NCBI RefSeq assembly: GCF_025854275.1
Contig: NZ_CP107567.1
Location: 806,001-870,000 of the forward strand
Reading direction: 5' to 3'
Source: Streptomyces peucetius
GTDB lineage: Bacteria; Actinomycetota; Actinomycetes; Streptomycetales; Streptomycetaceae
DNA: 64,000 nt
This document shows, one piece after another, positions 1 to 64,000 of this stretch (position 1 is the first letter of the stretch; every line of letters begins with the position of its first letter). The notes under the pieces are model-generated. The model was not told the origin of the DNA, did no database searches, and was given only the letters and a program-made list of their open reading frames with translations. The translations under genes and the position numbers were made by a program.

Positions 1-112
1 CACTGTCCGGCCGATCATGATGGCCTGCCGGCCCGCCAGACGGGCCGCCGGGCTGCCGGGCGCGGCACTATGGTCGTGAACCAGCCGACGGAGACACAGC
101 GGTAGGGGAATC

Positions 113-1510
113 ATGGTCGCGTTCCACGCGTCCGCGCTGGACGGTGTCGCCCGTAATCCGGCGCTGTCGACACCGCTGCTGCTGCGCCTGCTCGCCTTCG
201 ACGGGGGCGGTGACCGTCGTCCGCCCCGTCGTGCGCTGCAGCGGGCCGGGCTTTCCGAGTCGGCCGTCGTGGTGATCCTGGCCCACCCGGATCCGGGCGT
301 CCGGATCGATTTCGCCATGAGTGCCAGGGCGGAGCCTGCACAGCGGGCCCGGCTCGCGGACGATCCTTCTTTCAAAGTGCGGGCAGCTCTTGCGTACGGA
401 CCCGAGGTCTACGGCCCCCGCACGAAGGTCGCGCCGCTCCCGGCCGCCGTGTGCGTCCGCCTGCTCGACGACCCCGCCCCTTCTGTCCGGACGGCACTGC
501 TGGACTCGCCCCATCTGGCGTCGTCGTTCGTGGCCTCAATGGCTACTCATCACAGCTCGGCAGCGCGCCAGGAAGCGGTGCGTGCATGGGAGATCCTGCC
601 GCCGGGTGAGCGGTCGGCGCTGCTTGCCGACCCTGATCCCGGTGTGCGGCGGGCCGCCGCACACCGGGAGTGCCGACGGGACGCCCACGTCACCGCCGAA
701 CTGCTCCAGGATCCGAAGTCCGCCGCCGAGGCGCTGTGCCGAGGGCTCCTCGTCCGCGCCGACGCCGAGCGGTGCGTCGCCGAGGGGACGCACCTGGCGG
801 CTCTTGCCGAGAACCCGTCGTTGCCCGCCGATCTCGTGGAGCGGCTCGCCGTCGACCCCGACGAGGCCGTACGGCTCGCGGTCTCCCTCAGGCCCGAGCT
901 GGACGAGGCACGGCGCATGGCGATCGACTTCACGGCCGGTGACCTCGACAGGGGCGACGGCGTGCAGTGGGTACGGGACGGGCTGACCGACCCCGAGGTG
1001 CTGCGCCGAGCCGCAACCTCCGCCCACCCGCTGCTCCGGCGCGCCGCCGCCCGGAGCCCCCACCTGCCGCCCGACCTGCTGCGCCTGCTCGCACGCGTCG
1101 AGGACCCGGTGGTGGAGAACCTCCTGGGCATTCACCACCCCGACACCCCGGAGAAGGTCCTGATGCGCGTGTTCGCGAGGCTCGGCGGGACGTTCTCCGC
1201 CTGGATGGCGGAGACGCACCCTCGCTTTCCCCGCGAGGGCCTCGCCACCCGCTACGCGGACCACCCGGACGGGAACTACCGCCGACTGGCTGTTCGGGAT
1301 CCGGCCGCTACGCCCGCGCTGATCGAGCGGCTCAGCCATGACCCCGAGGTCTGGACGCGCCAGGCGGCGGCCGGCGACCCGCGCCTCCCGCTCCACCGGC
1401 TCCGCGAGGCACTCCACATACCCGAGCTGGCCTCCAGCGCGGGCGCCAACCCGGCGCTCCCTGAAGACGAGATGGCCGCCGTCCTGAACCGGGCCGGCGT
1501 TCCCGCCTGA
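113..1510 (+). CDS. Leucine-rich repeat variant (LRV) protein
   Basis: This 465-residue protein is built almost entirely of short alpha-helical repeats with the pattern LAxxPxLPxxLxxxLAxDPxxxVRxAVA, for example around residues 225-265 and 305-345. That is the signature of the leucine-rich repeat variant/HEAT-like solenoids common in Streptomyces. No signal peptide, membrane segment or catalytic motif is visible, so a cytoplasmic protein-binding scaffold is the likely role, but the partner is unknown. ATG 113 follows a purine-rich TAGGGGAA at good spacing. No partner gene lies nearby on the same strand. Family assignment is by repeat pattern; the biological role is not inferable. Confidence 0.8.
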   Translation: MVAFHASALDGVARNPALSTPLLLRLLAFDGGGDRRPPRRALQRAGLSESAVVVILAHPDPGVRIDFAMSARAEPAQRARLADDPSFKVRAALAYGPEVYGPRTKVAPLPAAVCVRLLDDPAPSVRTALLDSPHLASSFVASMATHHSSAARQEAVRAWEILPPGERSALLADPDPGVRRAAAHRECRRDAHVTAELLQDPKSAAEALCRGLLVRADAERCVAEGTHLAALAENPSLPADLVERLAVDPDEAVRLAVSLRPELDEARRMAIDFTAGDLDRGDGVQWVRDGLTDPEVLRRAATSAHPLLRRAAARSPHLPPDLLRLLARVEDPVVENLLGIHHPDTPEKVLMRVFARLGGTFSAWMAETHPRFPREGLATRYADHPDGNYRRLAVRDPAATPALIERLSHDPEVWTRQAAAGDPRLPLHRLREALHIPELASSAGANPALPEDEMAAVLNRAGVPA

Positions 1511-1761
1511 CCGCCGTGCAGGACCGGCCGGCCTGCGCCACTTCCCGGAGAGGCCCTCGTTCCAAGACTTCGACGTGTCGGCGTCACCCTCGGGCCTGGA
1601 TGGCTTTATCGACGACTCACGACAGCAGTTGCTCACGACTGCGGGAGGCATCCGCCAGGGCTGAATCTCGATGTCGACGAGAACGGGCGGCGCTGGCGGG
1701 CACCCCGGCAACGGCGCGATGGCGGCTGCCACCTACGCCCGTAGCCAGCGCTTTTGCCCGC

Positions 1762-1892
1762 GGCGCCGACGGGCGGCAGAACGGCGGCCTGTCCGCCACC
1801 ACCGAGCTGCTGCCCGAAGTCATGAACAACCGTCGCGGGCGCTGCCTCCCGAACTGCTCGACAAACGCTGCTCCGAGACGTGGACAGAGCCA
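1762..1892 (+). repeat. Left 131-bp inverted repeat of island
   Basis: Reverse-complementing these 131 bases gives the sequence at 5669-5799 with one mismatch (C versus T near 5720). Homology stops abruptly at both ends: the inner edge is TGGACAGAGCCA at 1881-1892 and the outer edge is GGCGCC at 1762. I do not recognise the repeat as the end of a named IS. Confidence 0.9.
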
Positions 1893-2337
1893 CGTCGTCC
1901 GGCTCACCATCGACGACGTCATCCGCGACGACGACACCATGCTGCTACGACTCGGCGAGCCACCCTCCCCCGTTCCCGCGCCGGTCGCCGCCCTGCTGCT
2001 GGAACACATCACGAACCGCGGCAACATGAACACCGCCACCAACCCGGCATCCCGCTGGCTCTTCCCCGGCCGCCGAAGCGGCCAGCCGCTCGGCCCCAAC
2101 CACCTGTCCACGCTCCTGAACAAGGTCGGAATCCCGATCGCCGCCGCCCGCGGGGCCGCCATCCGGCAGCAACTCCTCGAACTCCCCGCACCCGTCGTCG
2201 CAGACGCTCTCGGCTACCACGACAAGACCACGACCAGGCTCCGCAGCGAGACCGGCGGGACCTGGAGCCGATACGCCCCAGGGGAACACGCAAGGTCACC
2301 AGCGGGCTGGGTCCCTCGTGGATCCGACGACAGTTGA
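1893..2337 (+). pseudogene. Tyrosine recombinase/integrase C-terminal remnant
   Basis: About 147 codons resemble the C-terminal part of Streptomyces site-specific integrases. They contain an RLTIDDV-like stretch, a PASRWLFPGRRSGQPL segment, and a tail LGYHDKTTTRL followed by GGTWSRYAPGEH, which is characteristic of that family. The frame starts directly at the inner end of the left inverted repeat, so the N-terminal two thirds are missing. The frame stays open upstream through the repeat, but that part does not look like integrase. It is probably inactive. Recognition rests on remembered tail motifs and needs a homology search. Confidence 0.6.
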
Positions 2338-2370
2338 AGACGAAATCTTACCTGCGTATCACACACAGGG

Positions 2371-3522
2371 TCAGAACTTGGCGAGGCGGTACGCGTAGCA
2401 GTCCTCGCACATGTCTTCGCCCATGTCCGCGACGGTGAAGGCGAGGTCTCCGGCCTGCTGGCAGTAGTCGCACACGCCCGCGTGGCCGCTTCCGCAGCTG
2501 AAGCAGATGTACGAAATCGTGTCGGGCGCCGCTGCGGTATTAACGGGAGCTACCGCCGAGTCGCCGCACACCGAGCAGCTGTCGAAGTCCTGGCCGCCGT
2601 CCTTGATGGTGATGTGACGGCTCTCGCCGATGTACTCCCACGCCGCTTCCACGCCGGAGCCGTAACTCTGCCAGCAGAAGTGGCACGTCAGGTCCACCGC
2701 ACCGCCGTCGAGCACGACCGCGTACAGGCCGCAGGAGCGGCAGGGGACAGTCACGTACTCGTGGCCTCTGAGCTGGTCGGCGATCTCGCTCTTCCGCTGT
2801 GCGACGAAGGCCGTGATGTGCTGCAAATGGCCGCGGATCTCGTCCATCTCCTGCTCGGCGGTCCACGCCTCGCCCGGATCCTCGACGTGCGGCAGGACGT
2901 CAAAGCGGAGGAAGTACATGAGCAGGGTCAGGACGGGCAGGGTCCGGGCCTGGACTGCGCCGAAGGTGTCGCTCCCACCGAAGTGGGTCAGCCGGTTGCG
3001 AAGTTGCCCCAGAGCGACAAGGTCTTCATCCTCCGGGTCGAGAACGGTTTCAACGGCCAGACCCACGTTCTCGTTCAGTCGCTCGATCGCCTTCTCGGCG
3101 CCGCAGCTCCTGTACTTGCCGGCCTTGTGCTTTGTCTCGTCGAACTTCCCCGTGTTCGCCCAGACGAGTGCCGGCTGATGCATCTCCAACCGGGCCTTGA
3201 ACAGCACCTCGGCCGCAGCGTGCAGGTGGAGCACCGCGCACTTGAGGTCCCTCGGCTCGGGACCGCCCTGGCGAGCGAGGAGCTCCACGGCGCTGCGCAG
3301 GAAGTCCAGACCGTTGGCGAGGGCGGGGAAGTGGAAGTCCTTCGCCTTGACGAGGGAGGAGCCTTCCTGCATTGAGACCGCCGCGCGGCGGGGGGAGGGG
3401 ACGGGGGCCTCCAGCTCCTCCTGGCCGCCGCGGGCTTCCTCCCTCGGCGCCCAAGGGGAAACGTCGGGGCGCTCGGCTCGGTCGGCCTCGGCGCGCAGCG
3501 CGGCAGCCTTCTCCAGAAACAT
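2371..3522 (-). CDS. HEPN-like RNase candidate with C-terminal zinc ribbons
   Basis: The 383-residue protein has two parts. Residues about 60-210 form a helical domain containing R175-N-R-L-T-H180, an exact match to the Rx4-6H motif of HEPN ribonucleases. Residues about 250-383 hold several CxxC pairs (CRSC, CHFC, CSVC, CFSC at 340-343, CDYC at 351-354, CEDC at 372-375), suggesting two or three zinc ribbons. HEPN proteins are frequent in toxin-antitoxin and antiphage systems; the zinc part could bind nucleic acid. ATG 3522 is the first ATG or GTG in frame, but the frame stays open upstream to about 3690 with coding-like residues and no start, so the N-terminus may be truncated. It lies on the same strand as the nuclease-like gene upstream. 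Confidence 0.6.
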   Translation of the reverse strand: MFLEKAAALRAEADRAERPDVSPWAPREEARGGQEELEAPVPSPRRAAVSMQEGSSLVKAKDFHFPALANGLDFLRSAVELLARQGGPEPRDLKCAVLHLHAAAEVLFKARLEMHQPALVWANTGKFDETKHKAGKYRSCGAEKAIERLNENVGLAVETVLDPEDEDLVALGQLRNRLTHFGGSDTFGAVQARTLPVLTLLMYFLRFDVLPHVEDPGEAWTAEQEMDEIRGHLQHITAFVAQRKSEIADQLRGHEYVTVPCRSCGLYAVVLDGGAVDLTCHFCWQSYGSGVEAAWEYIGESRHITIKDGGQDFDSCSVCGDSAVAPVNTAAAPDTISYICFSCGSGHAGVCDYCQQAGDLAFTVADMGEDMCEDCYAYRLAKF

Positions 3523-3890
3523 CCGCTCGTCGTCGATCCGGGGGCCGGCGGAGGCGGGGGGTACCCGACTCTCCAGCTCGGCGGCTCGGGCCCAAAGCTC
3601 GGCAGCCGATCCGGACTTCTCTACTCCGCTTCCCCCATCATCCGGCTCGATGCGGTCGTCCGCGAAGTCCCCTCCCGATGCCCCGTCCAGCTATCCGCTA
3701 TTCCAGGGAGAATAACGGATATGGGTTACCTAAATTGATCATTTTGTGTAGTCGACGGCCGGTGTAGGCGTCGACGACGGATACGTGTGGCCGGGCTCGG
3801 TGGCCATCAGGCCGGGTCGGCCTGCGGTGGTGGTGGCGCACGGCCCGAGCGAGCCGGCGCTGGCATCGGCGATCGGTGAGGGAGAGCCCG

Positions 3891-5435
3891 TCACGGTGCC
3901 GCCACGGCGGCGGCTTCGAGGCTGCGAGGCTTCGTCCAGGGGTAGGCCGCCCATGCCCCCCCCAGGATCGGGTTGATGGCGGGCCGCCCGTCGGCGAGGG
4001 CCCGTAGGGACCAGCCTGCAGGCGTTGGCTGCTCGATCTGGGCGAGAAGGGCGTGTTCGAGACCGGGGTCGGTCGCGATGACGGCGTCCTCCAGCTCACT
4101 GGCCGGAGCGACCAGCGTGGGCACGTCCGTGGTCGGCAGGGTGTCCCGGAAGTCCGGGGTGTTGACCAGGTGGTACGGCTCCATGGTGATCACGAGGCCG
4201 AACATCGGGCGGTCGGCCGGGATGTGGATGAACTTCGCGTGCCGGTTGCGGATCAGCTTCGCGGTGTTGGTGATCTGCTTTCCTATGGCCTTGCCCAGCT
4301 TCTGGTCCAGCTCGTCGCCGAACTCCTGCTGGGGGCCGAGCCGCAGCTTGGCAGTGGGCCGGACCGACTTGACTTCGACCAGCAGCACGAGCCCGGGCAG
4401 GACCACGATCCAGTCGACGCTCTTCTCCCCGTTCTTGCCGTAGACGATCTCCGGGAAAACCTCGGCGTCGGGCAGGAAGGGCAGATGCCGACCGACGTAC
4501 TGCTCGAACAGATCCCCCAGGTCGCGCGTGAAGGCGAGGAACGTCTCGTCGTCCGTGTAGTGGTCGCGGCCGGTGTAGTACAGGCCCATGGGGCTGACCT
4601 TACCCAGCACGGCGGGCGTGATTGAGATGAGGTAGTCGCATCCGTACCCGCGGACCAGCGGACGGGCCCGCAGCGGATTGGGGTTGTAACGCCGCAGCAG
4701 GGGATCCGAGGTCAGCAGGCCGGCCGCGACTCGGGCACGCCCCTCTGCGGCGTCGGTGGCGAAGTTCCGCTCCACCACCGTCTTGATCGCCGCCCGGCTG
4801 GTCAGGGCCTCGAAGACCGTGAGCTCGTTCTCGGGCAGCCAGGCAAGGTCGAACCGCCCCAGCCGGGTGGTCGCCGCGGTGTACAGCAGCAGCCCGAGCC
4901 CCCCGTAGTCAGCCAGTGGGCAGCCGAGGAGATCCTGCTCCCATCCGGCGGTGAGGACCTCCAGCGACCTGCTTGGCTTGGTCTGGACGAGCACGGCGAC
5001 ACTCCGCGCGAGCTCGGAGAAATCGTCCTCCTGCCACGTGAACTGAAGGCCCGCGAGGCGGAGCAGGAACCCTTCCAGGCGCTCGCCGACGGGCAGATGC
5101 CGCATCAGGTCGTCCAAGGCCGCGTGCTGGGCGAGGATCTCCCGCAGGTCGTCCTCGGTGGCCGCCTTCTGACGGTGCTCGTTGCCGTGGGCCAGCGACA
5201 CCCAGGCCGCATCCGCAAGACCACAGGGTCGATACAGCCCGGTACGGTCGGTGGCCCACTGCTCCTTCGTCGGCCACTGCGCGCTCGTTCGCGCGATCAG
5301 CGGCAGGAGGGAGCTGGGCGGGTGCCGGCGGACTCGCTGCACGTACTCGCGGTCGGCGACGGGGGAGCGGAAGAACGAACGGGCCATGCCCATCATTCTC
5401 TTCCGCAGGCTGTACCGAACGGGCCGAAATTTCAC
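3891..5435 (-). CDS. PD-(D/E)XK nuclease-like protein
   Basis: A 514-residue protein with a restriction-endonuclease-like core: D341 in the strand SVDWIVVLPG, then 12 residues, then E354-V-K356 in VLLVEVKS, the classical D...ExK arrangement. The roughly 320 residues before it are predominantly helical and not recognised. About 150 residues follow, including the conserved-looking ITMEPYHLVNTPDFR. The true start may be an internal methionine (MMGMARSFF, about residues 14-20), because GGAAGAG lies just before it. It sits in the inverted-repeat island upstream of the HEPN gene in the same direction. Nuclease activity is inferred; target and partner are unknown. Confidence 0.6.
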   Translation of the reverse strand: MKFRPVRYSLRKRMMGMARSFFRSPVADREYVQRVRRHPPSSLLPLIARTSAQWPTKEQWATDRTGLYRPCGLADAAWVSLAHGNEHRQKAATEDDLREILAQHAALDDLMRHLPVGERLEGFLLRLAGLQFTWQEDDFSELARSVAVLVQTKPSRSLEVLTAGWEQDLLGCPLADYGGLGLLLYTAATTRLGRFDLAWLPENELTVFEALTSRAAIKTVVERNFATDAAEGRARVAAGLLTSDPLLRRYNPNPLRARPLVRGYGCDYLISITPAVLGKVSPMGLYYTGRDHYTDDETFLAFTRDLGDLFEQYVGRHLPFLPDAEVFPEIVYGKNGEKSVDWIVVLPGLVLLVEVKSVRPTAKLRLGPQQEFGDELDQKLGKAIGKQITNTAKLIRNRHAKFIHIPADRPMFGLVITMEPYHLVNTPDFRDTLPTTDVPTLVAPASELEDAVIATDPGLEHALLAQIEQPTPAGWSLRALADGRPAINPILGGAWAAYPWTKPRSLEAAAVAAP

Positions 5436-5469
5436 AACTAGGGCCTGGTGGGTGAGGTGTTCGGCGAGG

Positions 5470-5668
5470 TCAGGGGCCGGTGGCTCGGGCAGGGACGGGG
5501 CGGCGTTGCTCGCCCACTCGGGCCTGCCCGGCCGCCTCTTCCTGCTCGGCTTCGGTGAGGGCCCGGTACAGCGAGGCGACCAAGGGGTTCGTGCCCGCGT
5601 TCTTCCCGGTCTTGATGGTCAGCTTCTTCGTGATCTCGGGGACGGGTACGTTCTTATCCTTGAGCGCC
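5470..5668 (-). pseudogene. Serine recombinase C-terminal remnant
   Basis: About 65 codons ending in a stop at 5470 read ALKDKNVPVPEITKKL, then a short linker, then VASLYRALTEAE. This resembles the C-terminal helix-turn-helix of resolvase/invertase family recombinases found on Streptomyces plasmids. The frame continues into the right inverted repeat, where the similarity is lost, so the catalytic domain is missing. It is a remnant and not a working recombinase. Confidence 0.5.
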
Positions 5669-5799
5669 TGGCTCTGTCCACGTCTCGGAGCAGCGTTTGT
5701 CGAGCAGTTCGGGAGGCAGTGCCCGCGACGGTTGTTCATGACTTCGGGCAGCAGCTCGGTGGTGGCGGACAGGCCGCCGTTCTGCCGCCCGTCGGCGCC
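5669..5799 (-). repeat. Right 131-bp inverted repeat of island
   Basis: This is the inverted copy of 1762-1892 with 130 of 131 positions identical. It begins TGGCTCTGTCCACG and ends GTCGGCGCC. Its outer end joins directly to exchanger-coding sequence at 5800. Confidence 0.9.
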
Positions 5800-6603
5800 G
5801 TGGGCGGCATCGCCGCCCAGACCGTGGCGATCGCGGTGGCCGACGCGTTCCACCGGCAGTCCAACCTGGAACACGCCGCCGCTTCGGTGCAGAACATGAT
5901 GTTCGGCTGCCTGCTCATCGTGCTGCTGGGCATCGCGCTGATGGCCACCTTCAGTCCGGACGTGACCGTCCTTGGAGTGCACCCGGCCTCGGTCGCCCTG
6001 GTGGCCCTGTACTGGGGTGGCCTGCGGCTCGTACGCGGGCAGGGCTCGCCCATGTGGCAAGCGGTTCCTACCAACGACACGCTGGCCGACGTCCCCGCCG
6101 ACGACACCGACGTCGGTGAGGGGGCCGTGGCTGTTCGCAGCAGCCGGCGGTTGTGAAGGGAGTTCGCCGCCGTCGCGATGCTCGTCATGGTCAGCGGATG
6201 GGCCGTGGCCCGCGCAGCCGAGGGCATCGTGGAGGGCACGGGTCTGAGTGCGGGGCTGGTCGGCGCGGTGTTCATGGGCGTGGTCAATGCGCTCCCGGAG
6301 ACCGTCACGTCCATCGCCGCCGTACGCCGCGGCGCCGTCACGCTGGCCATCGCGGCCATCATCGGCGGGAACTGCCTCGACGCGCTCAACCTGGTCGTGG
6401 GCGGCATCGCGTACCGGGGAGGATCGCTCTTCCATACCGCGGCTCCGGACGAGTTGTTCCTCACCAGCGGCGCACTGGTGATGACCGCTGTTCTTCTCGG
6501 CGGCCTGCTCGTGCGCCAGCGGGCCGGCTGGCTACGGGTGGGGTTCGACGGCGTCCTGCTCCTGGCTCTCTATCTCAGCATTGTCACCATCCTCGCGTTC
6601 TAG
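5800..6603 (+). pseudogene. Na+/Ca2+ exchanger (CaCA family) pseudogene
   Basis: The reading frame shows the end of the first exchanger half (GGIAAQTVAIAVADAFHR, several membrane segments), then the second alpha repeat with VNALPETVTSIAAV and GGNCLDALNLVV, and further membrane helices to LAF at 6603. These are typical of cation/Ca2+ antiporters of the inner membrane. Two lesions are seen: the first membrane helices and first alpha-repeat motif are missing where the inverted repeat begins, and an in-frame TGA at 6154-6156 splits the halves. The codon before REFAAV is probably a mutated TGG. No functional product is expected. Confidence 0.75.
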
Positions 6604-6619
6604 CCCTCCGTTGGGGAGG

Positions 6620-6650
6620 CCGCTGGGACGACACACCGTCGTCCCAGCGG
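6620..6650. terminator. Bidirectional terminator hairpin
   Basis: CCGCTGGGACGAC (6620-6632) pairs perfectly with GTCGTCCCAGCGG (6638-6650) around the loop ACACC. It lies between the converging exchanger pseudogene and the last CNNM gene and can serve both strands. Confidence 0.85.
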
Positions 6651-6681
6651 CATCGGCCGGCCGGCGTGAAGGAGTGCGGCC

Positions 6682-7704
6682 CTACTGCGCGGGCTGCAGT
6701 CCCATCAGGCGGGCGATCAGGTCGTCCAGGCTGATCAGTCCGGCGAGTCGGCCGTCTTGCGCACGGATGAGGGCCAGCGACGCCCGGTTCCTTCGCAGTT
6801 GTTCGAGCGCTTGGGAGACGGTGGTGTCCGTCCTCAGTTCCGGCACGGGTCGGACCAGGTCGCGTGCGGTTGCCGCACGGCCTCGGGTGCGGGCGACCAG
6901 TGCGTCGCGGGCGTGGATGGAGCCCAGGACTGTGTCGCCGTCCACGACGAGGAGGCGGGAGCGGTCGGCCTCGGTGGTCCGGGCCAGGATCGCGTCCAGG
7001 TCTGCCTCGGCAGAGACGGTCACGATGGCATCCGCTGGTGTCAGGAGCTCCGAGACCGCGGTCTGCGGCTCCGTCAGGGAGCGGGTGATCAGCTCGGAGT
7101 CGACCTTGTTGATCAGGCCGAGGCGCTCCGATTCGGTCACGAGGTGCGTGAGTTGCTCGCGGTTGTGGACGGCTGCGAGTTCGTCGCGCGGCTGGACCCG
7201 GCACATGCGCACCAGGGCGTTGCTGACCTTGTTGAGCAGCCAGATCAGCGGCCGTACGGCGTTGACCAGGGCGCGGAAGGGCGGGGTGAGCAGCATGGCG
7301 GAGCGCTCGGGGTGGGCGATGGCCCACGATTTGGGTGCCATCTCGCCGAGGACCATGTGGAGGAAGACGACCACGGTCATGGCGAAGGCGAAGGCGATGC
7401 CGTAGCTGAGCCCGCTGGGCAGGCCCAGCTGGTGCAGCAGCGGGTCGACCTGGTGGGAGATCGCGGGCTTGGAGATCGAGCCCAGTCCCAGGGTGCAGAT
7501 GGTGATGCCGAGCTGAGCGCCCGCGAGCATGAGCGACAGCTCCCGCATGCCGGCGAGAGCGGCCTTGGCACCGCGTTGCCCGTCGGCTGCTGCCTTCTCC
7601 ATGCGGTGGCGTTTGGCGGCAACGAGGGCGAATTCGGCGGCGACGAAGAAGCCGCTGCCGATCAGTAGCAGGACGGTGACGAAGAGGGCCATCGGGAAGC
7701 TCAT
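6682..7704 (-). CDS. CNNM/CorC-like membrane protein (DUF21 + CBS pair), short form
   Basis: A 340-residue protein of the HlyC/CorC (hemolysin-like, CNNM) family implicated in Mg2+/divalent cation transport. Residues 1-180 are the DUF21 transmembrane domain, with the hallmark FFVAAEFALVAA, GAQLGIT and VLGEMAPKSWA segments. Residues about 200-335 form a CBS-domain pair. The C-terminal transporter-associated domain of the long paralogues is absent. Its ATG overlaps the stop of the gene upstream (ATGA at 7701-7704), so translation is coupled. It is the last gene of a four-paralogue run. The transported ion cannot be deduced here. Confidence 0.85.
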   Translation of the reverse strand: MSFPMALFVTVLLLIGSGFFVAAEFALVAAKRHRMEKAAADGQRGAKAALAGMRELSLMLAGAQLGITICTLGLGSISKPAISHQVDPLLHQLGLPSGLSYGIAFAFAMTVVVFLHMVLGEMAPKSWAIAHPERSAMLLTPPFRALVNAVRPLIWLLNKVSNALVRMCRVQPRDELAAVHNREQLTHLVTESERLGLINKVDSELITRSLTEPQTAVSELLTPADAIVTVSAEADLDAILARTTEADRSRLLVVDGDTVLGSIHARDALVARTRGRAATARDLVRPVPELRTDTTVSQALEQLRRNRASLALIRAQDGRLAGLISLDDLIARLMGLQPAQ

Positions 7705-9044
7705 GACTGCGCCTCCTCGGCGGCGTTCTCGGCAGGCTGGGTGCGCTCGATGCGTACGCGTTCTGGAACGTGCCGGTCCAGGCTCAGTACCTGGATGTGC
7801 ACCCCGTCCACGGTGAGGCCGTCACCGATGGCCGGGAAGCGGCCGAGCCGGTCGATGATCAGGCCGGCCACGGTGTCGTAGTCCTCCTCTTCGGGAAGGT
7901 CAATACCGGTGGCGTCTTCGATCTCGTCCAAACGCCGGCCGGCGTCCACCAGCCAGCCGTCCGCCTCGGGGACGGCGAGCTCGACGATGGTGTCACTCTC
8001 GTCGGCGATGTCACCGACGAGTTCCTCGGCGATGTCCTCGTAGGTGACGACGCCGGCGACGCCGCCGTGCTCGTCGAGAACGACCGCGAACTCGTCGTCC
8101 CGCTCGCGCATCTGCGCCACGGCATCAGGCAGTGGCAGCGTGTCGGGCAGCAGGAGCGGCCGGCGGGCCGCGCCGCCCGCTGTGGTGGTCTCGAAGCGGT
8201 CCGCGGGCAGGCGTATCAGGTCCCGTACGCCGAGGACGCCCGCGATGTCGTCGGGGTGGTCGCCGAAGACGGGGTAGTTGGAGTGGCCGTGTTTCGCGAT
8301 GAGCTCCACTGCTGCAGCGGCTGTGGCGTCTTTGTGGAGGAACACGGCGTCCGCGCGCGGCACCATGACTTCGCCCAGGGTGCGCTCGGAGAACTCCACG
8401 GCATGGTCCAGCAGCTCGGCGGTGTCGGCAGGGAGGTGGCCCTGCTCGTGGGACTCACCGATCAGGTGGCTGAGCTCTTCGAGGGTGGCACCGTGGTGCA
8501 GTTCCTCGACGGGCTCGATGCCGACCTTGCGCAGCAGCTTGTTCGCGGCGCCGTCGAAGACGCGCACGACGGGCCCGACGATCTTCAGGTAGACGAGGGT
8601 CGAGGGAGCGAGGGACTTGGCGAGCCGCTCGGGGACGGCGAGTGCCAGGTTCTTGGGCGCCAGCTCTCCCAGCACCATCTGCACGACGGTCGCGAACAGA
8701 AAGGCAAGTGTCACGGAGACCGCGGTGACCGCCCCGCCGGACAGTCCGACTTCTTCCAGCACGGGCCTGAGCAGCGCGGAGACGGAGGGTTCGGCGAGGA
8801 AGCCGACGATCAGGCCGGTGACGGTGATACCGAGCTGGGCACCGGAGAGCATGAACGAGAGCCGTTCCAGCACTTTCAGTGCGCGGGCGGCGCGCTTGTC
8901 ACCTCGTTCGGCCTCTCGGGCGAGTGCGATGCGGTCGGCGGCGACGTAGGCGAACTCCTGGGCGACGAAGTAGCCGGTGCCCGCGGTCAGGACGAGGACG
9001 GCCAGTAGGCCGAGCACGGCGGTCACCGAGCACCACCCGGACAC
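7701..9044 (-). CDS. CNNM/CorC-like membrane protein (DUF21 + CBS + CorC domain), long form
   Basis: A 447-residue member of the same family with three modules. These are DUF21 membrane helices (residues about 5-185, with VAQEFAYVAA, SGAQLGITVTG and VLGELAPKNLA), a CBS pair (about 205-340, with GEVMVPRADAVF and GVVTYEDIAEELVG), and the C-terminal CorC/HlyC transporter-associated domain (about 355-440, with YDTVAGLIIDRLGRFP). An alternative GTG start six codons inside (9026) would begin closer to the first helix. It overlaps the short paralogue downstream, and the pair repeats the organisation found at 9188-11538. Confidence 0.87.
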   Translation of the reverse strand: MSGWCSVTAVLGLLAVLVLTAGTGYFVAQEFAYVAADRIALAREAERGDKRAARALKVLERLSFMLSGAQLGITVTGLIVGFLAEPSVSALLRPVLEEVGLSGGAVTAVSVTLAFLFATVVQMVLGELAPKNLALAVPERLAKSLAPSTLVYLKIVGPVVRVFDGAANKLLRKVGIEPVEELHHGATLEELSHLIGESHEQGHLPADTAELLDHAVEFSERTLGEVMVPRADAVFLHKDATAAAAVELIAKHGHSNYPVFGDHPDDIAGVLGVRDLIRLPADRFETTTAGGAARRPLLLPDTLPLPDAVAQMRERDDEFAVVLDEHGGVAGVVTYEDIAEELVGDIADESDTIVELAVPEADGWLVDAGRRLDEIEDATGIDLPEEEDYDTVAGLIIDRLGRFPAIGDGLTVDGVHIQVLSLDRHVPERVRIERTQPAENAAEEAQS

Positions 9045-9107
9045 GTGCCGGAGTCAGGGCCGAGTGGTCGGGGACTGTGGCCCGCAGGGTCCGTCGGTCT
9101 GGCGGAC

Positions 9108-9121
9108 AAGGAGCGCTCCTT
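9108..9121. promoter_or_regulatory. Perfect 14-bp palindrome between CNNM gene pairs
   Basis: AAGGAGCGCTCCTT is a perfect palindrome in the 143-bp gap between the two CNNM pairs. It could be an operator for the second pair or a chance match; no promoter hexamers are clear. Confidence 0.25.
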
Positions 9122-9187
9122 CGAAGGGGTGGATCACGGAAAGGGATGGTGGTGCGGCAGGGATTCCCAGGTAGGGCGACCGCAGGG

Positions 9188-10207
9188 TCACACTGTGGCC
9201 GCCGGGCCGACGAGCTCTCCGAGGACGTCCTCCATGGTGACGTAGCCCAGGACCGCGCCCGTGTCCCCGGTGACGGCCGCCAGGTGGCTGCCGTCCGTGC
9301 GCAGGGCTGTGAGCGTGTCGTCGAGCGGGGTGTCGATGCGGACGCGGGTGACCGGGTGGAGCGCGGTGCGGGGAAAGGGTTGGTCGCGGTCGGTGACGCC
9401 CAGGGTGTCCTTGATGTGGAGGTAGCCGAGGACGGCTCCGGTCGGACCGGTGACGGGGAAGCGGGAGAACTTGGCTGCGGCTGCGGCCCGTTCCAGGCCG
9501 GCGGGCGTGATGGTGTGGTCGACGCTGTGCATCCGCCGGGCGGGGACGAGGATCTCGCCGACCGGTCGGGTGCCCAGTTCCAGGGCGTCGCGCAGGCGCT
9601 CGCCGTCGGCAGGCGAGAGGAGCCCGGCCTCGCTGGAGTCCTCGACCATGCGGGCCAGCTCCCCGTCGGTGAACACCGATGCGACTTCGTCCTTCGGCTG
9701 CACCTTCAGCAGGCGCAGCAGGATGTTGGCGAAGGCGTTGATGGAGAACACGAACGGGCGCAGGGCTCGGGTCAGGGCGACGAGTGGAGGGCCGAGGAGA
9801 AGGGCGGTCTTCGCCGGGGCGGCGAGGGCGATGTTCTTGGGGACCATCTCGCCGATCAGCATGTGTGCGTAGGTGGCCGCCGTGAGCGCGATGACGAAGG
9901 CGATCGGGTGGACCATGACGTGCGGGATGTGGGCCGCTTCGAAAGCGGGCTCCAGCAGGTGGGCGATGGCGGGCTCTGCGACCGCACCGAGCACCAGCGA
10001 CGAGGCGGTGATGCCGAGCTGGGCGGTGGCCATCATCTGGGAGAGGTGCTCCAGGCCCCACAGAGTGGTCCGCGCCCGGCGGTTTCCCTGCCGGGCCGCG
10101 GGTTCGATCTGGCTTCTGCGCACGGAGATCAGGGCGAACTCGGCCGCGACGAAGAAAGCGTTGGTCAGCAGGGTCAGGGCGCCGATGAACAACTGCAGCG
10201 TGGTCAT
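9188..10207 (-). CDS. CNNM/CorC-like membrane protein, short form
   Basis: A 339-residue paralogue of the 6682-7704 protein. DUF21 membrane helices occupy residues about 1-180 (FFVAAEFALISV, TAQLGITASS, LIGEMVPKNIA) and a CBS pair occupies about 200-330, with a late VTMEDVLGELVG. It lacks the CorC/HlyC C-terminal domain. The start ATG overlaps the preceding stop (ATGA, 10204-10207), so it is co-translated with the long form. Family role: cyclin-M-like divalent cation handling at the cytoplasmic membrane. Specificity is unknown. Confidence 0.85.
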   Translation of the reverse strand: MTTLQLFIGALTLLTNAFFVAAEFALISVRRSQIEPAARQGNRRARTTLWGLEHLSQMMATAQLGITASSLVLGAVAEPAIAHLLEPAFEAAHIPHVMVHPIAFVIALTAATYAHMLIGEMVPKNIALAAPAKTALLLGPPLVALTRALRPFVFSINAFANILLRLLKVQPKDEVASVFTDGELARMVEDSSEAGLLSPADGERLRDALELGTRPVGEILVPARRMHSVDHTITPAGLERAAAAAKFSRFPVTGPTGAVLGYLHIKDTLGVTDRDQPFPRTALHPVTRVRIDTPLDDTLTALRTDGSHLAAVTGDTGAVLGYVTMEDVLGELVGPAATV

Positions 10208-11538
10208 CGGGCCTCCTGAAGGTCCTGCTGCGAGAGGCGGGCCGGTGCGGTGATCTGCACCCGGTCGGCCCGGTGGTGCTCGACGTCCAGGACGTCGAGG
10301 CGCCAGCCGGCCACCTCGACCGAGTCACCCTCGACCGGGATACGGGCCAGTCGCGTGGCGATCAGGCCGGCCACGGTCTCGTACGGGCCGGCCGGCGCGA
10401 GGAGCCCTATGCCGGCGAGCTGGTCCATCCGCACGCTGCCGTCGGCCTCCCAGGAGGCGCGACCGTCGCCGGTCGGCGGCGCGACGAGAAGGTCGGGGGT
10501 CTCCAGCGGGTCGTGCTCGTCACGTACCTCACCGACAACTTCCTCGACGATGTCCTCGACCGTGGCGACGCCTGCCGTGCCGCCGTACTCGTCGATGACG
10601 ACGGCCATCGTGCGCTCGGCCCGCATCCGCTCCAGCAGCCGATCGGCGGGCAGGCTGTCCGGCACCACCAGGGGCGCGGTCGCCAGCGACAGCACCGGCG
10701 TCGTCGCACGCTGCTCGGGAGCCAGGGCGAGGACATCACGGATGTGGACGGTGCCGACGACCTCGTCGAGGCTGTCGCGGTAGACGGGAAAGCGGGACAG
10801 GCCGGTCGCGAACGTGAGGTTGGCCGCGTCGGTGGCCGTGGCATGTGTCTCGAGCGCGATCACGTCCACGCGCGGCGTCATCACGTTCTCCGCGGTCAGC
10901 TCGCCGAGATGAAGCGTTCGGACGAACAGCTCCGCGGAGTCCTGCTCCAGCGCGCCCGCGCGAGCCGAATGCTGGGCGAGCGCCACCAGCTCCTCCGGGG
11001 TGCGGGCAAAAGCCAGTTCCTCGGCCGGCTCCAGTCCGAAGCGGCGCACGAACCGGTTCGCCGTGCTGTTCAGATGCTGGATGAACGGCCCGAACGCGGC
11101 GGTGAAGCCGCGCTGCGGACCGGCGACCACCTTGGCCACGGCCAGCGGACGTGAAATGGCCCAGTTCTTCGGCACCAGCTCACCGACCACCATCAGCACC
11201 ACCGTGGAGACGACCACCCCGAGGACGGTGGCGACGGACGAGGCCGCCGCTCCGAGTCCGACGGCTGCGAGTGGGCCGCGCAGCAGCGCGGCGAGCGAAG
11301 GCTCGGCCAGCATGCCGATCACCAGGGACGTGACGGTGATGCCGAGCTGGGCACCGGAGAGTTGAAGGGTCAGCTTGCGCACGGCCTTGAGCGCGCTGTC
11401 GGCTCCACGCTCACCCGCCTCGGCGGCACGCTCCAGATCACCGCGCTCGACGGTGGTCAGCGAGAACTCGGCCGCGACGAACAGCGCGCAGGCCAGCATG
11501 AGGGCCAGGGCCAGCAGGAGCAGCAGAAGCTCGATCAC
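10204..11538 (-). CDS. CNNM/CorC-like membrane protein, long form
   Basis: A 444-residue protein and the first gene of the four-paralogue run. It has DUF21 helices (residues about 1-185, with LFVAAEFSLTTV, GAQLGITVTS and VVGELVPKNWA), a CBS pair (about 205-340, with VMTPRVDVIAL and GVATVEDIVEEVVGE) and a CorC/HlyC domain at the C-terminus (about 360-435, YETVAGLIATRLARIP). GTG 11538 (VIELLLLL) follows GGGGGTGG. A candidate promoter overlapped by a BlaI-like dyad lies 133 bp upstream (11669-11697), which would place the CNNM run in the regulon proposed for this region. Confidence 0.87.
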   Translation of the reverse strand: MIELLLLLLALALMLACALFVAAEFSLTTVERGDLERAAEAGERGADSALKAVRKLTLQLSGAQLGITVTSLVIGMLAEPSLAALLRGPLAAVGLGAAASSVATVLGVVVSTVVLMVVGELVPKNWAISRPLAVAKVVAGPQRGFTAAFGPFIQHLNSTANRFVRRFGLEPAEELAFARTPEELVALAQHSARAGALEQDSAELFVRTLHLGELTAENVMTPRVDVIALETHATATDAANLTFATGLSRFPVYRDSLDEVVGTVHIRDVLALAPEQRATTPVLSLATAPLVVPDSLPADRLLERMRAERTMAVVIDEYGGTAGVATVEDIVEEVVGEVRDEHDPLETPDLLVAPPTGDGRASWEADGSVRMDQLAGIGLLAPAGPYETVAGLIATRLARIPVEGDSVEVAGWRLDVLDVEHHRADRVQITAPARLSQQDLQEAR

Positions 11539-11668
11539 CGTGCCACCCCCGCTCCCTCGCTCATCCGGCGTCGGCAGGTGGTGACACGGCTCGTACTGGG
11601 AGGTTCACCCATCGGGGGCCGTTGCTCCTTCTCGTGCAGGGGGTGGCAGAGGCACCGAGACACCCGGG

Positions 11669-11697
11669 CTTCTACAACCACTGTAAAGGAATGGCAA
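11669..11697 (-). promoter_or_regulatory. Promoter plus BlaI-like operator of the CNNM run
   Basis: On the minus strand TTGCCA (11692-11697) and TAGAAG (11669-11674) are separated by exactly 17 bases. The imperfect dyad TCTACA-N5-TGTAAA (11671-11687) overlaps the -10 element. The spacer is 5, against 4 at the other three sites, so this is the weakest match. Confidence 0.5.
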
Positions 11698-11828
11698 ACG
11701 AGGCGGCACGGCACGGGCCCGGACTTTTGCCGCAGCTGCCCGTTCCGTGATCTGGGCGGGGGGCTGATTCCGGACTCACCGACGAAGGCTGAGTTTCACC
11801 CCTGGCAGGGCCCGCCGACCTCTATGCT

Positions 11829-11844
11829 TCTACACGCATGTAGA
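11829..11844 (+). promoter_or_regulatory. BlaI-like operator TCTACA-N4-TGTAGA
   Basis: A perfect dyad, TCTACA CGCA TGTAGA, lies 28 bases upstream of the GTG at 11872, where it would block the promoter of the HhH and Spo0M genes. Its arms are identical to those of the dyad at 15699-15714. Confidence 0.65.
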
Positions 11845-11871
11845 TGTTGAGTCGCTCCGCAGGAGGCTGTT

Positions 11872-12090
11872 GTGACGTCGATGGATCTGACCAAGGTGCT
11901 GGACAAGGCGTGGGCGGACAAGCCGCTCGCCGATGTGCTCGGCGCGCCCGTCGCCGCGCTCAAGGGGGTGTCGGACCGGGACGGCGAGCTCCTCAAGGAG
12001 GCGTTCGGCGTCGAGACCGTGGCGGACCTCGCCGACCTCAAGTACGTCCGCTGGGCGCAGGCGCTGGCCGCGCTGGCTGCAGTGAAGTAG
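11872..12090 (+). CDS. Small helix-hairpin-helix protein
   Basis: A 72-residue protein with a helix-hairpin-helix-like core (GVSDRDGELLKEAFGVETVADLADLKYVRWAQAL), resembling the short DUF4332/HhH modules that bind DNA non-specifically. GTG 11872 has an ideal AGGAGG at 11861-11866. It is the first gene after a BlaI-like operator and is followed 75 bases later by Spo0M. Small HhH proteins of this type accompany tellurium-resistance and stress genes; no specific function can be assigned from the sequence. Confidence 0.7.
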   Translation: MTSMDLTKVLDKAWADKPLADVLGAPVAALKGVSDRDGELLKEAFGVETVADLADLKYVRWAQALAALAAVK

Positions 12091-12165
12091 TCACCGACCG
12101 TCGTCCCGGCCAGGACGGCGGAGTTACGCAGAAATCACAAGCATCTCGAAGGAGTGAACGCCACG

Positions 12166-13173
12166 ATGGTGTTCAAACGCCTGCTGGGCTCGATCGGTGT
12201 CGGTGGCCCGGCCGTGGACACGGTACTGACATCCGGAACAGTGCCGCCCGGTGGCAGCCTCACCGGCCAAGTCCATCTCAAGGGCGGCAACGCGGACTTC
12301 GACATCGAGCACATCACGCTGGAGCTGGTGGCCCGCGTGGAGGCGGAGACCGACGACGGGGAGCGCGAGGGCGTCGTCGTCTTCGAGCGGTTCCGCGTCG
12401 GGGCCGGTTTCCGCCTCTCCGAGGACGAACAGCACAGTGTGCCGTTCACGGTGGCTCTGCCGTGGGAGACCCCGATCAGCGTGCTGCACGGCCAGCCGCT
12501 CGGCATCGTCCTCGGCGTACGCACCGAGCTCGGTGTCGCCGGCGCCAGGGACAAGGGCGACCTCGACGCGCTCGCGGTGCAGCCACTGCCCATCCAGGAG
12601 GCGATTCTGGAGGCGTTCGGGCAGACCGGTTTCGGGTTCAAGTCCGCGGATCTCGAGTACGGCCGCATCGGCGGCACCGGGCAGCAACTGCCCTTCTACC
12701 AGGAGATCGAGCTCACGCCTGCTCCGCAGTACGCGCATGCCGTCAACGAGATCGAGGTGACCTTCCTCGCCACCCCCAGCGGCATGGAGGTCGTCCTGGA
12801 GGCCGACAAGCGCGGCGGGCTGTTCACAGGCGGCCACGACACGCTGACCCATTTCACCGTCAGCCACCACGGTGTCGAGCACACCGACTGGAACGCCGAA
12901 GTGGAGAACTGGGTGCGACAGCTCGTCGAACACCGTGCCTCCTACGGAACTCACTCCGCCTCCGGCCACGGCGAGGCTCATCACGGCGGCCACCACCACG
13001 ACACAGATCACGGCCACCGGTCCGGACCAGGAATGGGGACCGTCGTCGCGGCCGGCGCGGCCGGTCTTGCGGTCGGCGTCGTCGGCGGGATGGTCGCGGC
13101 CGAAGTCGTCGACGAGGTGGGCGACTTCTTCGAAGGCGACGAGGACGAGGGCGAAGAGGGTGACGAGGGCTGA
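12166..13173 (+). CDS. spo0M: Spo0M-family (SpoOM, arrestin-fold) protein with His-rich tail
   Basis: The first 240 residues match the Spo0M family, a two-lobed arrestin-like fold: start MVFKRLLGSIGVGGPAVDTVL, then a conserved GGSLTGQVHLKGG segment. Spo0M proteins influence sporulation and cell division in Bacillus and occur beside Ter genes in actinobacteria. The last 90 residues are unusual: a histidine-rich stretch (HGEAHHGGHHHDTDHGH), a hydrophobic Ala/Gly/Val segment that may be a membrane anchor, and an acidic end (EGDEDEGEEGDEG). ATG 12166 is preferred over GTG 12154 because GAAGGAG (12148-12154) is then correctly spaced. A metal-binding tail is inference. Confidence 0.8.
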   Translation: MVFKRLLGSIGVGGPAVDTVLTSGTVPPGGSLTGQVHLKGGNADFDIEHITLELVARVEAETDDGEREGVVVFERFRVGAGFRLSEDEQHSVPFTVALPWETPISVLHGQPLGIVLGVRTELGVAGARDKGDLDALAVQPLPIQEAILEAFGQTGFGFKSADLEYGRIGGTGQQLPFYQEIELTPAPQYAHAVNEIEVTFLATPSGMEVVLEADKRGGLFTGGHDTLTHFTVSHHGVEHTDWNAEVENWVRQLVEHRASYGTHSASGHGEAHHGGHHHDTDHGHRSGPGMGTVVAAGAAGLAVGVVGGMVAAEVVDEVGDFFEGDEDEGEEGDEG

Positions 13174-13186
13174 GCCGACTCCGCCC

Positions 13187-13213
13187 TTGACAGCTTCTAT
13201 ATCACTGTAGAAG
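13187..13213 (+). promoter_or_regulatory. terB promoter overlapped by BlaI-like operator
   Basis: A consensus -35 TTGACA (13187-13192) is followed by the dyad TTCTATA TCAC TGTAGAA (13195-13212). The right arm contains the likely -10 (TAGAAG, 13208-13213; spacer 15, short). Repressor binding would cover the polymerase site of the terB transcript. Confidence 0.6.
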
Positions 13214-13278
13214 AAATCGGCGGTTCCGGACCGCTCTCCCGTACGGCCCGGACCGCCCCTGACACATATGGAGTTCTC

Positions 13279-13734
13279 ATGGCCCTGTGGGACCGCGTCA
13301 AGGAATCCGCATCGACGATGCAGACCCAGCTCATGGCGAAGAAGAACGACCTGAAGAGCGGCGCCTTCCGTGACGCCTCCATGGCGATGTGCGCCCTGGT
13401 CGCCGCCGCCGACGGCACCATCGACCCGTCCGAACGGCGCCGCGTGGCCCAACTGATCGCCACGAACGAGGTGCTGCAGAACTTCCCCGCCGACGACCTC
13501 CAGCGCCGCTTCGACGACAACCTGGGCAAGCTGACCGCCGACTTCGACTTCGGCAAGGTCGGCGTCATGCAGGAGATCGCCAAGGCGAAGAAGAAGCCCG
13601 CCGAGGCGCGCGCCGTCATCCAGATCGGCATCGTCATCGGCGGCGCGGACGGCGACTTCGACAAGACCGAACAGGCCGTCGTCCGCGAGGCCTGCTACAC
13701 CCTCGACCTGCCGCCACACGAGTTCGACCTCTGA
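13279..13734 (+). CDS. terB: TerB-family tellurite resistance protein
   Basis: A 151-residue all-helical protein of the TerB family, recognised from the conserved core AFRDASMAMCALVAAADGTIDPSER and the second repeat IGIVIGGADGDFDKTEQAVV. Both repeats carry the acidic DGxxD turns thought to bind metal. TerB acts in the cytoplasm or at the membrane with TerC/TerD in tellurite, phage and envelope-stress responses. It has its own promoter and operator upstream and a hairpin terminator (13742-13770) directly downstream, so it appears to be a single-gene transcript. Confidence 0.88.
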   Translation: MALWDRVKESASTMQTQLMAKKNDLKSGAFRDASMAMCALVAAADGTIDPSERRRVAQLIATNEVLQNFPADDLQRRFDDNLGKLTADFDFGKVGVMQEIAKAKKKPAEARAVIQIGIVIGGADGDFDKTEQAVVREACYTLDLPPHEFDL

Positions 13735-13741
13735 TACCGAC

Positions 13742-13770
13742 GGCGTCGCCACGCCTTGCGTGGCGACGCC
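13742..13770 (+). terminator. Terminator hairpin after terB
   Basis: GGCGTCGCCACGC pairs with GCGTGGCGACGCC around a 3-base CTT loop, giving a 13-bp perfect stem 8 bases after the terB stop. Confidence 0.85.
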
Positions 13771-13813
13771 ACAGCGGGGCAAGAGCCCAGAAGCCAACCA
13801 GGGAAGGAGGACC

Positions 13814-14077
13814 ATGGAGATCAGCGGCATCATCAGCGCGATCGTGATCGGCATCGTCATCGGCGTACTCGGCAGGCTCGTCCTGCCGGGCAGGCAGAGG
13901 ATCGGCGTCCTGTGGACCATCGCCGTCGGTATCGTCGCGGCGTTCATCGGCACCGCTCTCGCCGCGGCCATCGGCGTCGCGGATACCAAGGGCGTCGACT
14001 GGATCGAATGGCTCATCCAGATCGCGCTCGCCGCCACGGGAGTGGCCGCACTCGAACGGTTCAAGGCCCCTCGCTGA
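13814..14077 (+). CDS. GlsB/YeaQ/YmgE-family stress membrane protein
   Basis: An 87-residue, three-helix membrane protein typical of the GlsB/YeaQ/YmgE (transglycosylase-associated) family: a first helix with IVIGIVIGVLGRLVLPGRQ, then a glycine-rich GIVAAFIGTALAAAIG and a final helix. The family is induced by envelope and acid stress; its molecular activity is not established. ATG 13814 is preceded by a strong GGAAGGAGG (13802-13810). The gene is separated from terB by a terminator. Confidence 0.85.
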   Translation: MEISGIISAIVIGIVIGVLGRLVLPGRQRIGVLWTIAVGIVAAFIGTALAAAIGVADTKGVDWIEWLIQIALAATGVAALERFKAPR

Positions 14078-14143
14078 GACCCCTGCCGACCACCCCGCCG
14101 ACAGGACTTTCATCACTCGGCGGCGGCCACGAGCAGCGCCGGG

Positions 14144-15082
14144 TCACAGAGGCGTTGCCGCCCTCAGAATGAAGAACAAGGTGACGGCCGAATTCGCCGA
14201 GGAGAGCGCCGAGGCCGTCGCACCGGCCGCCGCGCCCCATGTGGCGAGACCGACCGTGGTCGACAGCGGCGGCCACACGCGCGCCGCGGGCGCCGGCTCC
14301 AGCAGGGCCGCCACCCGGCGCGGGACGGGTCCCGCCGCCGCGAGCCCGGCGAGCGTCGCGACGGGCGCGCCGCGTGTGATCAGCCCCGCTTTGCCGATCG
14401 CGCGGGCCACGACGCGCCGGCTTCCGACCGCCGCGGCGGCCTCCTCGTCCGCCCACCGCTCGGCCGTGTACGTCACCGCGGTCCGCAAGGGCCGCAGGAA
14501 CGGGTTGACCCGCGCGGCCAGCTGCACCGCCAGCAGGAAGCGGTCATGACGGCCGACCAAATGGGCCCGCTCGTGCGCGAACAGCGCCCGGCGCTCCGAC
14601 GAGCTCAGACCGGCCAGCATCCCAGTGGTGACCACGACCCGGTCACGCTCCCGGCGCCTGCCGGGCAGTGCGTACGCGTACGGCGTGCGGTCCGGCAATA
14701 CCGCCACGGACCGCGACGGAAGTGTGGAGAGGGCCTGAGTGGCCCGGCGCCGTACGCGGTGGTGGCGCCAGGCAGCTCGGCAACACGACGCGAGCACGGC
14801 CACCAGTGCAGGGATGGCGACTTTGCCTGCAACCTCGTCGTAAGGGACCGCCTCCCGCACCTCGGGGTCGGACCAGCCGTCGGGGAGCGGGTTGCCCGGC
14901 AACTGCGCGGTGCCGACCACGACGAGCAGCGCGAGGCACAGCGTGCTGCACACGGCGAGCACGCCGGCGACCGCAGACAGCAGCCAGGTGGCGGCGCGTG
15001 GATGCAGATGGTGCTCGGCAAGGCGCGCCACCGGCCACGCGCTTAAGGGCAGTACCAGCGGAAGGAAGACGAAGACCCCCAT
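14144..15082 (-). CDS. M56-family (BlaR1/MecR1-like) membrane metallopeptidase
   Basis: The protein is about 312 residues long with N-terminal membrane helices (LPLVLPLSAWPVARLAEHH, AAVAGVLAVCSTLCLALLVVV-like segments). It has a zinc protease motif H170-E-R-A-H174 inside SSERRALFAHERAHLVGRHD, an acidic third-ligand region RWADEEAA, and C-terminal hydrophobic segments. This is the BlaR1/MecR1-type M56 architecture without a penicillin-binding sensor domain. Such proteases inactivate a partner BlaI-type repressor upon an envelope signal. ATG 15082 lies 4 bases after the stop of the BlaI gene, with GGGGAAGG in the repressor's end, so the two are one operon. The signal sensed is unknown. Confidence 0.85.
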   Translation of the reverse strand: MGVFVFLPLVLPLSAWPVARLAEHHLHPRAATWLLSAVAGVLAVCSTLCLALLVVVGTAQLPGNPLPDGWSDPEVREAVPYDEVAGKVAIPALVAVLASCCRAAWRHHRVRRRATQALSTLPSRSVAVLPDRTPYAYALPGRRRERDRVVVTTGMLAGLSSSERRALFAHERAHLVGRHDRFLLAVQLAARVNPFLRPLRTAVTYTAERWADEEAAAAVGSRRVVARAIGKAGLITRGAPVATLAGLAAAGPVPRRVAALLEPAPAARVWPPLSTTVGLATWGAAAGATASALSSANSAVTLFFILRAATPL

Positions 15083-15086
15083 GCGG

Positions 15087-15491
15087 TCAGCCTTCCCCTT
15101 CCTCGGCCGCTTGAGCCAGCAGGTCACGGAGCAGTTGCTCGTCGCCCGGGGGCAGCGCCGTCACGAAGCTCGCGAGGACCGCCTCCCGGTCCGCCTCCGC
15201 GTCCAGCACCTTCCGCATCCGCAGCGCGGCGAGCCCGGCCTCGTCGGCGTTCGGCGTCCACGCGAACGACCGGCCCGCGCGCTCACGCGAGACGGCGCCC
15301 TTCGCATGGAGCCGGGTCAGGATGGTGATGACGGTGGTGTATGCGAGATCGCCGCCGAGCCGCCCCTGCACCCACGCGGTGTTCACCGGCCCCGGCGCCT
15401 CACGCAGCGCAGCCAGCACCAGGCCCTCCAACTCGCCCTGGCCTCGCCGGCGAGATTGCTGAGGGCCGCCGCCCTGGTTCTGGCCCGTCAT
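15087..15491 (-). CDS. blaI: BlaI/MecI/CopY-family transcriptional repressor
   Basis: A 134-residue protein with the BlaI/MecI winged helix: GELEGLVLAALREAPGPVNTAWV, then the recognition region LAYTTVITILTRLHAKGAVSRERAGR, matching the family's TVxTxLxRLxxKGxVxRExxGR, followed by a C-terminal helical dimerisation region. BlaI proteins bind dyads containing TACA...TGTA, which is exactly what lies upstream of this gene (15699-15714) and at three further places in the cluster. It is co-transcribed with the M56 protease and very probably autoregulated. Confidence 0.9.
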   Translation of the reverse strand: MTGQNQGGGPQQSRRRGQGELEGLVLAALREAPGPVNTAWVQGRLGGDLAYTTVITILTRLHAKGAVSRERAGRSFAWTPNADEAGLAALRMRKVLDAEADREAVLASFVTALPPGDEQLLRDLLAQAAEEGEG

Positions 15492-15697
15492 GCCGTCTCC
15501 CTCCCGATTTCTCCGACCCGGCGCACCAGGCGCTGGAGCAGTTCATCGTACTGAGTGGTGATGCCGCCGTAGGCCCGCGTTCCCCCCGTGTTGGGCCGCT
15601 CGCCGCATGAAGCGTGAGTGTGTGACCACCGAGGGTCAGGAGCCACCTGGCCCGACCGATGAAATCCGGGCAGCCATCCGCATGGGAGCCAGGCAGA

Positions 15698-15715
15698 TTC
15701 TACAGTGATGTAGAT
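15698..15715. promoter_or_regulatory. BlaI-like operator in the divergent blaI/terD gap
   Basis: A perfect dyad TCTACA GTGA TGTAGA (15699-15714) lies between the divergently transcribed blaI-M56 operon and the terD gene. It can regulate both directions, as expected of an autoregulated BlaI-type repressor. Confidence 0.7.
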
Positions 15716-15774
15716 TTTGATCGGCTCCTTCGCGGGCCGGCGATCCGAGAACTCGTATGGGGAAGGGATTCGAG

Positions 15775-16350
15775 ATGGGTGTGAGCCTCGGCAAAGGTGG
15801 CAACGTTTCACTGAGCAAGGAGGCACCGGGACTGACCGCGGTACTGGTCGGCCTCGGCTGGGACGTACGGACGACGTCCGGCGCGGACTTCGACCTCGAC
15901 GCGAGCGCGCTGCTACTGAACGAGACCGGCAAGGTCGTCTCCGACCAGCACTTCGTCTTCTACAACAACCTGACCAGCCCCGACGGGTCGGTCGAGCACA
16001 CCGGCGACAACCTCACCGGCGAGGGCGAGGGCGACGACGAGTCCATCAAGGTGAACCTGGCCGCCGTGCCGGCCGGCGTCGCCAGGATCGTCTTCCCCGT
16101 CTCCATCCACGACGCCACCGCCCGCGGACAGAGCTTCGGACAGGTCCGCAACGCCTTCATCCGCGTCGTGAACCAGGCCGGCGGCGCCGAGCTCGCCCGC
16201 TACGACCTCTCCGAGGACGCCTCGACCGAGACCGCCATGGTCTTCGGCGAGCTCTACCGCAACGGCACGGAATGGAAGTTCCGCGCCGTCGGCCAGGGTT
16301 ACGCCTCCGGACTCGCGGGCATCGCCTCCGACTTCGGCGTCAACGTCTGA
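15775..16350 (+). CDS. terD: TerD-family protein
   Basis: A 191-residue canonical TerD domain protein starting [16 protein letters not shown]. The Ca2+-binding acidic loops are visible: [13 protein letters not shown] and [19 protein letters not shown], followed by [17 protein letters not shown] at the C-terminus. TerD proteins are cytoplasmic, bind calcium and take part in tellurite, oxidative and phage stress responses and in Streptomyces development. ATG 15775 is chosen over 15757 because it matches the family N-terminus and has GGGAAGGGA upstream. The divergent BlaI-like operator is 60 bases upstream. Confidence 0.93.
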
Positions 16351-16418
16351 CCCGCGCCCCGGTGCGGCACAGCGCATCATCCCACCCCCCTGCGGGCACT
16401 TCGAGAAGGCGGAAACCG

Positions 16419-16679
16419 GTGTTCGGACTCAGCGAGCTCGCGATACTCCTGATCGTCATCCTCATCGTGTTCGGCGCAAAAAAGCTCCCGGACCTGGCCC
16501 GCAACGCGGGCAAGGCAGCACGCATCCTCAAGAGCGAGGCCAAAGCGATGAAGGCACCGGAGCAAGCGGCCAGCACACAGCAGCCGGCTCCCCGAATCAT
16601 CCAGGGACACCAGGTCGACCACACTGGCCCACACAGCAGCGGCGGCACCACGAGAGGCGACGGGCCCACGCGGCTCTGA
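16419..16679 (+). CDS. tatA: TatA/TatE-like twin-arginine translocase subunit
   Basis: An 86-residue protein with the TatA plan: a single N-terminal membrane helix (FGLSELAILLIVILIVFGAKK), the FG hinge, the amphipathic helix KLPDLARNAGKAARIL, and a disordered tail. TatA forms the pore of the twin-arginine translocase. GTG 16419 is preceded by GAGAAGGCGG. It lies between two terD genes on the same strand and probably shares their transcript, an unusual place for a Tat component. It is presumably an accessory paralogue of a housekeeping TatA elsewhere. Confidence 0.85.
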   Translation: MFGLSELAILLIVILIVFGAKKLPDLARNAGKAARILKSEAKAMKAPEQAASTQQPAPRIIQGHQVDHTGPHSSGGTTRGDGPTRL

Positions 16680-16722
16680 GCCGTCCGCCGCCACCACACA
16701 CCAATGAACAGCGAGGCACCTC

Positions 16723-17304
16723 ATGTCCGTGAACCTGTCCAAGGGCCAGCAGATCAGCCTGAGCAAGTCCGACGGCGGCGCGCTCAGCGTCGTACGGATG
16801 GGGCTGGGCTGGAAGTCCGCGCCCCGTAAGGGGTTCCTCGCGCGGATGACCGCCCGCGAGATCGACCTGGACGCCTCTGCGGTGCTCTTCGCCGACAAGC
16901 AGCCGGTGGACGTCGTCTTCTTCCAGCACCTGGTCAGCGACGACGGCTCGGTACGCCACACCGGCGACAACCGCGTCGGCGGCGCGGGCCAGGGCGGCGA
17001 CGACGAGTCGATCCTCGTGGACCTGGCGCGCGTACCGCTGCACGTCGACCAGATCGTCTTCACGGTGAACTCGTTCACCGGCCAGACCTTCGCCGAGGTC
17101 GAGAGCGCCTTCTGCCGCCTCCTGGACGAGACCAACGGCCAGGAGCTGGCCCGCTACACCCTCACCGGCGGCGGCCGCTACACCGCCCAGATCATGGCCA
17201 AGGTCCACCGCGCCGGTACCGGCTGGCAGATGGCCGCCATCGGCAGCCCGGCGGACGGCCGCACCTTCCAGGACCTCATGCCGACCATCGCCGCCCACCT
17301 GTAG
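16723..17304 (+). CDS. terD: TerD-family protein, second copy
   Basis: A 193-residue TerD domain protein (MSVNLSKGQQISLSKSDGG). It has the acidic metal loops EIDLDASAVLF and DGSVRHTGDNRVGGAGQGGDD and the late AIGSPADGRTFQDLMP. It differs from the first copy by an insert after WKSAPRKG and a shorter aromatic core, so it is an ancient paralogue rather than a recent duplicate. It is the last gene of the terD-tatA-terD run; an insertion sequence begins 21 bases after its stop and has displaced whatever followed. Confidence 0.92.
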   Translation: MSVNLSKGQQISLSKSDGGALSVVRMGLGWKSAPRKGFLARMTAREIDLDASAVLFADKQPVDVVFFQHLVSDDGSVRHTGDNRVGGAGQGGDDESILVDLARVPLHVDQIVFTVNSFTGQTFAEVESAFCRLLDETNGQELARYTLTGGGRYTAQIMAKVHRAGTGWQMAAIGSPADGRTFQDLMPTIAAHL

Positions 17305-17325
17305 CAAGGGAGCAAGGCCGCCGTC

Positions 17326-18915
17326 TTAGCTTGATCATTAACCTCGCTGCTGTTTCAGGCGGACGTGTTCGGTGAGGGTTTCGATTCGTTTCACGGTCTT
17401 CCCAGGCTCGTGACGTGGGGCTGGCCTGCGGTTCTTCGAGCCGGGTGGGCGTCCGGGGCCGGGCTTGGAGGGTCTGGGCACATCGGCGGGACGGGCGGTC
17501 TTCACGCGGAGGTGGCGGAACCCCCGGCGCACCCGGGCAGGGGTGAGCCGACGAGGCTGAGTCGGCCGCTCCCAGGGCCGACGAAGATCCTCGGCGAGGG
17601 GCCGGGCAAGGCGGAGTTGAGTGTGGGCGGCGATGATCAACCACGTCCACAGGTCGGCCGAGTGCGGATCGCGGACCTTGGGGACGGTCCAGCCCAGAGT
17701 CTGCTTGAACAGCCGGAAGGTATGTTCAAGATCGAATCTGCGCAGGAACGCCTGCCAGCGCAGATCGACGTCTTCGCCGGTCAACCCGGTGCGCGAGGAC
17801 CACAGCCACACCGGCTTCGGATCGCGGTCACCGGGCAGGTGGTGGACCTTCAGCCGGATCAACGTGCCGTGGATCAAAGGGAGTTCACCGCAGTGGTCGA
17901 GCCAGGGGCCACGGGCCTGCAATCGGGGGTGTATCCGGTCCCAGGCGAGGGCTTCGGCCGTGCCGTAGCGGGTGGTGTCGCACGTCGTGGCCTGGTCAGG
18001 GGTGTGCCAGGACTCCGGCTTGGAGAAGGTGAGGACGCCGCCGTGCTTGCGGGGCTGTCCGCCGCGCGGGGTGGAGCGACGCGGTCCGGCATCCCGGAGC
18101 ATGACCCGGTCCGAGCGGAGCCGGCCTACCAGCTCAACAGGCAGGTCGGCCAGGACATAGGCGAGGCGGGTGACGTCGTAGCCGGTGTCCAGGACGACGA
18201 GGATGTCCGCGTCGCCCGGCCGCCACTGCCCGGCGTGCACCAGCCGGGCGACCACCTCCCGCAGCTGGGCGGCGGTCACCGCGGTGGCGTCGTCGGTCGG
18301 CCCCAGCCGGATCGCGTCCAGCACGGCCGTCCAGGACGTGCGCCCGGTCTCCAACGCGGCAACGAAGGAGTAAGGCCAGCCGGGGATGAACTGATCTGTG
18401 CTGCGGCCTCGCCCGTAGACGTGGCAGAACAGCAGGCCAGGGCTGGTGGGGGCGTCGGGCCGCAGCCAGTTGCTCACGTCGACGGCGAGGACGATCCGCC
18501 CGTCGGCCGCACGCGGCAGTGGCGTGGAGGCAAGCAGCCTGCGCAAACGGCGCGGCTCCAGCCAGCCGTGGTTGACCGCGTTGTACATCGCTCCGTGCCC
18601 TCGCCGGTGCTCGGCCGTGAGCGTCAACTCGACCAGCGACGTCACTGGGCCGTCCGAGCACAGCACCGCGTCGGTGAGCTCGAAGAGCGCATCCGCCCGG
18701 GTGTAGAGGCAGTCGTAGAACTGGACACGAAAGTGGGACAGGACACCCAACGCAGCATCAGCGGACTGTTCAAGGGCGAGACTCTTCACCAGCGGCCGTT
18801 TCTTCACGCGACGTTGCTCAACACCTCGAAGCGTGAAGAACGGCCGCCCTGCTGTCCCGGGAATGAACCAAGATCAGCTGGTCAGGTGAACGGCTGAGGT
18901 TAAACGCCAAGCTAA
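17326..18915 (-). mobile_element. Insertion sequence of about 1.59 kb
   Basis: The ends are imperfect inverted repeats. TTAGCTTG-N4-TTAACCTC begins at 17326; the right end, reverse-complemented from 18915, reads TTAGCTTG-N4-TTAACCTC with a different N4. One transposase gene fills the element. No target duplication is obvious. It sits immediately after the second terD gene. Confidence 0.8.
17338..18807 (-). CDS. IS701/NF041680-type DDE transposase
   Basis: An apparently complete 489-residue transposase. Visible features are a LAVDVSNWLRPDAPTSPG segment with the first catalytic Asp, a second region LVVLDTGYDVTRLAYVL, and the late RRFDLEHTFRLFKQTLGW holding the catalytic Glu. This is the DDE RNase-H-like layout of IS4/IS701-related elements frequent in Streptomyces. 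The tail is Arg/Pro-rich. The gene fills the element between its terminal repeats and shows no frameshift, so the copy may still be mobile. Confidence 0.85.
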   Translation of the reverse strand: MKKRPLVKSLALEQSADAALGVLSHFRVQFYDCLYTRADALFELTDAVLCSDGPVTSLVELTLTAEHRRGHGAMYNAVNHGWLEPRRLRRLLASTPLPRAADGRIVLAVDVSNWLRPDAPTSPGLLFCHVYGRGRSTDQFIPGWPYSFVAALETGRTSWTAVLDAIRLGPTDDATAVTAAQLREVVARLVHAGQWRPGDADILVVLDTGYDVTRLAYVLADLPVELVGRLRSDRVMLRDAGPRRSTPRGGQPRKHGGVLTFSKPESWHTPDQATTCDTTRYGTAEALAWDRIHPRLQARGPWLDHCGELPLIHGTLIRLKVHHLPGDRDPKPVWLWSSRTGLTGEDVDLRWQAFLRRFDLEHTFRLFKQTLGWTVPKVRDPHSADLWTWLIIAAHTQLRLARPLAEDLRRPWERPTQPRRLTPARVRRGFRHLRVKTARPADVPRPSKPGPGRPPGSKNRRPAPRHEPGKTVKRIETLTEHVRLKQQRG

Positions 18916-19216
18916 CAGCACCACCGTGACCCGATGCCCGTTTGCCCCAGTTTCAGTAGTCGTGTCATGCGCTTAGGGGTACTTGGAGTGCCCGGCCCAT
19001 CACCTCCCGTGCGACAGCAGTGGCGCCTTCGTAGTCAGCCTGGCTCGGTGTCGAGGTTCGCGCGTGGCCTGGCGGGCGCGCTCGAAATGCCCTGTGGTGC
19101 TGCGGTTGAACTGGCCAGCCGAGCTGAGTGCCATGAAAAGAACCCTGGTTGTTCCAATGGCCTGGTTGCTCTTGACTGGGCCGGACCGTCCTTACCCGGG
19201 GATTAGAATTGCCAGC
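18916..19216. other. Gap with an unrecognised gene end and a possible leaderless promoter
   Basis: Between the IS and the Sua5 gene no intact gene is seen. A minus-strand frame ending at 18965 finishes YEGATAVAREVMGRALQVPLSA, which looks like a protein C-terminus cut off near 19150, but I cannot name it. TAGAAT at 19204-19209, seven bases before GTG 19217, could be the -10 of a leaderless transcript. Confidence 0.35.
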
Positions 19217-20224
19217 GTGTCGGCAAAAAGCAGTGACATCGAGAAGGCGGCCGGTGTGCTGCACGCCGGAGGCCTGGTGGCCTTTCCGACCGAAACCGTC
19301 TACGGTCTGGGCGCCAGCGCCGAGGATCCCGCCGCGGTCGCGCGTATCTTCCAGGTCAAGGGACGTCCGCCCTCCCACCCGCTGATCGTCCACATCGGCG
19401 GCGTGGAGCAGCTGGGCGACTGGGTCGAGGACGTGCCCGCAACGGCGCGGCTGTTGGCGGAACGCTTCTGGCCGGGACCGTTGACGCTGGTCCTGCGGCG
19501 CGGCCGTCGGGTGCCCCTGGAAGCGACTGGTGGGCTGGAGACGGTGGCCGTGCGCGTGCCCGACCACCCCGTTGCACTCGCGCTGCTGTCGGCCTTCGGC
19601 GGCGGTGTGGCGGCCCCGTCCGCCAACCGCTTCGGCTCCGTCAGCCCCACGACGGCGGACCACGTCCGTGCGGAGCTCGGTGATGCCGTCGACTTCGTGC
19701 TGGACGGCGGCCCCTGTGAGGTCGGCGTCGAGTCGACCATCGTCGACGCCACGGGCGATGTCCCGAGCGCCCTTCGGCCTGGCGGCGTGGCGCGCGAGGA
19801 CCTTGAAGCGGTGCTGGGGTGCCCGATCGCGGTCCATTCGACGAGCCGGGTTCGGGTGCCGGGCCAGCATCCGTCGCACTACGCGCCGCGGGCGCGGGTC
19901 GTCCTCGTCGAGCCCGAGAAGGTCGTCGCCGAAGCGGAGCTCGCGCAGGAGCTGGGGCACCAGGTGGGCGTTTTCCTTCCCCCCTCCCTCGCCAGTGCCC
20001 CGGTGAAGGCGCACGCCGTGGTGGAGGTCCCCGCTTCGATGGCCGCCTACGCGCGCGGGCTGTACGGGTTCCTGCGCCAGCTCGATCAGAAGGGGTGCGA
20101 CCTCATCGTCGTGTCCTTGCCGGTGGAGGAGGGGCTGGGAGTGGCGATCGCCAACCGGCTCCGCCGCGCCGCGGGGCCCCGGCCCTCCACCGGCATCGAC
20201 GTGCCGGACCTTCAGGAACGCTGA
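19217..20224 (+). CDS. tsaC: L-threonylcarbamoyladenylate synthase (Sua5/TsaC), long form
   Basis: A 335-residue protein with an N-terminal YrdC/TsaC domain (residues about 5-200: GGLVAFPTETVYGLGAS, KGRPPSHPLIVHI, FWPGPLTLVL, PSANRFGSVSPTTADHV, VESTIVD) and a C-terminal Sua5 domain introduced by PGQHPSHYAPRARV. It makes threonylcarbamoyl-AMP from threonine, bicarbonate and ATP for the tRNA t6A modification. GTG 19217 gives the usual N-terminus; no Shine-Dalgarno is visible and a -10-like TAGAAT suggests a leaderless mRNA. The two-domain form may be a paralogue of a shorter housekeeping enzyme. A converging carbonic anhydrase follows at 11 bases. Confidence 0.9.
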   Translation: MSAKSSDIEKAAGVLHAGGLVAFPTETVYGLGASAEDPAAVARIFQVKGRPPSHPLIVHIGGVEQLGDWVEDVPATARLLAERFWPGPLTLVLRRGRRVPLEATGGLETVAVRVPDHPVALALLSAFGGGVAAPSANRFGSVSPTTADHVRAELGDAVDFVLDGGPCEVGVESTIVDATGDVPSALRPGGVAREDLEAVLGCPIAVHSTSRVRVPGQHPSHYAPRARVVLVEPEKVVAEAELAQELGHQVGVFLPPSLASAPVKAHAVVEVPASMAAYARGLYGFLRQLDQKGCDLIVVSLPVEEGLGVAIANRLRRAAGPRPSTGIDVPDLQER

Positions 20225-20234
20225 GCGCCCGGCA

Positions 20235-20876
20235 TCACGAGACCGCGTCCGCGGCTACCTCAAGGCCGCGAGCGGTGACCAGCCGGGCCGTTCCGTCCGC
20301 CAGCCGGTACGACAACCCCACCACCGCGGCCCGGCCGGCTTCGACCGCCTGCGCCAGGACGCGGGAGCGGTCCAGCAGCAGGTCGACGGTGTGCCGGATG
20401 TGCTCCGCGATGAAGTCCGCGTCCTCGGTGTGTCCGGCGGCACGGGCCGCCAGCACGCTGGGCGTCACCCGCTCGATCACGTCCCGCACGTAGCCGCCCG
20501 CCGCCGCGCCGTCCGCGACGGCGGAGCGGGTGGCCGCCACCGCGCCGCACGCGTCGTGACCCAGCACCACCACCAGGGGTGCGCCGAGCACGCCCACCCC
20601 GTACTCGATGCTGCCCAGCACCTCCGAGCCCGCGACGTGTCCGGCGGTGCGGACCACGAACAGGTCACCCAGCCCGCGGTCGAAAATGATCTCAGCTGCC
20701 AGGCGGGAGTCGGAGCAGCCGAAGAGCACAGCGAACGGGTTCTGGGCCGGGACGACCTCGGTACGGCGAGCGGCGTCCTGGTTCGGGTGCTCCGGCGAAC
20801 CGGCGACGAACCGCTGGTTGCCGGCCATCAGCATCTCGAAGGCGTCACGGGGCGTAAGCGTCTGTGTATCGGCCAT
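20235..20876 (-). CDS. Beta-class carbonic anhydrase
   Basis: A 213-residue beta-carbonic anhydrase converting CO2 to bicarbonate in the cytoplasm. The zinc-binding and catalytic motifs are present: CSDSR (Cys and Asp ligands, with the Asp-Arg dyad) and, about 55 residues later, VVLGHDACGAV with the His and Cys ligands. The N-terminus MADTQTLTPRDAFEMLMAGNQRFV matches the family, so ATG 20876 is used rather than the upstream ATG at 20909. Bicarbonate is also a substrate of the adjacent Sua5 enzyme, but the genes converge and co-regulation is not implied. Confidence 0.92.
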   Translation of the reverse strand: MADTQTLTPRDAFEMLMAGNQRFVAGSPEHPNQDAARRTEVVPAQNPFAVLFGCSDSRLAAEIIFDRGLGDLFVVRTAGHVAGSEVLGSIEYGVGVLGAPLVVVLGHDACGAVAATRSAVADGAAAGGYVRDVIERVTPSVLAARAAGHTEDADFIAEHIRHTVDLLLDRSRVLAQAVEAGRAAVVGLSYRLADGTARLVTARGLEVAADAVS

Positions 20877-21428
20877 GGCAAGCAGACTACGGCCAGAGCC
20901 CGGGCACAACGCAGCCGGGCCAGGCTGTGGCTGAGGGACCCGGCGAGGTCAGGAACCGAGGCGGCGGCACGCCCAGCCGCCGGCCGATCGCGACTTCAGC
21001 CCGACCCCTGAGCCCGCGACGGAGCTGGTCGCCCCCGTACGCCCAGCCCACACCGCGGACCGGCGCGGCCCCCGGGCCACCACCATCGTCAACCCGCTGC
21101 TCACCATCCGCCGTTACACCACACCACAACGAAGCCGGACCTGAACCCGCCGTACGCCAAACGAGGGAACGGCATGCCCCGACCGTCACGGCGCGGGGCG
21201 GCCCGGTCCGCTGCCCGCAGGCCGGGAGATCACCGGGGTGACTTTCGTACGTCCGGGCTCACGCGGCGCCGTCGGCACGGGCGCCGACCCGCCCAGCCGA
21301 TCAACGAGCTTCAGCGTCACGTCTCTGGTGGCGCAGACGCTCTTCCTGATGTCGGTCCTGGTCGGCCCGATGGTGAGGCTTCGCGCCTGCAGCCCGGTCG
21401 GCGAACCACCCTTGAACACGACCGAGAA
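20877..21428. other. Gene-free stretch
   Basis: Open frames on both strands here lack recognisable motifs or codon-consistent extent. I see no gene, hairpin or repeat to support beyond general GC richness. Confidence 0.5.
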
Positions 21429-21790
21429 TCACAAACGCTCAAGCGGACTTCCGGCCGCATTCCCTCCGCCGCCAAGGTCGGCCTCGGCCTCCGCAACGGT
21501 TTCACAGACCCGGAAGAACCGATCGGCACCCGTTATCACCAGAATCCGGCGCAGCTGCTGCGGGACGCACGCCAGTACCAGCTCCGCCCCGCTCACCCTG
21601 GGCCTGCCGACCAGCCCTGAGCAGCACATTCAGCCCGGCTGAGTCGCAGAACGACACACCCGACAGATCCAGCACGACGAACCCGTCGGAGCCGGCGAGC
21701 GCCTCCAAGAGCCGCTGCCAGAAGAACGGAGCGGTCTCGTAGTCCATCTCGCCGCTGACCCGGTCAACCGACGAAATGCAGGAGCTCAGG
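21429..21790 (-). pseudogene. STAS-domain anti-anti-sigma factor, frameshifted
   Basis: Two adjacent frames together make a STAS domain. The upstream frame has EMDYETAPFFWQRLLEAL and the phosphorylation-site strand VVLDLSGVSFCDSAGLNVLL. About 21585-21600 the homology shifts frame and continues as SGAELVLACVPQQLRRIL, GADRFFRVCETVAEAEADL to the stop at 21429. STAS anti-anti-sigma factors bind anti-sigma kinases in partner-switching networks. The N-terminus is probably also cut near 21790. It lies among other gene fragments. Confidence 0.7.
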
Positions 21791-21860
21791 TGACGAAATC
21801 CCCAGCACAGTCCAGGAGCGGCTCGACGACGGAGGCTGCGCGACCTCTGCTGGGCAGCTG

Positions 21861-21976
21861 GTTCCCAAACTGGGAACACCTCGTGTGGTGGGCGAGGGCC
21901 GGCACGGGGAATCAGCCGGCCGAGCGACCGCCACGTGTCCGGCGTCCGCGCTGGGCTCGGTTCCCAGATTGGGAAC
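21861..21976. promoter_or_regulatory. Two 17-bp palindromes 99 bp apart
   Basis: GTTCCCA-AAC-TGGGAAC (21861-21877) and GTTCCCA-GAT-TGGGAAC (21960-21976) share identical 7-bp arms with a 3-bp centre. Two copies in decayed DNA suggest a protein-binding site left by a lost regulatory region or mobile element. Confidence 0.45.
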
Positions 21977-21977
21977 G

Positions 21978-22190
21978 CCCGACCGCAGGGGGATCTCGGG
22001 TCGTTCCTGGTAGGTGTACTCGGTGGCGAGCGCGAGGACTCGAAGGGCCTCTTCGGTGGTGGTGGAGGGCTGGTTCTGCTCACGGGCGTGGCCGTGGAGG
22101 GCCCTGACGAAGGCCTCGACCCAGCTGGTGAACCGTGCGCGCTTGGCGGCGTCGTCGCGGTTGTTGATGGTACCGGCCAGCTCGCCCGGG
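21978..22190 (-). pseudogene. Fragment resembling a Gfo/Idh/MocA oxidoreductase C-terminus
   Basis: About 70 codons read FTSWVEAFVRALHGHAREQN, then TTTEEALRVLALATEYTYQE and RPEIPL. This pattern (a helix followed by a serine/threonine turn, EALRVLALA and an aromatic tail) is reminiscent of the end of NAD(P)-dependent sugar or inositol dehydrogenases. Both ends join unrelated sequence. Identification is tentative. Confidence 0.3.
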
Positions 22191-22397
22191 GACCCGTTCT
22201 GGTCGATCCCGAGGGAGTCGATCCGGGCGCCGCGGACCGGCCCCGTGCTGTACTCGGATGCCAGAAGGGGGGCCACGAGCAATGCCTCCATGTTCGCCTC
22301 GACGGCCCTGCAGATCGGCCTCAACATCGGCAAGGCGAGGCACAACCTCGCCCACTCCGCCGCCATTCACCGTGTGGAACAACCGCAGCTCCAACAC
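22191..22397 (-). pseudogene. DUF5655/NucS-like nuclease N-terminal fragment
   Basis: From 22397 the frame reads LELRLFHTVNGGGVGEVV then RLADVEADLQ. After a frameshift it continues VEANMEALLVAPLLASEYST, then GARIDSLGIDQNGSP. This is the start of the DUF5655-type predicted nuclease/transport family, in which RIDSLGLDxNG supplies the catalytic Asp before an EYK motif. The sequence breaks off just before EYK, so the active site is incomplete. Confidence 0.5.
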
Positions 22398-22537
22398 CTC
22401 CCCCCCTCCGTGTGGACCTCACCCAACGCATTGTGTGCCGGGACTATTTCCGCCAGCGGGACACGCTACTGAGCGTGTTCGCGAAACGGAGGCGTGGTCA
22501 GGGCTGGGCGGAGCCCACCTCACACACGAGCACAGCA

Positions 22538-22588
22538 GAAAGCCGCCTTCCCCACCGGGCAGTCAGACCGGTTAGGGAGGCGGCTTTC
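22538..22588. terminator. Hairpin, terminator-like
   Basis: GAAAGCCGCCTTCCC pairs with GGGAGGCGGCTTTC (one bulged T) around a 22-base loop. On the plus strand it ends in CTTTC. It lies in a gene-free stretch just before the TGCGTCA array. Confidence 0.6.
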
Positions 22589-22623
22589 GATTACTGACAA
22601 CGCGTCAGATTAAGTGTCCGGCG

Positions 22624-22661
22624 TGCGTCAAACGTACGTCACGTGCGTCAGATATGCGTCA
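22624..22661 (+). repeat. Array of four TGCGTCA-type direct repeats, copy A
   Basis: TGCGTCA, TACGTCA, TGCGTCA and TGCGTCA begin at 22624, 22635, 22644 and 22655, with intervals 11, 9 and 11. The same spacing recurs at 37927-37964. The regular spacing suggests a multi-subunit DNA-binding site. Confidence 0.7.
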
Positions 22662-22708
22662 AGATATCGCCCGTAGCACACATATCGCACACCGGCTAAA
22701 GCTACAGG

Positions 22709-22768
22709 TCAGCGGCCGTTCTCGGCGGGCTCAAGAATCGCGACGCACTCCACGTGATGAGTCGTCGC
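22709..22768 (-). pseudogene. 3' end of a class I RNA methyltransferase gene, copy A
   Basis: Twenty codons ending in TGA encode THHVECVAILEPAENGR, matching the conserved C-terminal tail (MTHHVECVAxLEP) of RlmD/TrmA-type 23S rRNA uracil methyltransferases. Nothing upstream continues the gene. A second copy is at 38021-38095. Probably left by integration or rearrangement next to this gene's 3' end. Confidence 0.6.
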
Positions 22769-22935
22769 AAACATGTAAATGCAAAACATGTGAAAGAAAA
22801 CCGCAGGTCAGCGCCACATAGGGAACGAATCGGGCACGGGATCGATGTGCATTGTGGGCACTACGTGCAGCCTGTCGACGCACGCTCCACCCGGGGCGAG
22901 AGTCCCTCAGGGGCTCACCGCCGGAAGGGTCCGCC

Positions 22936-22968
22936 GTATGGCATTCGGAATGCCATACTGCTGTCATG
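22936..22968 (+). promoter_or_regulatory. Toxin-antitoxin operator and leaderless promoter
   Basis: A perfect 23-bp palindrome with 11-bp arms, GTATGGCATTC and GAATGCCATAC, centred on G at 22947 lies directly before the antitoxin gene. Its right arm contains a -10-like CATACT (22954-22959), six bases before ATG 22966, so the transcript would be leaderless and repression by the antitoxin direct. Confidence 0.7.
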
Positions 22969-23250
22969 GCTGACGACGACACCGACTTCCCGCCCGGCGA
23001 CGGCCCCAGCAGCGGCATCTCCGTCTCCCTGACTGCCGGCACCCTCCAGGCGATCCGTGAGCGGGTCGGCAAGCGGGGTGTGTCCGCGTACTTGGAGAGG
23101 GCCGCCCAACGGCAGATTGAGCGCGACAACCTGGACGAGCTGATCGCCGACTTCGACAAGAACAACGGCCCCGCGGATCCGGAAGCCGTGGCCGCGAAGC
23201 GGGCCAAGCTCACTGGCGGCACCCCCTCCGGGGCCGGGGTGGCTGCGTGA
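22966..23250 (+). CDS. vapB: VapB/CopG-like antitoxin
   Basis: A 94-residue protein with a probable ribbon-helix-helix N-terminal half (GISVSLTAGTLQAIRERVGKRGVSAYLERAAQRQIER), the usual DNA-binding fold of VapB/CopG antitoxins, and a charged C-terminal half (ELIADFDKNNGPADPEAVAAKRAKL) that would wrap the toxin. Its stop overlaps the toxin start (GTGA at 23247-23250), the classical coupled arrangement. No Shine-Dalgarno is visible; the start sits six bases after a -10-like element inside a palindromic operator, implying autoregulated leaderless transcription. Confidence 0.85.
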   Translation: MADDDTDFPPGDGPSSGISVSLTAGTLQAIRERVGKRGVSAYLERAAQRQIERDNLDELIADFDKNNGPADPEAVAAKRAKLTGGTPSGAGVAA

Positions 23251-23645
23251 GCGGCGCGCTCATCCTGGACAGCGAGGGCTTGGCCAAGGCCGTGCAGCGC
23301 GACCGCGAGGTCCACGAGTGGCTCACCGCCGCCCGCGACGCCGACCTTCCGGTGATCACCTCCGCCGCGGTGCTCGTCGAGGTGATCCACCCCAGGATCA
23401 ACGACGCCGCCCTGAAATGGACGCTGTCCCGGCTGCGGGTCGATCCGGTCACCCAGCCCCTCGCCCAGTCCGCCGCCTCACTGCTGCGCGCCGCCGGACT
23501 CCACGGCCACAAGTACGCCATCGACGCCATGCTCTGCGCCACCGCTCTCGCCCAGCCCGGCCGCGTCACGATCCTGACGTCCGACGTCGAGGACATCACC
23601 ATGCTCACTGCCGACCACCCCTGCGTGACCACCGAGAAAATCTGA
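23247..23645 (+). CDS. vapC: VapC-like PIN-domain ribonuclease toxin
   Basis: A 132-residue PIN-domain protein. The acidic active-site residues are visible in order: LILDSEGL near residue 8, VLVEVIHP with a Glu near 45, HKYAIDAMLCATAL with an Asp near 94, and ILTSDVEDI with Asp near 112. PIN toxins cleave RNA, often tRNA anticodons or rRNA, when freed from their antitoxin. GTG 23247 overlaps the antitoxin stop. The pair is intact although all nearby genes are decayed, consistent with addictive retention. Confidence 0.88.
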   Translation: MSGALILDSEGLAKAVQRDREVHEWLTAARDADLPVITSAAVLVEVIHPRINDAALKWTLSRLRVDPVTQPLAQSAASLLRAAGLHGHKYAIDAMLCATALAQPGRVTILTSDVEDITMLTADHPCVTTEKI

Positions 23646-23670
23646 TTCGCGGCACCGCGCCAAGAGTGGG

Positions 23671-24476
23671 CTATGCGGCAGGCTCCAGGGCGAAGGCGAG
23701 GATCACCTTGGCCAGGGCTTCGGGGCGGTGAGGTACGCCTCGTGCGCGTGGCCGGGGATTTCCACGAGGCGGCTGTTCGGCAGGGTCGCCTGAAGCCGCC
23801 GGGAGGTGTCGATCAGGATGGGTGGGCTGAGCTCTCCGGTGATGAGGAGAGTGGGGGCCGTGAGGCCGGTGAACCGGTCGAGGTCGTCACCGAAGGCGTC
23901 GATGGCGCGGACCTCCCGTGCCCAGGTCGGCGTCATCGATGCCCGGACCGACCACACGGGGCTGCAGCGGAAGTCCTCAATCGCTTCCTCCGGCACCCTG
24001 AGGAAGTTCCGCGTTACCCAGAGTCAGGGCCCGCTCCAGGTCGCCCTCCGCCACGGCCTGCTCGAAAGGCGCGATGGCATCGCCTCCGGCGGGCCCATGC
24101 AGTGGCACAGGCAGCTCGTAGAGCACGAAGGCTGCGGGGGTCCGCTGGAGGGCGAGGCCAAGGGTGATCAGTCCGCCGTAGGAGTGGCCCAGCAGGATGG
24201 CGTCGGGGCCCGCGACGTCGAGGACGGCGGCGATGTCCCCCTGTTCGCGCTCGATGCTGTGGTCGGGGCTGTCGCCGCTGGCACCGTAACCGCGGCGGTC
24301 GACCGCGTAGGTCGTCAGGTGCGGGGCGAGGGCATCAGCCAGAAGCTGCCAGTCCTGTGCCGCGTTCAGGGCTCCCGGGAGACGACCATCGGGCGTCCCT
24401 GGCCGGTGACGGTGACGGCGATCTTGGTGCCGTCGGCCGAGGTGACGTGCGCCTGTCGGGGGCTAGTGACACTCAT
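23671..24476 (-). pseudogene. Alpha/beta hydrolase, multiply frameshifted
   Basis: The full course of an alpha/beta hydrolase can be followed through shifting frames. MSVTSPRQAHVTSADGTKI starts at 24476. A frame change near 24385 gives YAVDRRGYGASGDSPDH and the nucleophile elbow LLGHSYGGL. Another near 24015 gives LTAPTLLITGELSP and PGHAHEAYL. A last shift near 23727 restores the end ALAKVILAFALEPAA. Three indels make this a clear pseudogene. The intact relatives are small esterase-like hydrolases of unknown substrate. Confidence 0.8.
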
Positions 24477-24478
24477 GG

Positions 24479-24818
24479 GTGCAAGGATCAGCGGCGGCCG
24501 CCGGACTCTCCGCCCTGATGTTCCTGCCGGTCGGAATCGTCCTCGTCGTCAAGCATCCGCCGACCGCAGGATCCGCCGCTTACGCCCTCGCCGCCGGTGT
24601 CCTCTCCTCAGCCGTCCCCCTACCTGGCGGACCTCATCGCTCTGCGCCGCGTACCGGCCCAGACCTTCGGGCTCTTCATGAGCGTCAACCCCGTCCTGGC
24701 CGCCGTGGTCGGCTGGATCATCCTTGGTCAGAACCTGGCCTGGACCGCGTGGGCCGCCATCGCAGCCATCGTCGCCGCCAACACGCTCAGCATGGCGCGC
24801 CGACCGGTGACAGCCTGA
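24479..24818 (+). pseudogene. RhtA/EamA-type exporter, truncated and frameshifted
   Basis: Only the last third of an EamA/RhtA-family amino-acid or metabolite exporter remains: LSALMFLPVGIVLV and AAYALAAGVLSSAVP. After a frameshift near 24620 it continues YLADLIALRRVPAQTFGLFM, SVNPVLAAVVGWIILGQN and AAIAAIVAANTLSMARR. The first membrane helices are absent. It starts two bases from the divergent hydrolase pseudogene. Confidence 0.75.
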
Positions 24819-25428
24819 TCGCGGTGCGGTCGGGACGCTTCCGGCCCGGCCTACAGCGCGGTCGGGCTGACCCCGGATTGCGGCGTCACATGGGCCCTGC
24901 CACCCGTGGTGTGCCCGAAGCGTGCGATGGATCTGGTGCTCACAAACCGGGTTCCGGCCGTGCTGGGGTCTGGTCTCGGGCGTCGTCGAGGCCGACGAGC
25001 TGGACGACGCCGCTTTCACGACCGACTCCTCGGCGGCCGACCGCTCCGGTGAGGCCCCGCGCAGCGCCAAGCGACTCCTGGGGACGCGATGACGGGGTAT
25101 CGCTCGTGTACCGGGCCGAACGCGGTGATCCAGGACGGACTTCACGGAGGAAGCCGCCGCCACTCATCGCCACCGCCTCGACGGCCAGGAGTCGAACTCC
25201 GCGAGCTCACCCCTTTCGAGGCGGTCGAGGAGCCGGTTGTCCCAGGCAAGGCTGATCGGGATCATCGTGCTCGATCCGGCGGCGTAGTCGCCCCCGGACA
25301 TCAGGCCCACGGCCGCAGCCGCGGCGTGGTGCCATAACGCTTCGGCGGTCGAGACAGGCGCCTGTCCCCGTTGGTTGTGCTGGGTAGTGCGGCTGTACGG
25401 GGCGGCCGTGGCCCGGAGTCGAGCCCCT
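24819..25428. other. Decayed stretch without an intact gene
   Basis: No intact gene. On the minus strand around 25180-25345 a frame reads AAAAVGLMSGGDYAAGSSTM then PISLAWDNRLLDRLERGELA, which looks protein-like but is not recognised and runs into a stop. The rest shows nothing supportable. Confidence 0.4.
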
Positions 25429-25773
25429 TCAGGCGGCGAGCACGGTGGAGGCGAGGACGACGTGCAGGCCGGTCCCGGCCAGGATGCTCAGCACGAAGTT
25501 GCGGCGCCACAGGTGGACGGCTGCGGTGACGGCCGTGGCGATGGCCAACGCCGCCCACGGACGTACGCCATGCGACTCCGCCGCGCTCGACAGCAACGTG
25601 TAGATGACGAGGATGGTCATGACGCCGAGGGGCATGTGGGCGTTGAGGTAGGGCAGCAGCGCACTACGGCGCAGCGGTGCCAGGAGCGCGAAGGGGGCGG
25701 CACGCAACGTCCAGGTCACTGCGGCGCTGACCAGGACGACCGCGATCAGGTAGGTGACGCTGGGCTCAGGCAT
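25429..25773 (-). CDS. azlD: AzlD-family branched-chain amino acid exporter small subunit
   Basis: A 114-residue protein with four hydrophobic segments and the AzlD signature (TWTLRAAPFALLAPLRRS, YLNAHMPLGVMTILVIYTL). AzlD pairs with AzlC to export branched-chain or related hydrophobic amino acids, equivalent to BrnE of Corynebacterium. Its ATG overlaps the last 8 bases of azlC (25766-25773), so the pair is translationally coupled. Substrate is inferred from family and from the adjacent Lrp regulator. Confidence 0.88.
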   Translation of the reverse strand: MPEPSVTYLIAVVLVSAAVTWTLRAAPFALLAPLRRSALLPYLNAHMPLGVMTILVIYTLLSSAAESHGVRPWAALAIATAVTAAVHLWRRNFVLSILAGTGLHVVLASTVLAA

Positions 25774-26506
25774 CCTGGCCGGCCTTTCTGTGTAGAAGCG
25801 CGTAGCGGACGAGCAGGGCCCCGGTGAAAAGGGTCAGCGCGGGGACCAGCATCTGGGTGCCGAACAGCCGGTGTCCGACGAGCGCGGACACCACGGCGAC
25901 GAGGGGGAGCGGCACGCTGCGGGTCGCGCGGATCGCGTCGATGGCCAGGACCAGGAAGAACGCGGTGACGGCGAACTGGAGTCCCACGATGCTGTCGGGG
26001 ACGAGGGTCCCGCCGAGGGCCCCGAGGGTGACGCTACCGACCCAGTTCACCTGGAAAGTGGCCTGGATGGCCAGGATGCGGCGACGCGACCAGGACTGCG
26101 CCTCCGGCGCGGTGGTGAGCGCCCACGCCTCGTCGGTGAGGGTGAAGGTGCTGTAGGTCTTGGCGAGAGGCCCGTGGACCCGGTGCAGGGGAAACGACAG
26201 CGCGTAGAAGACATGACGGAAGTTGACGAGCAGAGCGGTCACGGCGACCTGGCTGAGGGGGGCCATGACGCCGACCAGGCCGATGAGCAGGAACTCCAGG
26301 GAACCGGCGAAGACGATCGCGGCGAACACGGTCGCCCACCACCATTCCAGGCCGGAGTGGGTCACCAGCACACCGAACGCCACGCCCATCGGGATCACGC
26401 CGAGGACGGCAGGCAGTGAATGCGTGACAGCCAGACGGATCTGGCCCGGCTGATGAGCGCTGGGCGACTGTTCCGTCGTAGCGGGCACCGAGGACTTGAG
26501 GGACAT
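25766..26506 (-). CDS. azlC: AzlC-family branched-chain amino acid exporter large subunit
   Basis: A 246-residue membrane protein of the AzlC/BrnF family: SLPAVLGVIPMGVAFGVLV, FAGSLEFLLIGLVG, LLVNFRHVFYALSFPLH and TFTLTDEAWALT are family landmarks, followed by further helices. ATG 26506 has no Shine-Dalgarno, but TACCAT lies seven bases upstream on the minus strand, consistent with a leaderless transcript. The divergently oriented Lrp gene 63 bases away is the expected regulator. Confidence 0.9.
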   Translation of the reverse strand: MSLKSSVPATTEQSPSAHQPGQIRLAVTHSLPAVLGVIPMGVAFGVLVTHSGLEWWWATVFAAIVFAGSLEFLLIGLVGVMAPLSQVAVTALLVNFRHVFYALSFPLHRVHGPLAKTYSTFTLTDEAWALTTAPEAQSWSRRRILAIQATFQVNWVGSVTLGALGGTLVPDSIVGLQFAVTAFFLVLAIDAIRATRSVPLPLVAVVSALVGHRLFGTQMLVPALTLFTGALLVRYALLHRKAGQDA

Positions 26507-26569
26507 TGCAGCAATGGTAGAGAGGCCGAGGCAGGCAAAGATTGCTAATCCGTGCCCTAGAATGCAGGG
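26507..26569. promoter_or_regulatory. Divergent azlC/lrp control region
   Basis: Two leaderless-type -10 elements face outwards: TACCAT (minus strand, 26514-26519) for azlC and TAGAAT (26558-26563) six bases before the lrp ATG. GATTGCTAATC (26540-26550) between them is a dyad-like candidate Lrp box. Confidence 0.5.
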
Positions 26570-27028
26570 ATGCGCAAAATTCGAGAACTGGATGCCATTG
26601 ATCGCGCAATTATCGAAGAGCTCCGCCAGGACGCAAGGCTGAGCAATACCGAGCTGGCCCACCGCGTGCGCCTGACGCCCGCTCCCTGCCTGCGCCGGGT
26701 CAAGCGCCTCGAGCAAGAGGGCGTCATCAGCGGGTACCACGCGAGGGTGGACCCCACCGCGGCGGGGCGCTCGTTCGAGGTCACGGTCTCGGTCGAGGTC
26801 ACGGTGAACGATCAACGGTCGCTGGAGGAGTTCGAGTCCGCGGTCGCCGCGCTGGAGGAGGTGGTCGAGGTCCGTCGAGTGTTCGGGAGCCCGGACTACA
26901 TCCTGCGCGTCCTGGTCGCCGACGTCGGCGAGTACGAGCGGTTCCAGACCACTAAGTTCCTCCGCCTTCCTGGCGTCAGCCGGACCATTTCCCACCAGAC
27001 CATGAAACTGGTCAAGCAAGCGTGGTGA
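26570..27028 (+). CDS. Lrp/AsnC-family transcriptional regulator
   Basis: A 152-residue Lrp/AsnC protein. The N-terminal helix-turn-helix is clear (LDAIDRAIIEELRQDARLSN, TELAHRVRLTPAPCLRRVKRLEQEGVI), followed by the RAM ligand-binding domain with VVEVRRVFGSPDYILRVLVAD and the closing LPGVSRTISHQTMKLVK. Lrp-type regulators bind amino acids and activate adjacent exporters, as Lrp does for brnFE in Corynebacterium. The gene is divergent from azlCD, and the start is probably leaderless. Confidence 0.92.
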   Translation: MRKIRELDAIDRAIIEELRQDARLSNTELAHRVRLTPAPCLRRVKRLEQEGVISGYHARVDPTAAGRSFEVTVSVEVTVNDQRSLEEFESAVAALEEVVEVRRVFGSPDYILRVLVADVGEYERFQTTKFLRLPGVSRTISHQTMKLVKQAW

Positions 27029-27602
27029 GCAGCGGCGCCGCCGTGTGCCCGAGACTCACACACCGAGACAACGAGGCCAGCTGCCGCGGGCATTGAGTAC
27101 CAGCATGAGCGGGACCGGTCCCCGGCATCGCTGGCACAGCTCCGCGCTGGTCCTGCGAGGGTCAGGGGCCAGGAGAACAGATGTCCCGCAGGCGCAGGTC
27201 CGGTCGGCACCGATGCCGCAGACACCGCAGAAGGCTGAGCCCGCCACCCAGGTGAGTCCGGCTGTACCACCCGCCACCGTCGCCCCTGCTGGTCCTGTAA
27301 CACCTGCCGGAAACGCGCTCCCTGCGTGCACCGGTGGTCTGCCTCCACCGTCACCGGTCAGGGACGTCCGCTCATGGTCTCCCCGGCGCCCTGAACGCGG
27401 CACCGGACTGGCAAGAGGGGACTCCGACGGCGAGCGCTTCACCAGCCCACTTCCGATCAAGTCGAGCAGCGGAGTCGACGGCAAGCAGCGCACCGCCCGG
27501 CACTGGGGGAATGATGGGCACGCGAGGGTGCATGCCGGGATCGAGATGACATGCTGCGCGCATGACATTCACGGACGACACGCCCTGCCGAGCGAGCTCT
27601 CG
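27029..27602. other. Gene-poor gap
   Basis: No supported gene in 574 bases. A minus-strand frame near 27070-27210 contains CGVCG, CACG and CQRC, which could be a zinc-ribbon remnant, but it has no convincing start or family match. Confidence 0.4.
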
Positions 27603-28414
27603 ATGACCCAACTGCGGGGCGCGCACGCGGTGGTCACCGGTGGGTCCAGCGGGATAGGTCTGGCGACCGCCGCGGAGCTTGCCGCGCGCGGCGCTTCGGT
27701 GTCGCTCATCGCCCGGGGAACGGACCGGCTGGATGCTGCCGCCCGACAGCTGCGGGAGGCCGGGGCCTCGGTCCGTACGGCCACGGCCGATGTCTCCGAC
27801 CAGGCGTCCGTGGAAGGCGCGCTCCGTCGGCTCACGGAGGAAGCCGGCGCGCCCGACGTGCTGGTGACGTCGGCCGGTCAGGCCCGGCCGGGGCACTTCC
27901 TTGAGCTGGACGACGAGGTGTTCCGGCGGATGATGGAGGTCGACTACTTCGGCACTCTGTACCCGGTGCGCGCGGTGGCGCCGGCCATGATGGAGCGCGG
28001 CCACGGCTCGATCATGGTCGTCTCCTCCGCTGCCGGCCTGCTGGGCATCTACGGCTACACCGCCTACAGCCCCGCGAAGTCGCGGTGCGCGGTCTCGTCC
28101 AGGCGCTGCGCGACGAACTGCGGCCGTGCGGGGTCCACGCCGGATGTGTCTATCCGCCCGATGTGGATACGCCGCAACTGGCCGAGGAGAACCGGTGGAA
28201 GCCCGCGGAGACGGCGGCGATCGGTGGCTCCATCAAGCCGTTGACCGCAGGGCGCGTGGCGCGGGTCACGGTTCGGGCGATCGAGCGTGAACGCCTCGCC
28301 ATCTACCCCGACCCGGCCACGGCTCTGCTGGCCGGTTTCGGGCCGCTGGCCGCGCCGGTGCTGCGCCGGCTCGTGGACCGAAAGGTACGCAAGGTGCGAG
28401 GCGCCGCGCCCTGA
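27603..28414 (+). pseudogene. Short-chain dehydrogenase/reductase with single-base frameshift
   Basis: An SDR-family oxidoreductase interrupted once. The first frame has the dinucleotide-binding VVTGGSSGIGLATAAELAAR, then DVSDQASV, and the catalytic SIMVVSSAAGLLGIYGYTAY with Ser, Tyr and the following PAK. At about 28078 the sequence AAGTCGCGG replaces the expected AAGTTCGCGG (one base lost). The rest continues in another frame as VRGLVQALRDELRPCGV to the stop at 28414. It resembles ketosphinganine-reductase-like SDRs (KGAP type). Everything else is intact, so either a recent mutation or an assembly error explains it. Confidence 0.8.
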
Positions 28415-28424
28415 GCCCGTAACC

Positions 28425-29159
28425 TCAGGTCAGGAGCCGGAGAACCTCGGTCAAGCCCCGCTCCCCCGTGCGCTGTTCGGCCGGAACGATGTAGGCGCGC
28501 AGCCCGCAGGCGGTGGCACCACCGTCCCGGACCGGGTTGTCCCCGACCATGAGCGTGGCGCGGGGATCGACGCCGAGGTCCGCGCACGCCTTGAGGAACA
28601 AATGGGGGTCGGGCTTCTCCCGGCCGAGCTCGTAGGAGATGACGTATCCGTCGATCAGGTCGTCCATTCCGTGGTGGGCGAGGTGGGTCCGAAGGTCCCA
28701 GGCGAAGTCGCTCACGATCCCCACGCGCGTCCCGCGCTCGCGCAGCGCGCGCAGCGTGGACTCGGTGTCCGCATACGGCACCCACGCGTCGGGCGCGGTG
28801 AGCTCTCCGTAGGCCGTGTCCTCCGCGCCCCTCAGGAAGTCCACGTGACCCCACCATCCCGACATCGCGGCGCGATGCCGTTCGGCGGAGAGGTCCCGGC
28901 CTTCCTGGAGGGCGGCGACGGCGGGCAGCCGGTAGGCGTCGCGAAGCTGCCGGGATATCTCGGCGACCGCGTCGGTCCCGTGCAGCAGGTCGGCCCGGCC
29001 GGAGGCTTCGCCCACCCGGTGCAGCCAGGCTTCCAGGTCGATCATGCGGAAGATCGTGTTACTGAAGTCGAACAGCACGGCTTCGATCGGCGGTACGAGG
29101 GCGGCCATCTCGGCGTCGGTGATGTGATAGGTGGTGGGGGTTTCGAACAGTGCCTGCAT
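28425..29159 (-). CDS. HAD-superfamily phosphatase
   Basis: A 244-residue HAD hydrolase. Motif I is AVLFDFSNTIF (the nucleophile Asp is followed by FSN rather than the usual DGT), motif II is VGIVSDFAW, the motif III Lys is in GREKPDPHLFLKACADLGV, and motif IV is LMVGDNPVRDGGA. The cap domain lies at residues about 45-135. ATG 29159 overlaps the stop of the DeoR gene (ATGA). In this operon it would dephosphorylate a sugar or polyol phosphate. The replaced residues after the motif I Asp are notable. Confidence 0.85.
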   Translation of the reverse strand: MQALFETPTTYHITDAEMAALVPPIEAVLFDFSNTIFRMIDLEAWLHRVGEASGRADLLHGTDAVAEISRQLRDAYRLPAVAALQEGRDLSAERHRAAMSGWWGHVDFLRGAEDTAYGELTAPDAWVPYADTESTLRALRERGTRVGIVSDFAWDLRTHLAHHGMDDLIDGYVISYELGREKPDPHLFLKACADLGVDPRATLMVGDNPVRDGGATACGLRAYIVPAEQRTGERGLTEVLRLLT

Positions 29160-29965
29160 CACGGGGAATTCTCTCCGGGGTCGACTGTCTCTACGGGGAC
29201 TCCAAAGCCGCGGAGAGCCGCGATCTCCGTGTCGGGGGTGCCGGTGTCGGTGAGGACCGCCTCGTAGTCGGCGGCGGTGCCGTACTCGTGCGTGGCGGTC
29301 TTGCCGAATTTCGAATGGTCCACTAGGAGCAGGGACCGCTCCGCGGAGGCGAGCATGGCCAGCTTCACCTCGACGTACTCGCTCAGCGGGTGGAAGAGCC
29401 GGCCCGAGAGGACGGCGGTGGCGGACATCAGGGCGAGATCGGCTCGGATACGGGACAGGGCGCGGGTGACCGTGGGTCCCGTACAGGAGTTGAAGTCGCC
29501 GTGGTAGCGCCCGCCCAGAAGGGTGACGTCCACGCCGGGGGCGGACCCCAGGCGCTGCGCGAGGGCGACCGAGTTGGTGACGACGGTGAGCTGGTCGAGC
29601 TTCGCGAGGGCGGGGGTCAGTGGGTAGAGGGTGGTGGAGTCGTCCATGAGGACCGTGCTGCCCGGCCTGATCCGGTCGAGGACGGCCGCGCACAGTGCTG
29701 TCTTCGCCGCGAGGGCGGCGTTCTCACGGAAGCGGGTGGCCGTCTCCATGGTCAGGGCGGGGAAGGCTACGGCCCGGCCCCGTTCCTTGCGGAGCAGGTG
29801 GCGCTTGTCGAGGTCGTCGAGGTCACGGTGCATCGTCATCAGGCTGACGCCGAAGCGGTCGGCGAGGTCGTCGATGCGGGTCTCGCCGTGCTCGACGACG
29901 TGGCGCAGGACGGCCTGGCGCCGTTCCTCGACCGCGGCCTGCGACAGCCGTGTCCTGGCGGTCAC
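29159..29965 (-). CDS. DeoR/GlpR-family sugar-responsive regulator
   Basis: A 268-residue DeoR-type regulator: an N-terminal helix-turn-helix (RRQAVLRHVVEHGETRIDDL, ADRFGVSLMTMHRDLDDLDKR) and a C-terminal sugar-phosphate-sensing domain (VLMDDSTTLYPL, TVVTNSVALAQRL, LLLVDHSKFGKTATH). These proteins usually repress catabolic operons until a phosphorylated sugar binds. It is encoded within the sugar/polyol operon between dehydrogenases and phosphatase. The likely operator is the TTGTTA repeat pair at 35605-35635 in the divergent promoter gap. Confidence 0.9.
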   Translation of the reverse strand: MTARTRLSQAAVEERRQAVLRHVVEHGETRIDDLADRFGVSLMTMHRDLDDLDKRHLLRKERGRAVAFPALTMETATRFRENAALAAKTALCAAVLDRIRPGSTVLMDDSTTLYPLTPALAKLDQLTVVTNSVALAQRLGSAPGVDVTLLGGRYHGDFNSCTGPTVTRALSRIRADLALMSATAVLSGRLFHPLSEYVEVKLAMLASAERSLLLVDHSKFGKTATHEYGTAADYEAVLTDTGTPDTEIAALRGFGVPVETVDPGENSP

Positions 29966-30028
29966 CGCGTCCCTCCTTCACTTCCGTACCGGCGTCTCCG
30001 GGCAACGTCGAAGTTTCGCACACGGGGC

Positions 30029-31075
30029 CTACGGAGCTTCCACGGTGACGAGGACCTTGACGTGCTCCGGGGCGAGGGAGGCGGTGAACGCCTTGCCGGC
30101 ATCCTCCAGCGCGTAGACGGCGGTGACGATCTCGTCAGTGTCAACGGCGCCGGAGGAGATGAGGGAGATCGCGGCGCGGTAGTCCTCCGCGGTGTACATC
30201 AAGGTGCCTTCGATACGGATCTCCCGGTCCTGGACCAGGTCCAGACGGATGGGGGTGGGGCCGGCGGCTCCCACGCCGACGACGATGATCCGGCCGCCCT
30301 TGGTGACGAGATCGGTGGCCTGGGCCATGGACTGCTCACGCGCCACGCAGTCGAAGACGACGTCGACCGGTCCGCCGAGTACGGCGTGGGCCTGTGCGAT
30401 CAGATCGGGGGCGTCGGCGGGCAGGACCGCGTCGGCGCCGAGGCGCAGGGCGCGGTCCCGCTTGCCCGCCAGCAGATCGGTGACGGCAATCTTGGCGGCG
30501 CCCGCGTGCCGGGCGGCGGCGAGGACGAGCAGGCCGATGGGTCCGGCGCCTAGGACCACCACCGTACGACCCGTGAGGTCACCGGCCTTGGCGACAGCGT
30601 GCACCGGGGTGGCCAGCGGCTCGACGAGCGCCGCCTCGGTGTCGGTCATGCCCTCGGGGACGCGGTGCAGACGGTCGGCGGGGATGGTGAAAAGGTCCGT
30701 CATGGCGCCGGGAGTCTGGCAGCCGAACACCTGCAGCTCCTGACAGATGTTGTAGCGGCCGGAGCGGCACTGGGGGCACTGCCCGCAGAAGAGGTTCGGT
30801 TCGACGATCACCCGGTCGCCGGGGGCGAATCCCTCGGTGCCCGTGACGACGCCCGGTCCGACGGCGGCGACGACGCCGACCGCTTCATGACCGGGGTGGT
30901 AGGGCAGGTCCATGAACGGATGGTGGCCGAGGGCGGCGTGAGTGTCGGATCCGCACACACCCACCACGGTGGTGCGTACGAGGAGTTCGCCGTCACCGGC
31001 CACGGGCGCGGGTACCCGCTCGACGGTGATGTCGTCGATGGACCGGACGAGTACGCGGCGGATCTGCTGGGACAT
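30029..31075 (-). CDS. Zinc-dependent alcohol/polyol dehydrogenase
   Basis: A 348-residue medium-chain dehydrogenase. Catalytic zinc ligands are in VVGVCGSDTHAALG (Cys) and YHPGHEAVGVV (His, Glu); the structural zinc cysteines are in NLFCGQCPQCRSGRYNICQ; and the NAD-binding motif is TVVVLGAGPIGLLVLAAA. These enzymes oxidise polyols such as sorbitol, xylitol or threonine-like substrates to ketoses. It belongs to the sugar operon, 64 bases upstream of the DeoR gene and downstream of a second, frameshifted dehydrogenase. The exact substrate cannot be told. Confidence 0.9.
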   Translation of the reverse strand: MSQQIRRVLVRSIDDITVERVPAPVAGDGELLVRTTVVGVCGSDTHAALGHHPFMDLPYHPGHEAVGVVAAVGPGVVTGTEGFAPGDRVIVEPNLFCGQCPQCRSGRYNICQELQVFGCQTPGAMTDLFTIPADRLHRVPEGMTDTEAALVEPLATPVHAVAKAGDLTGRTVVVLGAGPIGLLVLAAARHAGAAKIAVTDLLAGKRDRALRLGADAVLPADAPDLIAQAHAVLGGPVDVVFDCVAREQSMAQATDLVTKGGRIIVVGVGAAGPTPIRLDLVQDREIRIEGTLMYTAEDYRAAISLISSGAVDTDEIVTAVYALEDAGKAFTASLAPEHVKVLVTVEAP

Positions 31076-31182
31076 GGGGGTGGTGCTCCGTTCGGGGGTG
31101 TGGTCCGGTGCTGCGGGCGGCCGGCGCGAGGGGTGGTCGGAGGCCGTCTACGAGAAGGCGTACCGCGGTGCCTCTGCCGCGC

Positions 31183-32185
31183 TTATGTCACGAGTCCGGG
31201 CTGGATCTGGATCTTGCGGCCGACGCCCGCCTGGAAGCGGGCCATCGCGTCCGGGAATGACGCGAGCGGCAGGCGGTCGCTGATGAAGACGTCCGGGTCG
31301 ATGACACCGGTGGCGAAGAGGGCAGCGGCACGTTCAAAGCTGTGCAGCACGGCCATCGAGCCGGTGATCGTGATCTCCTCGTTGTAGATCCTGTACGGCT
31401 CGATGGTGGCCCGGGTGGCGTAGTCGGCGACCCCGAACTGCAGGTAGGTGCCGCCCTTGCCGACCCGGCCGAGGGCGTCCTGGATGGCCTTGGCGTTTCC
31501 GGTGGCGTCGACGACCAGGTCCCAGCCGTACGCCGACCGGTCGAGCTCGTCGGCGGACACGGCAGCGGCCGAGCAGCCCAACCGCCGGGCCGTGGCGAGG
31601 CGTTCGGCGTATGTCGACGACGTCGACGCTCGCGGCGCCGGTCGACTTGGCGAGCTGGAGCATCATCAGGCCCATGGTCCCGGCGCCGTAGATGAGGACG
31701 CGGGAGGCGAGCCGGGCGCGCAGGACGTCGTAGCCACGCACGGCGCAGGAGAGCGGTTCGATCAGGGCCGCGTCCTCGGTCCGTACGCCGTCGGGCAGGA
31801 CCACGCAGTTGGCGACCGGCGCGGGCACGAACTCGGCGGCGCCGCCGGAGTGGGTGACCCCGATGGCGGCCCAGCGTTCGCACAGATTGTTGCGGCCACT
31901 GCGGCAGTAGTGACACTCGAAGCAGTACAGCGACGGGTCGACCGCGACCTGGGCTCCGACGGTGAGTTCGGTGACGCCCGAACCGATCGCGACGACCTCC
32001 CCGGCGAACTCGTGACCGGGGACGAGGGGAAGCCGTGGTGCGAACTCCCCCTGGAGGATGTGCAGATCGGTGCCGCACAGTCCGACGGCCGACACCTCGA
32101 CGACGACCTCCCGCGGGCCGGGGGCGGGGTCGTCGATGTCGGTGATCTCGATGCCGCCGGGCTGGGTGATGATGGCTGCTTTCAC
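31183..32185 (-). pseudogene. Second zinc-dependent polyol dehydrogenase, frameshifted
   Basis: Two frames together form a complete medium-chain dehydrogenase of about 334 residues. The first carries VSAVGLCGTDLHILQGE, PGHEFAGEVVAIGSG, the structural-zinc cysteines in YCFECHYCRSGRNNLCE, and VLIYGAGTMGLMML. Around 31610, after SVDVVDI, two bases appear to be missing, and homology continues in the other frame from RRLGCSAAAV-like sequence through VVDATGN to the stop at 31183. GTG 32185 overlaps the stop of the permease gene (GTGA). It may be a true mutation or an assembly error. Confidence 0.8.
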
Positions 32186-33084
32186 TTCACGGCTCCCAGG
32201 GAGAGGCCGCGGACGAGTTTGTCCTGGGCAGCGAAGCCGGCGATGAGGACCGGCAGGGAGACCAGCGTGGCCGCCGCGCACAGCCGGGCGAGGAACAGGC
32301 CCTCGTTGGTGATGAAGCCGACGAGGAACACCGGCGCGGTCGACGCCCTGGTGGCGGTGAGGTTGACGGCGAACATGAACTCGTTCCAGCTGAAGATGAA
32401 GCAGATCAGGGAGGTGGCAGCGAGTCCGGGCATGGCGACCGGCGCGACGATCCGCCACAGCACGGTGACGAGGTTGGCTCCGTCGACCTCGGCCGCCTCC
32501 AGGATCTCCTTGGGGATCTCGGCGAGGAAGGAGCGCATCATCCACACCGCGATCGGGAGGTTCATGGCGGTGTAGAGGATGACCAGCGTCCATACGTTGT
32601 CGAGCATGCCGACGTTCTTCACGATCATGTACACCGGCAGCAGGGCCGCGATGGCCGGGAGGAACTTGGTGGACAGGAAGAAGAACATCACGTCGGTCCA
32701 CTTCTCGACCGGCTTGATGGACAGCGCGTAGGCCGTCGGCACCGCCAGGACGAGCACCAGCAGCGTCGAAAGGACGCTGGCGGTGGCCGAGTTGACGAGG
32801 AACGGCGCGATGTCCCGGCCGAGCAGTGTCTCGTACTGGTCCAGGGTGAGCGGGGCGAAGGGGGTCGGCGGGTTGGTCGCCGCGTCGGCCTCCTGGTGGA
32901 AGGAGGTGAGCACCATCCACGCCACCGGTGCGAAGAACGCCAGCGTGGCGGTCCAGGCGACGAAGGTCCACAGGGGCGAAAGTCGCGGCGAAGCGCTGGG
33001 GTCGCCGTGATCCTTGGGACGGCGGACGAGCTTCTTGAGCCTCGCCCCGGGGGCGGCGGCTGCTGTTGCTGCCTGGGCGGTCAT
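32182..33084 (-). CDS. Carbohydrate ABC transporter permease (MalG-like)
   Basis: A 300-residue MalG-type permease with six membrane helices and the EAA loop that docks the ATPase (EIPKEILEAAEVDGANLVTVLWRIVAPVAMPG region, near residue 190). The N-terminal 45 residues are Ala/Arg-rich and cytoplasmic. ATG 33084 overlaps the stop of the MalF-like gene. With the binding protein and MalF-like subunit it forms a CUT1-type importer. No ATP-binding subunit is encoded here, so it probably uses the shared MsiK-type ATPase, as is known for Streptomyces CUT1 systems. Confidence 0.9.
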   Translation of the reverse strand: MTAQAATAAAAPGARLKKLVRRPKDHGDPSASPRLSPLWTFVAWTATLAFFAPVAWMVLTSFHQEADAATNPPTPFAPLTLDQYETLLGRDIAPFLVNSATASVLSTLLVLVLAVPTAYALSIKPVEKWTDVMFFFLSTKFLPAIAALLPVYMIVKNVGMLDNVWTLVILYTAMNLPIAVWMMRSFLAEIPKEILEAAEVDGANLVTVLWRIVAPVAMPGLAATSLICFIFSWNEFMFAVNLTATRASTAPVFLVGFITNEGLFLARLCAAATLVSLPVLIAGFAAQDKLVRGLSLGAVK

Positions 33085-34058
33085 CGGGATGCCTCCTCGC
33101 GGAACAGCGACGCGATGGTGCGCAGCGCGAACGTCGCGATCACGATCGAGCCGAGTACGACGACGACACCGGCGGCGGCCGCCTCGCCGTACTCGTACTT
33201 GCGGAACATGGTCAGGTAGATCTCGTACGGCAGGTTGGTCGTCTCCGAGCCGGGACCACCCTGGGTGATGGTGTAGACGGCGTCGAAGGTCTGGACCACG
33301 TAGATCGTGCCGAGCAGGACGCCGAGTTCGATGTACTGCCGCAGGTGCGGCAGGGTGATGTGGCGGAATGTCGCCATCGCGGACGCCCCGTCGACCTTGG
33401 CCGCCTCCAGGACGTCACCGGGCTGCGCCTGCAGGCCGGCCAGGAGGATCAGCATCATGAACGGGGTCCACTGCCAGACCAGCGAGATCACGACGGCCGG
33501 CATGGGGAAGGAGGAGACCCAGTCGACCGTGGGCCCGTTGTCCGCTCCGAAGAACCGGTAGACGGCGTTGAGGGTGCCGTTGAGCAGGCCGTAGTCGGGG
33601 TTGTAGACGGCGTGCTTCCACAGCAGCGCCGAGGCGACCGGCATGACGAGGAACGGGGCGATGAGCAGGGTGCGCGCAAGGCCGCGGCCGGCGAACCGGC
33701 GGTCGAGCAGCAGCGCCAGACCGAGTCCCACGACCACGCTGAGGAGCACCACCGAAGCGGTGAGCACGATGGTGTTGAGCACTGCCGAGCGCAGCCGCTC
33801 GTCGGTGAAGACGAACGCGTAGTTGGAGAGTCCGGTGAAGCGCTGCTCCTCCGGCTTGAGGATGTTCCACTGGAAGGTGGAGATGACGAGGGTCGCCACG
33901 AAGGGCAGCTGGGTGACGGCGACGGTGAAGATCAGCGCCGGCAGCAGCGGAATGCGGCGCCTCCACTTGCCGATCCCGGCGGGCCTCCGTGTGCGGGCGG
34001 GGCGCGGCTGCTTCTTGTGTGCCGTGGGTGTCTTGGGTGTACCGATGAGCGTGGTCAT
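33081..34058 (-). CDS. Carbohydrate ABC transporter permease (MalF-like)
   Basis: A 325-residue MalF-type permease: a basic N-terminus, then helices starting IPLLPALIFTVAVTQLPFVATL, and the EAA loop at GDVLEAAKVDGASAMATFRHITLPHLR. The ATG 34058 has AGGAAAG just upstream. It overlaps the MalG-like gene by four bases (ATGA). It is the inner-membrane partner of the importer in a polyol/sugar uptake operon. Confidence 0.9.
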   Translation of the reverse strand: MTTLIGTPKTPTAHKKQPRPARTRRPAGIGKWRRRIPLLPALIFTVAVTQLPFVATLVISTFQWNILKPEEQRFTGLSNYAFVFTDERLRSAVLNTIVLTASVVLLSVVVGLGLALLLDRRFAGRGLARTLLIAPFLVMPVASALLWKHAVYNPDYGLLNGTLNAVYRFFGADNGPTVDWVSSFPMPAVVISLVWQWTPFMMLILLAGLQAQPGDVLEAAKVDGASAMATFRHITLPHLRQYIELGVLLGTIYVVQTFDAVYTITQGGPGSETTNLPYEIYLTMFRKYEYGEAAAAGVVVVLGSIVIATFALRTIASLFREEASR

Positions 34059-34135
34059 GGACTTTCCTACGCCAGTGAGGCCGGGGTCGGGGAAGCGGCG
34101 CCCGGCCGGCGGGGAGACCGGCCGGGCGCTCGCAA

Positions 34136-35482
34136 TTACTGGTTCTCGGCGACTGTCTCGGCGAGCTTCTGGCCGTTGGCCAGTGCCTTGTCCACGCTGG
34201 TCTTGCCGGCGATGGCCGCGGATATCTCCTGGGTCACCTTGGTCCCGAGGTCCTGGAATTCGGGGATGGCCACGAACTGGATGCCCACCGTCGGCCTGGG
34301 CTGGACGCCCGGGTTGGTCGGGTCGGCCGCCTCGATGGACTTCAGGGTGACGTCGCCGAAGGCCGCGGAGGCCGCCTTGTACTCGGGGATCTCGTAGGTG
34401 CTGGCCCGCTTTCCGGCCGGAACGCGCGACCAGCCGAGCTTCTCGCCGACCAGCTTCTCGTACTCCTTGCCGGACGCCCAGAGCATGAACTTCGAGGCGG
34501 CGTCGGCCTTCTTCGTCGTCTTCGGCATCGCCCATGACCAGGCCCACAGCCAGCCGCTGTTCTTCGTCTCGACCACAGGGGCGTACGCGTAGCCGACCTT
34601 GCCGGCAACCTTGCTGGATTTGGTGTCCTCCAGCGACCCGGCCGCGCTGGTCGCGTCGTACCACATCGCGACCTTGCCCTGGCTCATCGCGTTCAGACAC
34701 TCGGTGAAGCCGGCCTGCGGGGCGCCCGCCTCGCCGTGCTTCCTGACCAGGTCGACATAGAACTTGGTCGCCTTCTTGAACTCCGGGCTGTCGACCCGCG
34801 CCTTCCAGTCCTTGGTGAACCAGGTGCCGCCGAAGGTGTTGACCATGGACGTCAGCGGTGCGCCGAGCTCGCCCCAGCCGGGAAGTCCGCGCAGGCAGAT
34901 GCCCTTCATCCCGGGCCGGGCCCCGTCGACCTTGGCCGCGATGTCGGCGACCTGCTGCCAGGTCGGCCGCTCGGGCATCGTGACGCCCTTCTCGGCCATG
35001 ACCTCCTTGTTGTACATCAGGAAGGAGGACTCACCATAGAAGGGCAGGCCGTAGAGCTTGCCGTCGGCTCCGGACAGGGACTGCACCATCGGCTCCAGCA
35101 GGTCTGCCTTGTCGAAGCCCGGGTCCTTGTCGGCGTACGACCCCAGCTCGTGCAGCCAGCCGTGCTTGTTCCAGATGGGCACCTCGTAGGCACCGATGGT
35201 GGCGACGTCGTACTGGCCGGCCTGGGTGGCGATGTCCTGGGTGACCTTGTCGCGCAGCTCGTTCTCGGGAAGGATCGTGAAGTTCACCGTGATGCCGGTG
35301 TCCTTCGTGAAGGTGCTCTCCGTCAGCTCCGCGATGTCCTCCATCTGCGGATTGCCGACCATCAGCACATTGATGCTCTCGCCGCCGCCCGATGCGCTGC
35401 CGCCGCCCGCACCTGCACATCCGGTGGCCAGGACGGCGATGACGGCTACGCCTGCGATGAAGGTCTGTCTGCTCGATGGCAT
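34136..35482 (-). CDS. Sugar/polyol ABC transporter solute-binding lipoprotein
   Basis: A 448-residue extracellular solute-binding protein of the CUT1 type. The N-terminus is a lipoprotein signal (VAVIAVLATGCAG, Cys about residue 22), followed by mature features such as QMEDIAELTESTFTKDTGI, LYGLPFYGESSFLMYNKEVM and GKVAMWYDATSAAGSLED. ATG 35482 is preferred over 35524 because it gives the usual short charged n-region and has AGAGGA upstream. It is the first gene of the leftward operon and faces the PfkB gene across a divergent promoter region. Confidence 0.92.
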   Translation of the reverse strand: MPSSRQTFIAGVAVIAVLATGCAGAGGGSASGGGESINVLMVGNPQMEDIAELTESTFTKDTGITVNFTILPENELRDKVTQDIATQAGQYDVATIGAYEVPIWNKHGWLHELGSYADKDPGFDKADLLEPMVQSLSGADGKLYGLPFYGESSFLMYNKEVMAEKGVTMPERPTWQQVADIAAKVDGARPGMKGICLRGLPGWGELGAPLTSMVNTFGGTWFTKDWKARVDSPEFKKATKFYVDLVRKHGEAGAPQAGFTECLNAMSQGKVAMWYDATSAAGSLEDTKSSKVAGKVGYAYAPVVETKNSGWLWAWSWAMPKTTKKADAASKFMLWASGKEYEKLVGEKLGWSRVPAGKRASTYEIPEYKAASAAFGDVTLKSIEAADPTNPGVQPRPTVGIQFVAIPEFQDLGTKVTQEISAAIAGKTSVDKALANGQKLAETVAENQ

Positions 35483-35604
35483 GGCGAGGTCCTCTTCTAT
35501 CGGTGCGGGCTGCGGGGAGATCACGTCGGCGTGGGGTCGCCGACGGGGCGGGGGCGGCTACGGATCCGTCCTCGGAGAGGCGGCATGGAGACCGCTGGAG
35601 AGCA

Positions 35605-35635
35605 TTGTTAGCAGAAGCTGTCGGTCTTGTTAACA
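35605..35635. promoter_or_regulatory. Candidate DeoR operator: paired TTGTTARCA repeats
   Basis: TTGTTAGCA (35605-35613) and TTGTTAACA (35627-35635) are direct repeats exactly 22 bases apart, two helical turns. The second contains the palindrome TGTTAACA. They lie in the gap between the divergent importer and kinase arms, the expected site for the operon's DeoR regulator. Confidence 0.55.
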
Positions 35636-35716
35636 CTTCTTGCGAGATATTTATCCGGAACCTATGGTGAGTGCGCGCCGCACGAGAGCGCTCGTTGACA
35701 CCTGCATGGAGACCAG

Positions 35717-36655
35717 ATGATTACTGTTGTCGGAGAGAGCCTCGTCGATGTGGTCCGCGCGGCCGGGGCGGTGCGAGACGGAAGCGCGCACCCCGGCGGC
35801 TCGCCGGCCAATGTCTCGGTCGGCCTCGCCCGCCTCGGGGCGCCGGTCACGCTGATCACCCAGTTCGGCGACGACGACAACGGGCGACTGCTCGGCGACC
35901 ACCTGGCCGCCTCGGGCGTCCGCGTGCGACGGGTGCCTAGCAGCGCCCTCACCAGCACGGCGACTGCCGTCCTCGACGAACACGGCGCGGCGCGCTACGT
36001 CTTCCGGCTCGCGTGGGACCTCCCCGCACCGCCCGAACCGGCGGAAGGGACTCGCTGTCTGCACACCGGCTCGCTCGCCACCTCACTCGACCCCGGCGCC
36101 CGAGCCGTCGAAGAGCTGCTCGCCCAGCAGCGCGCCGAAGGCTCCGCCACCATCAGCCTTGATCCCAACATCCGCCCCGCGCTGCTGCCTTCACGGGAAC
36201 TGGCCCGCTCCCGCACCGAGCGCCAGGTCGCCCACGCCGACATCGTGAAGGTCAGCGAAGAGGACCTCCAGTGGCTGTACCCCGGTCTGGCCCCGTACGA
36301 CATCGCCAGGTCCTGGCAGCGCACTGGTCCGGCCCTGGTGATCGTGACGCTCGGCGCGGCCGGCAGCCTGGCCGTCACCCAGGGAGACATCGTGCGTCAG
36401 CCCTCCCCCGTGATCCGGGTGGCGGACACGGTCGGGGCGGGCGACGCCTTCACCGCGGGCATGCTGCACTGGCTGTACGACGCCGATCTCCTCGGCGGCG
36501 ATCGCCGGGACGCCCTTCGCGGCATCGACCGACAGGACGTGACGCAGCTGCTGGACATGGCGACGACCACGGCCGCTGTCACGTGCACCCGCCCCGGTGC
36601 CGATCCGCCGACGCTGCTGGAACTGCACGCCTGGCCGAGCACGGCCTCGGTATGA
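35717..36655 (+). CDS. PfkB-family carbohydrate kinase
   Basis: A 312-residue ribokinase/PfkB-type sugar kinase: N-terminal GGSPANVSVGLARLG, and the C-terminal PfkB signature VADTVGAGDAFTAGML with the catalytic Asp and anion hole. It phosphorylates a sugar such as fructose or ribulose formed by the polyol dehydrogenases of the divergent operon. ATG 35717 starts the conserved strand MITVVGESLVDVV. Its stop overlaps the start of the next gene (ATGA), so the two kinases are co-translated. Confidence 0.92.
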   Translation: MITVVGESLVDVVRAAGAVRDGSAHPGGSPANVSVGLARLGAPVTLITQFGDDDNGRLLGDHLAASGVRVRRVPSSALTSTATAVLDEHGAARYVFRLAWDLPAPPEPAEGTRCLHTGSLATSLDPGARAVEELLAQQRAEGSATISLDPNIRPALLPSRELARSRTERQVAHADIVKVSEEDLQWLYPGLAPYDIARSWQRTGPALVIVTLGAAGSLAVTQGDIVRQPSPVIRVADTVGAGDAFTAGMLHWLYDADLLGGDRRDALRGIDRQDVTQLLDMATTTAAVTCTRPGADPPTLLELHAWPSTASV

Positions 36656-37311
36656 ACGTCGTTCACGCGTCCGGCGCCGAACTCGTCGAACGCGCCCGCG
36701 CACTCTCCGGCCAGGGCGGACGGCGGACCGTCCTCGGCATCACCGGCGCGCCGGGCGCGGGCAAGTCGACCCTGGCGCGAGGACTGGTCCAGGCGCTGGG
36801 GCCGGACACCGCCGTCCTGGTCCCGCTGGACGGCTTCCACCTCTCCAACACGACGTTGCGCGCCCTGGGACGCCGTGACCGCAAAGGCGCATCGGACACC
36901 TACGACGCCGAAGGCTTCGTCCACCTGCTGCGCAGGCTGCGCGCCCGCAACGAACCGGTCGTCCACGCACCCGACTTCGACCGCGACATCGACGAGCCCA
37001 TCGGCTCGGCCCTGCCGGTGCCCCGCGAGATCCCGCTGGTCGTCGTCGAGGGCAACTACCTGCTCTCCGGCGACGGCCCCTGGGCCCCGGCCGCCGCGCT
37101 CCTCGACGAGAGCTGGTACCTGGAGATCGACGATGCCATCAGACGCCGACGACTCGTGGCCCGCCACGAGTCACACGGCATGACACGTGCTCAGGCTCTC
37201 GCATGGACCCACGGAAGCGACGAGGCCAACGCCGAACTGGTGGCCCGCGTCGGCCGCTCCCGCGCCGACCTCGTCGTCACGGTGAAGCCGGCGACCGAGC
37301 CCCCACCGTAG
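36652..37311 (+). CDS. P-loop nucleoside/sugar kinase (uridine-kinase-like)
   Basis: A 219-residue P-loop kinase with Walker A GAPGAGKST, the substrate loop LVPLDGFHLSNTTLRALGRRDRKG, a late Walker-B-like VVVEGNYLL and a lid with RRRLVARHESHG. It resembles the pantothenate/uridine-kinase superfamily members (FrcK/YggC-like) encoded beside sugar importers. Its coupling to PfkB suggests a second phosphorylation step or phosphorylation of a related sugar. The exact substrate is not deducible. Confidence 0.85.
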   Translation: MNVVHASGAELVERARALSGQGGRRTVLGITGAPGAGKSTLARGLVQALGPDTAVLVPLDGFHLSNTTLRALGRRDRKGASDTYDAEGFVHLLRRLRARNEPVVHAPDFDRDIDEPIGSALPVPREIPLVVVEGNYLLSGDGPWAPAAALLDESWYLEIDDAIRRRRLVARHESHGMTRAQALAWTHGSDEANAELVARVGRSRADLVVTVKPATEPPP

Positions 37312-38020
37312 CGGGCCGGTCCCGCCGGTCCGCCACGGTGGACGTCGGCCTCGGCCAAACCCTCGGTGACTGGAGGGCCCGGGGCAGGACGCCAGCAGCG
37401 CCTTGCTCCGCGCGCCACGACGCTCGACGAGGTCTTCCCCCTACTGGGCCCTGGCCCAGCATGGGCGGCTCTCTCATCCGTGAACGAGCGGGTTCGGGCT
37501 GAGGTCCAATCCGCACGCCGCCGTGACTGCCGGCCCCTATCCATCAGCAGTAGCAGTTGGCGGTGTCCAGGAACGTGCCGTCGGCGTCGCGAATCGCCGC
37601 CGCCAGGACCGGCCCGGTTGGCCGCATGCGCGCGATCGGCGGCCGGCTGGGCCCGGACCGCGTCGTCGAGGATGACCGCCAGGGCAATCAGCGCGACACG
37701 GCGGGTTGAGACCACAGGGCGCGGAACACGGCAGCCTCTACCAAGCCGGGCCTGCCTGCACGTCCCGCTTCAGCCGGGCCGGTGTCGCCGTCCGGCGGTG
37801 AGACGAGCCCAACGGGTCCGGCGGCTGCCCTCCACCCCTTCAGGAAGGCCCGCCTCCGCACAGAACACCGCTCCGTCCGGAGGCACCAAACTGCTAATGA
37901 CATTCCGTCAGAAACCGCGCTGTTCGTGCGTCAAACGTGCGTCACGTGCGTCAAACATGCGTCAAGATATCGCCCGTAACGCACGTAACGCCCATAATGC
38001 ACACAGAAAGAAACAGCAGG
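37312..38020. other. Degraded gene-free stretch
   Basis: No intact gene. A minus-strand frame near 37540-37700 has a protein-like tail (VLAAAIRDADGTFLDTANCY) that I cannot place. The main structure is the TGCGTCA array at 37927-37964. Confidence 0.45.
37927..37964 (+). repeat. Array of four TGCGTCA direct repeats, copy B
   Basis: TGCGTCA begins at 37927, 37938, 37947 and 37958 (intervals 11, 9, 11), the same layout as copy A at 22624-22661. Both copies are followed by AAGATATCGCCCGTA and then the RNA-methyltransferase 3' end. Confidence 0.75.
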
Positions 38021-38095
38021 TCAGCGGCCCTTTTCGGCAGGCTCAAGGATCGCGACACACTCGACATGATGGGTCATCGGCAACAGGTTGAGATG
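38021..38095 (-). pseudogene. 3' end of a class I RNA methyltransferase gene, copy B
   Basis: Twenty-five codons encode HLNLLPMTHHVECVAILEPA then EKGR and a TGA stop, matching the conserved C-terminus of RlmD/TrmA-type RNA uracil methyltransferases. No upstream part is present. Together with copy A it suggests that this gene's 3' end has been duplicated by recombination or integration. Confidence 0.65.
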
Positions 38096-38352
38096 CCTCA
38101 CGACGGCAAGCAGACGACCACCACTATCCGCGTGCGAGGCACACCAGGAAGGTAATCGTCGAGAAACTCGCCACCTGCCTCTGGACGACTTCCCAAGCGA
38201 GCACGGGGCTTGCCGATCGATGCGCTACCTCACCACCGCTGCCGCCACAAAGGGACTGATCATCAGAGCCAGCAGCAGCCGCCGCATCGGCCCGGCGCCG
38301 TCGCAGCATTCGGCATCCGATGTGCCGCAGATGCCGTAGTGCAACGCAGCGT

Positions 38353-38384
38353 AGCCAGCACCAAGTCAGCACGGGAGTCAGCAC
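38353..38384 (+). repeat. Array of AGYCAGCAC direct repeats
   Basis: AGCCAGCAC, AGTCAGCAC and AGTCAGCAC start at 38353, 38364 and 38376. The identical three-unit array (intervals 11 and 12) occurs at 51430-51461 before the intact MFS gene, and a further unit lies at 38746-38754. Confidence 0.7.
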
Positions 38385-38599
38385 GGTGCCTTCAAATCGT
38401 GCCCGAATAGTGCAACTCGGACAGCCTCCTTCGCGACTTGGTCGAGGGCTTCGGAGGAGCTTCGGGAGCGTCCGCATGGTGGACGCGCGCACTCCCGCGC
38501 CCAGAACTATGGTGTCCCACCACATACGCCTCTGACCTGCACGTTCCTACCGTGTGGCGACACGCAAACGTCCCCGTCACACTGCAGGAAGTGGTGCCG

Positions 38600-38746
38600 A
38601 TGTCCTCCCCCGCGACCGCTCCGCCAGCCCCCGCCAGCCTCAAGCGCATCGTCGCCGCGAGTCTCATCGGCACGACCATCGAGTGGTACGACAACTCATC
38701 CGATCAGAGCTACGACCTGCGGTTTCCTTGCCATCGCTCGTCGTAA
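38600..38746 (+). pseudogene. Truncated duplicate of the MHS transporter gene start
   Basis: Codons 1-31 (MSSPATAPPAPASLKRIVAA then SLIGTTIEWYD) are about 85-90% identical in DNA to the start of the intact transporter at 51677. The 250 bases upstream also match that gene's promoter region in patches, including CAGAACTATGGTGTCCCACC-like sequence. Homology ends sharply at 38692 and a chance frame runs 17 more codons to a stop. Confidence 0.85.
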
Positions 38747-38863
38747 GTCAGCACCGAACCAGCACCGGGATCGTTCCGTGCTGAGCGGCCCGTTTCCTGA
38801 CGCGTGGCCGAGACGCCCGCAAGCGGGTGGCCGTGGAGCTCCACGAAGGAATAGGTGCCGAAA

Positions 38864-38900
38864 CATCGGAGCCCCACCCATGGATGGTGGGGCTCCGATG
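38864..38900 (-). terminator. Strong terminator hairpin
   Basis: CATCGGAGCCCCACC (38864-38878) pairs perfectly with GGTGGGGCTCCGATG (38886-38900), a 15-bp stem with a 7-base loop. It is the second of two hairpins after the SMI1-like gene. Confidence 0.85.
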
Positions 38901-38932
38901 GCCGTTCCGTTTCGGAAGCAGGGGCTCACACA

Positions 38933-38967
38933 GTGGTACCCCCTGTCACCAGGACAGGAGGTACCAC
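38933..38967 (-). terminator. Terminator hairpin after the SMI1-like gene
   Basis: GTGGTACC and CCTGTC pair with GACAGG and GGTACCAC, a 14-bp stem with one C/A mismatch and a 5-base loop, 12 bases past the stop at 38979. Confidence 0.8.
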
Positions 38968-38978
38968 CGCGTTCACTT

Positions 38979-39398
38979 TCAGGGCAGGAATTCCCAGAAC
39001 GGGCGGTCAGGCGCGAGGTGAGAACACACCGTCACGTCCTCACCCCTGAGGTAAGCCAGCAACCACTCGCCGAACGTCATCTCGTAGAGAGTCCACGCCG
39101 GACTGTCGAACTCCTGGACCACGACGCGCCAGGGCAACGAGGGTTCATCAGGAACACGAAGAAATACCCATTCCCCGGTCATGGCCGACGCCACCGGCAG
39201 CAACTCACCCGGGTTCACGCCTACCGGACTGGGCAGGAACTCCACCATGTCCTCCTCGCGCCAGAACTCGAGACCTCCCTGATGGTTCCTCCCAGACTGT
39301 GCAGAAAATGGCCGGCGGGTGCTCCAGCCCGACCATGGCGCCGGACCCGAACCGATGCCGGTCCTGAAGTTGACCGCAGTGCAGGAGAAAGTGTCCAT
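38979..39398 (-). CDS. SMI1/KNR4-like immunity protein candidate
   Basis: A 139-residue frame whose last 95 residues resemble SMI1/KNR4 immunity proteins: EFWREEDMVEFLPSPVGVNP, ASAMTGEWVFLRVPDEP, VVVQEFDSPAWTLYEMTFGEWLLAYLRGE. The first 40 residues are low-complexity and not family-like, so the true N-terminus may be truncated or in another frame. SMI1 proteins commonly neutralise polymorphic toxins, and this gene lies downstream of the RHS gene on the same strand and ends in two terminators. The pairing is inferred from position. Confidence 0.6.
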   Translation of the reverse strand: MDTFSCTAVNFRTGIGSGPAPWSGWSTRRPFSAQSGRNHQGGLEFWREEDMVEFLPSPVGVNPGELLPVASAMTGEWVFLRVPDEPSLPWRVVVQEFDSPAWTLYEMTFGEWLLAYLRGEDVTVCSHLAPDRPFWEFLP

Positions 39399-39476
39399 GA
39401 TCCTCCCACTTCCGTGTGCGGTTATTCCATTCCTTCTTGAAAGATTACTCCCCCTTCGAAGGCGGTCGCTTTCCGC

Positions 39477-39803
39477 TCAGAACCGCCGCGGTCCCTCATA
39501 ATCCCAGTTTGAAATCAGGGAGGGAACCTGGGTCCAAATGATTATGAGCAGCACCAGAAGAGTCAGGGAGATCAACCAAGCAACCTTCCACCTGCGGGAC
39601 ACCGCTGCGGCAGCCAGCAGAAAGATAGCGGAAACCAACAGGATGAAGTTGGCCCCCACTATCTCATCGGGATCGGTCGTGGGCCCCACTTCCTCACCGA
39701 CGAACGGGAGGCTCAACGCCAGCCAGAATACCGCGGCAAAGTACAACCCTGCCGCAACGAGCCCCCTACCCCACAGGCCGCCTCGACTTTCAGGGAAAAC
39801 CAC
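39477..39803 (-). CDS. Small membrane protein, immunity candidate for the RHS toxin
   Basis: A 108-residue protein with three hydrophobic segments (LVAAGLYFAAVFWLALSLPFV, ANFILLVSAIFLLAAAAV, AWLISLTLLVLLIIIW) separated by charged loops. No family is recognised. GTG 39803 has AAAGGA at good spacing. Being the first gene after the RHS toxin, and membrane-bound as expected for protection against a peptidoglycan-acting toxin, it is a plausible immunity protein; this is inference from position and topology. Confidence 0.6.
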   Translation of the reverse strand: MVFPESRGGLWGRGLVAAGLYFAAVFWLALSLPFVGEEVGPTTDPDEIVGANFILLVSAIFLLAAAAVSRRWKVAWLISLTLLVLLIIIWTQVPSLISNWDYEGPRRF

Positions 39804-39831
39804 TTGCCAGTCCTTTCATTCGATACATGAC

Positions 39832-39865
39832 GCAGTGCGCCCGGGACACGTTCCGGGCGCACTGC
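39832..39865 (-). terminator. Hairpin between RHS gene and membrane protein gene
   Basis: GCAGTGCGCCCGG (39832-39844) pairs perfectly with CCGGGCGCACTGC (39853-39865) around an 8-base loop, 15 bases after the RHS stop. It may attenuate read-through into the immunity candidate. Confidence 0.8.
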
Positions 39866-39879
39866 ATCGAAAGCGGATC

Positions 39880-42800
39880 CTACCCCAGGAGGTCTCGCAG
39901 CATTGGCTGCCACCCGACTATTCGGCCACCATACCCCCGCGAACTGGGATTGGTGGCATAGAAGTCAGGCCCACCTTGATAGAAAGCACCGACGTTCTGT
40001 ATGTCCGCATCCGTGAAATCAGCTGCCCCTCGGCCTGGAGCAATCTGATCTCGAGCCGTGGACAGGTATCTTGCCGACAGGAAAATGTTCTGAACATTGT
40101 CCTGTAGCGAGTCTATGATCTCGCTCCTCTGACCCCGCGTGAGGTCCTGTGGATTATATCCGAGCAAGTCGGCTGCGACACCGATCTGCATGCTGACATT
40201 CCCGAAGGACGCATTGTCGCCGCCCTTCAGCTGGCCGGCCAAGTCCGTGACCGGCGGCTTTCCCGAAACCTCGTTGTATGCGACACCGGCCACCAGAGTC
40301 GCCGGGAGGTTGTACTCCGCTGCGGCCGCCTTGATGGTGTCCGCGTATGCAGCGACGAAGTCACGCTTGTACTGCGCCCGGTCCTCTTCGACGCCGCCAA
40401 AGATCCAGTTCCAGAGCTGCGCCCCGGCGTCCCAGTCGCTCCAGACATCGAGGTCTTTCCCCGAACCGAGGCTGCTGGACAGGCCTTGCAGCCACGCGTG
40501 CTCGGCTGTGATCTGCGCAGCTCCGCTGCAGTGCTCAACGTTCGTGCCCCACCAGCAGCTCTGACCGCCCTCGACCATGGTCGAATCGGGTGCGGGTGTG
40601 GAAGGCCCTTCATGGCCGACGTCCCATCCTCCCCCGTCGTTCATGGTGCAGGTGTAGCCGGATTCGTTGCACTCAATAGGGCGGTGTCCGCCGTACTCGA
40701 TGAAGGTGGTGGGGTTGCCGCCAGTGAAGGCGTACCGATTGCCGGTGAAGGGGTCGGTGCCGAGCCCCATATCGGCAAGGGCGCCGTTGTACATATCCCG
40801 GGTGGTGAAACGGTTCAGGCCCGGGCTGTAGTCGCGGAAGCCCATGTCGTAGGTGCCGGACTGGGCGTCCCAGCGCTTGGCATTGTAGCGGTACGGGTTG
40901 TAGGCCTCCTTTGTGGGATCGGCCGCATCCGGCTTGTCGATGCCAGTGAACTCGGCCTCGTCGTCCGAGCCGTAGGCCGTGTAGCCGTATGTCGCCTTTG
41001 TGTCGCCATTGGCGTCAGTGAGCGTCTCGACGTCGGTGTGGCTGTTGTAACCGTAGTAGCCGTCCTCCGTCGTGCCGTCGGTGTTGTGCTTGACCTGGGA
41101 GAGACGGTGGCCCCACGGGCTGTACTGGAAGGACTTGGTCAGCGCACCCGCGACCTCTTCACTCAGTACCTCGCCGGAGAGGCCGAGGTAGGTGAAGTCG
41201 GTGGTCTTGCCGTCCGCCGTCTTCGACGCGGTGCGGTCCAGCGGGTCGAAGGTGTACGTCGTCGACTTCATCACGCCCGTCTCGTCCCGCTTCTGGGACT
41301 CCACGACGTGATCGAAGCCGTCGTATACGCTCCGCGAGATGACCTGACCGCCGCTGGTCACCGACTCCTGACGGCCGAACGGGTCGTAGTTGTGGCTGGC
41401 GGTGACGCCCGACGTGGTAGCCGTCCGCAGCCGGTTGCGGTCGTAGTCGTACGTGGTGCTGGTGCCCTTGACCGTCTGGCTGATGACGTTGGCGTTGTCG
41501 TCGTGGACGTAGGTATCCGTCCCCGCCCCGGTGCCGGTCTTCACCGACTTCGCCAGGCGGTTGGCCGGGTCGTAGGTGTAGTCGGTCGTCGATTCGAGGT
41601 ACGCCGCGTGATCATCGGCGTTCATCTTCTTCGCCACGTCCTGCGCCTTGTTCCCGTTGGGGTCGTAGGCGTAAGTGTGCGAGGAGACGAGGGTGCCGTT
41701 CGGCTTCTTCTCGCTCGTCGACTTCATCGCGCCGTCGAGGTAGTAGGTGTGGTCGACCGTGTTGCTGTTGGCCTTGGTCTCCTTCAGCGTCTGGCCGCGG
41801 TCGGTGTAGGTGTACGACGTGACCTTTGGGGACGCGTCGGTGACCGACGTGCCGACCGACACCGTCTTGACCAGCTCACGCAGGTCGTAGGTGTACTTGG
41901 AGAACTGGTCGGGGTGTGTGACCGTCTCCGTCTGGCCGTTGGCGTCGTAGGTGTACGACGTGGACTTCTTCTCCTGGCCCGCGAGGGCCTCGGTGACCTT
42001 CTGGACCTGGTTGAGGCCGGTGTAGGTGACCGTGTACGCGTCGACGTTGGCACCGGATGAGGTGTCGTCGATCGACGTCAAATTGCCGTTGACGTCGTAG
42101 GCGTAGGTGAAGGTGTGCTGCTCGGTGTCGGTGTCGGCCGAGTTGTCACGCACCAGCTTCACGCCGTCGGCGACCACGGTGCCGGCGCTGTTCTCGAACA
42201 GCTCCAGCTTGGCCGCGTTGCCCTGCGCGAAAGTGTACGAGCCGAGCGGCACCCAGGCGCCTGCGGCCGCGGTCTGGTCGATCGTCTTGTCGACCGTTCC
42301 GGTTGCGTGGGTGAGGGTGTACTTCGCCGCCGTGGCCGCACCGCTGACCTCCGGGTACTTCACGTACACGTCGTACGAGCCGTCCGCCGGGATGTTCAGC
42401 GTCCAGGCGAAGGCGTCCGTGCCCGTGCCCGCCGTGTGGGTGGCGTGGTCGTAGCCCTGCTGGCCGGTGATGTCTCCCGTCGTCCAGGTGCCGGTGGCAG
42501 AGGTGTTCTGGGTGTCGGAGTTGTCGACCAGGACGACGTTCTTCCCGACCGGAACGCCGTCGTCGGACTTCGACTTGAGCTTGCCGTCCGGGAAGTACGA
42601 CCAGCTCATCGTGCGGTTCGAGGAACCGCCTGCCGAGGTGAGCGTCCGGGCGGTCTGCTGGCCGAGGTCGTTGTAGTCGTACGTGGTGGATATGTCCCAC
42701 GGGTCCGTGGACGATTTCGCCCACCCGTTGTCGAAGTAGCTGAAGATCGTCTCATTGCGGACCGTCTGGCCCTCCGACGGCGGGAGCGAGGTCTTCGCCA

Positions 42801-45800
42801 CCCGCCCCACGGCGTCGTACACCGTCTCGGTGTAGACGTTCGGGTCGTTGTAGCGGGCGTCCGCCGGGTCGTACGGCTGGAACTGCTTGACCGGGCGGTT
42901 CAGCGCGTCGTACTCCGTACGCGCGGTGAAGTCGTCCGCCGTCGCCGTCTCCACGCCTCGCGGCGTGATCACCTTGGTTGTGTTGCCGACCTCGTCGTAC
43001 TCGTACTTCGTCGTCCGGTACGTGATCGTCGTGGTGCCGTCGTGCGGAGCTTTGACCTCCGTGGTCTTGCCCCGCTCGTCGTAGATGACGGTGGTGGTGT
43101 TGTTCTCCTCGTCCGTCGTGGAGACCACCAGGGAGTCCTTGTCGTATGCACGGCTCGTGGTCTTGCCCGCCGCGTCCGTGACCGTCGTGACCCGGTGGTT
43201 CAGATCGTAGGCGGTCTTGGTGGTGTAGTCGGTGGTGTCGGCAGTCGCGTTCTTCTTGGGGTCGATGACTGTGGTGAGGTTGCCGACGTTGTCGTACTCG
43301 TACGAGATCGTGTCACCGGCCGTGTTGTCGGCCGAGGTGAGCTGGTAGATCGCGTCGTAGTGGTGAGTCGTGACGTAGTCCGTCGGATCGGCTGTGGTCA
43401 GCGAGCCCTTGGGCTCCGTCGCCGTCTTCAGGTTGCCGACCATGTCGTACGTGTAGAGCGACTTCCGCTCGTCCGACGTGGCGGTGTCCTTGGGCGCCGT
43501 TGCCGAGACGACCTGGTCGGCCGCATCGTACACCGCCGCGGAGACAGCACCACTGGGTGCCGTCGACTTCGTCACATTGTCGTTGGCGTCGTAGACCGGG
43601 GCCGGAGTGGTGATCAGATCGTTCGTGGCCTGGTCCTTCGGCACCGTGTTGCCCAGCGGACGTCCGAAGGTGTCGTAGGTCTGCGTGGTCTTCTTACCCA
43701 GAGCGTCGGTGACCTCGGTGACCTGGCCGCGCTCGTCGTACACGTAGTGCGTGGACTTCTGCAGCGAGTCCGTGATCGTCGCCGGGTAGCCGGTGGGACC
43801 GAAACCGCTGTTGGTGGTCGGGTTGCCGTTGGCGTCGGTGGCCTTGGTCAGGTGGCCGTAGGTGTCGTAGTCGTACGAGGTGGTGTAGTCACCCGCGGTC
43901 GTGGTGGCGACGCCCTTGGGGTCGGTGACTGTCTTCAGGTTGCCGAAGGTGTCGTAGCCGAACTGCCACTTGCGGCCCTCCGGAGAGGTCTTGGTGGACA
44001 GGTCGGCCGAGAAACCGTCGGCGCGGGTCTGGTACGTGTACTGCGTCGAGTTCGCCGGGAAGGTGCCGGGCGCGCAGTCCGATGCCGGCGGGACGCCCGC
44101 CTTGTTGTTCTCCGCGTCGCGCTGCCAGAGTGGGTAGCCCGTCTTCTGGTCGTAGCAGTACGCGGTCTTGGCGCCGTTGGCCTCCTCCAGGTACGTGACG
44201 TTGTTGTCGGCGTCCCAAGACATCTTCGATGTCTGCGACTTGGCGTTGGTGGTCTGGACCGGGCGGCCGAAGTCGTCCGTCACATAGTCCGTGGCGTGGT
44301 TCTCGGCGTCGGTGACCTTGGTGTCGGTGAACTTGGGGTTCGTCGCGTTCGCCGCGTAGGTGAAGCCCGTGGCGCCCTGCAGACGGTCAGTGATCGTCTG
44401 GGTCCACCAGTGGTACTTCGGGTCGTCACCCTCCTTCGGGTAGTAGTACGCCAGCGACGTGCCGTTCCCGCGCGGGTCCGTGGCCTTGACCAGCTTGACG
44501 TTCTTGTTCCCCTGCGTGGCGTCGTAGGTGAACGTGAAGTCCTTGGGCTGGCCGGAGCCCACACCGTCGGTGAACTGGCCCAGCAGGCCCTTCTCCGTGT
44601 AGTAGAAGGCGATCTTGCGACCGGAGATGTCCGTCATGGACTTCACGTGGTCGTAGATCTTGGAGTTGGTCAGGTTCGAGCCGGTGACCTTCGCGCCCGT
44701 GTCGTCGATGTACTCGTAGGACGCGTCACGCTTGTTGTAGTAGTCGACGGTGAGCGACTGCCGGCCGGCCGGGTCCGTGATGTACTTCAGGAACTTGGTC
44801 GGCTTGTTGTTGGACTTGCGCTCCTCGTAGGTGAACGTCTGCGTGTTGCCGTTCTTGTCGACCGTGGAAGTCATGTAGCCGTCGCAGCCGAACAGGAACC
44901 GCGTGCCGTCGGGGCGGGTGAGCGTCCAGGCGTCCGGGACCGGGTCGGCGGACGGCTTGCAGTCCAGGCCCGGCTTCATCTCGACCTGGTAGTGGACGCC
45001 CGCCGGGGCCTTCCACACGCTGTTGACGCTGTCCCAGCGGAAGACGTGCGTGGTGCCGTCGCCGTCCGGGAGACGGATCTCCGTCGGATTCGGGTTCGGG
45101 TGAAAGTCCAGCGGGGCCCCGAGCCGGATCGGCCCGGCCGCCTGGAACGACCAGCCGTGACCGGCGACCGTGTCCGAGGTGTCCTGCGAGTTGTACGCGA
45201 ACCGGGCGAAGGTGCTCAGGCCACGGCCCGGGTTCGTGAACGCGTTGTACTGCCAGACGCTGTTGCCCGCCGCCAGGTTGTTCATGACCGTCGAGCCGGC
45301 GCCGGTGTTCTTGCCTGTGTAGGAGTAGAACTTCTCCAGGCCGAGCTGGTTCGACGTCGGGTCCTCGACCGCCACGTTCTGCTTCAGCGCCGGGATGCCG
45401 CCGGTGCCGGCGGACAGCCAGGTGCCGTCGGAGATCTTGCGGACGTCCCAGCCGAGCACGTACTCGTTGCGCTTGTTGCCGGAGTCCGAGTTGATCGGGG
45501 TGGCGACCTGGGCCTGGATGGTGGCCGACTTGCCCGGCGCCAGGGCAGGGATCGGGGTGGCGAGCTGGTTGCCGCCGGTGGTCACGTCCGTGCCGTCGGG
45601 CAGCTTCCAGGTGTAGGACAGCTCCCGCTCACCCTCCGTCCACTGCGAGGACGTGGTGTTGGTGACCGTGAAGTCCACCGTGTAGGTGGTGTTCGGGGTC
45701 ATCCGCGACGGGGTGGTGGGCGCGTAGTACGTGGACTGCGTGGTCGAGTCGACGTAGATGACCTGCATGTACGGGCGCAGCTGCGGGTCGGCCGCTTCGG

Positions 45801-48618
45801 CGGACAGGAACAGGGTGCGCTCCTGCGGGCCGGAGGAGGACTCGTCCTGCAGCCTGACCGCGACGCCCTTGTTGCCGGCCGGGTTCTCCACCCAGCTCTG
45901 CATCAGGCTGGTGGCGTCCCACCAGTGGCGGCCGACGTCCGACATGTTGGCGACCGTGTCGGAGACGGCGGCGTTCATGTCACCGCCGGGGCTGGTCCAG
46001 GCGGTGGTGGAGGTGGCGTTGTTCCACGTGGCGCTGGTTTCGGCGAAGTCCCTCGTGAGGGCGTGGAGTTCGTAGATCGCTCCGGTGCTGCCCGTGGTGG
46101 TCTCCGCGCCCCACATGTACATCCGGTTGTTGAGCACCGTGGCGGTGGCCGGGATGTCGCTGGTGGGGAACTTCAGCACGGCGCGGGTCGTGCCGTAGGT
46201 GCCGGAGTTGTTGCCGACGCTCAGCCAATTCTGGCCGACGCCCCAGGACTGGATGGTGTCCTGGTTGGTGGTGGGCTGCTGCGAGGAGAGGGTGGTGTCG
46301 GTGACGCCGCCCTGGCTGCCCTGGATGATCTTCATCGTCCGGCCGGCCTTGGGAATGCCGACGACACGGGTCGGGGACCCGAGCAGGTCACCGTCCTCGG
46401 TCTTGACCGCGATCTGGTAGTAGTACGACTTCCCGATCTCGCTCGAGCTCGAGTCGGGTGTCGGGACCGCGGTGGTGTCGGTGTAGGCGGTGGCCGCCTT
46501 GTCGATCGGCGCGATCAGCGTCGCCGCGGACGGGGTGAAGTCCTGCTGCGTGGAGCGGTGCAGCTGGTACTCGACGATGTCCGCGCCCGTGTCGCCGCTG
46601 GTGTTCTTGTACGCCGGCCAGTGCAGCTCGGGGCCGGTGGAGTGCACGACGGTCGGCGAGTCGAGCGCGGTACCGACGCGGCCCCAGGTCACGGTCAGAC
46701 GCGGGATGCTGGAGGTTTCGCCGCCGTAGTAGCCGTCACCGGCCTCGTAGCGGGGACCGCCGAGCGGTGCGGTGGACGACTCGTCCTTCGCCGTCAGCAC
46801 GAAGCCGTGATTCGCGGTGCCGTTGACCCACTTCTGCACGGTGTCGGCGACCGGGAACTCGTGCCACTGGTTGTACTCGCCCTTGTTCTTGACGATCTGG
46901 GCGGGGTTCACCAGGCGCACCGCGTCCGCGACGACCGCGGTGGAGGTGGAGGCCGGTCCGTCGCCGAGGACGACCTTGCCGACGGTGCCCTTGGTGAACG
47001 GCAGCTGCTTGCCGCCGTTCAGCGAGGTCCACACACCGTTCGTGCCGGCCGACTGGTCGACGGTGAAGGTCTGGCTGCCGTCGCGGTGGGTCACCGTGTA
47101 CGGGGCGTTCGTCGCCCGGTCGGTGGCCGGCACGTAGTGCACGTCGACGCGGTAGGTGGCCGTGTCGGTGACCTTCGGCTGCCAGGTGTACGTGTCGCCG
47201 GCGACCGAGTCCTTGTTGTAGTGGTAGTCCTGGCCGATCGCGTACTGGGTCAAAGTCGAGCCGGACGCCGGCCAGACACCCGTCGCCGCGGTCGTCCCGG
47301 CGTCACCGTCGTCCGCCTGGACGCTGGTGCCCGACAGCTCACCGACGAGGCCGCTGGTGTTGGACCAGGTGGCCGTCGACTCGTCCCAGGCGCCGGTCGC
47401 GCGGTGCGCCTCGATCGTGACGTCGTTGCCGCCTGTGGTGTGCGTCTGGTCGAAGTAGACGCCCAGCCGGGCGCCGTCGACCTTCACCCCGGCCGGGATC
47501 TCGTCCAGCGGGAACTTCAGCAGCGACCGGGCCTGGGCGCTGCTGGAGGTCTTGCCCACGGACAACTTCCAGGACGAGTTGAAGTTCGTCGAGGCGGAGT
47601 CGGACAGAACCATGGTGTCCTGCGAACCGGACGGCGAGGGCGCGATGGTGATCGTCGGGTCGACCACCACCGGGTACTGGCGCTCCTTCGCCGCCAGCCA
47701 CTTCGCGTCCGGCGTGACGGTCAGCTTCCAGCCGTCCCCGTCACGGGTGAGCTTCTGGCTGACGGCGGCGCTGTACTCGAACCCGTACGGCGAAGAGGCC
47801 GACTTCTTCGCGTCCGTCATGTACGGGGCCGGAATGACCAGCACCGGCGTGTTCGGCAGCTCGCCGAAGAACGCGATCGACCCGTCCTTGCGGGCCTTCG
47901 GCGTCAGGCCCTCGGTGTCCAGGGTGAAGGTGTACTTCACCGGACCGTCGGGCCGCTCGGCCAGGACGATGTTCTCCTTCACCCGGCCCGGACCGACCCG
48001 ATACTCCAGATCGGCGCCGTTCACCGCTCCCCTGTAGGTGACGGTGGCGCCCTTGGCCTCGGGCTTCAGCTTCCCGCCGGCGCCCTGGAGGCCGAGGGTG
48101 ACCGACCGGTCGCCGTCGGGCGTCTCGAAGCGCAGCAGCTTCTCCGGGTCGGAGGAGAACCAGCTGCGGCCGGTGTTCGCCGTGTTGGCGAAGTCGAAGC
48201 CCTTGGACCTGACCGCCCTGACCTGGGTGTCGATGGACTTCCAGGACTTGGAGGCCGGGTCCTGGTACGAGGTCGGCGCGGCCGACAGTTCGGCCTCGAC
48301 CCGGCCGTCGGAGAGCTGCCAGAAGCGCGCGGAGGGCGTACGGCGGGAGGTCAGTTCCTTGACCCGTTTCGCCTTCGGATCATTCTTTCCCGGGGCGAGC
48401 TTTTGCCGGTCGGCTATTCCACGATTGCCATAGGAGGACGGCTCCTTGTTTTCCTTGCCGTCATCTTCGAACCACCCGGCGACGGTGTCGACAATCGACT
48501 TGCCGTCGTCCTTCTCGGGCTCCGATGGTGAGGCCGCGTATGCGACCTGCGGAAGCAGTGTGCCTGCCACCGCCGCGACCACCAGACAGGAGACGTATCT
48601 CCCGTATGGCACCTTCAC
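39880..48618 (-). CDS. Giant secreted RHS-repeat polymorphic toxin with lysozyme-like C-terminus
   Basis: About 2912 residues. A signal peptide (VKVPYGRYVSCLVVAAVAG then TLLPQVAYA) is followed by DNRLRE modules (about 320-440 and 770-950), a golvesin-C-like domain (about 450-570), long YD/RHS repeats, a second golvesin-C-like domain (about 2025-2165), and the RHS core closing at RYNAKRWDAQSGTYDMGFRD and YSPGLNRFTTRD (about 2570-2606). The last 300 residues are the variable tip. Its end has ADTIKAAAAEYNLPATLVAG, VAYNEVSG, FGNVSMQIGVA and NIFLSARYLSTARDQ, suggesting a transglycosylase/lysozyme fold with Glu in YNEVSG. GTG 48618 is preferred (AAAGGTGAT upstream); ATG 48636 and 48753 are alternatives. 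Confidence 0.88.
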   Translation of the reverse strand: MKVPYGRYVSCLVVAAVAGTLLPQVAYAASPSEPEKDDGKSIVDTVAGWFEDDGKENKEPSSYGNRGIADRQKLAPGKNDPKAKRVKELTSRRTPSARFWQLSDGRVEAELSAAPTSYQDPASKSWKSIDTQVRAVRSKGFDFANTANTGRSWFSSDPEKLLRFETPDGDRSVTLGLQGAGGKLKPEAKGATVTYRGAVNGADLEYRVGPGRVKENIVLAERPDGPVKYTFTLDTEGLTPKARKDGSIAFFGELPNTPVLVIPAPYMTDAKKSASSPYGFEYSAAVSQKLTRDGDGWKLTVTPDAKWLAAKERQYPVVVDPTITIAPSPSGSQDTMVLSDSASTNFNSSWKLSVGKTSSSAQARSLLKFPLDEIPAGVKVDGARLGVYFDQTHTTGGNDVTIEAHRATGAWDESTATWSNTSGLVGELSGTSVQADDGDAGTTAATGVWPASGSTLTQYAIGQDYHYNKDSVAGDTYTWQPKVTDTATYRVDVHYVPATDRATNAPYTVTHRDGSQTFTVDQSAGTNGVWTSLNGGKQLPFTKGTVGKVVLGDGPASTSTAVVADAVRLVNPAQIVKNKGEYNQWHEFPVADTVQKWVNGTANHGFVLTAKDESSTAPLGGPRYEAGDGYYGGETSSIPRLTVTWGRVGTALDSPTVVHSTGPELHWPAYKNTSGDTGADIVEYQLHRSTQQDFTPSAATLIAPIDKAATAYTDTTAVPTPDSSSSEIGKSYYYQIAVKTEDGDLLGSPTRVVGIPKAGRTMKIIQGSQGGVTDTTLSSQQPTTNQDTIQSWGVGQNWLSVGNNSGTYGTTRAVLKFPTSDIPATATVLNNRMYMWGAETTTGSTGAIYELHALTRDFAETSATWNNATSTTAWTSPGGDMNAAVSDTVANMSDVGRHWWDATSLMQSWVENPAGNKGVAVRLQDESSSGPQERTLFLSAEAADPQLRPYMQVIYVDSTTQSTYYAPTTPSRMTPNTTYTVDFTVTNTTSSQWTEGERELSYTWKLPDGTDVTTGGNQLATPIPALAPGKSATIQAQVATPINSDSGNKRNEYVLGWDVRKISDGTWLSAGTGGIPALKQNVAVEDPTSNQLGLEKFYSYTGKNTGAGSTVMNNLAAGNSVWQYNAFTNPGRGLSTFARFAYNSQDTSDTVAGHGWSFQAAGPIRLGAPLDFHPNPNPTEIRLPDGDGTTHVFRWDSVNSVWKAPAGVHYQVEMKPGLDCKPSADPVPDAWTLTRPDGTRFLFGCDGYMTSTVDKNGNTQTFTYEERKSNNKPTKFLKYITDPAGRQSLTVDYYNKRDASYEYIDDTGAKVTGSNLTNSKIYDHVKSMTDISGRKIAFYYTEKGLLGQFTDGVGSGQPKDFTFTYDATQGNKNVKLVKATDPRGNGTSLAYYYPKEGDDPKYHWWTQTITDRLQGATGFTYAANATNPKFTDTKVTDAENHATDYVTDDFGRPVQTTNAKSQTSKMSWDADNNVTYLEEANGAKTAYCYDQKTGYPLWQRDAENNKAGVPPASDCAPGTFPANSTQYTYQTRADGFSADLSTKTSPEGRKWQFGYDTFGNLKTVTDPKGVATTTAGDYTTSYDYDTYGHLTKATDANGNPTTNSGFGPTGYPATITDSLQKSTHYVYDERGQVTEVTDALGKKTTQTYDTFGRPLGNTVPKDQATNDLITTPAPVYDANDNVTKSTAPSGAVSAAVYDAADQVVSATAPKDTATSDERKSLYTYDMVGNLKTATEPKGSLTTADPTDYVTTHHYDAIYQLTSADNTAGDTISYEYDNVGNLTTVIDPKKNATADTTDYTTKTAYDLNHRVTTVTDAAGKTTSRAYDKDSLVVSTTDEENNTTTVIYDERGKTTEVKAPHDGTTTITYRTTKYEYDEVGNTTKVITPRGVETATADDFTARTEYDALNRPVKQFQPYDPADARYNDPNVYTETVYDAVGRVAKTSLPPSEGQTVRNETIFSYFDNGWAKSSTDPWDISTTYDYNDLGQQTARTLTSAGGSSNRTMSWSYFPDGKLKSKSDDGVPVGKNVVLVDNSDTQNTSATGTWTTGDITGQQGYDHATHTAGTGTDAFAWTLNIPADGSYDVYVKYPEVSGAATAAKYTLTHATGTVDKTIDQTAAAGAWVPLGSYTFAQGNAAKLELFENSAGTVVADGVKLVRDNSADTDTEQHTFTYAYDVNGNLTSIDDTSSGANVDAYTVTYTGLNQVQKVTEALAGQEKKSTSYTYDANGQTETVTHPDQFSKYTYDLRELVKTVSVGTSVTDASPKVTSYTYTDRGQTLKETKANSNTVDHTYYLDGAMKSTSEKKPNGTLVSSHTYAYDPNGNKAQDVAKKMNADDHAAYLESTTDYTYDPANRLAKSVKTGTGAGTDTYVHDDNANVISQTVKGTSTTYDYDRNRLRTATTSGVTASHNYDPFGRQESVTSGGQVISRSVYDGFDHVVESQKRDETGVMKSTTYTFDPLDRTASKTADGKTTDFTYLGLSGEVLSEEVAGALTKSFQYSPWGHRLSQVKHNTDGTTEDGYYGYNSHTDVETLTDANGDTKATYGYTAYGSDDEAEFTGIDKPDAADPTKEAYNPYRYNAKRWDAQSGTYDMGFRDYSPGLNRFTTRDMYNGALADMGLGTDPFTGNRYAFTGGNPTTFIEYGGHRPIECNESGYTCTMNDGGGWDVGHEGPSTPAPDSTMVEGGQSCWWGTNVEHCSGAAQITAEHAWLQGLSSSLGSGKDLDVWSDWDAGAQLWNWIFGGVEEDRAQYKRDFVAAYADTIKAAAAEYNLPATLVAGVAYNEVSGKPPVTDLAGQLKGGDNASFGNVSMQIGVAADLLGYNPQDLTRGQRSEIIDSLQDNVQNIFLSARYLSTARDQIAPGRGAADFTDADIQNVGAFYQGGPDFYATNPSSRGYGGRIVGWQPMLRDLLG

Positions 48619-48951
48619 GTCATCACCTTTCGACATCGGCGATCCGATCACGCCATAGGCGAGACGGGCACACCGAACGAGCCGGAGCAGAGGATTCCGC
48701 CCGGCCTGGAATGACTGCACCGCCACCCGCGAGCCGGAGAATCCCCAGTTCACAGAAGCGGCAGCAGATTATTGATCACTCGGGTGACGCCCCGTCAACC
48801 CCACGGACATTCAGGGGCAACCCGACCCGGGAAACACCCCCACTCCGCCCCTTTTGTCCGGTCGCTCGCGCGGTGCGCTCCGCGTGGTGTATAACCGCCC
48901 GGTTCGAGCACTTCGACATTGATCCGACTCACCGAAAGCCGGTCCCCGTTC

Positions 48952-49545
48952 ATGTCATCCAAGGAATCCACGGAAAGCGCGGAGCCGGCGGCGGAGTCCG
49001 CCGGAACACCGGACACGGAAACCGCGGAAGCGGAGGTGACGGAAACGGAGAAGGCCGGCCAGAAAGCGGCCGTCGCAGAAATGACGGACGAGAGAATCGC
49101 GGACATCCAGGCGGCGAACAAGCACGCGGAAAAGGGCGGCGGCGGCCGGGCGGGAGTGGCGATCGCCGCCGTCCTGCTGCTCGCCTGCGGCGGCCTCGTC
49201 GGCTACGGCGTGCTCAACACGGAGGACAGGCCGAAGCCCTCCCCCGCCACGCCGGCCGCCGAGGTGACGTACGAGGTCACCGGCGCCGGCCCGGTCGAGA
49301 TCTCGTACCTCGCCCGCAGCGAGGACGGCTCTGCGACCGTCGTCCGGGACGCCGAACTCCCGTGGAAGAAGACGATCCGGGTGCCGCTGGGCGAGGCGCC
49401 GACCGTGGCCGTCGTCCTGGGCGAGAAGGGCGGCCAGGCCGCCTGCACGCTCGCCATCCGCGGCAAGCATGTCCAGCGCGCCACGGCCATGGGCGAGTTC
49501 GGCCGCGCCACCTGCGCGGGCGAACTGCCCGCCACAGACAACTGA
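48952..49545 (+). CDS. MmpS-like membrane-anchored protein
   Basis: A 197-residue protein. Residues about 1-65 are a Glu/Thr/Ala-rich cytoplasmic tail, then comes a single membrane helix (AGVAIAAVLLLACGGLVGYGVL), a short Pro linker, and an extracytoplasmic beta-rich domain (VTYEVTGAGPVEISYLARSE, LPWKKTIRVPLGEAPTVAVV, CTLAIRGKHV, ATCAGEL) matching the MmpS-like transport accessory family. Two cysteines could form a disulfide. ATG 48952 is used. It is divergent from the RHS gene across 333 bases of apparent promoter DNA in which I see no other gene. Confidence 0.7.
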   Translation: MSSKESTESAEPAAESAGTPDTETAEAEVTETEKAGQKAAVAEMTDERIADIQAANKHAEKGGGGRAGVAIAAVLLLACGGLVGYGVLNTEDRPKPSPATPAAEVTYEVTGAGPVEISYLARSEDGSATVVRDAELPWKKTIRVPLGEAPTVAVVLGEKGGQAACTLAIRGKHVQRATAMGEFGRATCAGELPATDN

Positions 49546-49595
49546 TCGGCTGATCAACGCGCACAGCACGCGCGTACAAGTTCACGAAGGATGGC

Positions 49596-49811
49596 ATGAG
49601 TCCGAGAGCGACCCGCGCACGGCGGGCGAGCAACACCAAACGCACCATCTGACTGGCGACGGGAGCCGTGGTCCTCGGGGCCTCCGGGGTCACGGCCGTG
49701 GCCGTCACCCCGGAGGAGACCGGCGCCCACGGCAAGCACGTCCAACAGCCACGGCGACGGGCAAACAGGGGGCCGCCTACGGGCCCGCGTCATCACCCGG
49801 ACGCCTCGTGA
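49596..49811 (+). pseudogene. Secreted protein start with an in-frame stop
   Basis: After GAAGGA (49585-49590) the frame reads MSPRATRARRASNTKRTI, TGA at 49650-49652, then LATGAVVLGASGVTAVAVTP and about 35 more codons. This is a typical Streptomyces signal peptide with a stop where Trp or another residue would be expected. The mature part is short and unrecognised. Confidence 0.5.
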
Positions 49812-50049
49812 CGCGCCAGGTCGCAGTGCCTCAAACGCTGCCTGTGTGCTGCCTTCGACATGGACAGCCTCGATACCACTGGGGCCGAACAAGCCCTCGT
49901 AGTCGTCACTCAGCGAGGCGGCCTCAGCAGAGAAGCATGCGGTGGAGGCGCGGGAGGGTCTACTGGCTGGGCCAATTCATGGTCCGCCCCAAAGACGCCA
50001 GCCAATGGGATCAGTGAACACATCGGCGCGTCCATCGACTGCGGGCCGT

Positions 50050-50185
50050 TCAGTCCAGTTCTCGCTCTTTCGACGCTGCCCACCATCCTCCGAGTCGAAA
50101 TTGGTCGCCGGGCTCGAATCCCAGCCGGTCGTACAGTTTCGTCAGATGGTTGGTGAGCGTGCGCGTACTCACTGGGATTGCTGCA
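50050..50185 (-). pseudogene. LuxR-type regulator C-terminal fragment
   Basis: The last 45 codons read VSTRTLTNHLTKLYDRLGFE then FRLGGWWAASKERELD, the recognition helix and tail of a LuxR/GerE helix-turn-helix. The rest is cut off where IS3-type sequence begins near 50190. Confidence 0.65.
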
Positions 50186-50240
50186 GGGTTGGGTGACACC
50201 TGACCTGGCTTGCTGAGAAGCGGCCTGGAAGGATGTTGCA

Positions 50241-50534
50241 GTGCCCAAGCCGTATCCGAAGGAGTTCCGCGAGGACGTCGTGCGGGTCGCACGCAACCGC
50301 GAGCCCGGCGTCACGCTGGAACAGATCGCCACCGACTTCGGCGTCCACCCGATCACGCTCTCGAAGTGGCTGCGCCGCGCCGACACCGACGAGGGCGCCA
50401 GGCCCGCAACGACGTCGGGTGAGTCGGCCGAGCTGCGCGAGGCACGCAAACGGATCCGGCTGCTGGAGCAGGAGAACGAGGTGCTCAGGAGGGCTGCGGC
50501 GTATCTGTCACAGGCGAACCTGCCGGCAAAATGA
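50241..50534 (+). CDS. IS3-family OrfA (helix-turn-helix) protein
   Basis: A 97-residue OrfA: PKPYPKEFREDVVRVARNRE, then the DNA-binding LEQIATDFGVHPITLSKWLR and a leucine-zipper region RKRIRLLEQENEVLRRAAAYL. It begins with GTG 50241. Its end overlaps orfB by four bases at AAAATGATG, where IS3 elements usually make an OrfAB fusion by -1 frameshifting. Confidence 0.85.
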   Translation: MPKPYPKEFREDVVRVARNREPGVTLEQIATDFGVHPITLSKWLRRADTDEGARPATTSGESAELREARKRIRLLEQENEVLRRAAAYLSQANLPAK

Positions 50535-51218
50535 TGTACCCGCTCGTCCGTGAGCTGGCCGCCGCCGATGCCCCTCACCGGGTGCCGGTGGCGGTGACGT
50601 GCCGGGTGCTCGGGCTGGCCCGCCAGCCCTACTACCGGTGGCTGGCCCGGCCTGCCACCGACGCCGAACTTACCCAGGCATACCGGGCCACCGCCCTGTT
50701 CGACGCGCACCGCGACGATCCCGAGTTCGGGCACCGCTTCCTCCTCGACGAGGCCCGCGCCGGCGGTGAGGCGATGGCCGAGCGGACCGCCTGGCGGATC
50801 TGCCGGGACAACGGCTGGTGGAGTGCCTTCGGCAAACGCAGGGGCCGCGGGAAGAATGCCAAAGCCGGGCCGCCGGTCCACGATGACCTGGTGCGGCGGG
50901 ACTTCACCGCAGACGGGCCGAACCGGTTGTGGCTCACGGACATCACCGAGCACGCGACCGGCGAGGGCAAGCTGTATCTGTGCGCCGTCAAGGACGTGTA
51001 CTCCGGCCGCATCGTGGGCTATTCCATCGACGCCCGGATGAAGTCCCGCCTCGCGGTGGCCGCGCTGGAGTCCGCCGTTGCCCGCCGCGGCCCCGCTGCG
51101 GGATGCATCGTGCACTCCGACCGCGGATTCCCGTAAGGTCGCCGCCGTCCTCACCCGGCACGGCCTGGTCGGCTCAATGGGCCGGGTCGGGGCCGCCGGC
51201 GACAACGCTGCTTCAGAA
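50531..51218 (+). pseudogene. IS3-family OrfB transposase, frameshifted and truncated
   Basis: The DDE integrase core starts normally (HRVPVAVTCRVLGLARQPYY; first Asp in NRLWLTDITEHAT; second Asp in GCIVHSDRG). It then hits a stop at 51134 through a frameshift. Homology resumes in another frame as SRKVAAVLTRHGLVGSMGRV then GAAGDNAA and ends just before the catalytic Glu. It is inactive. Confidence 0.8.
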
Positions 51219-51676
51219 ACAACGCCCACCGCTCTGCTTACCTTCTGCGCGGATTGTCGGAACGGCATGGGTGGCGAACGAAATTTCCCTGACCGAATGT
51301 TCCACGTGGGGCGGGCTGCGATCTCCGCCTCGGGACGGACCTCGCTCGTCCAGTGACTGCATGAGCCACGTCCGCCTTGATTCACTGCCATGCCTGATCC
51401 ATGCCGAACGTCGGAGTTCTACGCTGCGTAGTCAGCACCAAGTCAGCACGGGAGTCAGCACCGGGCCCCAAAACATACCGAACAGCGCAACCCAGACAGC
51501 CCTCCCTCGCCCTTCGAAATGACCCTCGAACCAGCTTGCCGACATGTCTCGCATGGTGGCCCCGCGCACACTCGACCCGAGAACTATGGTGTCCCACCAC
51601 ATACGCCCCTGACCTGGCCCTTCCTACGGTGTGGCGACACACAAACGTCCCCGCCAACTGTCCGGAAGTGGTGTCC
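51219..51676 (+). other. MFS promoter region with AGTCAGCAC array
   Basis: No gene in 458 bases. Three AGTCAGCAC units begin at 51430, 51441 and 51453. From 51418 to 51676 the DNA matches 38340-38599 in patches (including AACTATGGTGTCCCACCACA), so it is the upstream region of the MHS transporter, duplicated elsewhere in the window. Confidence 0.65.
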
Positions 51677-53047
51677 ATGGCCGCCCCCGCAACCGCTCCA
51701 CCAGCGCCGAGCTCACTGAAGCGCATCGTCGCCGCCAGTCTCATCGGCACCACCATCGAGTGGTACGACTTCTTCCTCTACGGTGCCGCCGCCGCACTGG
51801 TCTTCAACACGCTCTTCTTCCCCGAGTCCGACCCCCTCGTCGGCACCCTGCTCTCCTTCCTCACCTACGCCGTCGGCTTCGCCGCCCGGCCCGTCGGTGC
51901 GCTCGTCTTCGGGCACTACGGCGACCGGCTCGGGCGCAAGAAACTGCTCGTCCTCAGCCTGTTGCTGATGGGCGGCGCCACCTTCGCCATCGGGCTGCTG
52001 CCGACCCACGCCACCATCGGCACCGCCGCTCCGGTGCTGCTGACCGTGCTGCGGCTCGTCCAGGGCTTCGCCCTCGGCGGCGAGTGGGGCGGGGCCGTGC
52101 TGCTGGTGTCCGAGCACGGGGATGCGCGGCGGCGCGGGTTCTGGGCCTCGTGGCCGCAGACCGGGGCGCCCGCCGGCCAGCTGCTCGCGACCGGTGTGCT
52201 GGCGGCTCTGACGGCGCTGCTCAGCGACGCCGCGTTCGAGTCGTGGGGCTGGCGCGTGCCGTTCCTGCTCTCCGGTGTGCTGGTGATCGTGGGGATGTGG
52301 ATCCGGCTGTCCGTCGACGAGTCGCCGGTGTTCAAGGAGGCGCTGGCGCAGGCCGAGGCGCGCAAGGCCGACCAGGCCACCGAGAAGATGCCGCTGGTCG
52401 CCGTGATGCGGCACCACTGGAGGGACGTGCTCATCGCGATGGGTGCGCGGATGGCGGAGAACATCTCGTACTACGTGATCACGGCCTTCATTCTGGTGTA
52501 CGCCGTGGAACACACCGGCCTGGAGAAGCAGACCGCCCTGAACGCCGTCCTCATCGCCTCCGCGATCCACTTCGCGGTGATCCCGGCCTGGGGCGCGCTC
52601 TCCGACCGCGTCGGCCGCCGCCCGGTCTACCTTGCGGGCGCGCTGGGTGTGGGCGCGTGGGCGTTCCCCTTCTTCGCCCTGGTCGACACCAAGAGCTTCG
52701 GTCTCCTGCTGCTCGCCGTGACCGTGGGCCTGGTCTTCCACGGGGCGATGTACGCGCCGCAGGCGGCGTTCTTCTCCGAGATGTTCGCGACGCGGATGCG
52801 CTATTCGGGCGCGTCGATCGGCGCGCAGTTCGCCTCCGTGGCGGCCGGCGCTCCGGCACCGCTCATCGCGACGGCGCTGCTGGTGAAGTACGACGGCTCG
52901 AGCATGGTGTCGGTGTACCTGCTGGGTGCGGTGGCCATCACGGTCGTCGCCCTGCTGGCGGCCCGCGAGACACGCCACCGCGACCTGGCGCAGATCGACG
53001 CCACCCGCTCACCGCAGAAGACCGCGGAGACGACCCCGGTCCGCTGA
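51677..53047 (+). CDS. MHS-family (metabolite:H+ symporter) MFS transporter
   Basis: A 456-residue MFS transporter of the metabolite:H+ symporter type (KgtP/ProP/ShiA-like): SLIGTTIEWYDFFLYGAAAA at the first helix, the A-loop FGHYGDRLGRKKLLVLSLLL, RLVQGFALGGEWGGAVLLV in helix 4, and SDRVGRRPVYLAG in the second half. Twelve membrane helices are evident. Members carry dicarboxylates, shikimate or short hydroxy acids with protons. Downstream on the other strand lie a PucR-type regulator and a 3-hydroxybutyrate dehydrogenase, so hydroxybutyrate or a similar acid is a reasonable guess. The gene's 5' end is partly duplicated at 38600. Confidence 0.92.
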   Translation: MAAPATAPPAPSSLKRIVAASLIGTTIEWYDFFLYGAAAALVFNTLFFPESDPLVGTLLSFLTYAVGFAARPVGALVFGHYGDRLGRKKLLVLSLLLMGGATFAIGLLPTHATIGTAAPVLLTVLRLVQGFALGGEWGGAVLLVSEHGDARRRGFWASWPQTGAPAGQLLATGVLAALTALLSDAAFESWGWRVPFLLSGVLVIVGMWIRLSVDESPVFKEALAQAEARKADQATEKMPLVAVMRHHWRDVLIAMGARMAENISYYVITAFILVYAVEHTGLEKQTALNAVLIASAIHFAVIPAWGALSDRVGRRPVYLAGALGVGAWAFPFFALVDTKSFGLLLLAVTVGLVFHGAMYAPQAAFFSEMFATRMRYSGASIGAQFASVAAGAPAPLIATALLVKYDGSSMVSVYLLGAVAITVVALLAARETRHRDLAQIDATRSPQKTAETTPVR

Positions 53048-53157
53048 GTCCACGTCAGTCCGTGTCACCGGGACCCGTCCAGCACCTATCTGTTGTTCCA
53101 GGCGGTTCGAGAAAGTGGACGCTCCCCCGAGCCGCCCAAACGAGAAGAGGAACGAGA

Positions 53158-53558
53158 ATGTCACGACGCCGGGCCCTGCGTGCCGCAGCCGTACTCGCCG
53201 CGCCTGTCATCGCGCTGGGGTGAGCACTTCTTCCGCGTTCGCCGCTGACACATGGGTCAACATGTACAAGAACGGCGTCAAGGTCGCCAGCATGCAGCAC
53301 GTCGACAGCGGCGACTACTTCCGGGTCTACGACAATCACGCCGACGGCCACGGTGTGCGCGGGCACCTGTATTCCTGGACGGGTTATGACTACACGCTCG
53401 TGATGACCAAGTACAACGGCAGCGGAGCGGGCACCTACACGCAAATGCAGTACGACGTGTGGGGAACGAACTTCTACGCGATGCAGGTGTGTTCGGTGGA
53501 CGGCTCGGGAGACACCTCGCCGGGTCCCTGCTCGGACATGAAGTACTTCAGTGAGTAA
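53158..53558 (+). pseudogene. Small secreted protein with one-base frameshift in a G run
   Basis: The frame begins MSRRRALRAAAVLAAPVIAL after GAGGAACG. At 53217-53220 the run CTGGGGTG has four G where five would keep frame. With one more G it continues GVSTSSAFA and then the mature protein ADTWVNMYKNGVKVASMQHV to CSDMKYFSE at 53558. The mature part is about 110 residues with two cysteines near the end. No family is recognised. The lesion in a homopolymer may be an assembly error. Confidence 0.65.
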
Positions 53559-53808
53559 GGCGACTCTCCTTCCGGTCGTGCGGACTTCTCGGTCCGGCAC
53601 CGGGCCGGCGGTTCACCGGCACACTGAGCGGCTCAGCCCCCGACCAGCAATTGGCGGGTGGCTGAGCCGTCCCTGAAGTCGGCGGCAGGGCGTGGGCCAC
53701 CTGCACCGGGTCGCGGTGGCAAGGCCCGTCGCGCGAGCGGCCGTGAATGCGGAGGATCGGCGGGTGGACGCGGCCGGCCGCGTCCGGCTCTGGGCCTGGT
53801 GAAGCCGG

Positions 53809-55689
53809 TCAGCTCGTCAGCCCGTACAGCCGCAGCGCCAGCTGGATCTCCAGGGTCCGCGACGGCGACTGCCAGTCCGGTCCCAGGAGCCGGCCTATGC
53901 GCTCCAGCCGCTGGGCCACGGTGTTCACATGCACATGCAGGTCGTCCTTGGTGCGGGCGGGGCTCATCCCGCTCGCGAAGTACGCGTCCAGCGTCCCCAC
54001 CAGGTCCGTGCCGCGGCGTCTGTCGTACGCGACGACTTCGCCGATGGTGCGGCTCACGAAGCCGTCGATGTCTCCCGGGTCGGCGAGCAGCAGGCCGAGG
54101 AACCCCAGGTCCTGGGCGGCCGCGCCCTGGCCGGTGCGCCCGAGCAGGCGCAGTGCGTCCAGGCAGCGGCGGGCCTGCTCGTAGGCTCCGGAGACCGGGG
54201 CCGTGTCGCCCGCCGGGGCCTCGACGGGGGACGAGGCGCCGACGGTGACGGACTCCCGCAGGGTGCCCCCGAGTTGGCGCGCGGCCTGCCGGGCGACGCC
54301 CGCGGGAGTGTCACCGGGTCCGAGGGGCAGCAGCAGGACGGCGCCGCCGTCACGGGCGGCGGCCAGACCGGAGCGGGTGGCGGCGAGGTGCGAGGCCGCC
54401 GACCACAGCCGCTGGCGGTCCGCGCTCTCCTGCGCGGCGGACTGCGGGGCCGGCCCGGGCATGGCGCCGGGGGTGTCGATCCGGGCGGCGAGCACCACAT
54501 GGGGGGCGTCGAGGTCGGCCCGCAGCCGGGCGGCACGCTCCCGCAGCAGCCTGGGGTCGCGGTCCGGGGAGTCGAGCAGGTCGTCGAGCAGTTCGCCCCG
54601 CACCCGCTGTTCCGCGTCGTGGGCGGACCGTTCGGCGAGCAGCAGCAGGGAGGTGACCATCGCGGCGCGTTCGAGGGTGCGGCGGCCTGCGGGATCGAGG
54701 CCGGGGTGGCCGTGCAGGACGAGGGAGCCGAAGACCTCGCCTCCGGCGGCGACGGCGGCGACCCAGTCGTCGCCGTGCCGTGTCGCGTGGCCGCCCGCAC
54801 CGGTGGTGTCCGGGCCGCCCCCGGAGAACTCGACCGTCCCGCCGAGGACTTCGGAGAGCGCCGCGGCCACGTCGTCGACGCCCCCGCCGCGCAGGACCAG
54901 CTCCGTCAGGCGGTCGTGGACGTCGGAGGCACGCTGGAGGACGCCGCTGTGCTCCTGGATGATCGCGTTGGCCCGCTCGAGGTCTGCGAGCGCCGAGCGG
55001 GTCTCGGCGAGGAGGTTCGCGGTGTCGATGGCCACGGCCGCGTGGGCGGCGAAGGAGGCGAGCAGCGCGACCTGCTCCCGTTCGAAGACCCTGGCGCGCC
55101 GGTCCGCGGCGAACAGTACGCCGATGACCTGGCTGCCGAGCATGAGCGGCACACCGAGAATGGCGACGAGCCCTTCGTCCCTGACGGCGGCGTCGATGCT
55201 CCCGGTGTGCTCGAATCGGGCGTCGTCGAAGTAGCTGTCGGTGACGTACGGCCGGGCGGTCTGGGCGACGAGTCCGCCGAGGCCTTCCCCCATGCCGAGC
55301 CTGACCTGCTGGAAGCGTGCCGACACGGACCCTTCGGTGACCCGCATGTAAGTGTCGCCGGCCGCCGGGTCGTGCAGGCTGAGGTAGGCCACCTCGGTGC
55401 CGAGCAGCGAGCGGGCGCGCTGCACGATCGCCCGGAGCACCGCGTCGAGGTCGCGCAGACCCGCGAGGTCGTGCGCGGTCTCGAAGAGGGCCGACAGCTC
55501 CGCCTCCCGACGCCGTCGGCCCTCCAGCTCGGCCCGCACCCGCAGAGCCAGTTGCTTGGCGCGTTCGAGGGAGGCCAGCTCCTCGGGCCCGGCGCCGTCG
55601 GCGCGGGCGAGGAGCACCGGCCTGTCGTACGCCTCCGCGGCGGCGCCTCTGGCGAGGAGCTCCAGGTAGGGGACTTGATCGTGGGACAT
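53809..55689 (-). CDS. GAF-domain PucR/CdaR-type transcriptional regulator
   Basis: About 626 residues: an N-terminal coiled/linker region, a GAF domain (residues about 65-225, FETAHDLAGLRDLDAVLRAI, VAYLSLHDPAAGDTYMRV, ILGVPLMLGSQVIGVLFAA), a middle sensory region, and a C-terminal PucR-type helix-turn-helix (LVGTLDAYFASGMSPARTKD, LHVHVNTVAQRLERIGRLLG, LEIQLALRLYGL). Such proteins sense metabolites and activate neighbouring catabolic genes. It lies 72 bases downstream of, and in the same direction as, the hydroxybutyrate dehydrogenase. An alternative start is GTG 55695. Confidence 0.85.
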   Translation of the reverse strand: MSHDQVPYLELLARGAAAEAYDRPVLLARADGAGPEELASLERAKQLALRVRAELEGRRRREAELSALFETAHDLAGLRDLDAVLRAIVQRARSLLGTEVAYLSLHDPAAGDTYMRVTEGSVSARFQQVRLGMGEGLGGLVAQTARPYVTDSYFDDARFEHTGSIDAAVRDEGLVAILGVPLMLGSQVIGVLFAADRRARVFEREQVALLASFAAHAAVAIDTANLLAETRSALADLERANAIIQEHSGVLQRASDVHDRLTELVLRGGGVDDVAAALSEVLGGTVEFSGGGPDTTGAGGHATRHGDDWVAAVAAGGEVFGSLVLHGHPGLDPAGRRTLERAAMVTSLLLLAERSAHDAEQRVRGELLDDLLDSPDRDPRLLRERAARLRADLDAPHVVLAARIDTPGAMPGPAPQSAAQESADRQRLWSAASHLAATRSGLAAARDGGAVLLLPLGPGDTPAGVARQAARQLGGTLRESVTVGASSPVEAPAGDTAPVSGAYEQARRCLDALRLLGRTGQGAAAQDLGFLGLLLADPGDIDGFVSRTIGEVVAYDRRRGTDLVGTLDAYFASGMSPARTKDDLHVHVNTVAQRLERIGRLLGPDWQSPSRTLEIQLALRLYGLTS

Positions 55690-55761
55690 GGACACAGGCT
55701 TACCTGCCGTACGGGTGGTCGCACCAGCCCTGTGGACGACGAAGGGGTCCCGCGGCGGGCG

Positions 55762-56583
55762 TCAGTGGGCGGTCCATCCGCCGTCAAGGGCCAGCGAGGT
55801 GCCGGTGATGAAGGACGCCTGCGGCGAGCACAGGTACAGGGCGGCGTCCGCCACCTCCTCCGGCTCGACGAGTCTCTTGATCGCCGAGTCCTTGAGCAGT
55901 ACGTCGGTGAGGACGCGCTCCTCCGGCAGTGCGTGGGCGGCTGCCTGGTCGGCGAGCTGCTTCTCGACGAGCGGAGTGCGGACGTATCCGGGGTTGACGC
56001 ACACGGAGGTCACACCGTGCGGGGCGCCCTCGAGCGCGGCGGTCTTGGAGAGACCTTCGAGGCCGTGTTTGGCGGCCACGTACGCGGACTTGTAGGCGGA
56101 GGCGCGCAGTCCGTGCACCGACGAGATGTTGACGATGCGGCCCCAGCCCTGTGCGTACATGTGCGGCAGTGCGCCCCTGATCAGCCGGAACGGCGCCTCG
56201 AGCATCACCGTGAGGACGGTGTGGAAGACGTCGGGCGGGAAGTCCTCGATGGGACGTACGAGTTGGAGTCCGGCGTTGTTGACAAGGATGTCCGTGCCGG
56301 CGGCCGCGGCCTCGGCGGCTTCCAGGTCGGTGAGGTCGAGCAGGTGCGGCTCCACGGCCCCGGCGAGGCCGTCGCCGTGGCCGGCGAGTGCGGCCAGCCC
56401 CTCCGCGTCCCGGTCGACGGCTCTGACCTTGGCTCCGGCGGCCGCGAGCCGGAGCGCGCAGGCGCGGCCGATGCCGCCCGCGGCACCGGTGACGAGGGCG
56501 GTACGGCCACTGAGGTCGACGGATACGGCAGAGGCCGCGACTGCGGGAGCCGATGTGCCGGGGGGTGTGGTGGGCGCGGTCAT
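55762..56583 (-). CDS. 3-hydroxybutyrate dehydrogenase (SDR family)
   Basis: A 273-residue SDR enzyme: cofactor loop TALVTGAAGGIGRACALRLA, NNAG in DILVNNAGLQLVRPIEDFP, catalytic Ser/Tyr/Lys in RIVNISSVHGLRASAYKSAY then VAAKHG, and NPGYVRTPLVEKQL. The LQLVRPIEDFP and SVHGLRAS segments fit D-3-hydroxybutyrate dehydrogenases, which interconvert hydroxybutyrate and acetoacetate with NAD. The N-terminal 20 residues are Pro/Ala-rich and variable. It precedes a PucR-type regulator, and the nearby MHS transporter may import the substrate. Confidence 0.85.
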   Translation of the reverse strand: MTAPTTPPGTSAPAVAASAVSVDLSGRTALVTGAAGGIGRACALRLAAAGAKVRAVDRDAEGLAALAGHGDGLAGAVEPHLLDLTDLEAAEAAAAGTDILVNNAGLQLVRPIEDFPPDVFHTVLTVMLEAPFRLIRGALPHMYAQGWGRIVNISSVHGLRASAYKSAYVAAKHGLEGLSKTAALEGAPHGVTSVCVNPGYVRTPLVEKQLADQAAAHALPEERVLTDVLLKDSAIKRLVEPEEVADAALYLCSPQASFITGTSLALDGGWTAH

Positions 56584-56638
56584 GTGGGGCACCCTAGGCA
56601 GCGATCACCCGGCGACCGATGTGGTCCGGGCCCATACT

Positions 56639-57127
56639 TCACTGCCTCTTGGTGGGTTGGAACCATGCTGGTCCCTCGGTGAGCGCATTCTTGATCCGGA
56701 AGATCGCGAAGTCCTGGAGCTCGGGCAACGCGTCCACGGGGAACCAGCCCACCTCGAGGGACTCCTCGTCGTTGACCCGCGCCTCTGCGGCGCCGCTCAC
56801 GGCCCGGCACCGCATGGTGATGTCCATGTACTGGCACACGTCGCCGTTGGGATAGGTCACCGGCCTCGGCAGCGCCTGCACGAGGACGACCCGCTCGGCG
56901 ACGCAGCGCACGGCGGTCTCCTCGTACACCTCCCGTTCCGCGGTCGCCGCGGGCTCCTCCCCCGGCTCCGGGATGCCGCCGATGATCGACCAGTTGCCGG
57001 TGTCGGCGCGCATGCCGAGCAGCACCCGCCCCAGGTCGTCGAAGACGACGGCGCTGACACCGGGCAGGAACAGCAGCTGATGGCCGGCGGTCGCCCGGAT
57101 GGCGCGGATGAATTCGGGAGTTGCCAT
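56639..57127 (-). CDS. Nudix hydrolase
   Basis: A 162-residue Nudix protein. The Nudix box is GGIPEPGEEPAATAEREVYE followed by ETAV, a complete GX5EX7REUXEEXGU-type motif with the metal-binding glutamates. The N-terminus ATPEFIRAIRATAGHQLLFL is typical of actinobacterial family members acting on nucleoside diphosphate derivatives. The substrate is unknown. It is transcribed away from the preceding dehydrogenase end and downstream of the lnt terminator. Confidence 0.9.
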   Translation of the reverse strand: MATPEFIRAIRATAGHQLLFLPGVSAVVFDDLGRVLLGMRADTGNWSIIGGIPEPGEEPAATAEREVYEETAVRCVAERVVLVQALPRPVTYPNGDVCQYMDITMRCRAVSGAAEARVNDEESLEVGWFPVDALPELQDFAIFRIKNALTEGPAWFQPTKRQ

Positions 57128-57194
57128 GCTCCGGACCTTAACGGGCCCCGGCCCGGCGGCCGAACCGGGCGGCTGTGGGTGTCCCCCGGCGGAT

Positions 57195-57231
57195 CCCGTA
57201 CGGCCCGCACCCGCGGTGCGTGCCGTACGGG
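57195..57231 (-). terminator. Long hairpin after lnt
   Basis: CCCGTACGGC and CGCACC pair with GGTGCG and GCCGTACGGG, a 16-bp stem with one C/T mismatch and a 3-base loop, starting 4 bases beyond the lnt stop. Confidence 0.85.
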
Positions 57232-57234
57232 GAC

Positions 57235-58866
57235 CTACGCCGGGTCACCGGCCGGGGCGCCGTCCGCGTCGCCGTCAGCCGTCCGCCGCCGCTCCCGTAC
57301 GGCGCCGGCCCCGACCGCGGCCAGGCCGCCCGCGGCGAGCAGCACCAGGGCCAGCTCGGGCGCGGCGCCGAGCCGGGTCGCGGGCGTGAGCGACGAGCGC
57401 AGCGGCACCTCGGCGACCAGGGCGTCGGGCGTGAACATCGCCGTCTTCTCGACGATCTCCCCGTCGGGCATGATGACCGCGCTGACGCCACTGGTGACGG
57501 GCACGACGACGGAGCGGCTGTGTTCGACGGCCCGCACCCGGGACATCGCGAGCTGCTGGTAGGTCATCTCGCTCCGCCCGAACGTGGCGTTGTTGCTCGG
57601 CACCGAGATGAGCTGTGCCCCGTGGGTGACGGTGTCGCGCGCCGCGTCGTCGAAGGCGGCCTCGAAACAGGTGACGAGCCCGACCTTCGTACCGGCCAGG
57701 TCGAAGACCCCGACCTCGTGGCCGGGCCCGAAGTCACGGCTGACCCGGTCCACGTCGTCGTTGAAGAGCCGTACGACGGACCGCATCGGGATGTACTCGC
57801 CGAACGGCTGGACGTGACGCTTGTCGTAGGTGTCGACCGGGCCGCGGTCCGGGTCCCACTCGATCAGGGTGTTGCGGAGCCTGCCGGTCTCCGGGGTGAG
57901 CACGGCGCCGACGACGGTCGGCACGCCGATGGCCTCCACCGCCTCGTCGATGACCTGCCGGGCGTCCGCGTTGCGGTACGGGTCGAGGTCGGAGGAGTTC
58001 TCGGGCCACAGCACGAAGTCGGGGCGGGGCTCCTTGCCCGCCTTCACGTCAGCGGCGAGCTGCTCGGTCCGCTCGGCGTGGTTGTCGAGGACGGCCCGGC
58101 GCTGGGCGTTGAAGTCGAGTCCGAGACGGGGGACGTTGCCCTGGATCGCGGCGACCGTCGCCGTGGCGTCCTGCGCGGAGGCGTCCACGAGGGGCCGGGA
58201 GGCGAGGGCGGCGGCGACGGGCACGAGGAGGGAGAGCAGCGCCGCCGTGGCGGCGGTGCGCCGGACGACCGCGCCGCGACGGTGGGCGGCGACCTGGCGT
58301 GCGGTCTCGTAGAGGCCGAATCCGCAGAGCACGACGGCGAAGCTGAGCACGGGCGTGCCGCCGAGGGCCGCGAGCGGCAGGAAGAACCCGTCCGCCTGCC
58401 CGAACGCGATCTTGCCCCAGGGGAAGCCGCCGAACGGCACGCGGGCGCGTGCCGCCTCCGCGGCGATCCATACGGCGGCGCCCCACAGCGGCCAGGCGGG
58501 CAGCCGCGTGACGGCGGCGATCCCCGTTCCGGCGAGCGCCACGAACAGAGCCTCCGCCGCCACCAGCGCCAACCACGGCACGGGGCCGACCTCCTCGCCC
58601 GTCCAGACGAGCAACGGGAGCAGGAAACCGAGCCCGGCGAGGTAGCCCAGTCCGAACGCGGGGCGCAGGCGGCGGCCGCGCAGGGTCCAGCCGAGCAGGG
58701 CGAACGCCGGGAAGGCCAGCCACCACAGCGGTCGCGGCGGGAAGCTCGCGAAGAGCAGTACGCCACTGAGCGCGGCGGCGCCGGGACGTACGAGCCGGCG
58801 CAGCAGCGGTCGGCCTGCGGCGGCCGTGGGCCGTGGGGTGTCGACGGAGGTCGTGGTGGCGCTCAC
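57235..58866 (-). CDS. lnt: Apolipoprotein N-acyltransferase
   Basis: A 543-residue Lnt. The N-terminal half has several membrane helices (GVLLFASFPPRPLWWLAFPA onwards, FGGFPWGKIAF near residue 145). The C-terminal half is a nitrilase-type catalytic domain with the triad Glu in LWPENSSD, Lys in YDKRHVQPFGEYIP and Cys in VTCFEAAFDD. It transfers an acyl chain to the N-terminal cysteine of lipoproteins at the membrane. The basic, Ala-rich C-terminal tail is variable. Streptomyces often has two lnt genes; which one this is cannot be told. Confidence 0.92.
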   Translation of the reverse strand: MSATTTSVDTPRPTAAAGRPLLRRLVRPGAAALSGVLLFASFPPRPLWWLAFPAFALLGWTLRGRRLRPAFGLGYLAGLGFLLPLLVWTGEEVGPVPWLALVAAEALFVALAGTGIAAVTRLPAWPLWGAAVWIAAEAARARVPFGGFPWGKIAFGQADGFFLPLAALGGTPVLSFAVVLCGFGLYETARQVAAHRRGAVVRRTAATAALLSLLVPVAAALASRPLVDASAQDATATVAAIQGNVPRLGLDFNAQRRAVLDNHAERTEQLAADVKAGKEPRPDFVLWPENSSDLDPYRNADARQVIDEAVEAIGVPTVVGAVLTPETGRLRNTLIEWDPDRGPVDTYDKRHVQPFGEYIPMRSVVRLFNDDVDRVSRDFGPGHEVGVFDLAGTKVGLVTCFEAAFDDAARDTVTHGAQLISVPSNNATFGRSEMTYQQLAMSRVRAVEHSRSVVVPVTSGVSAVIMPDGEIVEKTAMFTPDALVAEVPLRSSLTPATRLGAAPELALVLLAAGGLAAVGAGAVRERRRTADGDADGAPAGDPA

Positions 58867-59128
58867 CTGGCGGAGTCTACGGCGGAGCGCTGTGAAGGCC
58901 CCAGTCGCGTCGCCCCGCCGAGCAGCAACGTTTCTTCTCGATTCCCCCGCAGACCTGCGGGTCGCCCGTTAACGTGTGCGCCAGTCCTGCGCGCCCGGAA
59001 CCGTTTCAGGTCGGTTCCGGCTGCCGCGGAGCGTTGCCGGTCGGGGCCGGCCCGCTGCCCGCTGCGTCCACGCGCGGGGCCCGTCACGGTCGGGGGGCGA
59101 CGGGGTGGATCCAGTGGGCGGGCGGCCC

Positions 59129-60199
59129 ATGGGCCGGGAACGCGGCAGCGGTCCCGACGCGACGGGTGTCACCGTCCTGACCTGCTGTGCCGTCTGGTCG
59201 CTGGTCAGCGCGGCCGGCCGGGACGGCAGACCGGAGGGTGTGCTGCTCGCCGTGTTCGCCGTCACGGCGGGGTACGCCTGCGGGCGGCTGTGCGGGTCGG
59301 TGCTTCCGGCGGGTGCCTTCGCCGTCGCCGCGGTGGGCGCGCTCGTCCTGGCGGTCGCGTCCCACGACGGTGTGCCGGGATCCATCGCCGGCGCGGGTAC
59401 ACCGCCGGGGCACGCGGGCGCGGTCGCCGCACTCCTGGTACTCGCCGCCGGTGCGGCGTGCTGCGCGGCGTCAGCGGCCCGCGCGGCGTCAGGACCGTCG
59501 CTGTCAGGGGTGTCAGGAACGTCGGCGTCAGGGGTGTCAGGACCGTCGGCGTCCGCGCGGTCGGCGTCACGGCTGCTCGCGCTCGTCGTGGCCTGCGCGG
59601 CGCTCGTTCTCGGCTCCGCGCCTGCTTTCGTGGCGTGTCTGGCCGTGCTGCTCTGGTCGCTCGCCACGGCCGGGACCCGCCGGCGCACCGCGTTCCTCGC
59701 GGCCCTGGGGCTGGCGACGGCGCTCGTGGCGGGCACCTCGTGGGCCGTGGCCGAGGACGCCCTCCCCCCGGGGCTCGCCGCTTCCGTCGAGGCGCCGCTC
59801 ACGCCCCACAGGGTGGCGCTGTGGCGGGACGCGGTCGCCATGGCGGCAGAGGACCCGGTACGGGGCGTGGGCCCGGCGCGCTTCGGGCGGCTGAGTCCCA
59901 CGTCCGCCGGGTCGGCGGACTCGGACGGCAAACCGCACTCGGCACTGCTGCAGCAGGCGTCGGAGCAGGGCGTGGTCGGCGTCGCGCTGCTCGCGGCAGC
60001 CTTCGTCTGGATGCTCTACGGGCTGTGGCGCTCGCCCCGTCCGACGCCCGTGGTGCTGGGCGCGGCCGGCACGCTGACGGCGCTGGCGGCGCTCGCCTGC
60101 GTCGGCAACGCCCTGAGTTTCGCGCCGGTGACGGCCGGGGCGGGACTGCTCGCGGGTCTCGCCACCGCAAGCCCGGGGACCGGCCGCCACAGCCCGTAG
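59129..60199 (+). CDS. O-antigen ligase/polymerase-like membrane protein
   Basis: About 356 residues with at least eight hydrophobic segments. Near residues 225-290 it has HRVALWRDAVAMAAEDPVRG followed by VGPARFG, then HSALLQQASEQGVVGVALLA, the arrangement of the Wzy_C/O-antigen ligase signature (RxxLW...P..GxGxxxF...H...L....E.G..G). It would act on cell-surface polysaccharide or a lipid-linked sugar. ATG 59129 is used; GTG 59105 is possible. Residues about 125-140 are a short Ser/Gly repeat encoded by a 24-bp tandem duplication (59503-59550). Confidence 0.65.
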   Translation: MGRERGSGPDATGVTVLTCCAVWSLVSAAGRDGRPEGVLLAVFAVTAGYACGRLCGSVLPAGAFAVAAVGALVLAVASHDGVPGSIAGAGTPPGHAGAVAALLVLAAGAACCAASAARAASGPSLSGVSGTSASGVSGPSASARSASRLLALVVACAALVLGSAPAFVACLAVLLWSLATAGTRRRTAFLAALGLATALVAGTSWAVAEDALPPGLAASVEAPLTPHRVALWRDAVAMAAEDPVRGVGPARFGRLSPTSAGSADSDGKPHSALLQQASEQGVVGVALLAAAFVWMLYGLWRSPRPTPVVLGAAGTLTALAALACVGNALSFAPVTAGAGLLAGLATASPGTGRHSP

Positions 60200-60303
60200 A
60201 CGGGCCGGTTCCAGGGACCGGCGGCCTCCCGGCACGCCTCGGAGCGCGACCCGGGACCTTCAGTGCCCGGGCAGCCGGCCGCCGGCACGGGCTGCCGTCG
60301 TTC

Positions 60304-60882
60304 TCAGGCCTGGGTGGCCCCGTCCGTCCGGCTGGTGCCCTCTCGCTCCATCCGGGCCAGCCGGGCGCGCACGGTCCGCACCGCCGTCGCCGCGTCGTCG
60401 ACGGTCACCGTGAATTTGCCGCCGTCGTCGAGGGTGACCACCAGGCCCTCCCCTCGCCGTACGACCACGGCGGTGCCCCGCTCGGGCCGCCAGCGGCAGC
60501 CCCAGCCACCCCACTGGCGGGGGGTCACCCTCGGGGCGAAGTCGGCGCTCACCACGTGGGAGAGGGGGATGTGCCGGCGCGGCACGCCGATATGGCCGCA
60601 CCGGACGTCCAACGCGTGCCGGTCGATCCTGACCACGACGTACACGAAGGCGAGCGTGCCGTAAAGGATCATGATGCCCGCCGCGAAGCAGCCGATGACC
60701 GCCATCAGGAGCGCGGCGATTCCCGTGGTCCAGGTGGCGTCGACGGCAAGCTTCACGCCGAGGGCCAGGCACCCGCCGCCCGCCACCGCGAGCAGCCACT
60801 GCATACGGTTGGTCGCACGGCCGGTCCAGACCTCTGGAAGGGGTTCCGAGCCGTGCTCCTCGTGCCGGAAGTGGTGCCTCAT
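60304..60882 (-). CDS. Membrane protein with PH-like domain, function unknown
   Basis: A 192-residue protein: a charged start (MRHHFRHEEHGSEPLPEVW), two adjacent membrane helices (WLLAVAGGGCLALGVKLAV and MAVIGCFAAGIMILYGTLAF), and a soluble beta-rich domain (VRIDRHALDVRCGHIGVPRR, HIPLSHVVSADFAPRVTPRQ, TAVVVRRGEGLVVTLDDGGKF) resembling bacterial PH-like modules. The role is unknown. It is followed by a racemase-family gene 83 bases upstream on the same strand. Confidence 0.65.
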   Translation of the reverse strand: MRHHFRHEEHGSEPLPEVWTGRATNRMQWLLAVAGGGCLALGVKLAVDATWTTGIAALLMAVIGCFAAGIMILYGTLAFVYVVVRIDRHALDVRCGHIGVPRRHIPLSHVVSADFAPRVTPRQWGGWGCRWRPERGTAVVVRRGEGLVVTLDDGGKFTVTVDDAATAVRTVRARLARMEREGTSRTDGATQA

Positions 60883-60965
60883 GAATAGGACACTACCCAC
60901 CAATCGGACAACGAGTACTGCCGCGACGAAAGCGGTGGAAACGCCCGGACGACGGGCGTGCGCCG

Positions 60966-61751
60966 TCAGCGCACAGGGATGACGGCGGGCAGCAGACGGC
61001 CTTCCGCATAGTTCAGCGCCTCGGCCGGAAGGGTGGATTCCGCCCCGCTGAGCAGCACCGTGAGCCGGTTGCCCGGCGTCGCGTCGGGCGCCGGCCGCAC
61101 GCCCATGCGGCGCAGGGCCTGCGCGGCGACGGCGCCCGCGGAGCCGTGCAGCACCAGGGGCGGCCGGTCCGCCTGCTGGACCGCGGCCCGGATGCGCTCG
61201 GAGACGAGTTCGTAATGGGTGCAGCCCAGGACGACGGCCCTTACGTCGCGGGGGGTGAGCGCGGCCGCGGCGGCCACGGCCCGGTCGATGGCGGCCTCGT
61301 CCGCCTGCTCCACGGCGTCGGCGAGACCCGGGCAGGGCACCGCGGTCACGTCGGCGGCCCCGCCGAATTCCTCGATGAGGCCGCGCTGGTACGGGCTGCC
61401 GGTGGTCGCCGGGGTGGCCCAGATCGCCACCGCGCCGCCGCCCGCCGCGGCGGGCTTGATCGCCGGGACCGTACCGATCACGGGGATCTCCGGTTCGAGC
61501 TCGGCCCTGATCGCGGGCAGCGCGTGCACGGAGGCGGTGTTGCAGGCCACGATCAGCGCGTCCGGACGGCGGGCGGCGGCCGCGCGCGCCACCGTCAGGG
61601 CGCGCTGCGCGAGGTCGTCCGGTGTCCGCGGGCCCCACGGCATGCCGTCGGGGTCACAGGACAGCACCAGCTCCGCGTCGGGGCGCAGCGTGCGCACAGC
61701 GGCGGCCGCCGGGAGCAGGCCGATACCGGAGTCCATGAGCGCGATCTTCAC
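60966..61751 (-). CDS. Glutamate/aspartate racemase-family protein
   Basis: A protein of about 261 residues with the MurI-type twin active-site cysteines: ALMDSGIGLLPAAAAVR at the start, DALIVACNTASVHALPAI with the first Cys, and VVLGCTHYELVSERIR with the second. That pattern defines cofactor-independent glutamate racemases, which supply D-Glu for peptidoglycan. Divergence elsewhere (for example DPDGMPWGPRTPDD) suggests an accessory racemase rather than the housekeeping MurI. GTG 61751 is preferred because the divergent glycosyltransferase starts at 61810; ATG 61778 is also open. Confidence 0.8.
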   Translation of the reverse strand: MKIALMDSGIGLLPAAAAVRTLRPDAELVLSCDPDGMPWGPRTPDDLAQRALTVARAAAARRPDALIVACNTASVHALPAIRAELEPEIPVIGTVPAIKPAAAGGGAVAIWATPATTGSPYQRGLIEEFGGAADVTAVPCPGLADAVEQADEAAIDRAVAAAAALTPRDVRAVVLGCTHYELVSERIRAAVQQADRPPLVLHGSAGAVAAQALRRMGVRPAPDATPGNRLTVLLSGAESTLPAEALNYAEGRLLPAVIPVR

Positions 61752-61809
61752 CCGGTCACCATAGTCGACCGCCGCCACGGCCCGGCCTCCGTGCGGCAGA
61801 CTGCGGCGA

Positions 61810-62982
61810 ATGAGCGCCCTTGCCTGGATCGCCGTGGGATCGCTGACCGCCTGGGGATGGCTGCTGCTCGGCCAGGGCTTCTTCTGGCGGACAGACCAGC
61901 GGCTGCCGCACCGGGAGAGCCCGGCCGAATGGCCGGACGTGGCCGTCGTCGTACCCGCGCGGGACGAGGCCGAGGTGCTGCCGCTGAGCCTGCCGACCCT
62001 GCTGGCCCAGGACTACCCGGGTCGGGCCGAGATCGTCCTGGTCGACGACAACAGCGGGGACGGGACCGGGGAGCTCGCCCGGTCGCTCGCCGCACACCAC
62101 GGGGGGCTGCCGCTGCGGCTGGTGACCCCCGGCGAGCCGGAGCCGGGCTGGACGGGGAAGCTGTGGGCCCTGCGGCACGGCATCGCCGTCGCGCGGGAAC
62201 GCGGCCCCGAGTTCCTGCTGCTGACCGACGCCGACATCGCGCACGCGCCCGACAGCCTGCGGGAACTGGTGGCGGCCGCGCGGACCGGCGGCCTCGATCT
62301 CGTGTCCCAGATGGCGCGGCTGCGGGTGGCGAGCGGCTGGGAGCGGCTGGTCGTACCGGCGTTCGTCTACTTCTTCTCCCAGCTCTATCCGTTCCGCTGG
62401 ATCAACAGGGGCGGTTCGAGGACCGCCGCGGCCGCCGGAGGCTGTGTGCTGCTGCGTGCCGACACGGCGGCGCGGGCCCGCGTCCCGGACTCGATCCGTC
62501 AGGCGGTGATCGACGACGTCTCGCTGGCGCGGGCCGTGCGCCGTGCGGGGGGCACGATCTGGCTCGGGCTCGCCGACCGGGTCGAGAGCGTACGTCCGTA
62601 TCCGAGGCTGGCGGACCTGTGGCAGATGGTTTCGCGCAGCGCCTACGCGCAGTTGCGTCACAGCCCGCCGGTGCTCGTGGCGACCGTCGCGGGGCTGGCG
62701 CTGGTCTATCTCGCCCCGCCGGTGGCACTCGCGGCCGGACTGCTCACGCACGACCCGGCGGCAGCCTGGATCGGGGCGGCGGCCTGGGCGGTGATGACGG
62801 GGACGTACCTGCCGGTGCTGCGTTACTACCGGCAGCCGAGGCTGCTGGCGCTCACGCTGCCCTTCACGGCGGTGCTGTACCTGCTGATGACGGTCGACTC
62901 GGCGGTGCGGCACTACCGGGGGCGGGGCACGGCATGGAAGGGCCGCACGTATGCGCGGCCGGAGGTCGCGGGCGACGCCTGA
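61810..62982 (+). CDS. HpnB-like family 2 glycosyltransferase
   Basis: A 390-residue GT2 enzyme: an N-terminal membrane helix, then VAVVVPARDEAEVLPLSLPT, IVLVDDNSGDGTGELA, LLLTDADIAHAPDSL (DxD-type) and VIDDVSLARAVRRAG (EDxxL-like), followed by three C-terminal membrane helices. The W-T-GKLWALRHG segment is typical of the hopene-associated glycosyltransferase HpnB family. It would transfer a sugar to a lipid acceptor on the cytoplasmic face of the membrane. No other hopanoid gene is visible within the window. Confidence 0.82.
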   Translation: MSALAWIAVGSLTAWGWLLLGQGFFWRTDQRLPHRESPAEWPDVAVVVPARDEAEVLPLSLPTLLAQDYPGRAEIVLVDDNSGDGTGELARSLAAHHGGLPLRLVTPGEPEPGWTGKLWALRHGIAVARERGPEFLLLTDADIAHAPDSLRELVAAARTGGLDLVSQMARLRVASGWERLVVPAFVYFFSQLYPFRWINRGGSRTAAAAGGCVLLRADTAARARVPDSIRQAVIDDVSLARAVRRAGGTIWLGLADRVESVRPYPRLADLWQMVSRSAYAQLRHSPPVLVATVAGLALVYLAPPVALAAGLLTHDPAAAWIGAAAWAVMTGTYLPVLRYYRQPRLLALTLPFTAVLYLLMTVDSAVRHYRGRGTAWKGRTYARPEVAGDA

Positions 62983-63017
62983 GACCGTCCGGCCCGTGCC
63001 GCGCGGGACCGTCCGGC

Positions 63018-63041
63018 CCCCGCCGCGTGCGCGCGGCGGGG
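63018..63041. terminator. Hairpin between converging genes
   Basis: CCCCGCCGCG (63018-63027) pairs with CGCGGCGGGG (63032-63041) around TGCG, between the glycosyltransferase end and the converging TerD gene end. Confidence 0.7.
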
Positions 63042-63064
63042 CGGGCAGGGGCGAGCAGGGGGCG

Positions 63065-64000
63065 TCACTTGCGGCCGGGGGTCCAGTTCATGCCCCAGCC
63101 GTAGGCCTGGTCGACGGTGCGCTGCGGGCTCACGCCGCGCTGCGGGACGAGGAAGCGGGCCTCGCGCTGGACGACGAGGTCGGAGCCGGTGTTGGTGATC
63201 AGCGCGAGGGCGCAGACCGTGGAGGGGACGGTGCACTCGCCGAGGGAGAAGTCGATCGCCGCGCCGTGCTGCGGCTGCAGGGTCACGGTCGCGTCGAGGT
63301 CGGCGAAGCTGCGGGCGCCTTCGTAGATGGTCACGAAGATGACGACGCGGCGGATGTCCTGCCGGTGGTCGAGGTTGACGGTGAGGTTCTCGCCCGGCGT
63401 GCCACCTGTGCGGTCGTCCCCGTCGAGATGGATGAACGGGGGCCGGTCCAGAGCCCCGAAGGCGTTGCCGAGTGCCTGCACCACGCCCTTGCGGCCGTCG
63501 GAGAGTTCGTACAGCGCGCAGAGGTCGAGGTCGAGGTCCCCGTGCATGGCGACGGCGCGCCCGAGTTTGGCGCCCCAGCCCTGGAACTGCTTGCGCACCC
63601 GCCAGTTGAGGTTGACCCGCATCGCGCCGGACGTGCCGCCCTGCTTGGTGAGGGAGACGGTGGGCGCCTCCTTCGTCAGCGTCACCTTGGTGAGACGTAC
63701 CGGAGACGGTGGTGCGGCGGGCGCCACCGGGGCAGCAGGGGCTGTGGGTGCGGGAGCCGGGGCGGTGGGCGCCGGGGCCGCTTGCTGCGGTTCGTCGACC
63801 GTGATGCCGAAGTCGGTCGCGAGGCCCTCGAGTCCGGTCCCGTAGCCCTGTCCGACCGCGCGGAACTTCCAGGCGCCCTGACGCCGGTAGAGCTCGCCGA
63901 GCACGAAGGCCGTCTCGACCGTGGCGTCCTGGCTGTCGTAGCGGGCGATCTCGCCGCCCGAGGCGGCGTCGAGCACCCTGATGTGCAGGCCGGGCACCTG
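63065..64000 (-). CDS. Two-domain TerD-family protein, 5' end outside window
   Basis: A partial protein of at least 310 residues read leftward from the window edge. The right part is the end of a TerD domain ([51 protein letters not shown]). An Ala/Pro-rich linker (about 30 residues) follows, and then a second TerD-like domain (LTKEAPTVSLTKQGG, DLDLDLCALYELSDGRKGVV, LDGDDRTGGTPGENLTV) with acidic metal-binding residues. The start lies beyond 64000. It is a separate Ter locus from the cluster at 13-17 kb. Confidence 0.88.
   Translation of the reverse strand, partial: QVPGLHIRVLDAASGGEIARYDSQDATVETAFVLGELYRRQGAWKFRAVGQGYGTGLEGLATDFGITVDEPQQAAPAPTAPAPAPTAPAAPVAPAAPPSPVRLTKVTLTKEAPTVSLTKQGGTSGAMRVNLNWRVRKQFQGWGAKLGRAVAMHGDLDLDLCALYELSDGRKGVVQALGNAFGALDRPPFIHLDGDDRTGGTPGENLTVNLDHRQDIRRVVIFVTIYEGARSFADLDATVTLQPQHGAAIDFSLGECTVPSTVCALALITNTGSDLVVQREARFLVPQRGVSPQRTVDQAYGWGMNWTPGRK

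Follow-up and report, generated by a model that had tools for sequence, protein, structure and literature searches.

A BlaI repressor and a sensor-less BlaR1-like protease as the predicted switch of a Ter and envelope regulon in Streptomyces

The 64,000-nucleotide stretch of the Streptomyces peucetius chromosome analysed here (the window) carries a BlaI-family repressor gene beside a membrane protease gene, and copies of the dyad TCTACA-N4-TGTAGA lie upstream of the neighboring Ter, Spo0M and HhH genes. This arrangement is probably a BlaI/BlaR1-like switch that runs a Ter and envelope regulon, for which we infer binding and repression by BlaI, its proteolysis and an envelope signal. The features of the locus are as follows.

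10204..11538, minus strand: CNNM/CBS/CorC protein that opens the CNNM run (PF01595, PF00571, PF03471)
11535..11612, minus strand: conserved 25-residue leader peptide, MGEPPSTSR..GVAR, whose stop overlaps the CNNM start (GTGA)
11672..11688, minus strand: variant of the dyad with N5 spacing, TTTACA-N5-TGTAGA, ahead of the CNNM run (TCTACA-N5-TGTAAA on the forward strand)
11829-11844, plus strand: exact dyad TCTACACGCATGTAGA, from the N4 scan of the window, abutting a TATGCT -10-like element (11823-11828)
11872..12090, plus strand: 72-residue HhH-like protein, a name taken from the earlier note
12166..13173, plus strand: Spo0M (PF07070)
13196-13211, plus strand: dyad TCTATATCACTGTAGA 5' of terB, with one mismatch; exact in the second genomic copy
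13279..13734, plus strand: TerB (PF05099)
13814..14077, plus strand: 87-residue protein 3' of terB, membrane-type by its sequence; no Pfam match, weak NCBIfam match
14144..15082, minus strand: membrane metalloprotease resembling BlaR1, without a sensor domain (HERAH, ERWADE)
15087..15491, minus strand: BlaI-family repressor (PF03965, Penicillinase_R; 76 bits against a cut-off of 22.6)
15699-15714, plus strand: exact dyad TCTACAGTGATGTAGA, 207 bp to blaI and 60 bp to terD
15775..16350, plus strand: TerD (PF02342; alternative start at 15757)
16419..16679, plus strand: TatA-like protein (PF02416, TIGR01411)
16723..17304, plus strand: second TerD (PF02342)

At up to two mismatches, the dyad occurs three times in the window against a mean of 0.31 in 100 shuffles of it, none of which reached three. 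An earlier note on this DNA had placed one dyad at four promoters; the two exact sites and the single-mismatch site before terB stand, whereas the site at 11672-11688 is a variant with N5 spacing. The same note had the terB dyad overlapping a TTGACA and a -10 element. The TTGACA (13187-13192) is absent upstream of terB in the relatives shown, and was rejected as a conserved -35 element, but a -10-like GATAACT beside the dyad does recur there by eye. More generally, also by eye, the Spo0M, HhH and many of the terB sites have a -10-like TATRCT or GATAACT directly against the dyad, and at the terD and tatA sites the dyad continues into TAGATT, a possible -10. Either arrangement could conceivably allow RNA polymerase to be blocked.

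The BlaI-type repressor claimed at 15087-15491 is borne out by its Pfam score, and its NCBIfam CopY score (23.6) lies below the cut-off of 121.95. Domains of the Ter system are present, PF02342 twice and PF05099 once, and a scan of ten genes at 9-19 kb gave no beta-lactamase or resistant penicillin-binding protein; the HhH-like protein (11878-12090 in the Pfam search) matched neither Pfam nor NCBIfam. The partner protease has 312 residues and the HExxH metalloprotease motif as HERAH. It had been described as a BlaR1-like M56 protease, of which the HERAH motif holds and a likeness to the membrane and protease part of BlaR1 is probable, but it scores 14.1 bits for PF05569 (M56), under the cut-off of 31, and 54.7 bits for PF01435 (M48), and no transpeptidase domain that could form a C-terminal penicillin-binding sensor was detected in it at E up to 1. 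Its relatives in two other loci (L211 and L205) pass PF05569, and most named homologues among the matches listed are called M56 by their sources. BlaR1 obtained the top score with the structural model of the protease, though an M48 protease scored level with it to within 1 Z. From this model, the enzyme probably resembles the membrane and protease part of BlaR1, minus the sensor domain.

Conservation upstream of orthologues had been named as a point on which the proposal could fall, and the dyad is kept before many TerB, TerD, Spo0M/HhH and TatA genes. Of 61 Streptomyces genomes, 37 contain the exact dyad, with 105 copies in all against two for the reversed control. Among the matches listed, 66 of 75 dyads lie within 250 bp of the start of a BlaI, TerD, TerB, Spo0M, HhH, TatA or CNNM gene pointing away from them, a count that leaves the other 30 dyads, from seven genomes, aside and is lowered by gene calling (a misplaced terB start in L134, a missed terB in L054); one BlaI region from each of these seven genomes was read separately. 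Again among the matches listed, the median distance to the start is 57 bp at TerB genes and 62 bp at those of the first TerD type. The remaining nine dyads comprise three beside PAP2 genes (L048, L052, L085), one 165 bp from an LCP gene (L071), one 219 bp from a DUF347 gene (L084), two in L054 (at an 84-residue unknown and at the missed terB), one 435 bp away from a TerD2 (L061) and one within a gene (L058).

TerB genes, collected by protein search, fall into clades that differ in this respect. Upstream of first-clade TerB (46 distinct regions of 48 listed, leaving out G057:2589437 and G048), the N4 dyad is present at up to one mismatch in 34 of 46, and at this stringency no other spacing from 0 to 11 gave a match, the CopY-type TACA-N2-TGTA included. 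At two mismatches the counts are 35 for N4, 11 for N7, four for N2, three for N6 and one for N10. None of the nine second-clade TerB upstreams inspected, including one from this genome, has the dyad (21 near-full-length members among the matches listed), and best-mismatch counts over TerB upstreams split into 0-3 or 4-7.

The connection of the operator with BlaI, proposed earlier from the TACA/TGTA dyads that BlaI proteins are known to bind, is supported by the way the dyad tracks BlaI across the 61 genomes. A BlaI scoring at least 80 bits against that of the window, a threshold placed at a gap in the scores, is encoded in 48 of them, including all 37 with an exact dyad, and no exact dyad occurs in any of the 13 genomes that lack a BlaI of this score (Fisher p 3.8e-7, inflated by relatedness). 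All 13 carry TerD genes 81-86% identical to the window TerD, and the dyad is absent from 36 of their 37 TerD upstreams. The idea that the dyad goes with Ter genes whether or not BlaI is present was rejected because these upstreams mostly lack it, as do nine of nine second-clade TerB genes. Where a genome has no BlaI, or only a more distant one, first-clade TerB also has no dyad in six of seven cases, the seventh (G011) having a two-mismatch form. Eleven genomes combine a BlaI of at least 80 bits with no exact dyad: five have one-mismatch dyads in the examined BlaI regions (G004, G011, G015, G035, G041), four have them before terB (G016, G020, G033, G040), one has a two-mismatch form (G047) and one has none in the region examined (G060). 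The proposal that any BlaI uses the dyad was also discarded, the three other clear BlaI genes of this genome (748400, 719221, 4459578) having none at up to two mismatches in their 3.3-kb loci. The same genome holds two marginal BlaI matches of 22-23 bits.

A second cassette near 3.91 Mb contains the other two of the four exact dyads in the 8.05-Mb chromosome, two being in the window. It comprises terD-tatA-terD, blaI, protease, terB, Spo0M and HhH genes, with three dyads of its own, upstream of terD, terB and HhH. The two cassettes are 87-89% identical in DNA across two blocks, and their BlaI proteins are 95% identical. The dyad that is mismatched in one cassette (terB in the window, HhH at 3.91 Mb) is exact in the other. 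No CNNM gene was recognized within a 20-kb stretch around the second cassette.

Also, the dyad accompanies BlaI where no Ter gene is found in the stretch. It lies, exact, 6-75 bp before blaI at six such Streptomyces loci (L037, L039, L051, L060, L076, L083) and at three from a sample of the class (L205, L211, L217), of which L205 and L217 belong to families other than that of Streptomyces. Pfam identifies VTT/DedA-type genes at L051, L076, L211 and L217 and PAP2 genes at L039, L083 and L211; L205 has an ArsR-type gene as partner, and in L037 the start of a penicillin-binding protein gene is 326 bp from the dyad. Transporters of undecaprenyl phosphate and phosphatases of undecaprenyl pyrophosphate are among the members of the DedA and PAP2 families. 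At 14 loci grouped here as non-Ter, a second dyad (up to two mismatches) stands exactly 19 bp off at 9 of 17 sites, these nine making eight pairs with both members counted in L132; between 10 and 45 no further offset was found at up to three mismatches, and a 19-bp tandem occurs at 0 of 74 other sites. Over the 246 genomes of the class sample, the dyad is present in 13 of 22 Streptomyces and in 15 of 224 others (16 sites), and the reversed control gave five matches, all outside Streptomyces. The link between dyad and BlaI is firm in Streptomyces as far as sequence comparison goes, and beyond the genus it is only hinted at, because BlaI adjoins 2 of the 15 dyad loci there.

In the proposed switch, the dyads are predicted operators of BlaI (15087-15491) and of its 3.91-Mb copy, and a BlaI dimer at the -10 and start region would block terD-tatA-terD, HhH-Spo0M and terB, and perhaps the CNNM run as well. 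BlaI may also regulate its own gene, but the dyad in this locus is 207 bp from it. The partner membrane protease would be activated by an envelope signal and would cleave BlaI, opening the regulon. Since a penicillin-binding sensor is absent, the protease must sense in another way, perhaps via its membrane part, the candidate being a loop (residues 57-86) that is strongly conserved among close homologues. The earlier note had left the stress as envelope or metal; in favor of envelope stress, the dyad also accompanies DedA-type (VTT), PAP2 and LCP genes, whereas for metal stress the CNNM genes alone speak.

CNNM would be the weakest branch of the regulon, because its site has N5 spacing and lies in a conserved leader. 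The N4 scan did not pick up this element, which stands in exact form 127-137 bp ahead of CNNM1 in five of seven close orthologues (over 700 bits, window included). TTTACA-N5-TGTAGA was matched seven times across seven of the 61 genomes, in every case adjoining CNNM genes, against two for the reversed control. The leader peptide follows it in all seven loci with a constant length of 25. The element could be part of a conserved leader RNA and not a BlaI operator, a reading to which we give somewhat less than an even chance: the N5 spacing, the conserved peptide downstream and an RNA consensus in which the Shine-Dalgarno sequence of the peptide pairs with part of the element agree with it, but TCTACA-N5-TGTAGA in L071 and a single-mismatch N4 dyad in L069 stand about as far from the gene, covariation is weak, and the window sequence folds no better than shuffles (z 0.38). 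Rfam gave nothing at 9-19 kb at E up to 1.

The release step could also differ, with BlaI on the dyad being freed by a cytoplasmic ligand, for example a cell-wall fragment, and the protease being secondary. There is precedent in gamma-D-Glu-diamino-acid dipeptides, which are reported to free the BlaI of B. licheniformis and the MecI of S. aureus from DNA (PMC3305447), and both the missing sensor domain and the 6 of 56 BlaI frames without an adjoining protease fit it. Nonetheless, the protease gene adjoins BlaI in the other 50 frames, and aligned copies keep HExxH and ExxAD with the exception of one L040 copy; ligand release is considered unlikely. For the BlaI/protease switch itself, a more specific version, rather improbable as a whole, is that the sensor-less protease detects directly, via its short outer loop, when the membrane or the lipid carrier undecaprenyl phosphate is disturbed, and that through BlaI it switches on two interchangeable defence modules, one for lipid-carrier recycling (DedA, PAP2, LCP) and the other being Ter/Spo0M/CNNM. 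If true, Ter proteins would be placed in an envelope lipid-carrier stress response.

A BlaI repressor with a membrane protease is a known kind of system. As in the accessible descriptions of S. aureus BlaI-BlaR1 and MecI-MecR1, a BlaI-family repressor stands beside a membrane zinc protease and the half-sites are inverted TACA/TGTA (PMC7593790, PMC7253601); in contrast to them, the locus here has no penicillin-binding sensor, N4 in place of N2 and Ter/Spo0M/TatA targets, and, unlike BlaI-BlaR1, no beta-lactamase among the ten genes scanned. The CopR-CopY copper repressors share the family and KACA-N2-YGTM core half-sites, whereas here the spacing is N4 and a protease partner takes the place of copper binding (PMC7253601). 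BlaI_0696 and BlaI_1845 of C. thermocellum likewise have BlaR1 partners and autoregulation, with ordered sites for four protomers, but their GTCTAT repeats are 5 nt apart, their regulons are small and the accessible text names no Ter genes (PMC8457756).

As in other Ter-type stress loci, PF05099 and PF02342 members have TatA, Spo0M and CNNM neighbors, but here they adjoin a repressor/protease pair. Titles and abstract openings, in a search mostly outside subscription journals, gave no description of BlaI control of Ter genes. On the genomic comparison, what would be new is the regulon, its N4 spacing, a protease without a sensor and two exchangeable target modules. To our knowledge, the inducing signal and the job of Ter proteins are poorly understood; with a defined operator, repressor and protease, both could be approached directly, and whatever induces this switch would be the stress that the Ter module answers. 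Also, the BlaI/BlaR1-type switch would be extended past beta-lactams in antibiotic-producing bacteria, and the short exact motif would make much of the regulon readable from a Streptomyces genome.

Finally, that some other dimeric regulator, co-inherited with BlaI and Ter genes, binds the dyad is very unlikely, for although identical half-sites at N2 adjoin TetR genes in Streptomyces and an ArsR-type gene (L205) or a 147-residue gene, MarR-like by eye (L064), accompanies some dyads, BlaI adjoins dyads in Ter and non-Ter loci alike (22 of 75 within 250 bp, among the matches listed), the dyad precedes blaI closely and often in tandem in the latter, and no dyad occurs in the 13 genomes that lack a BlaI of at least 80 bits. 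Among the matches listed, half-sites in Streptomyces are spaced by N4, N2 (19) or N1 (one) and by no other distance. The N2 sites were discarded as part of the N4 regulon: by eye, 10 of 14 regions adjoin TetR-like and FAD-monooxygenase-like genes, a naming with which Pfam agrees for seven genes from four regions (L226, L227, L232, L236). Of the other regions in this survey, L233 has the FAD gene only, L237 and L238 have other neighbors, and L239 is the N1 site.

Each of the loci with the N5-spaced element (7/7) carries a short conserved reading frame before the CNNM gene, its stop codon overlapping the GTG start of that gene. A predicted stem extends into the CNNM start at these loci, an arrangement that resembles the MgtL leader.

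Window 11535-11612, minus strand, and L219-L225: conserved 25-aa leader peptide, MGEPPSTSR..GVAR

Pfam and NCBIfam searches returned no match for two proteins encoded downstream of N4 dyads in other genomes, the 84-aa protein of L035 and the 216-aa protein of L038. The dyad before the former is exact in L054 and has one mismatch in L035; the gene of the latter is divergent from blaI and is followed by tatA.

L035 4130-4384 and L054 5458-5712: 84-aa protein, dyad 54 bp upstream in both genomes
L038 9272-9922: 216-aa protein, membrane-type by sequence, exact dyad 51 bp upstream

Other genes adjoin the cassette or a dyad, the first of them lying immediately 3' of the second terD.

Window 17338-18789: gene matching NF041680 at 572 bits, a putative transposase
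L066 5121-6518: LytR-CpsA-Psr gene adjoining a dyad, beside the cassette
L071 3606-4910: LytR-CpsA-Psr gene adjoining a dyad, beside a CNNM run

The BlaI-linked protease copy in L040 (G009:C1:1588000-1598000) is short and has HGRTH in place of HERAH, the latter being kept in another copy of the same Streptomyces genome, in L038.

Finally, TCTACA-N2-TGTAGA sites, frequently paired at a spacing of ~29-44 bp, adjoin TetR and FAD-monooxygenase genes (L226-L236), and these sites form a set apart from the N4 dyads, probably under TetR control.
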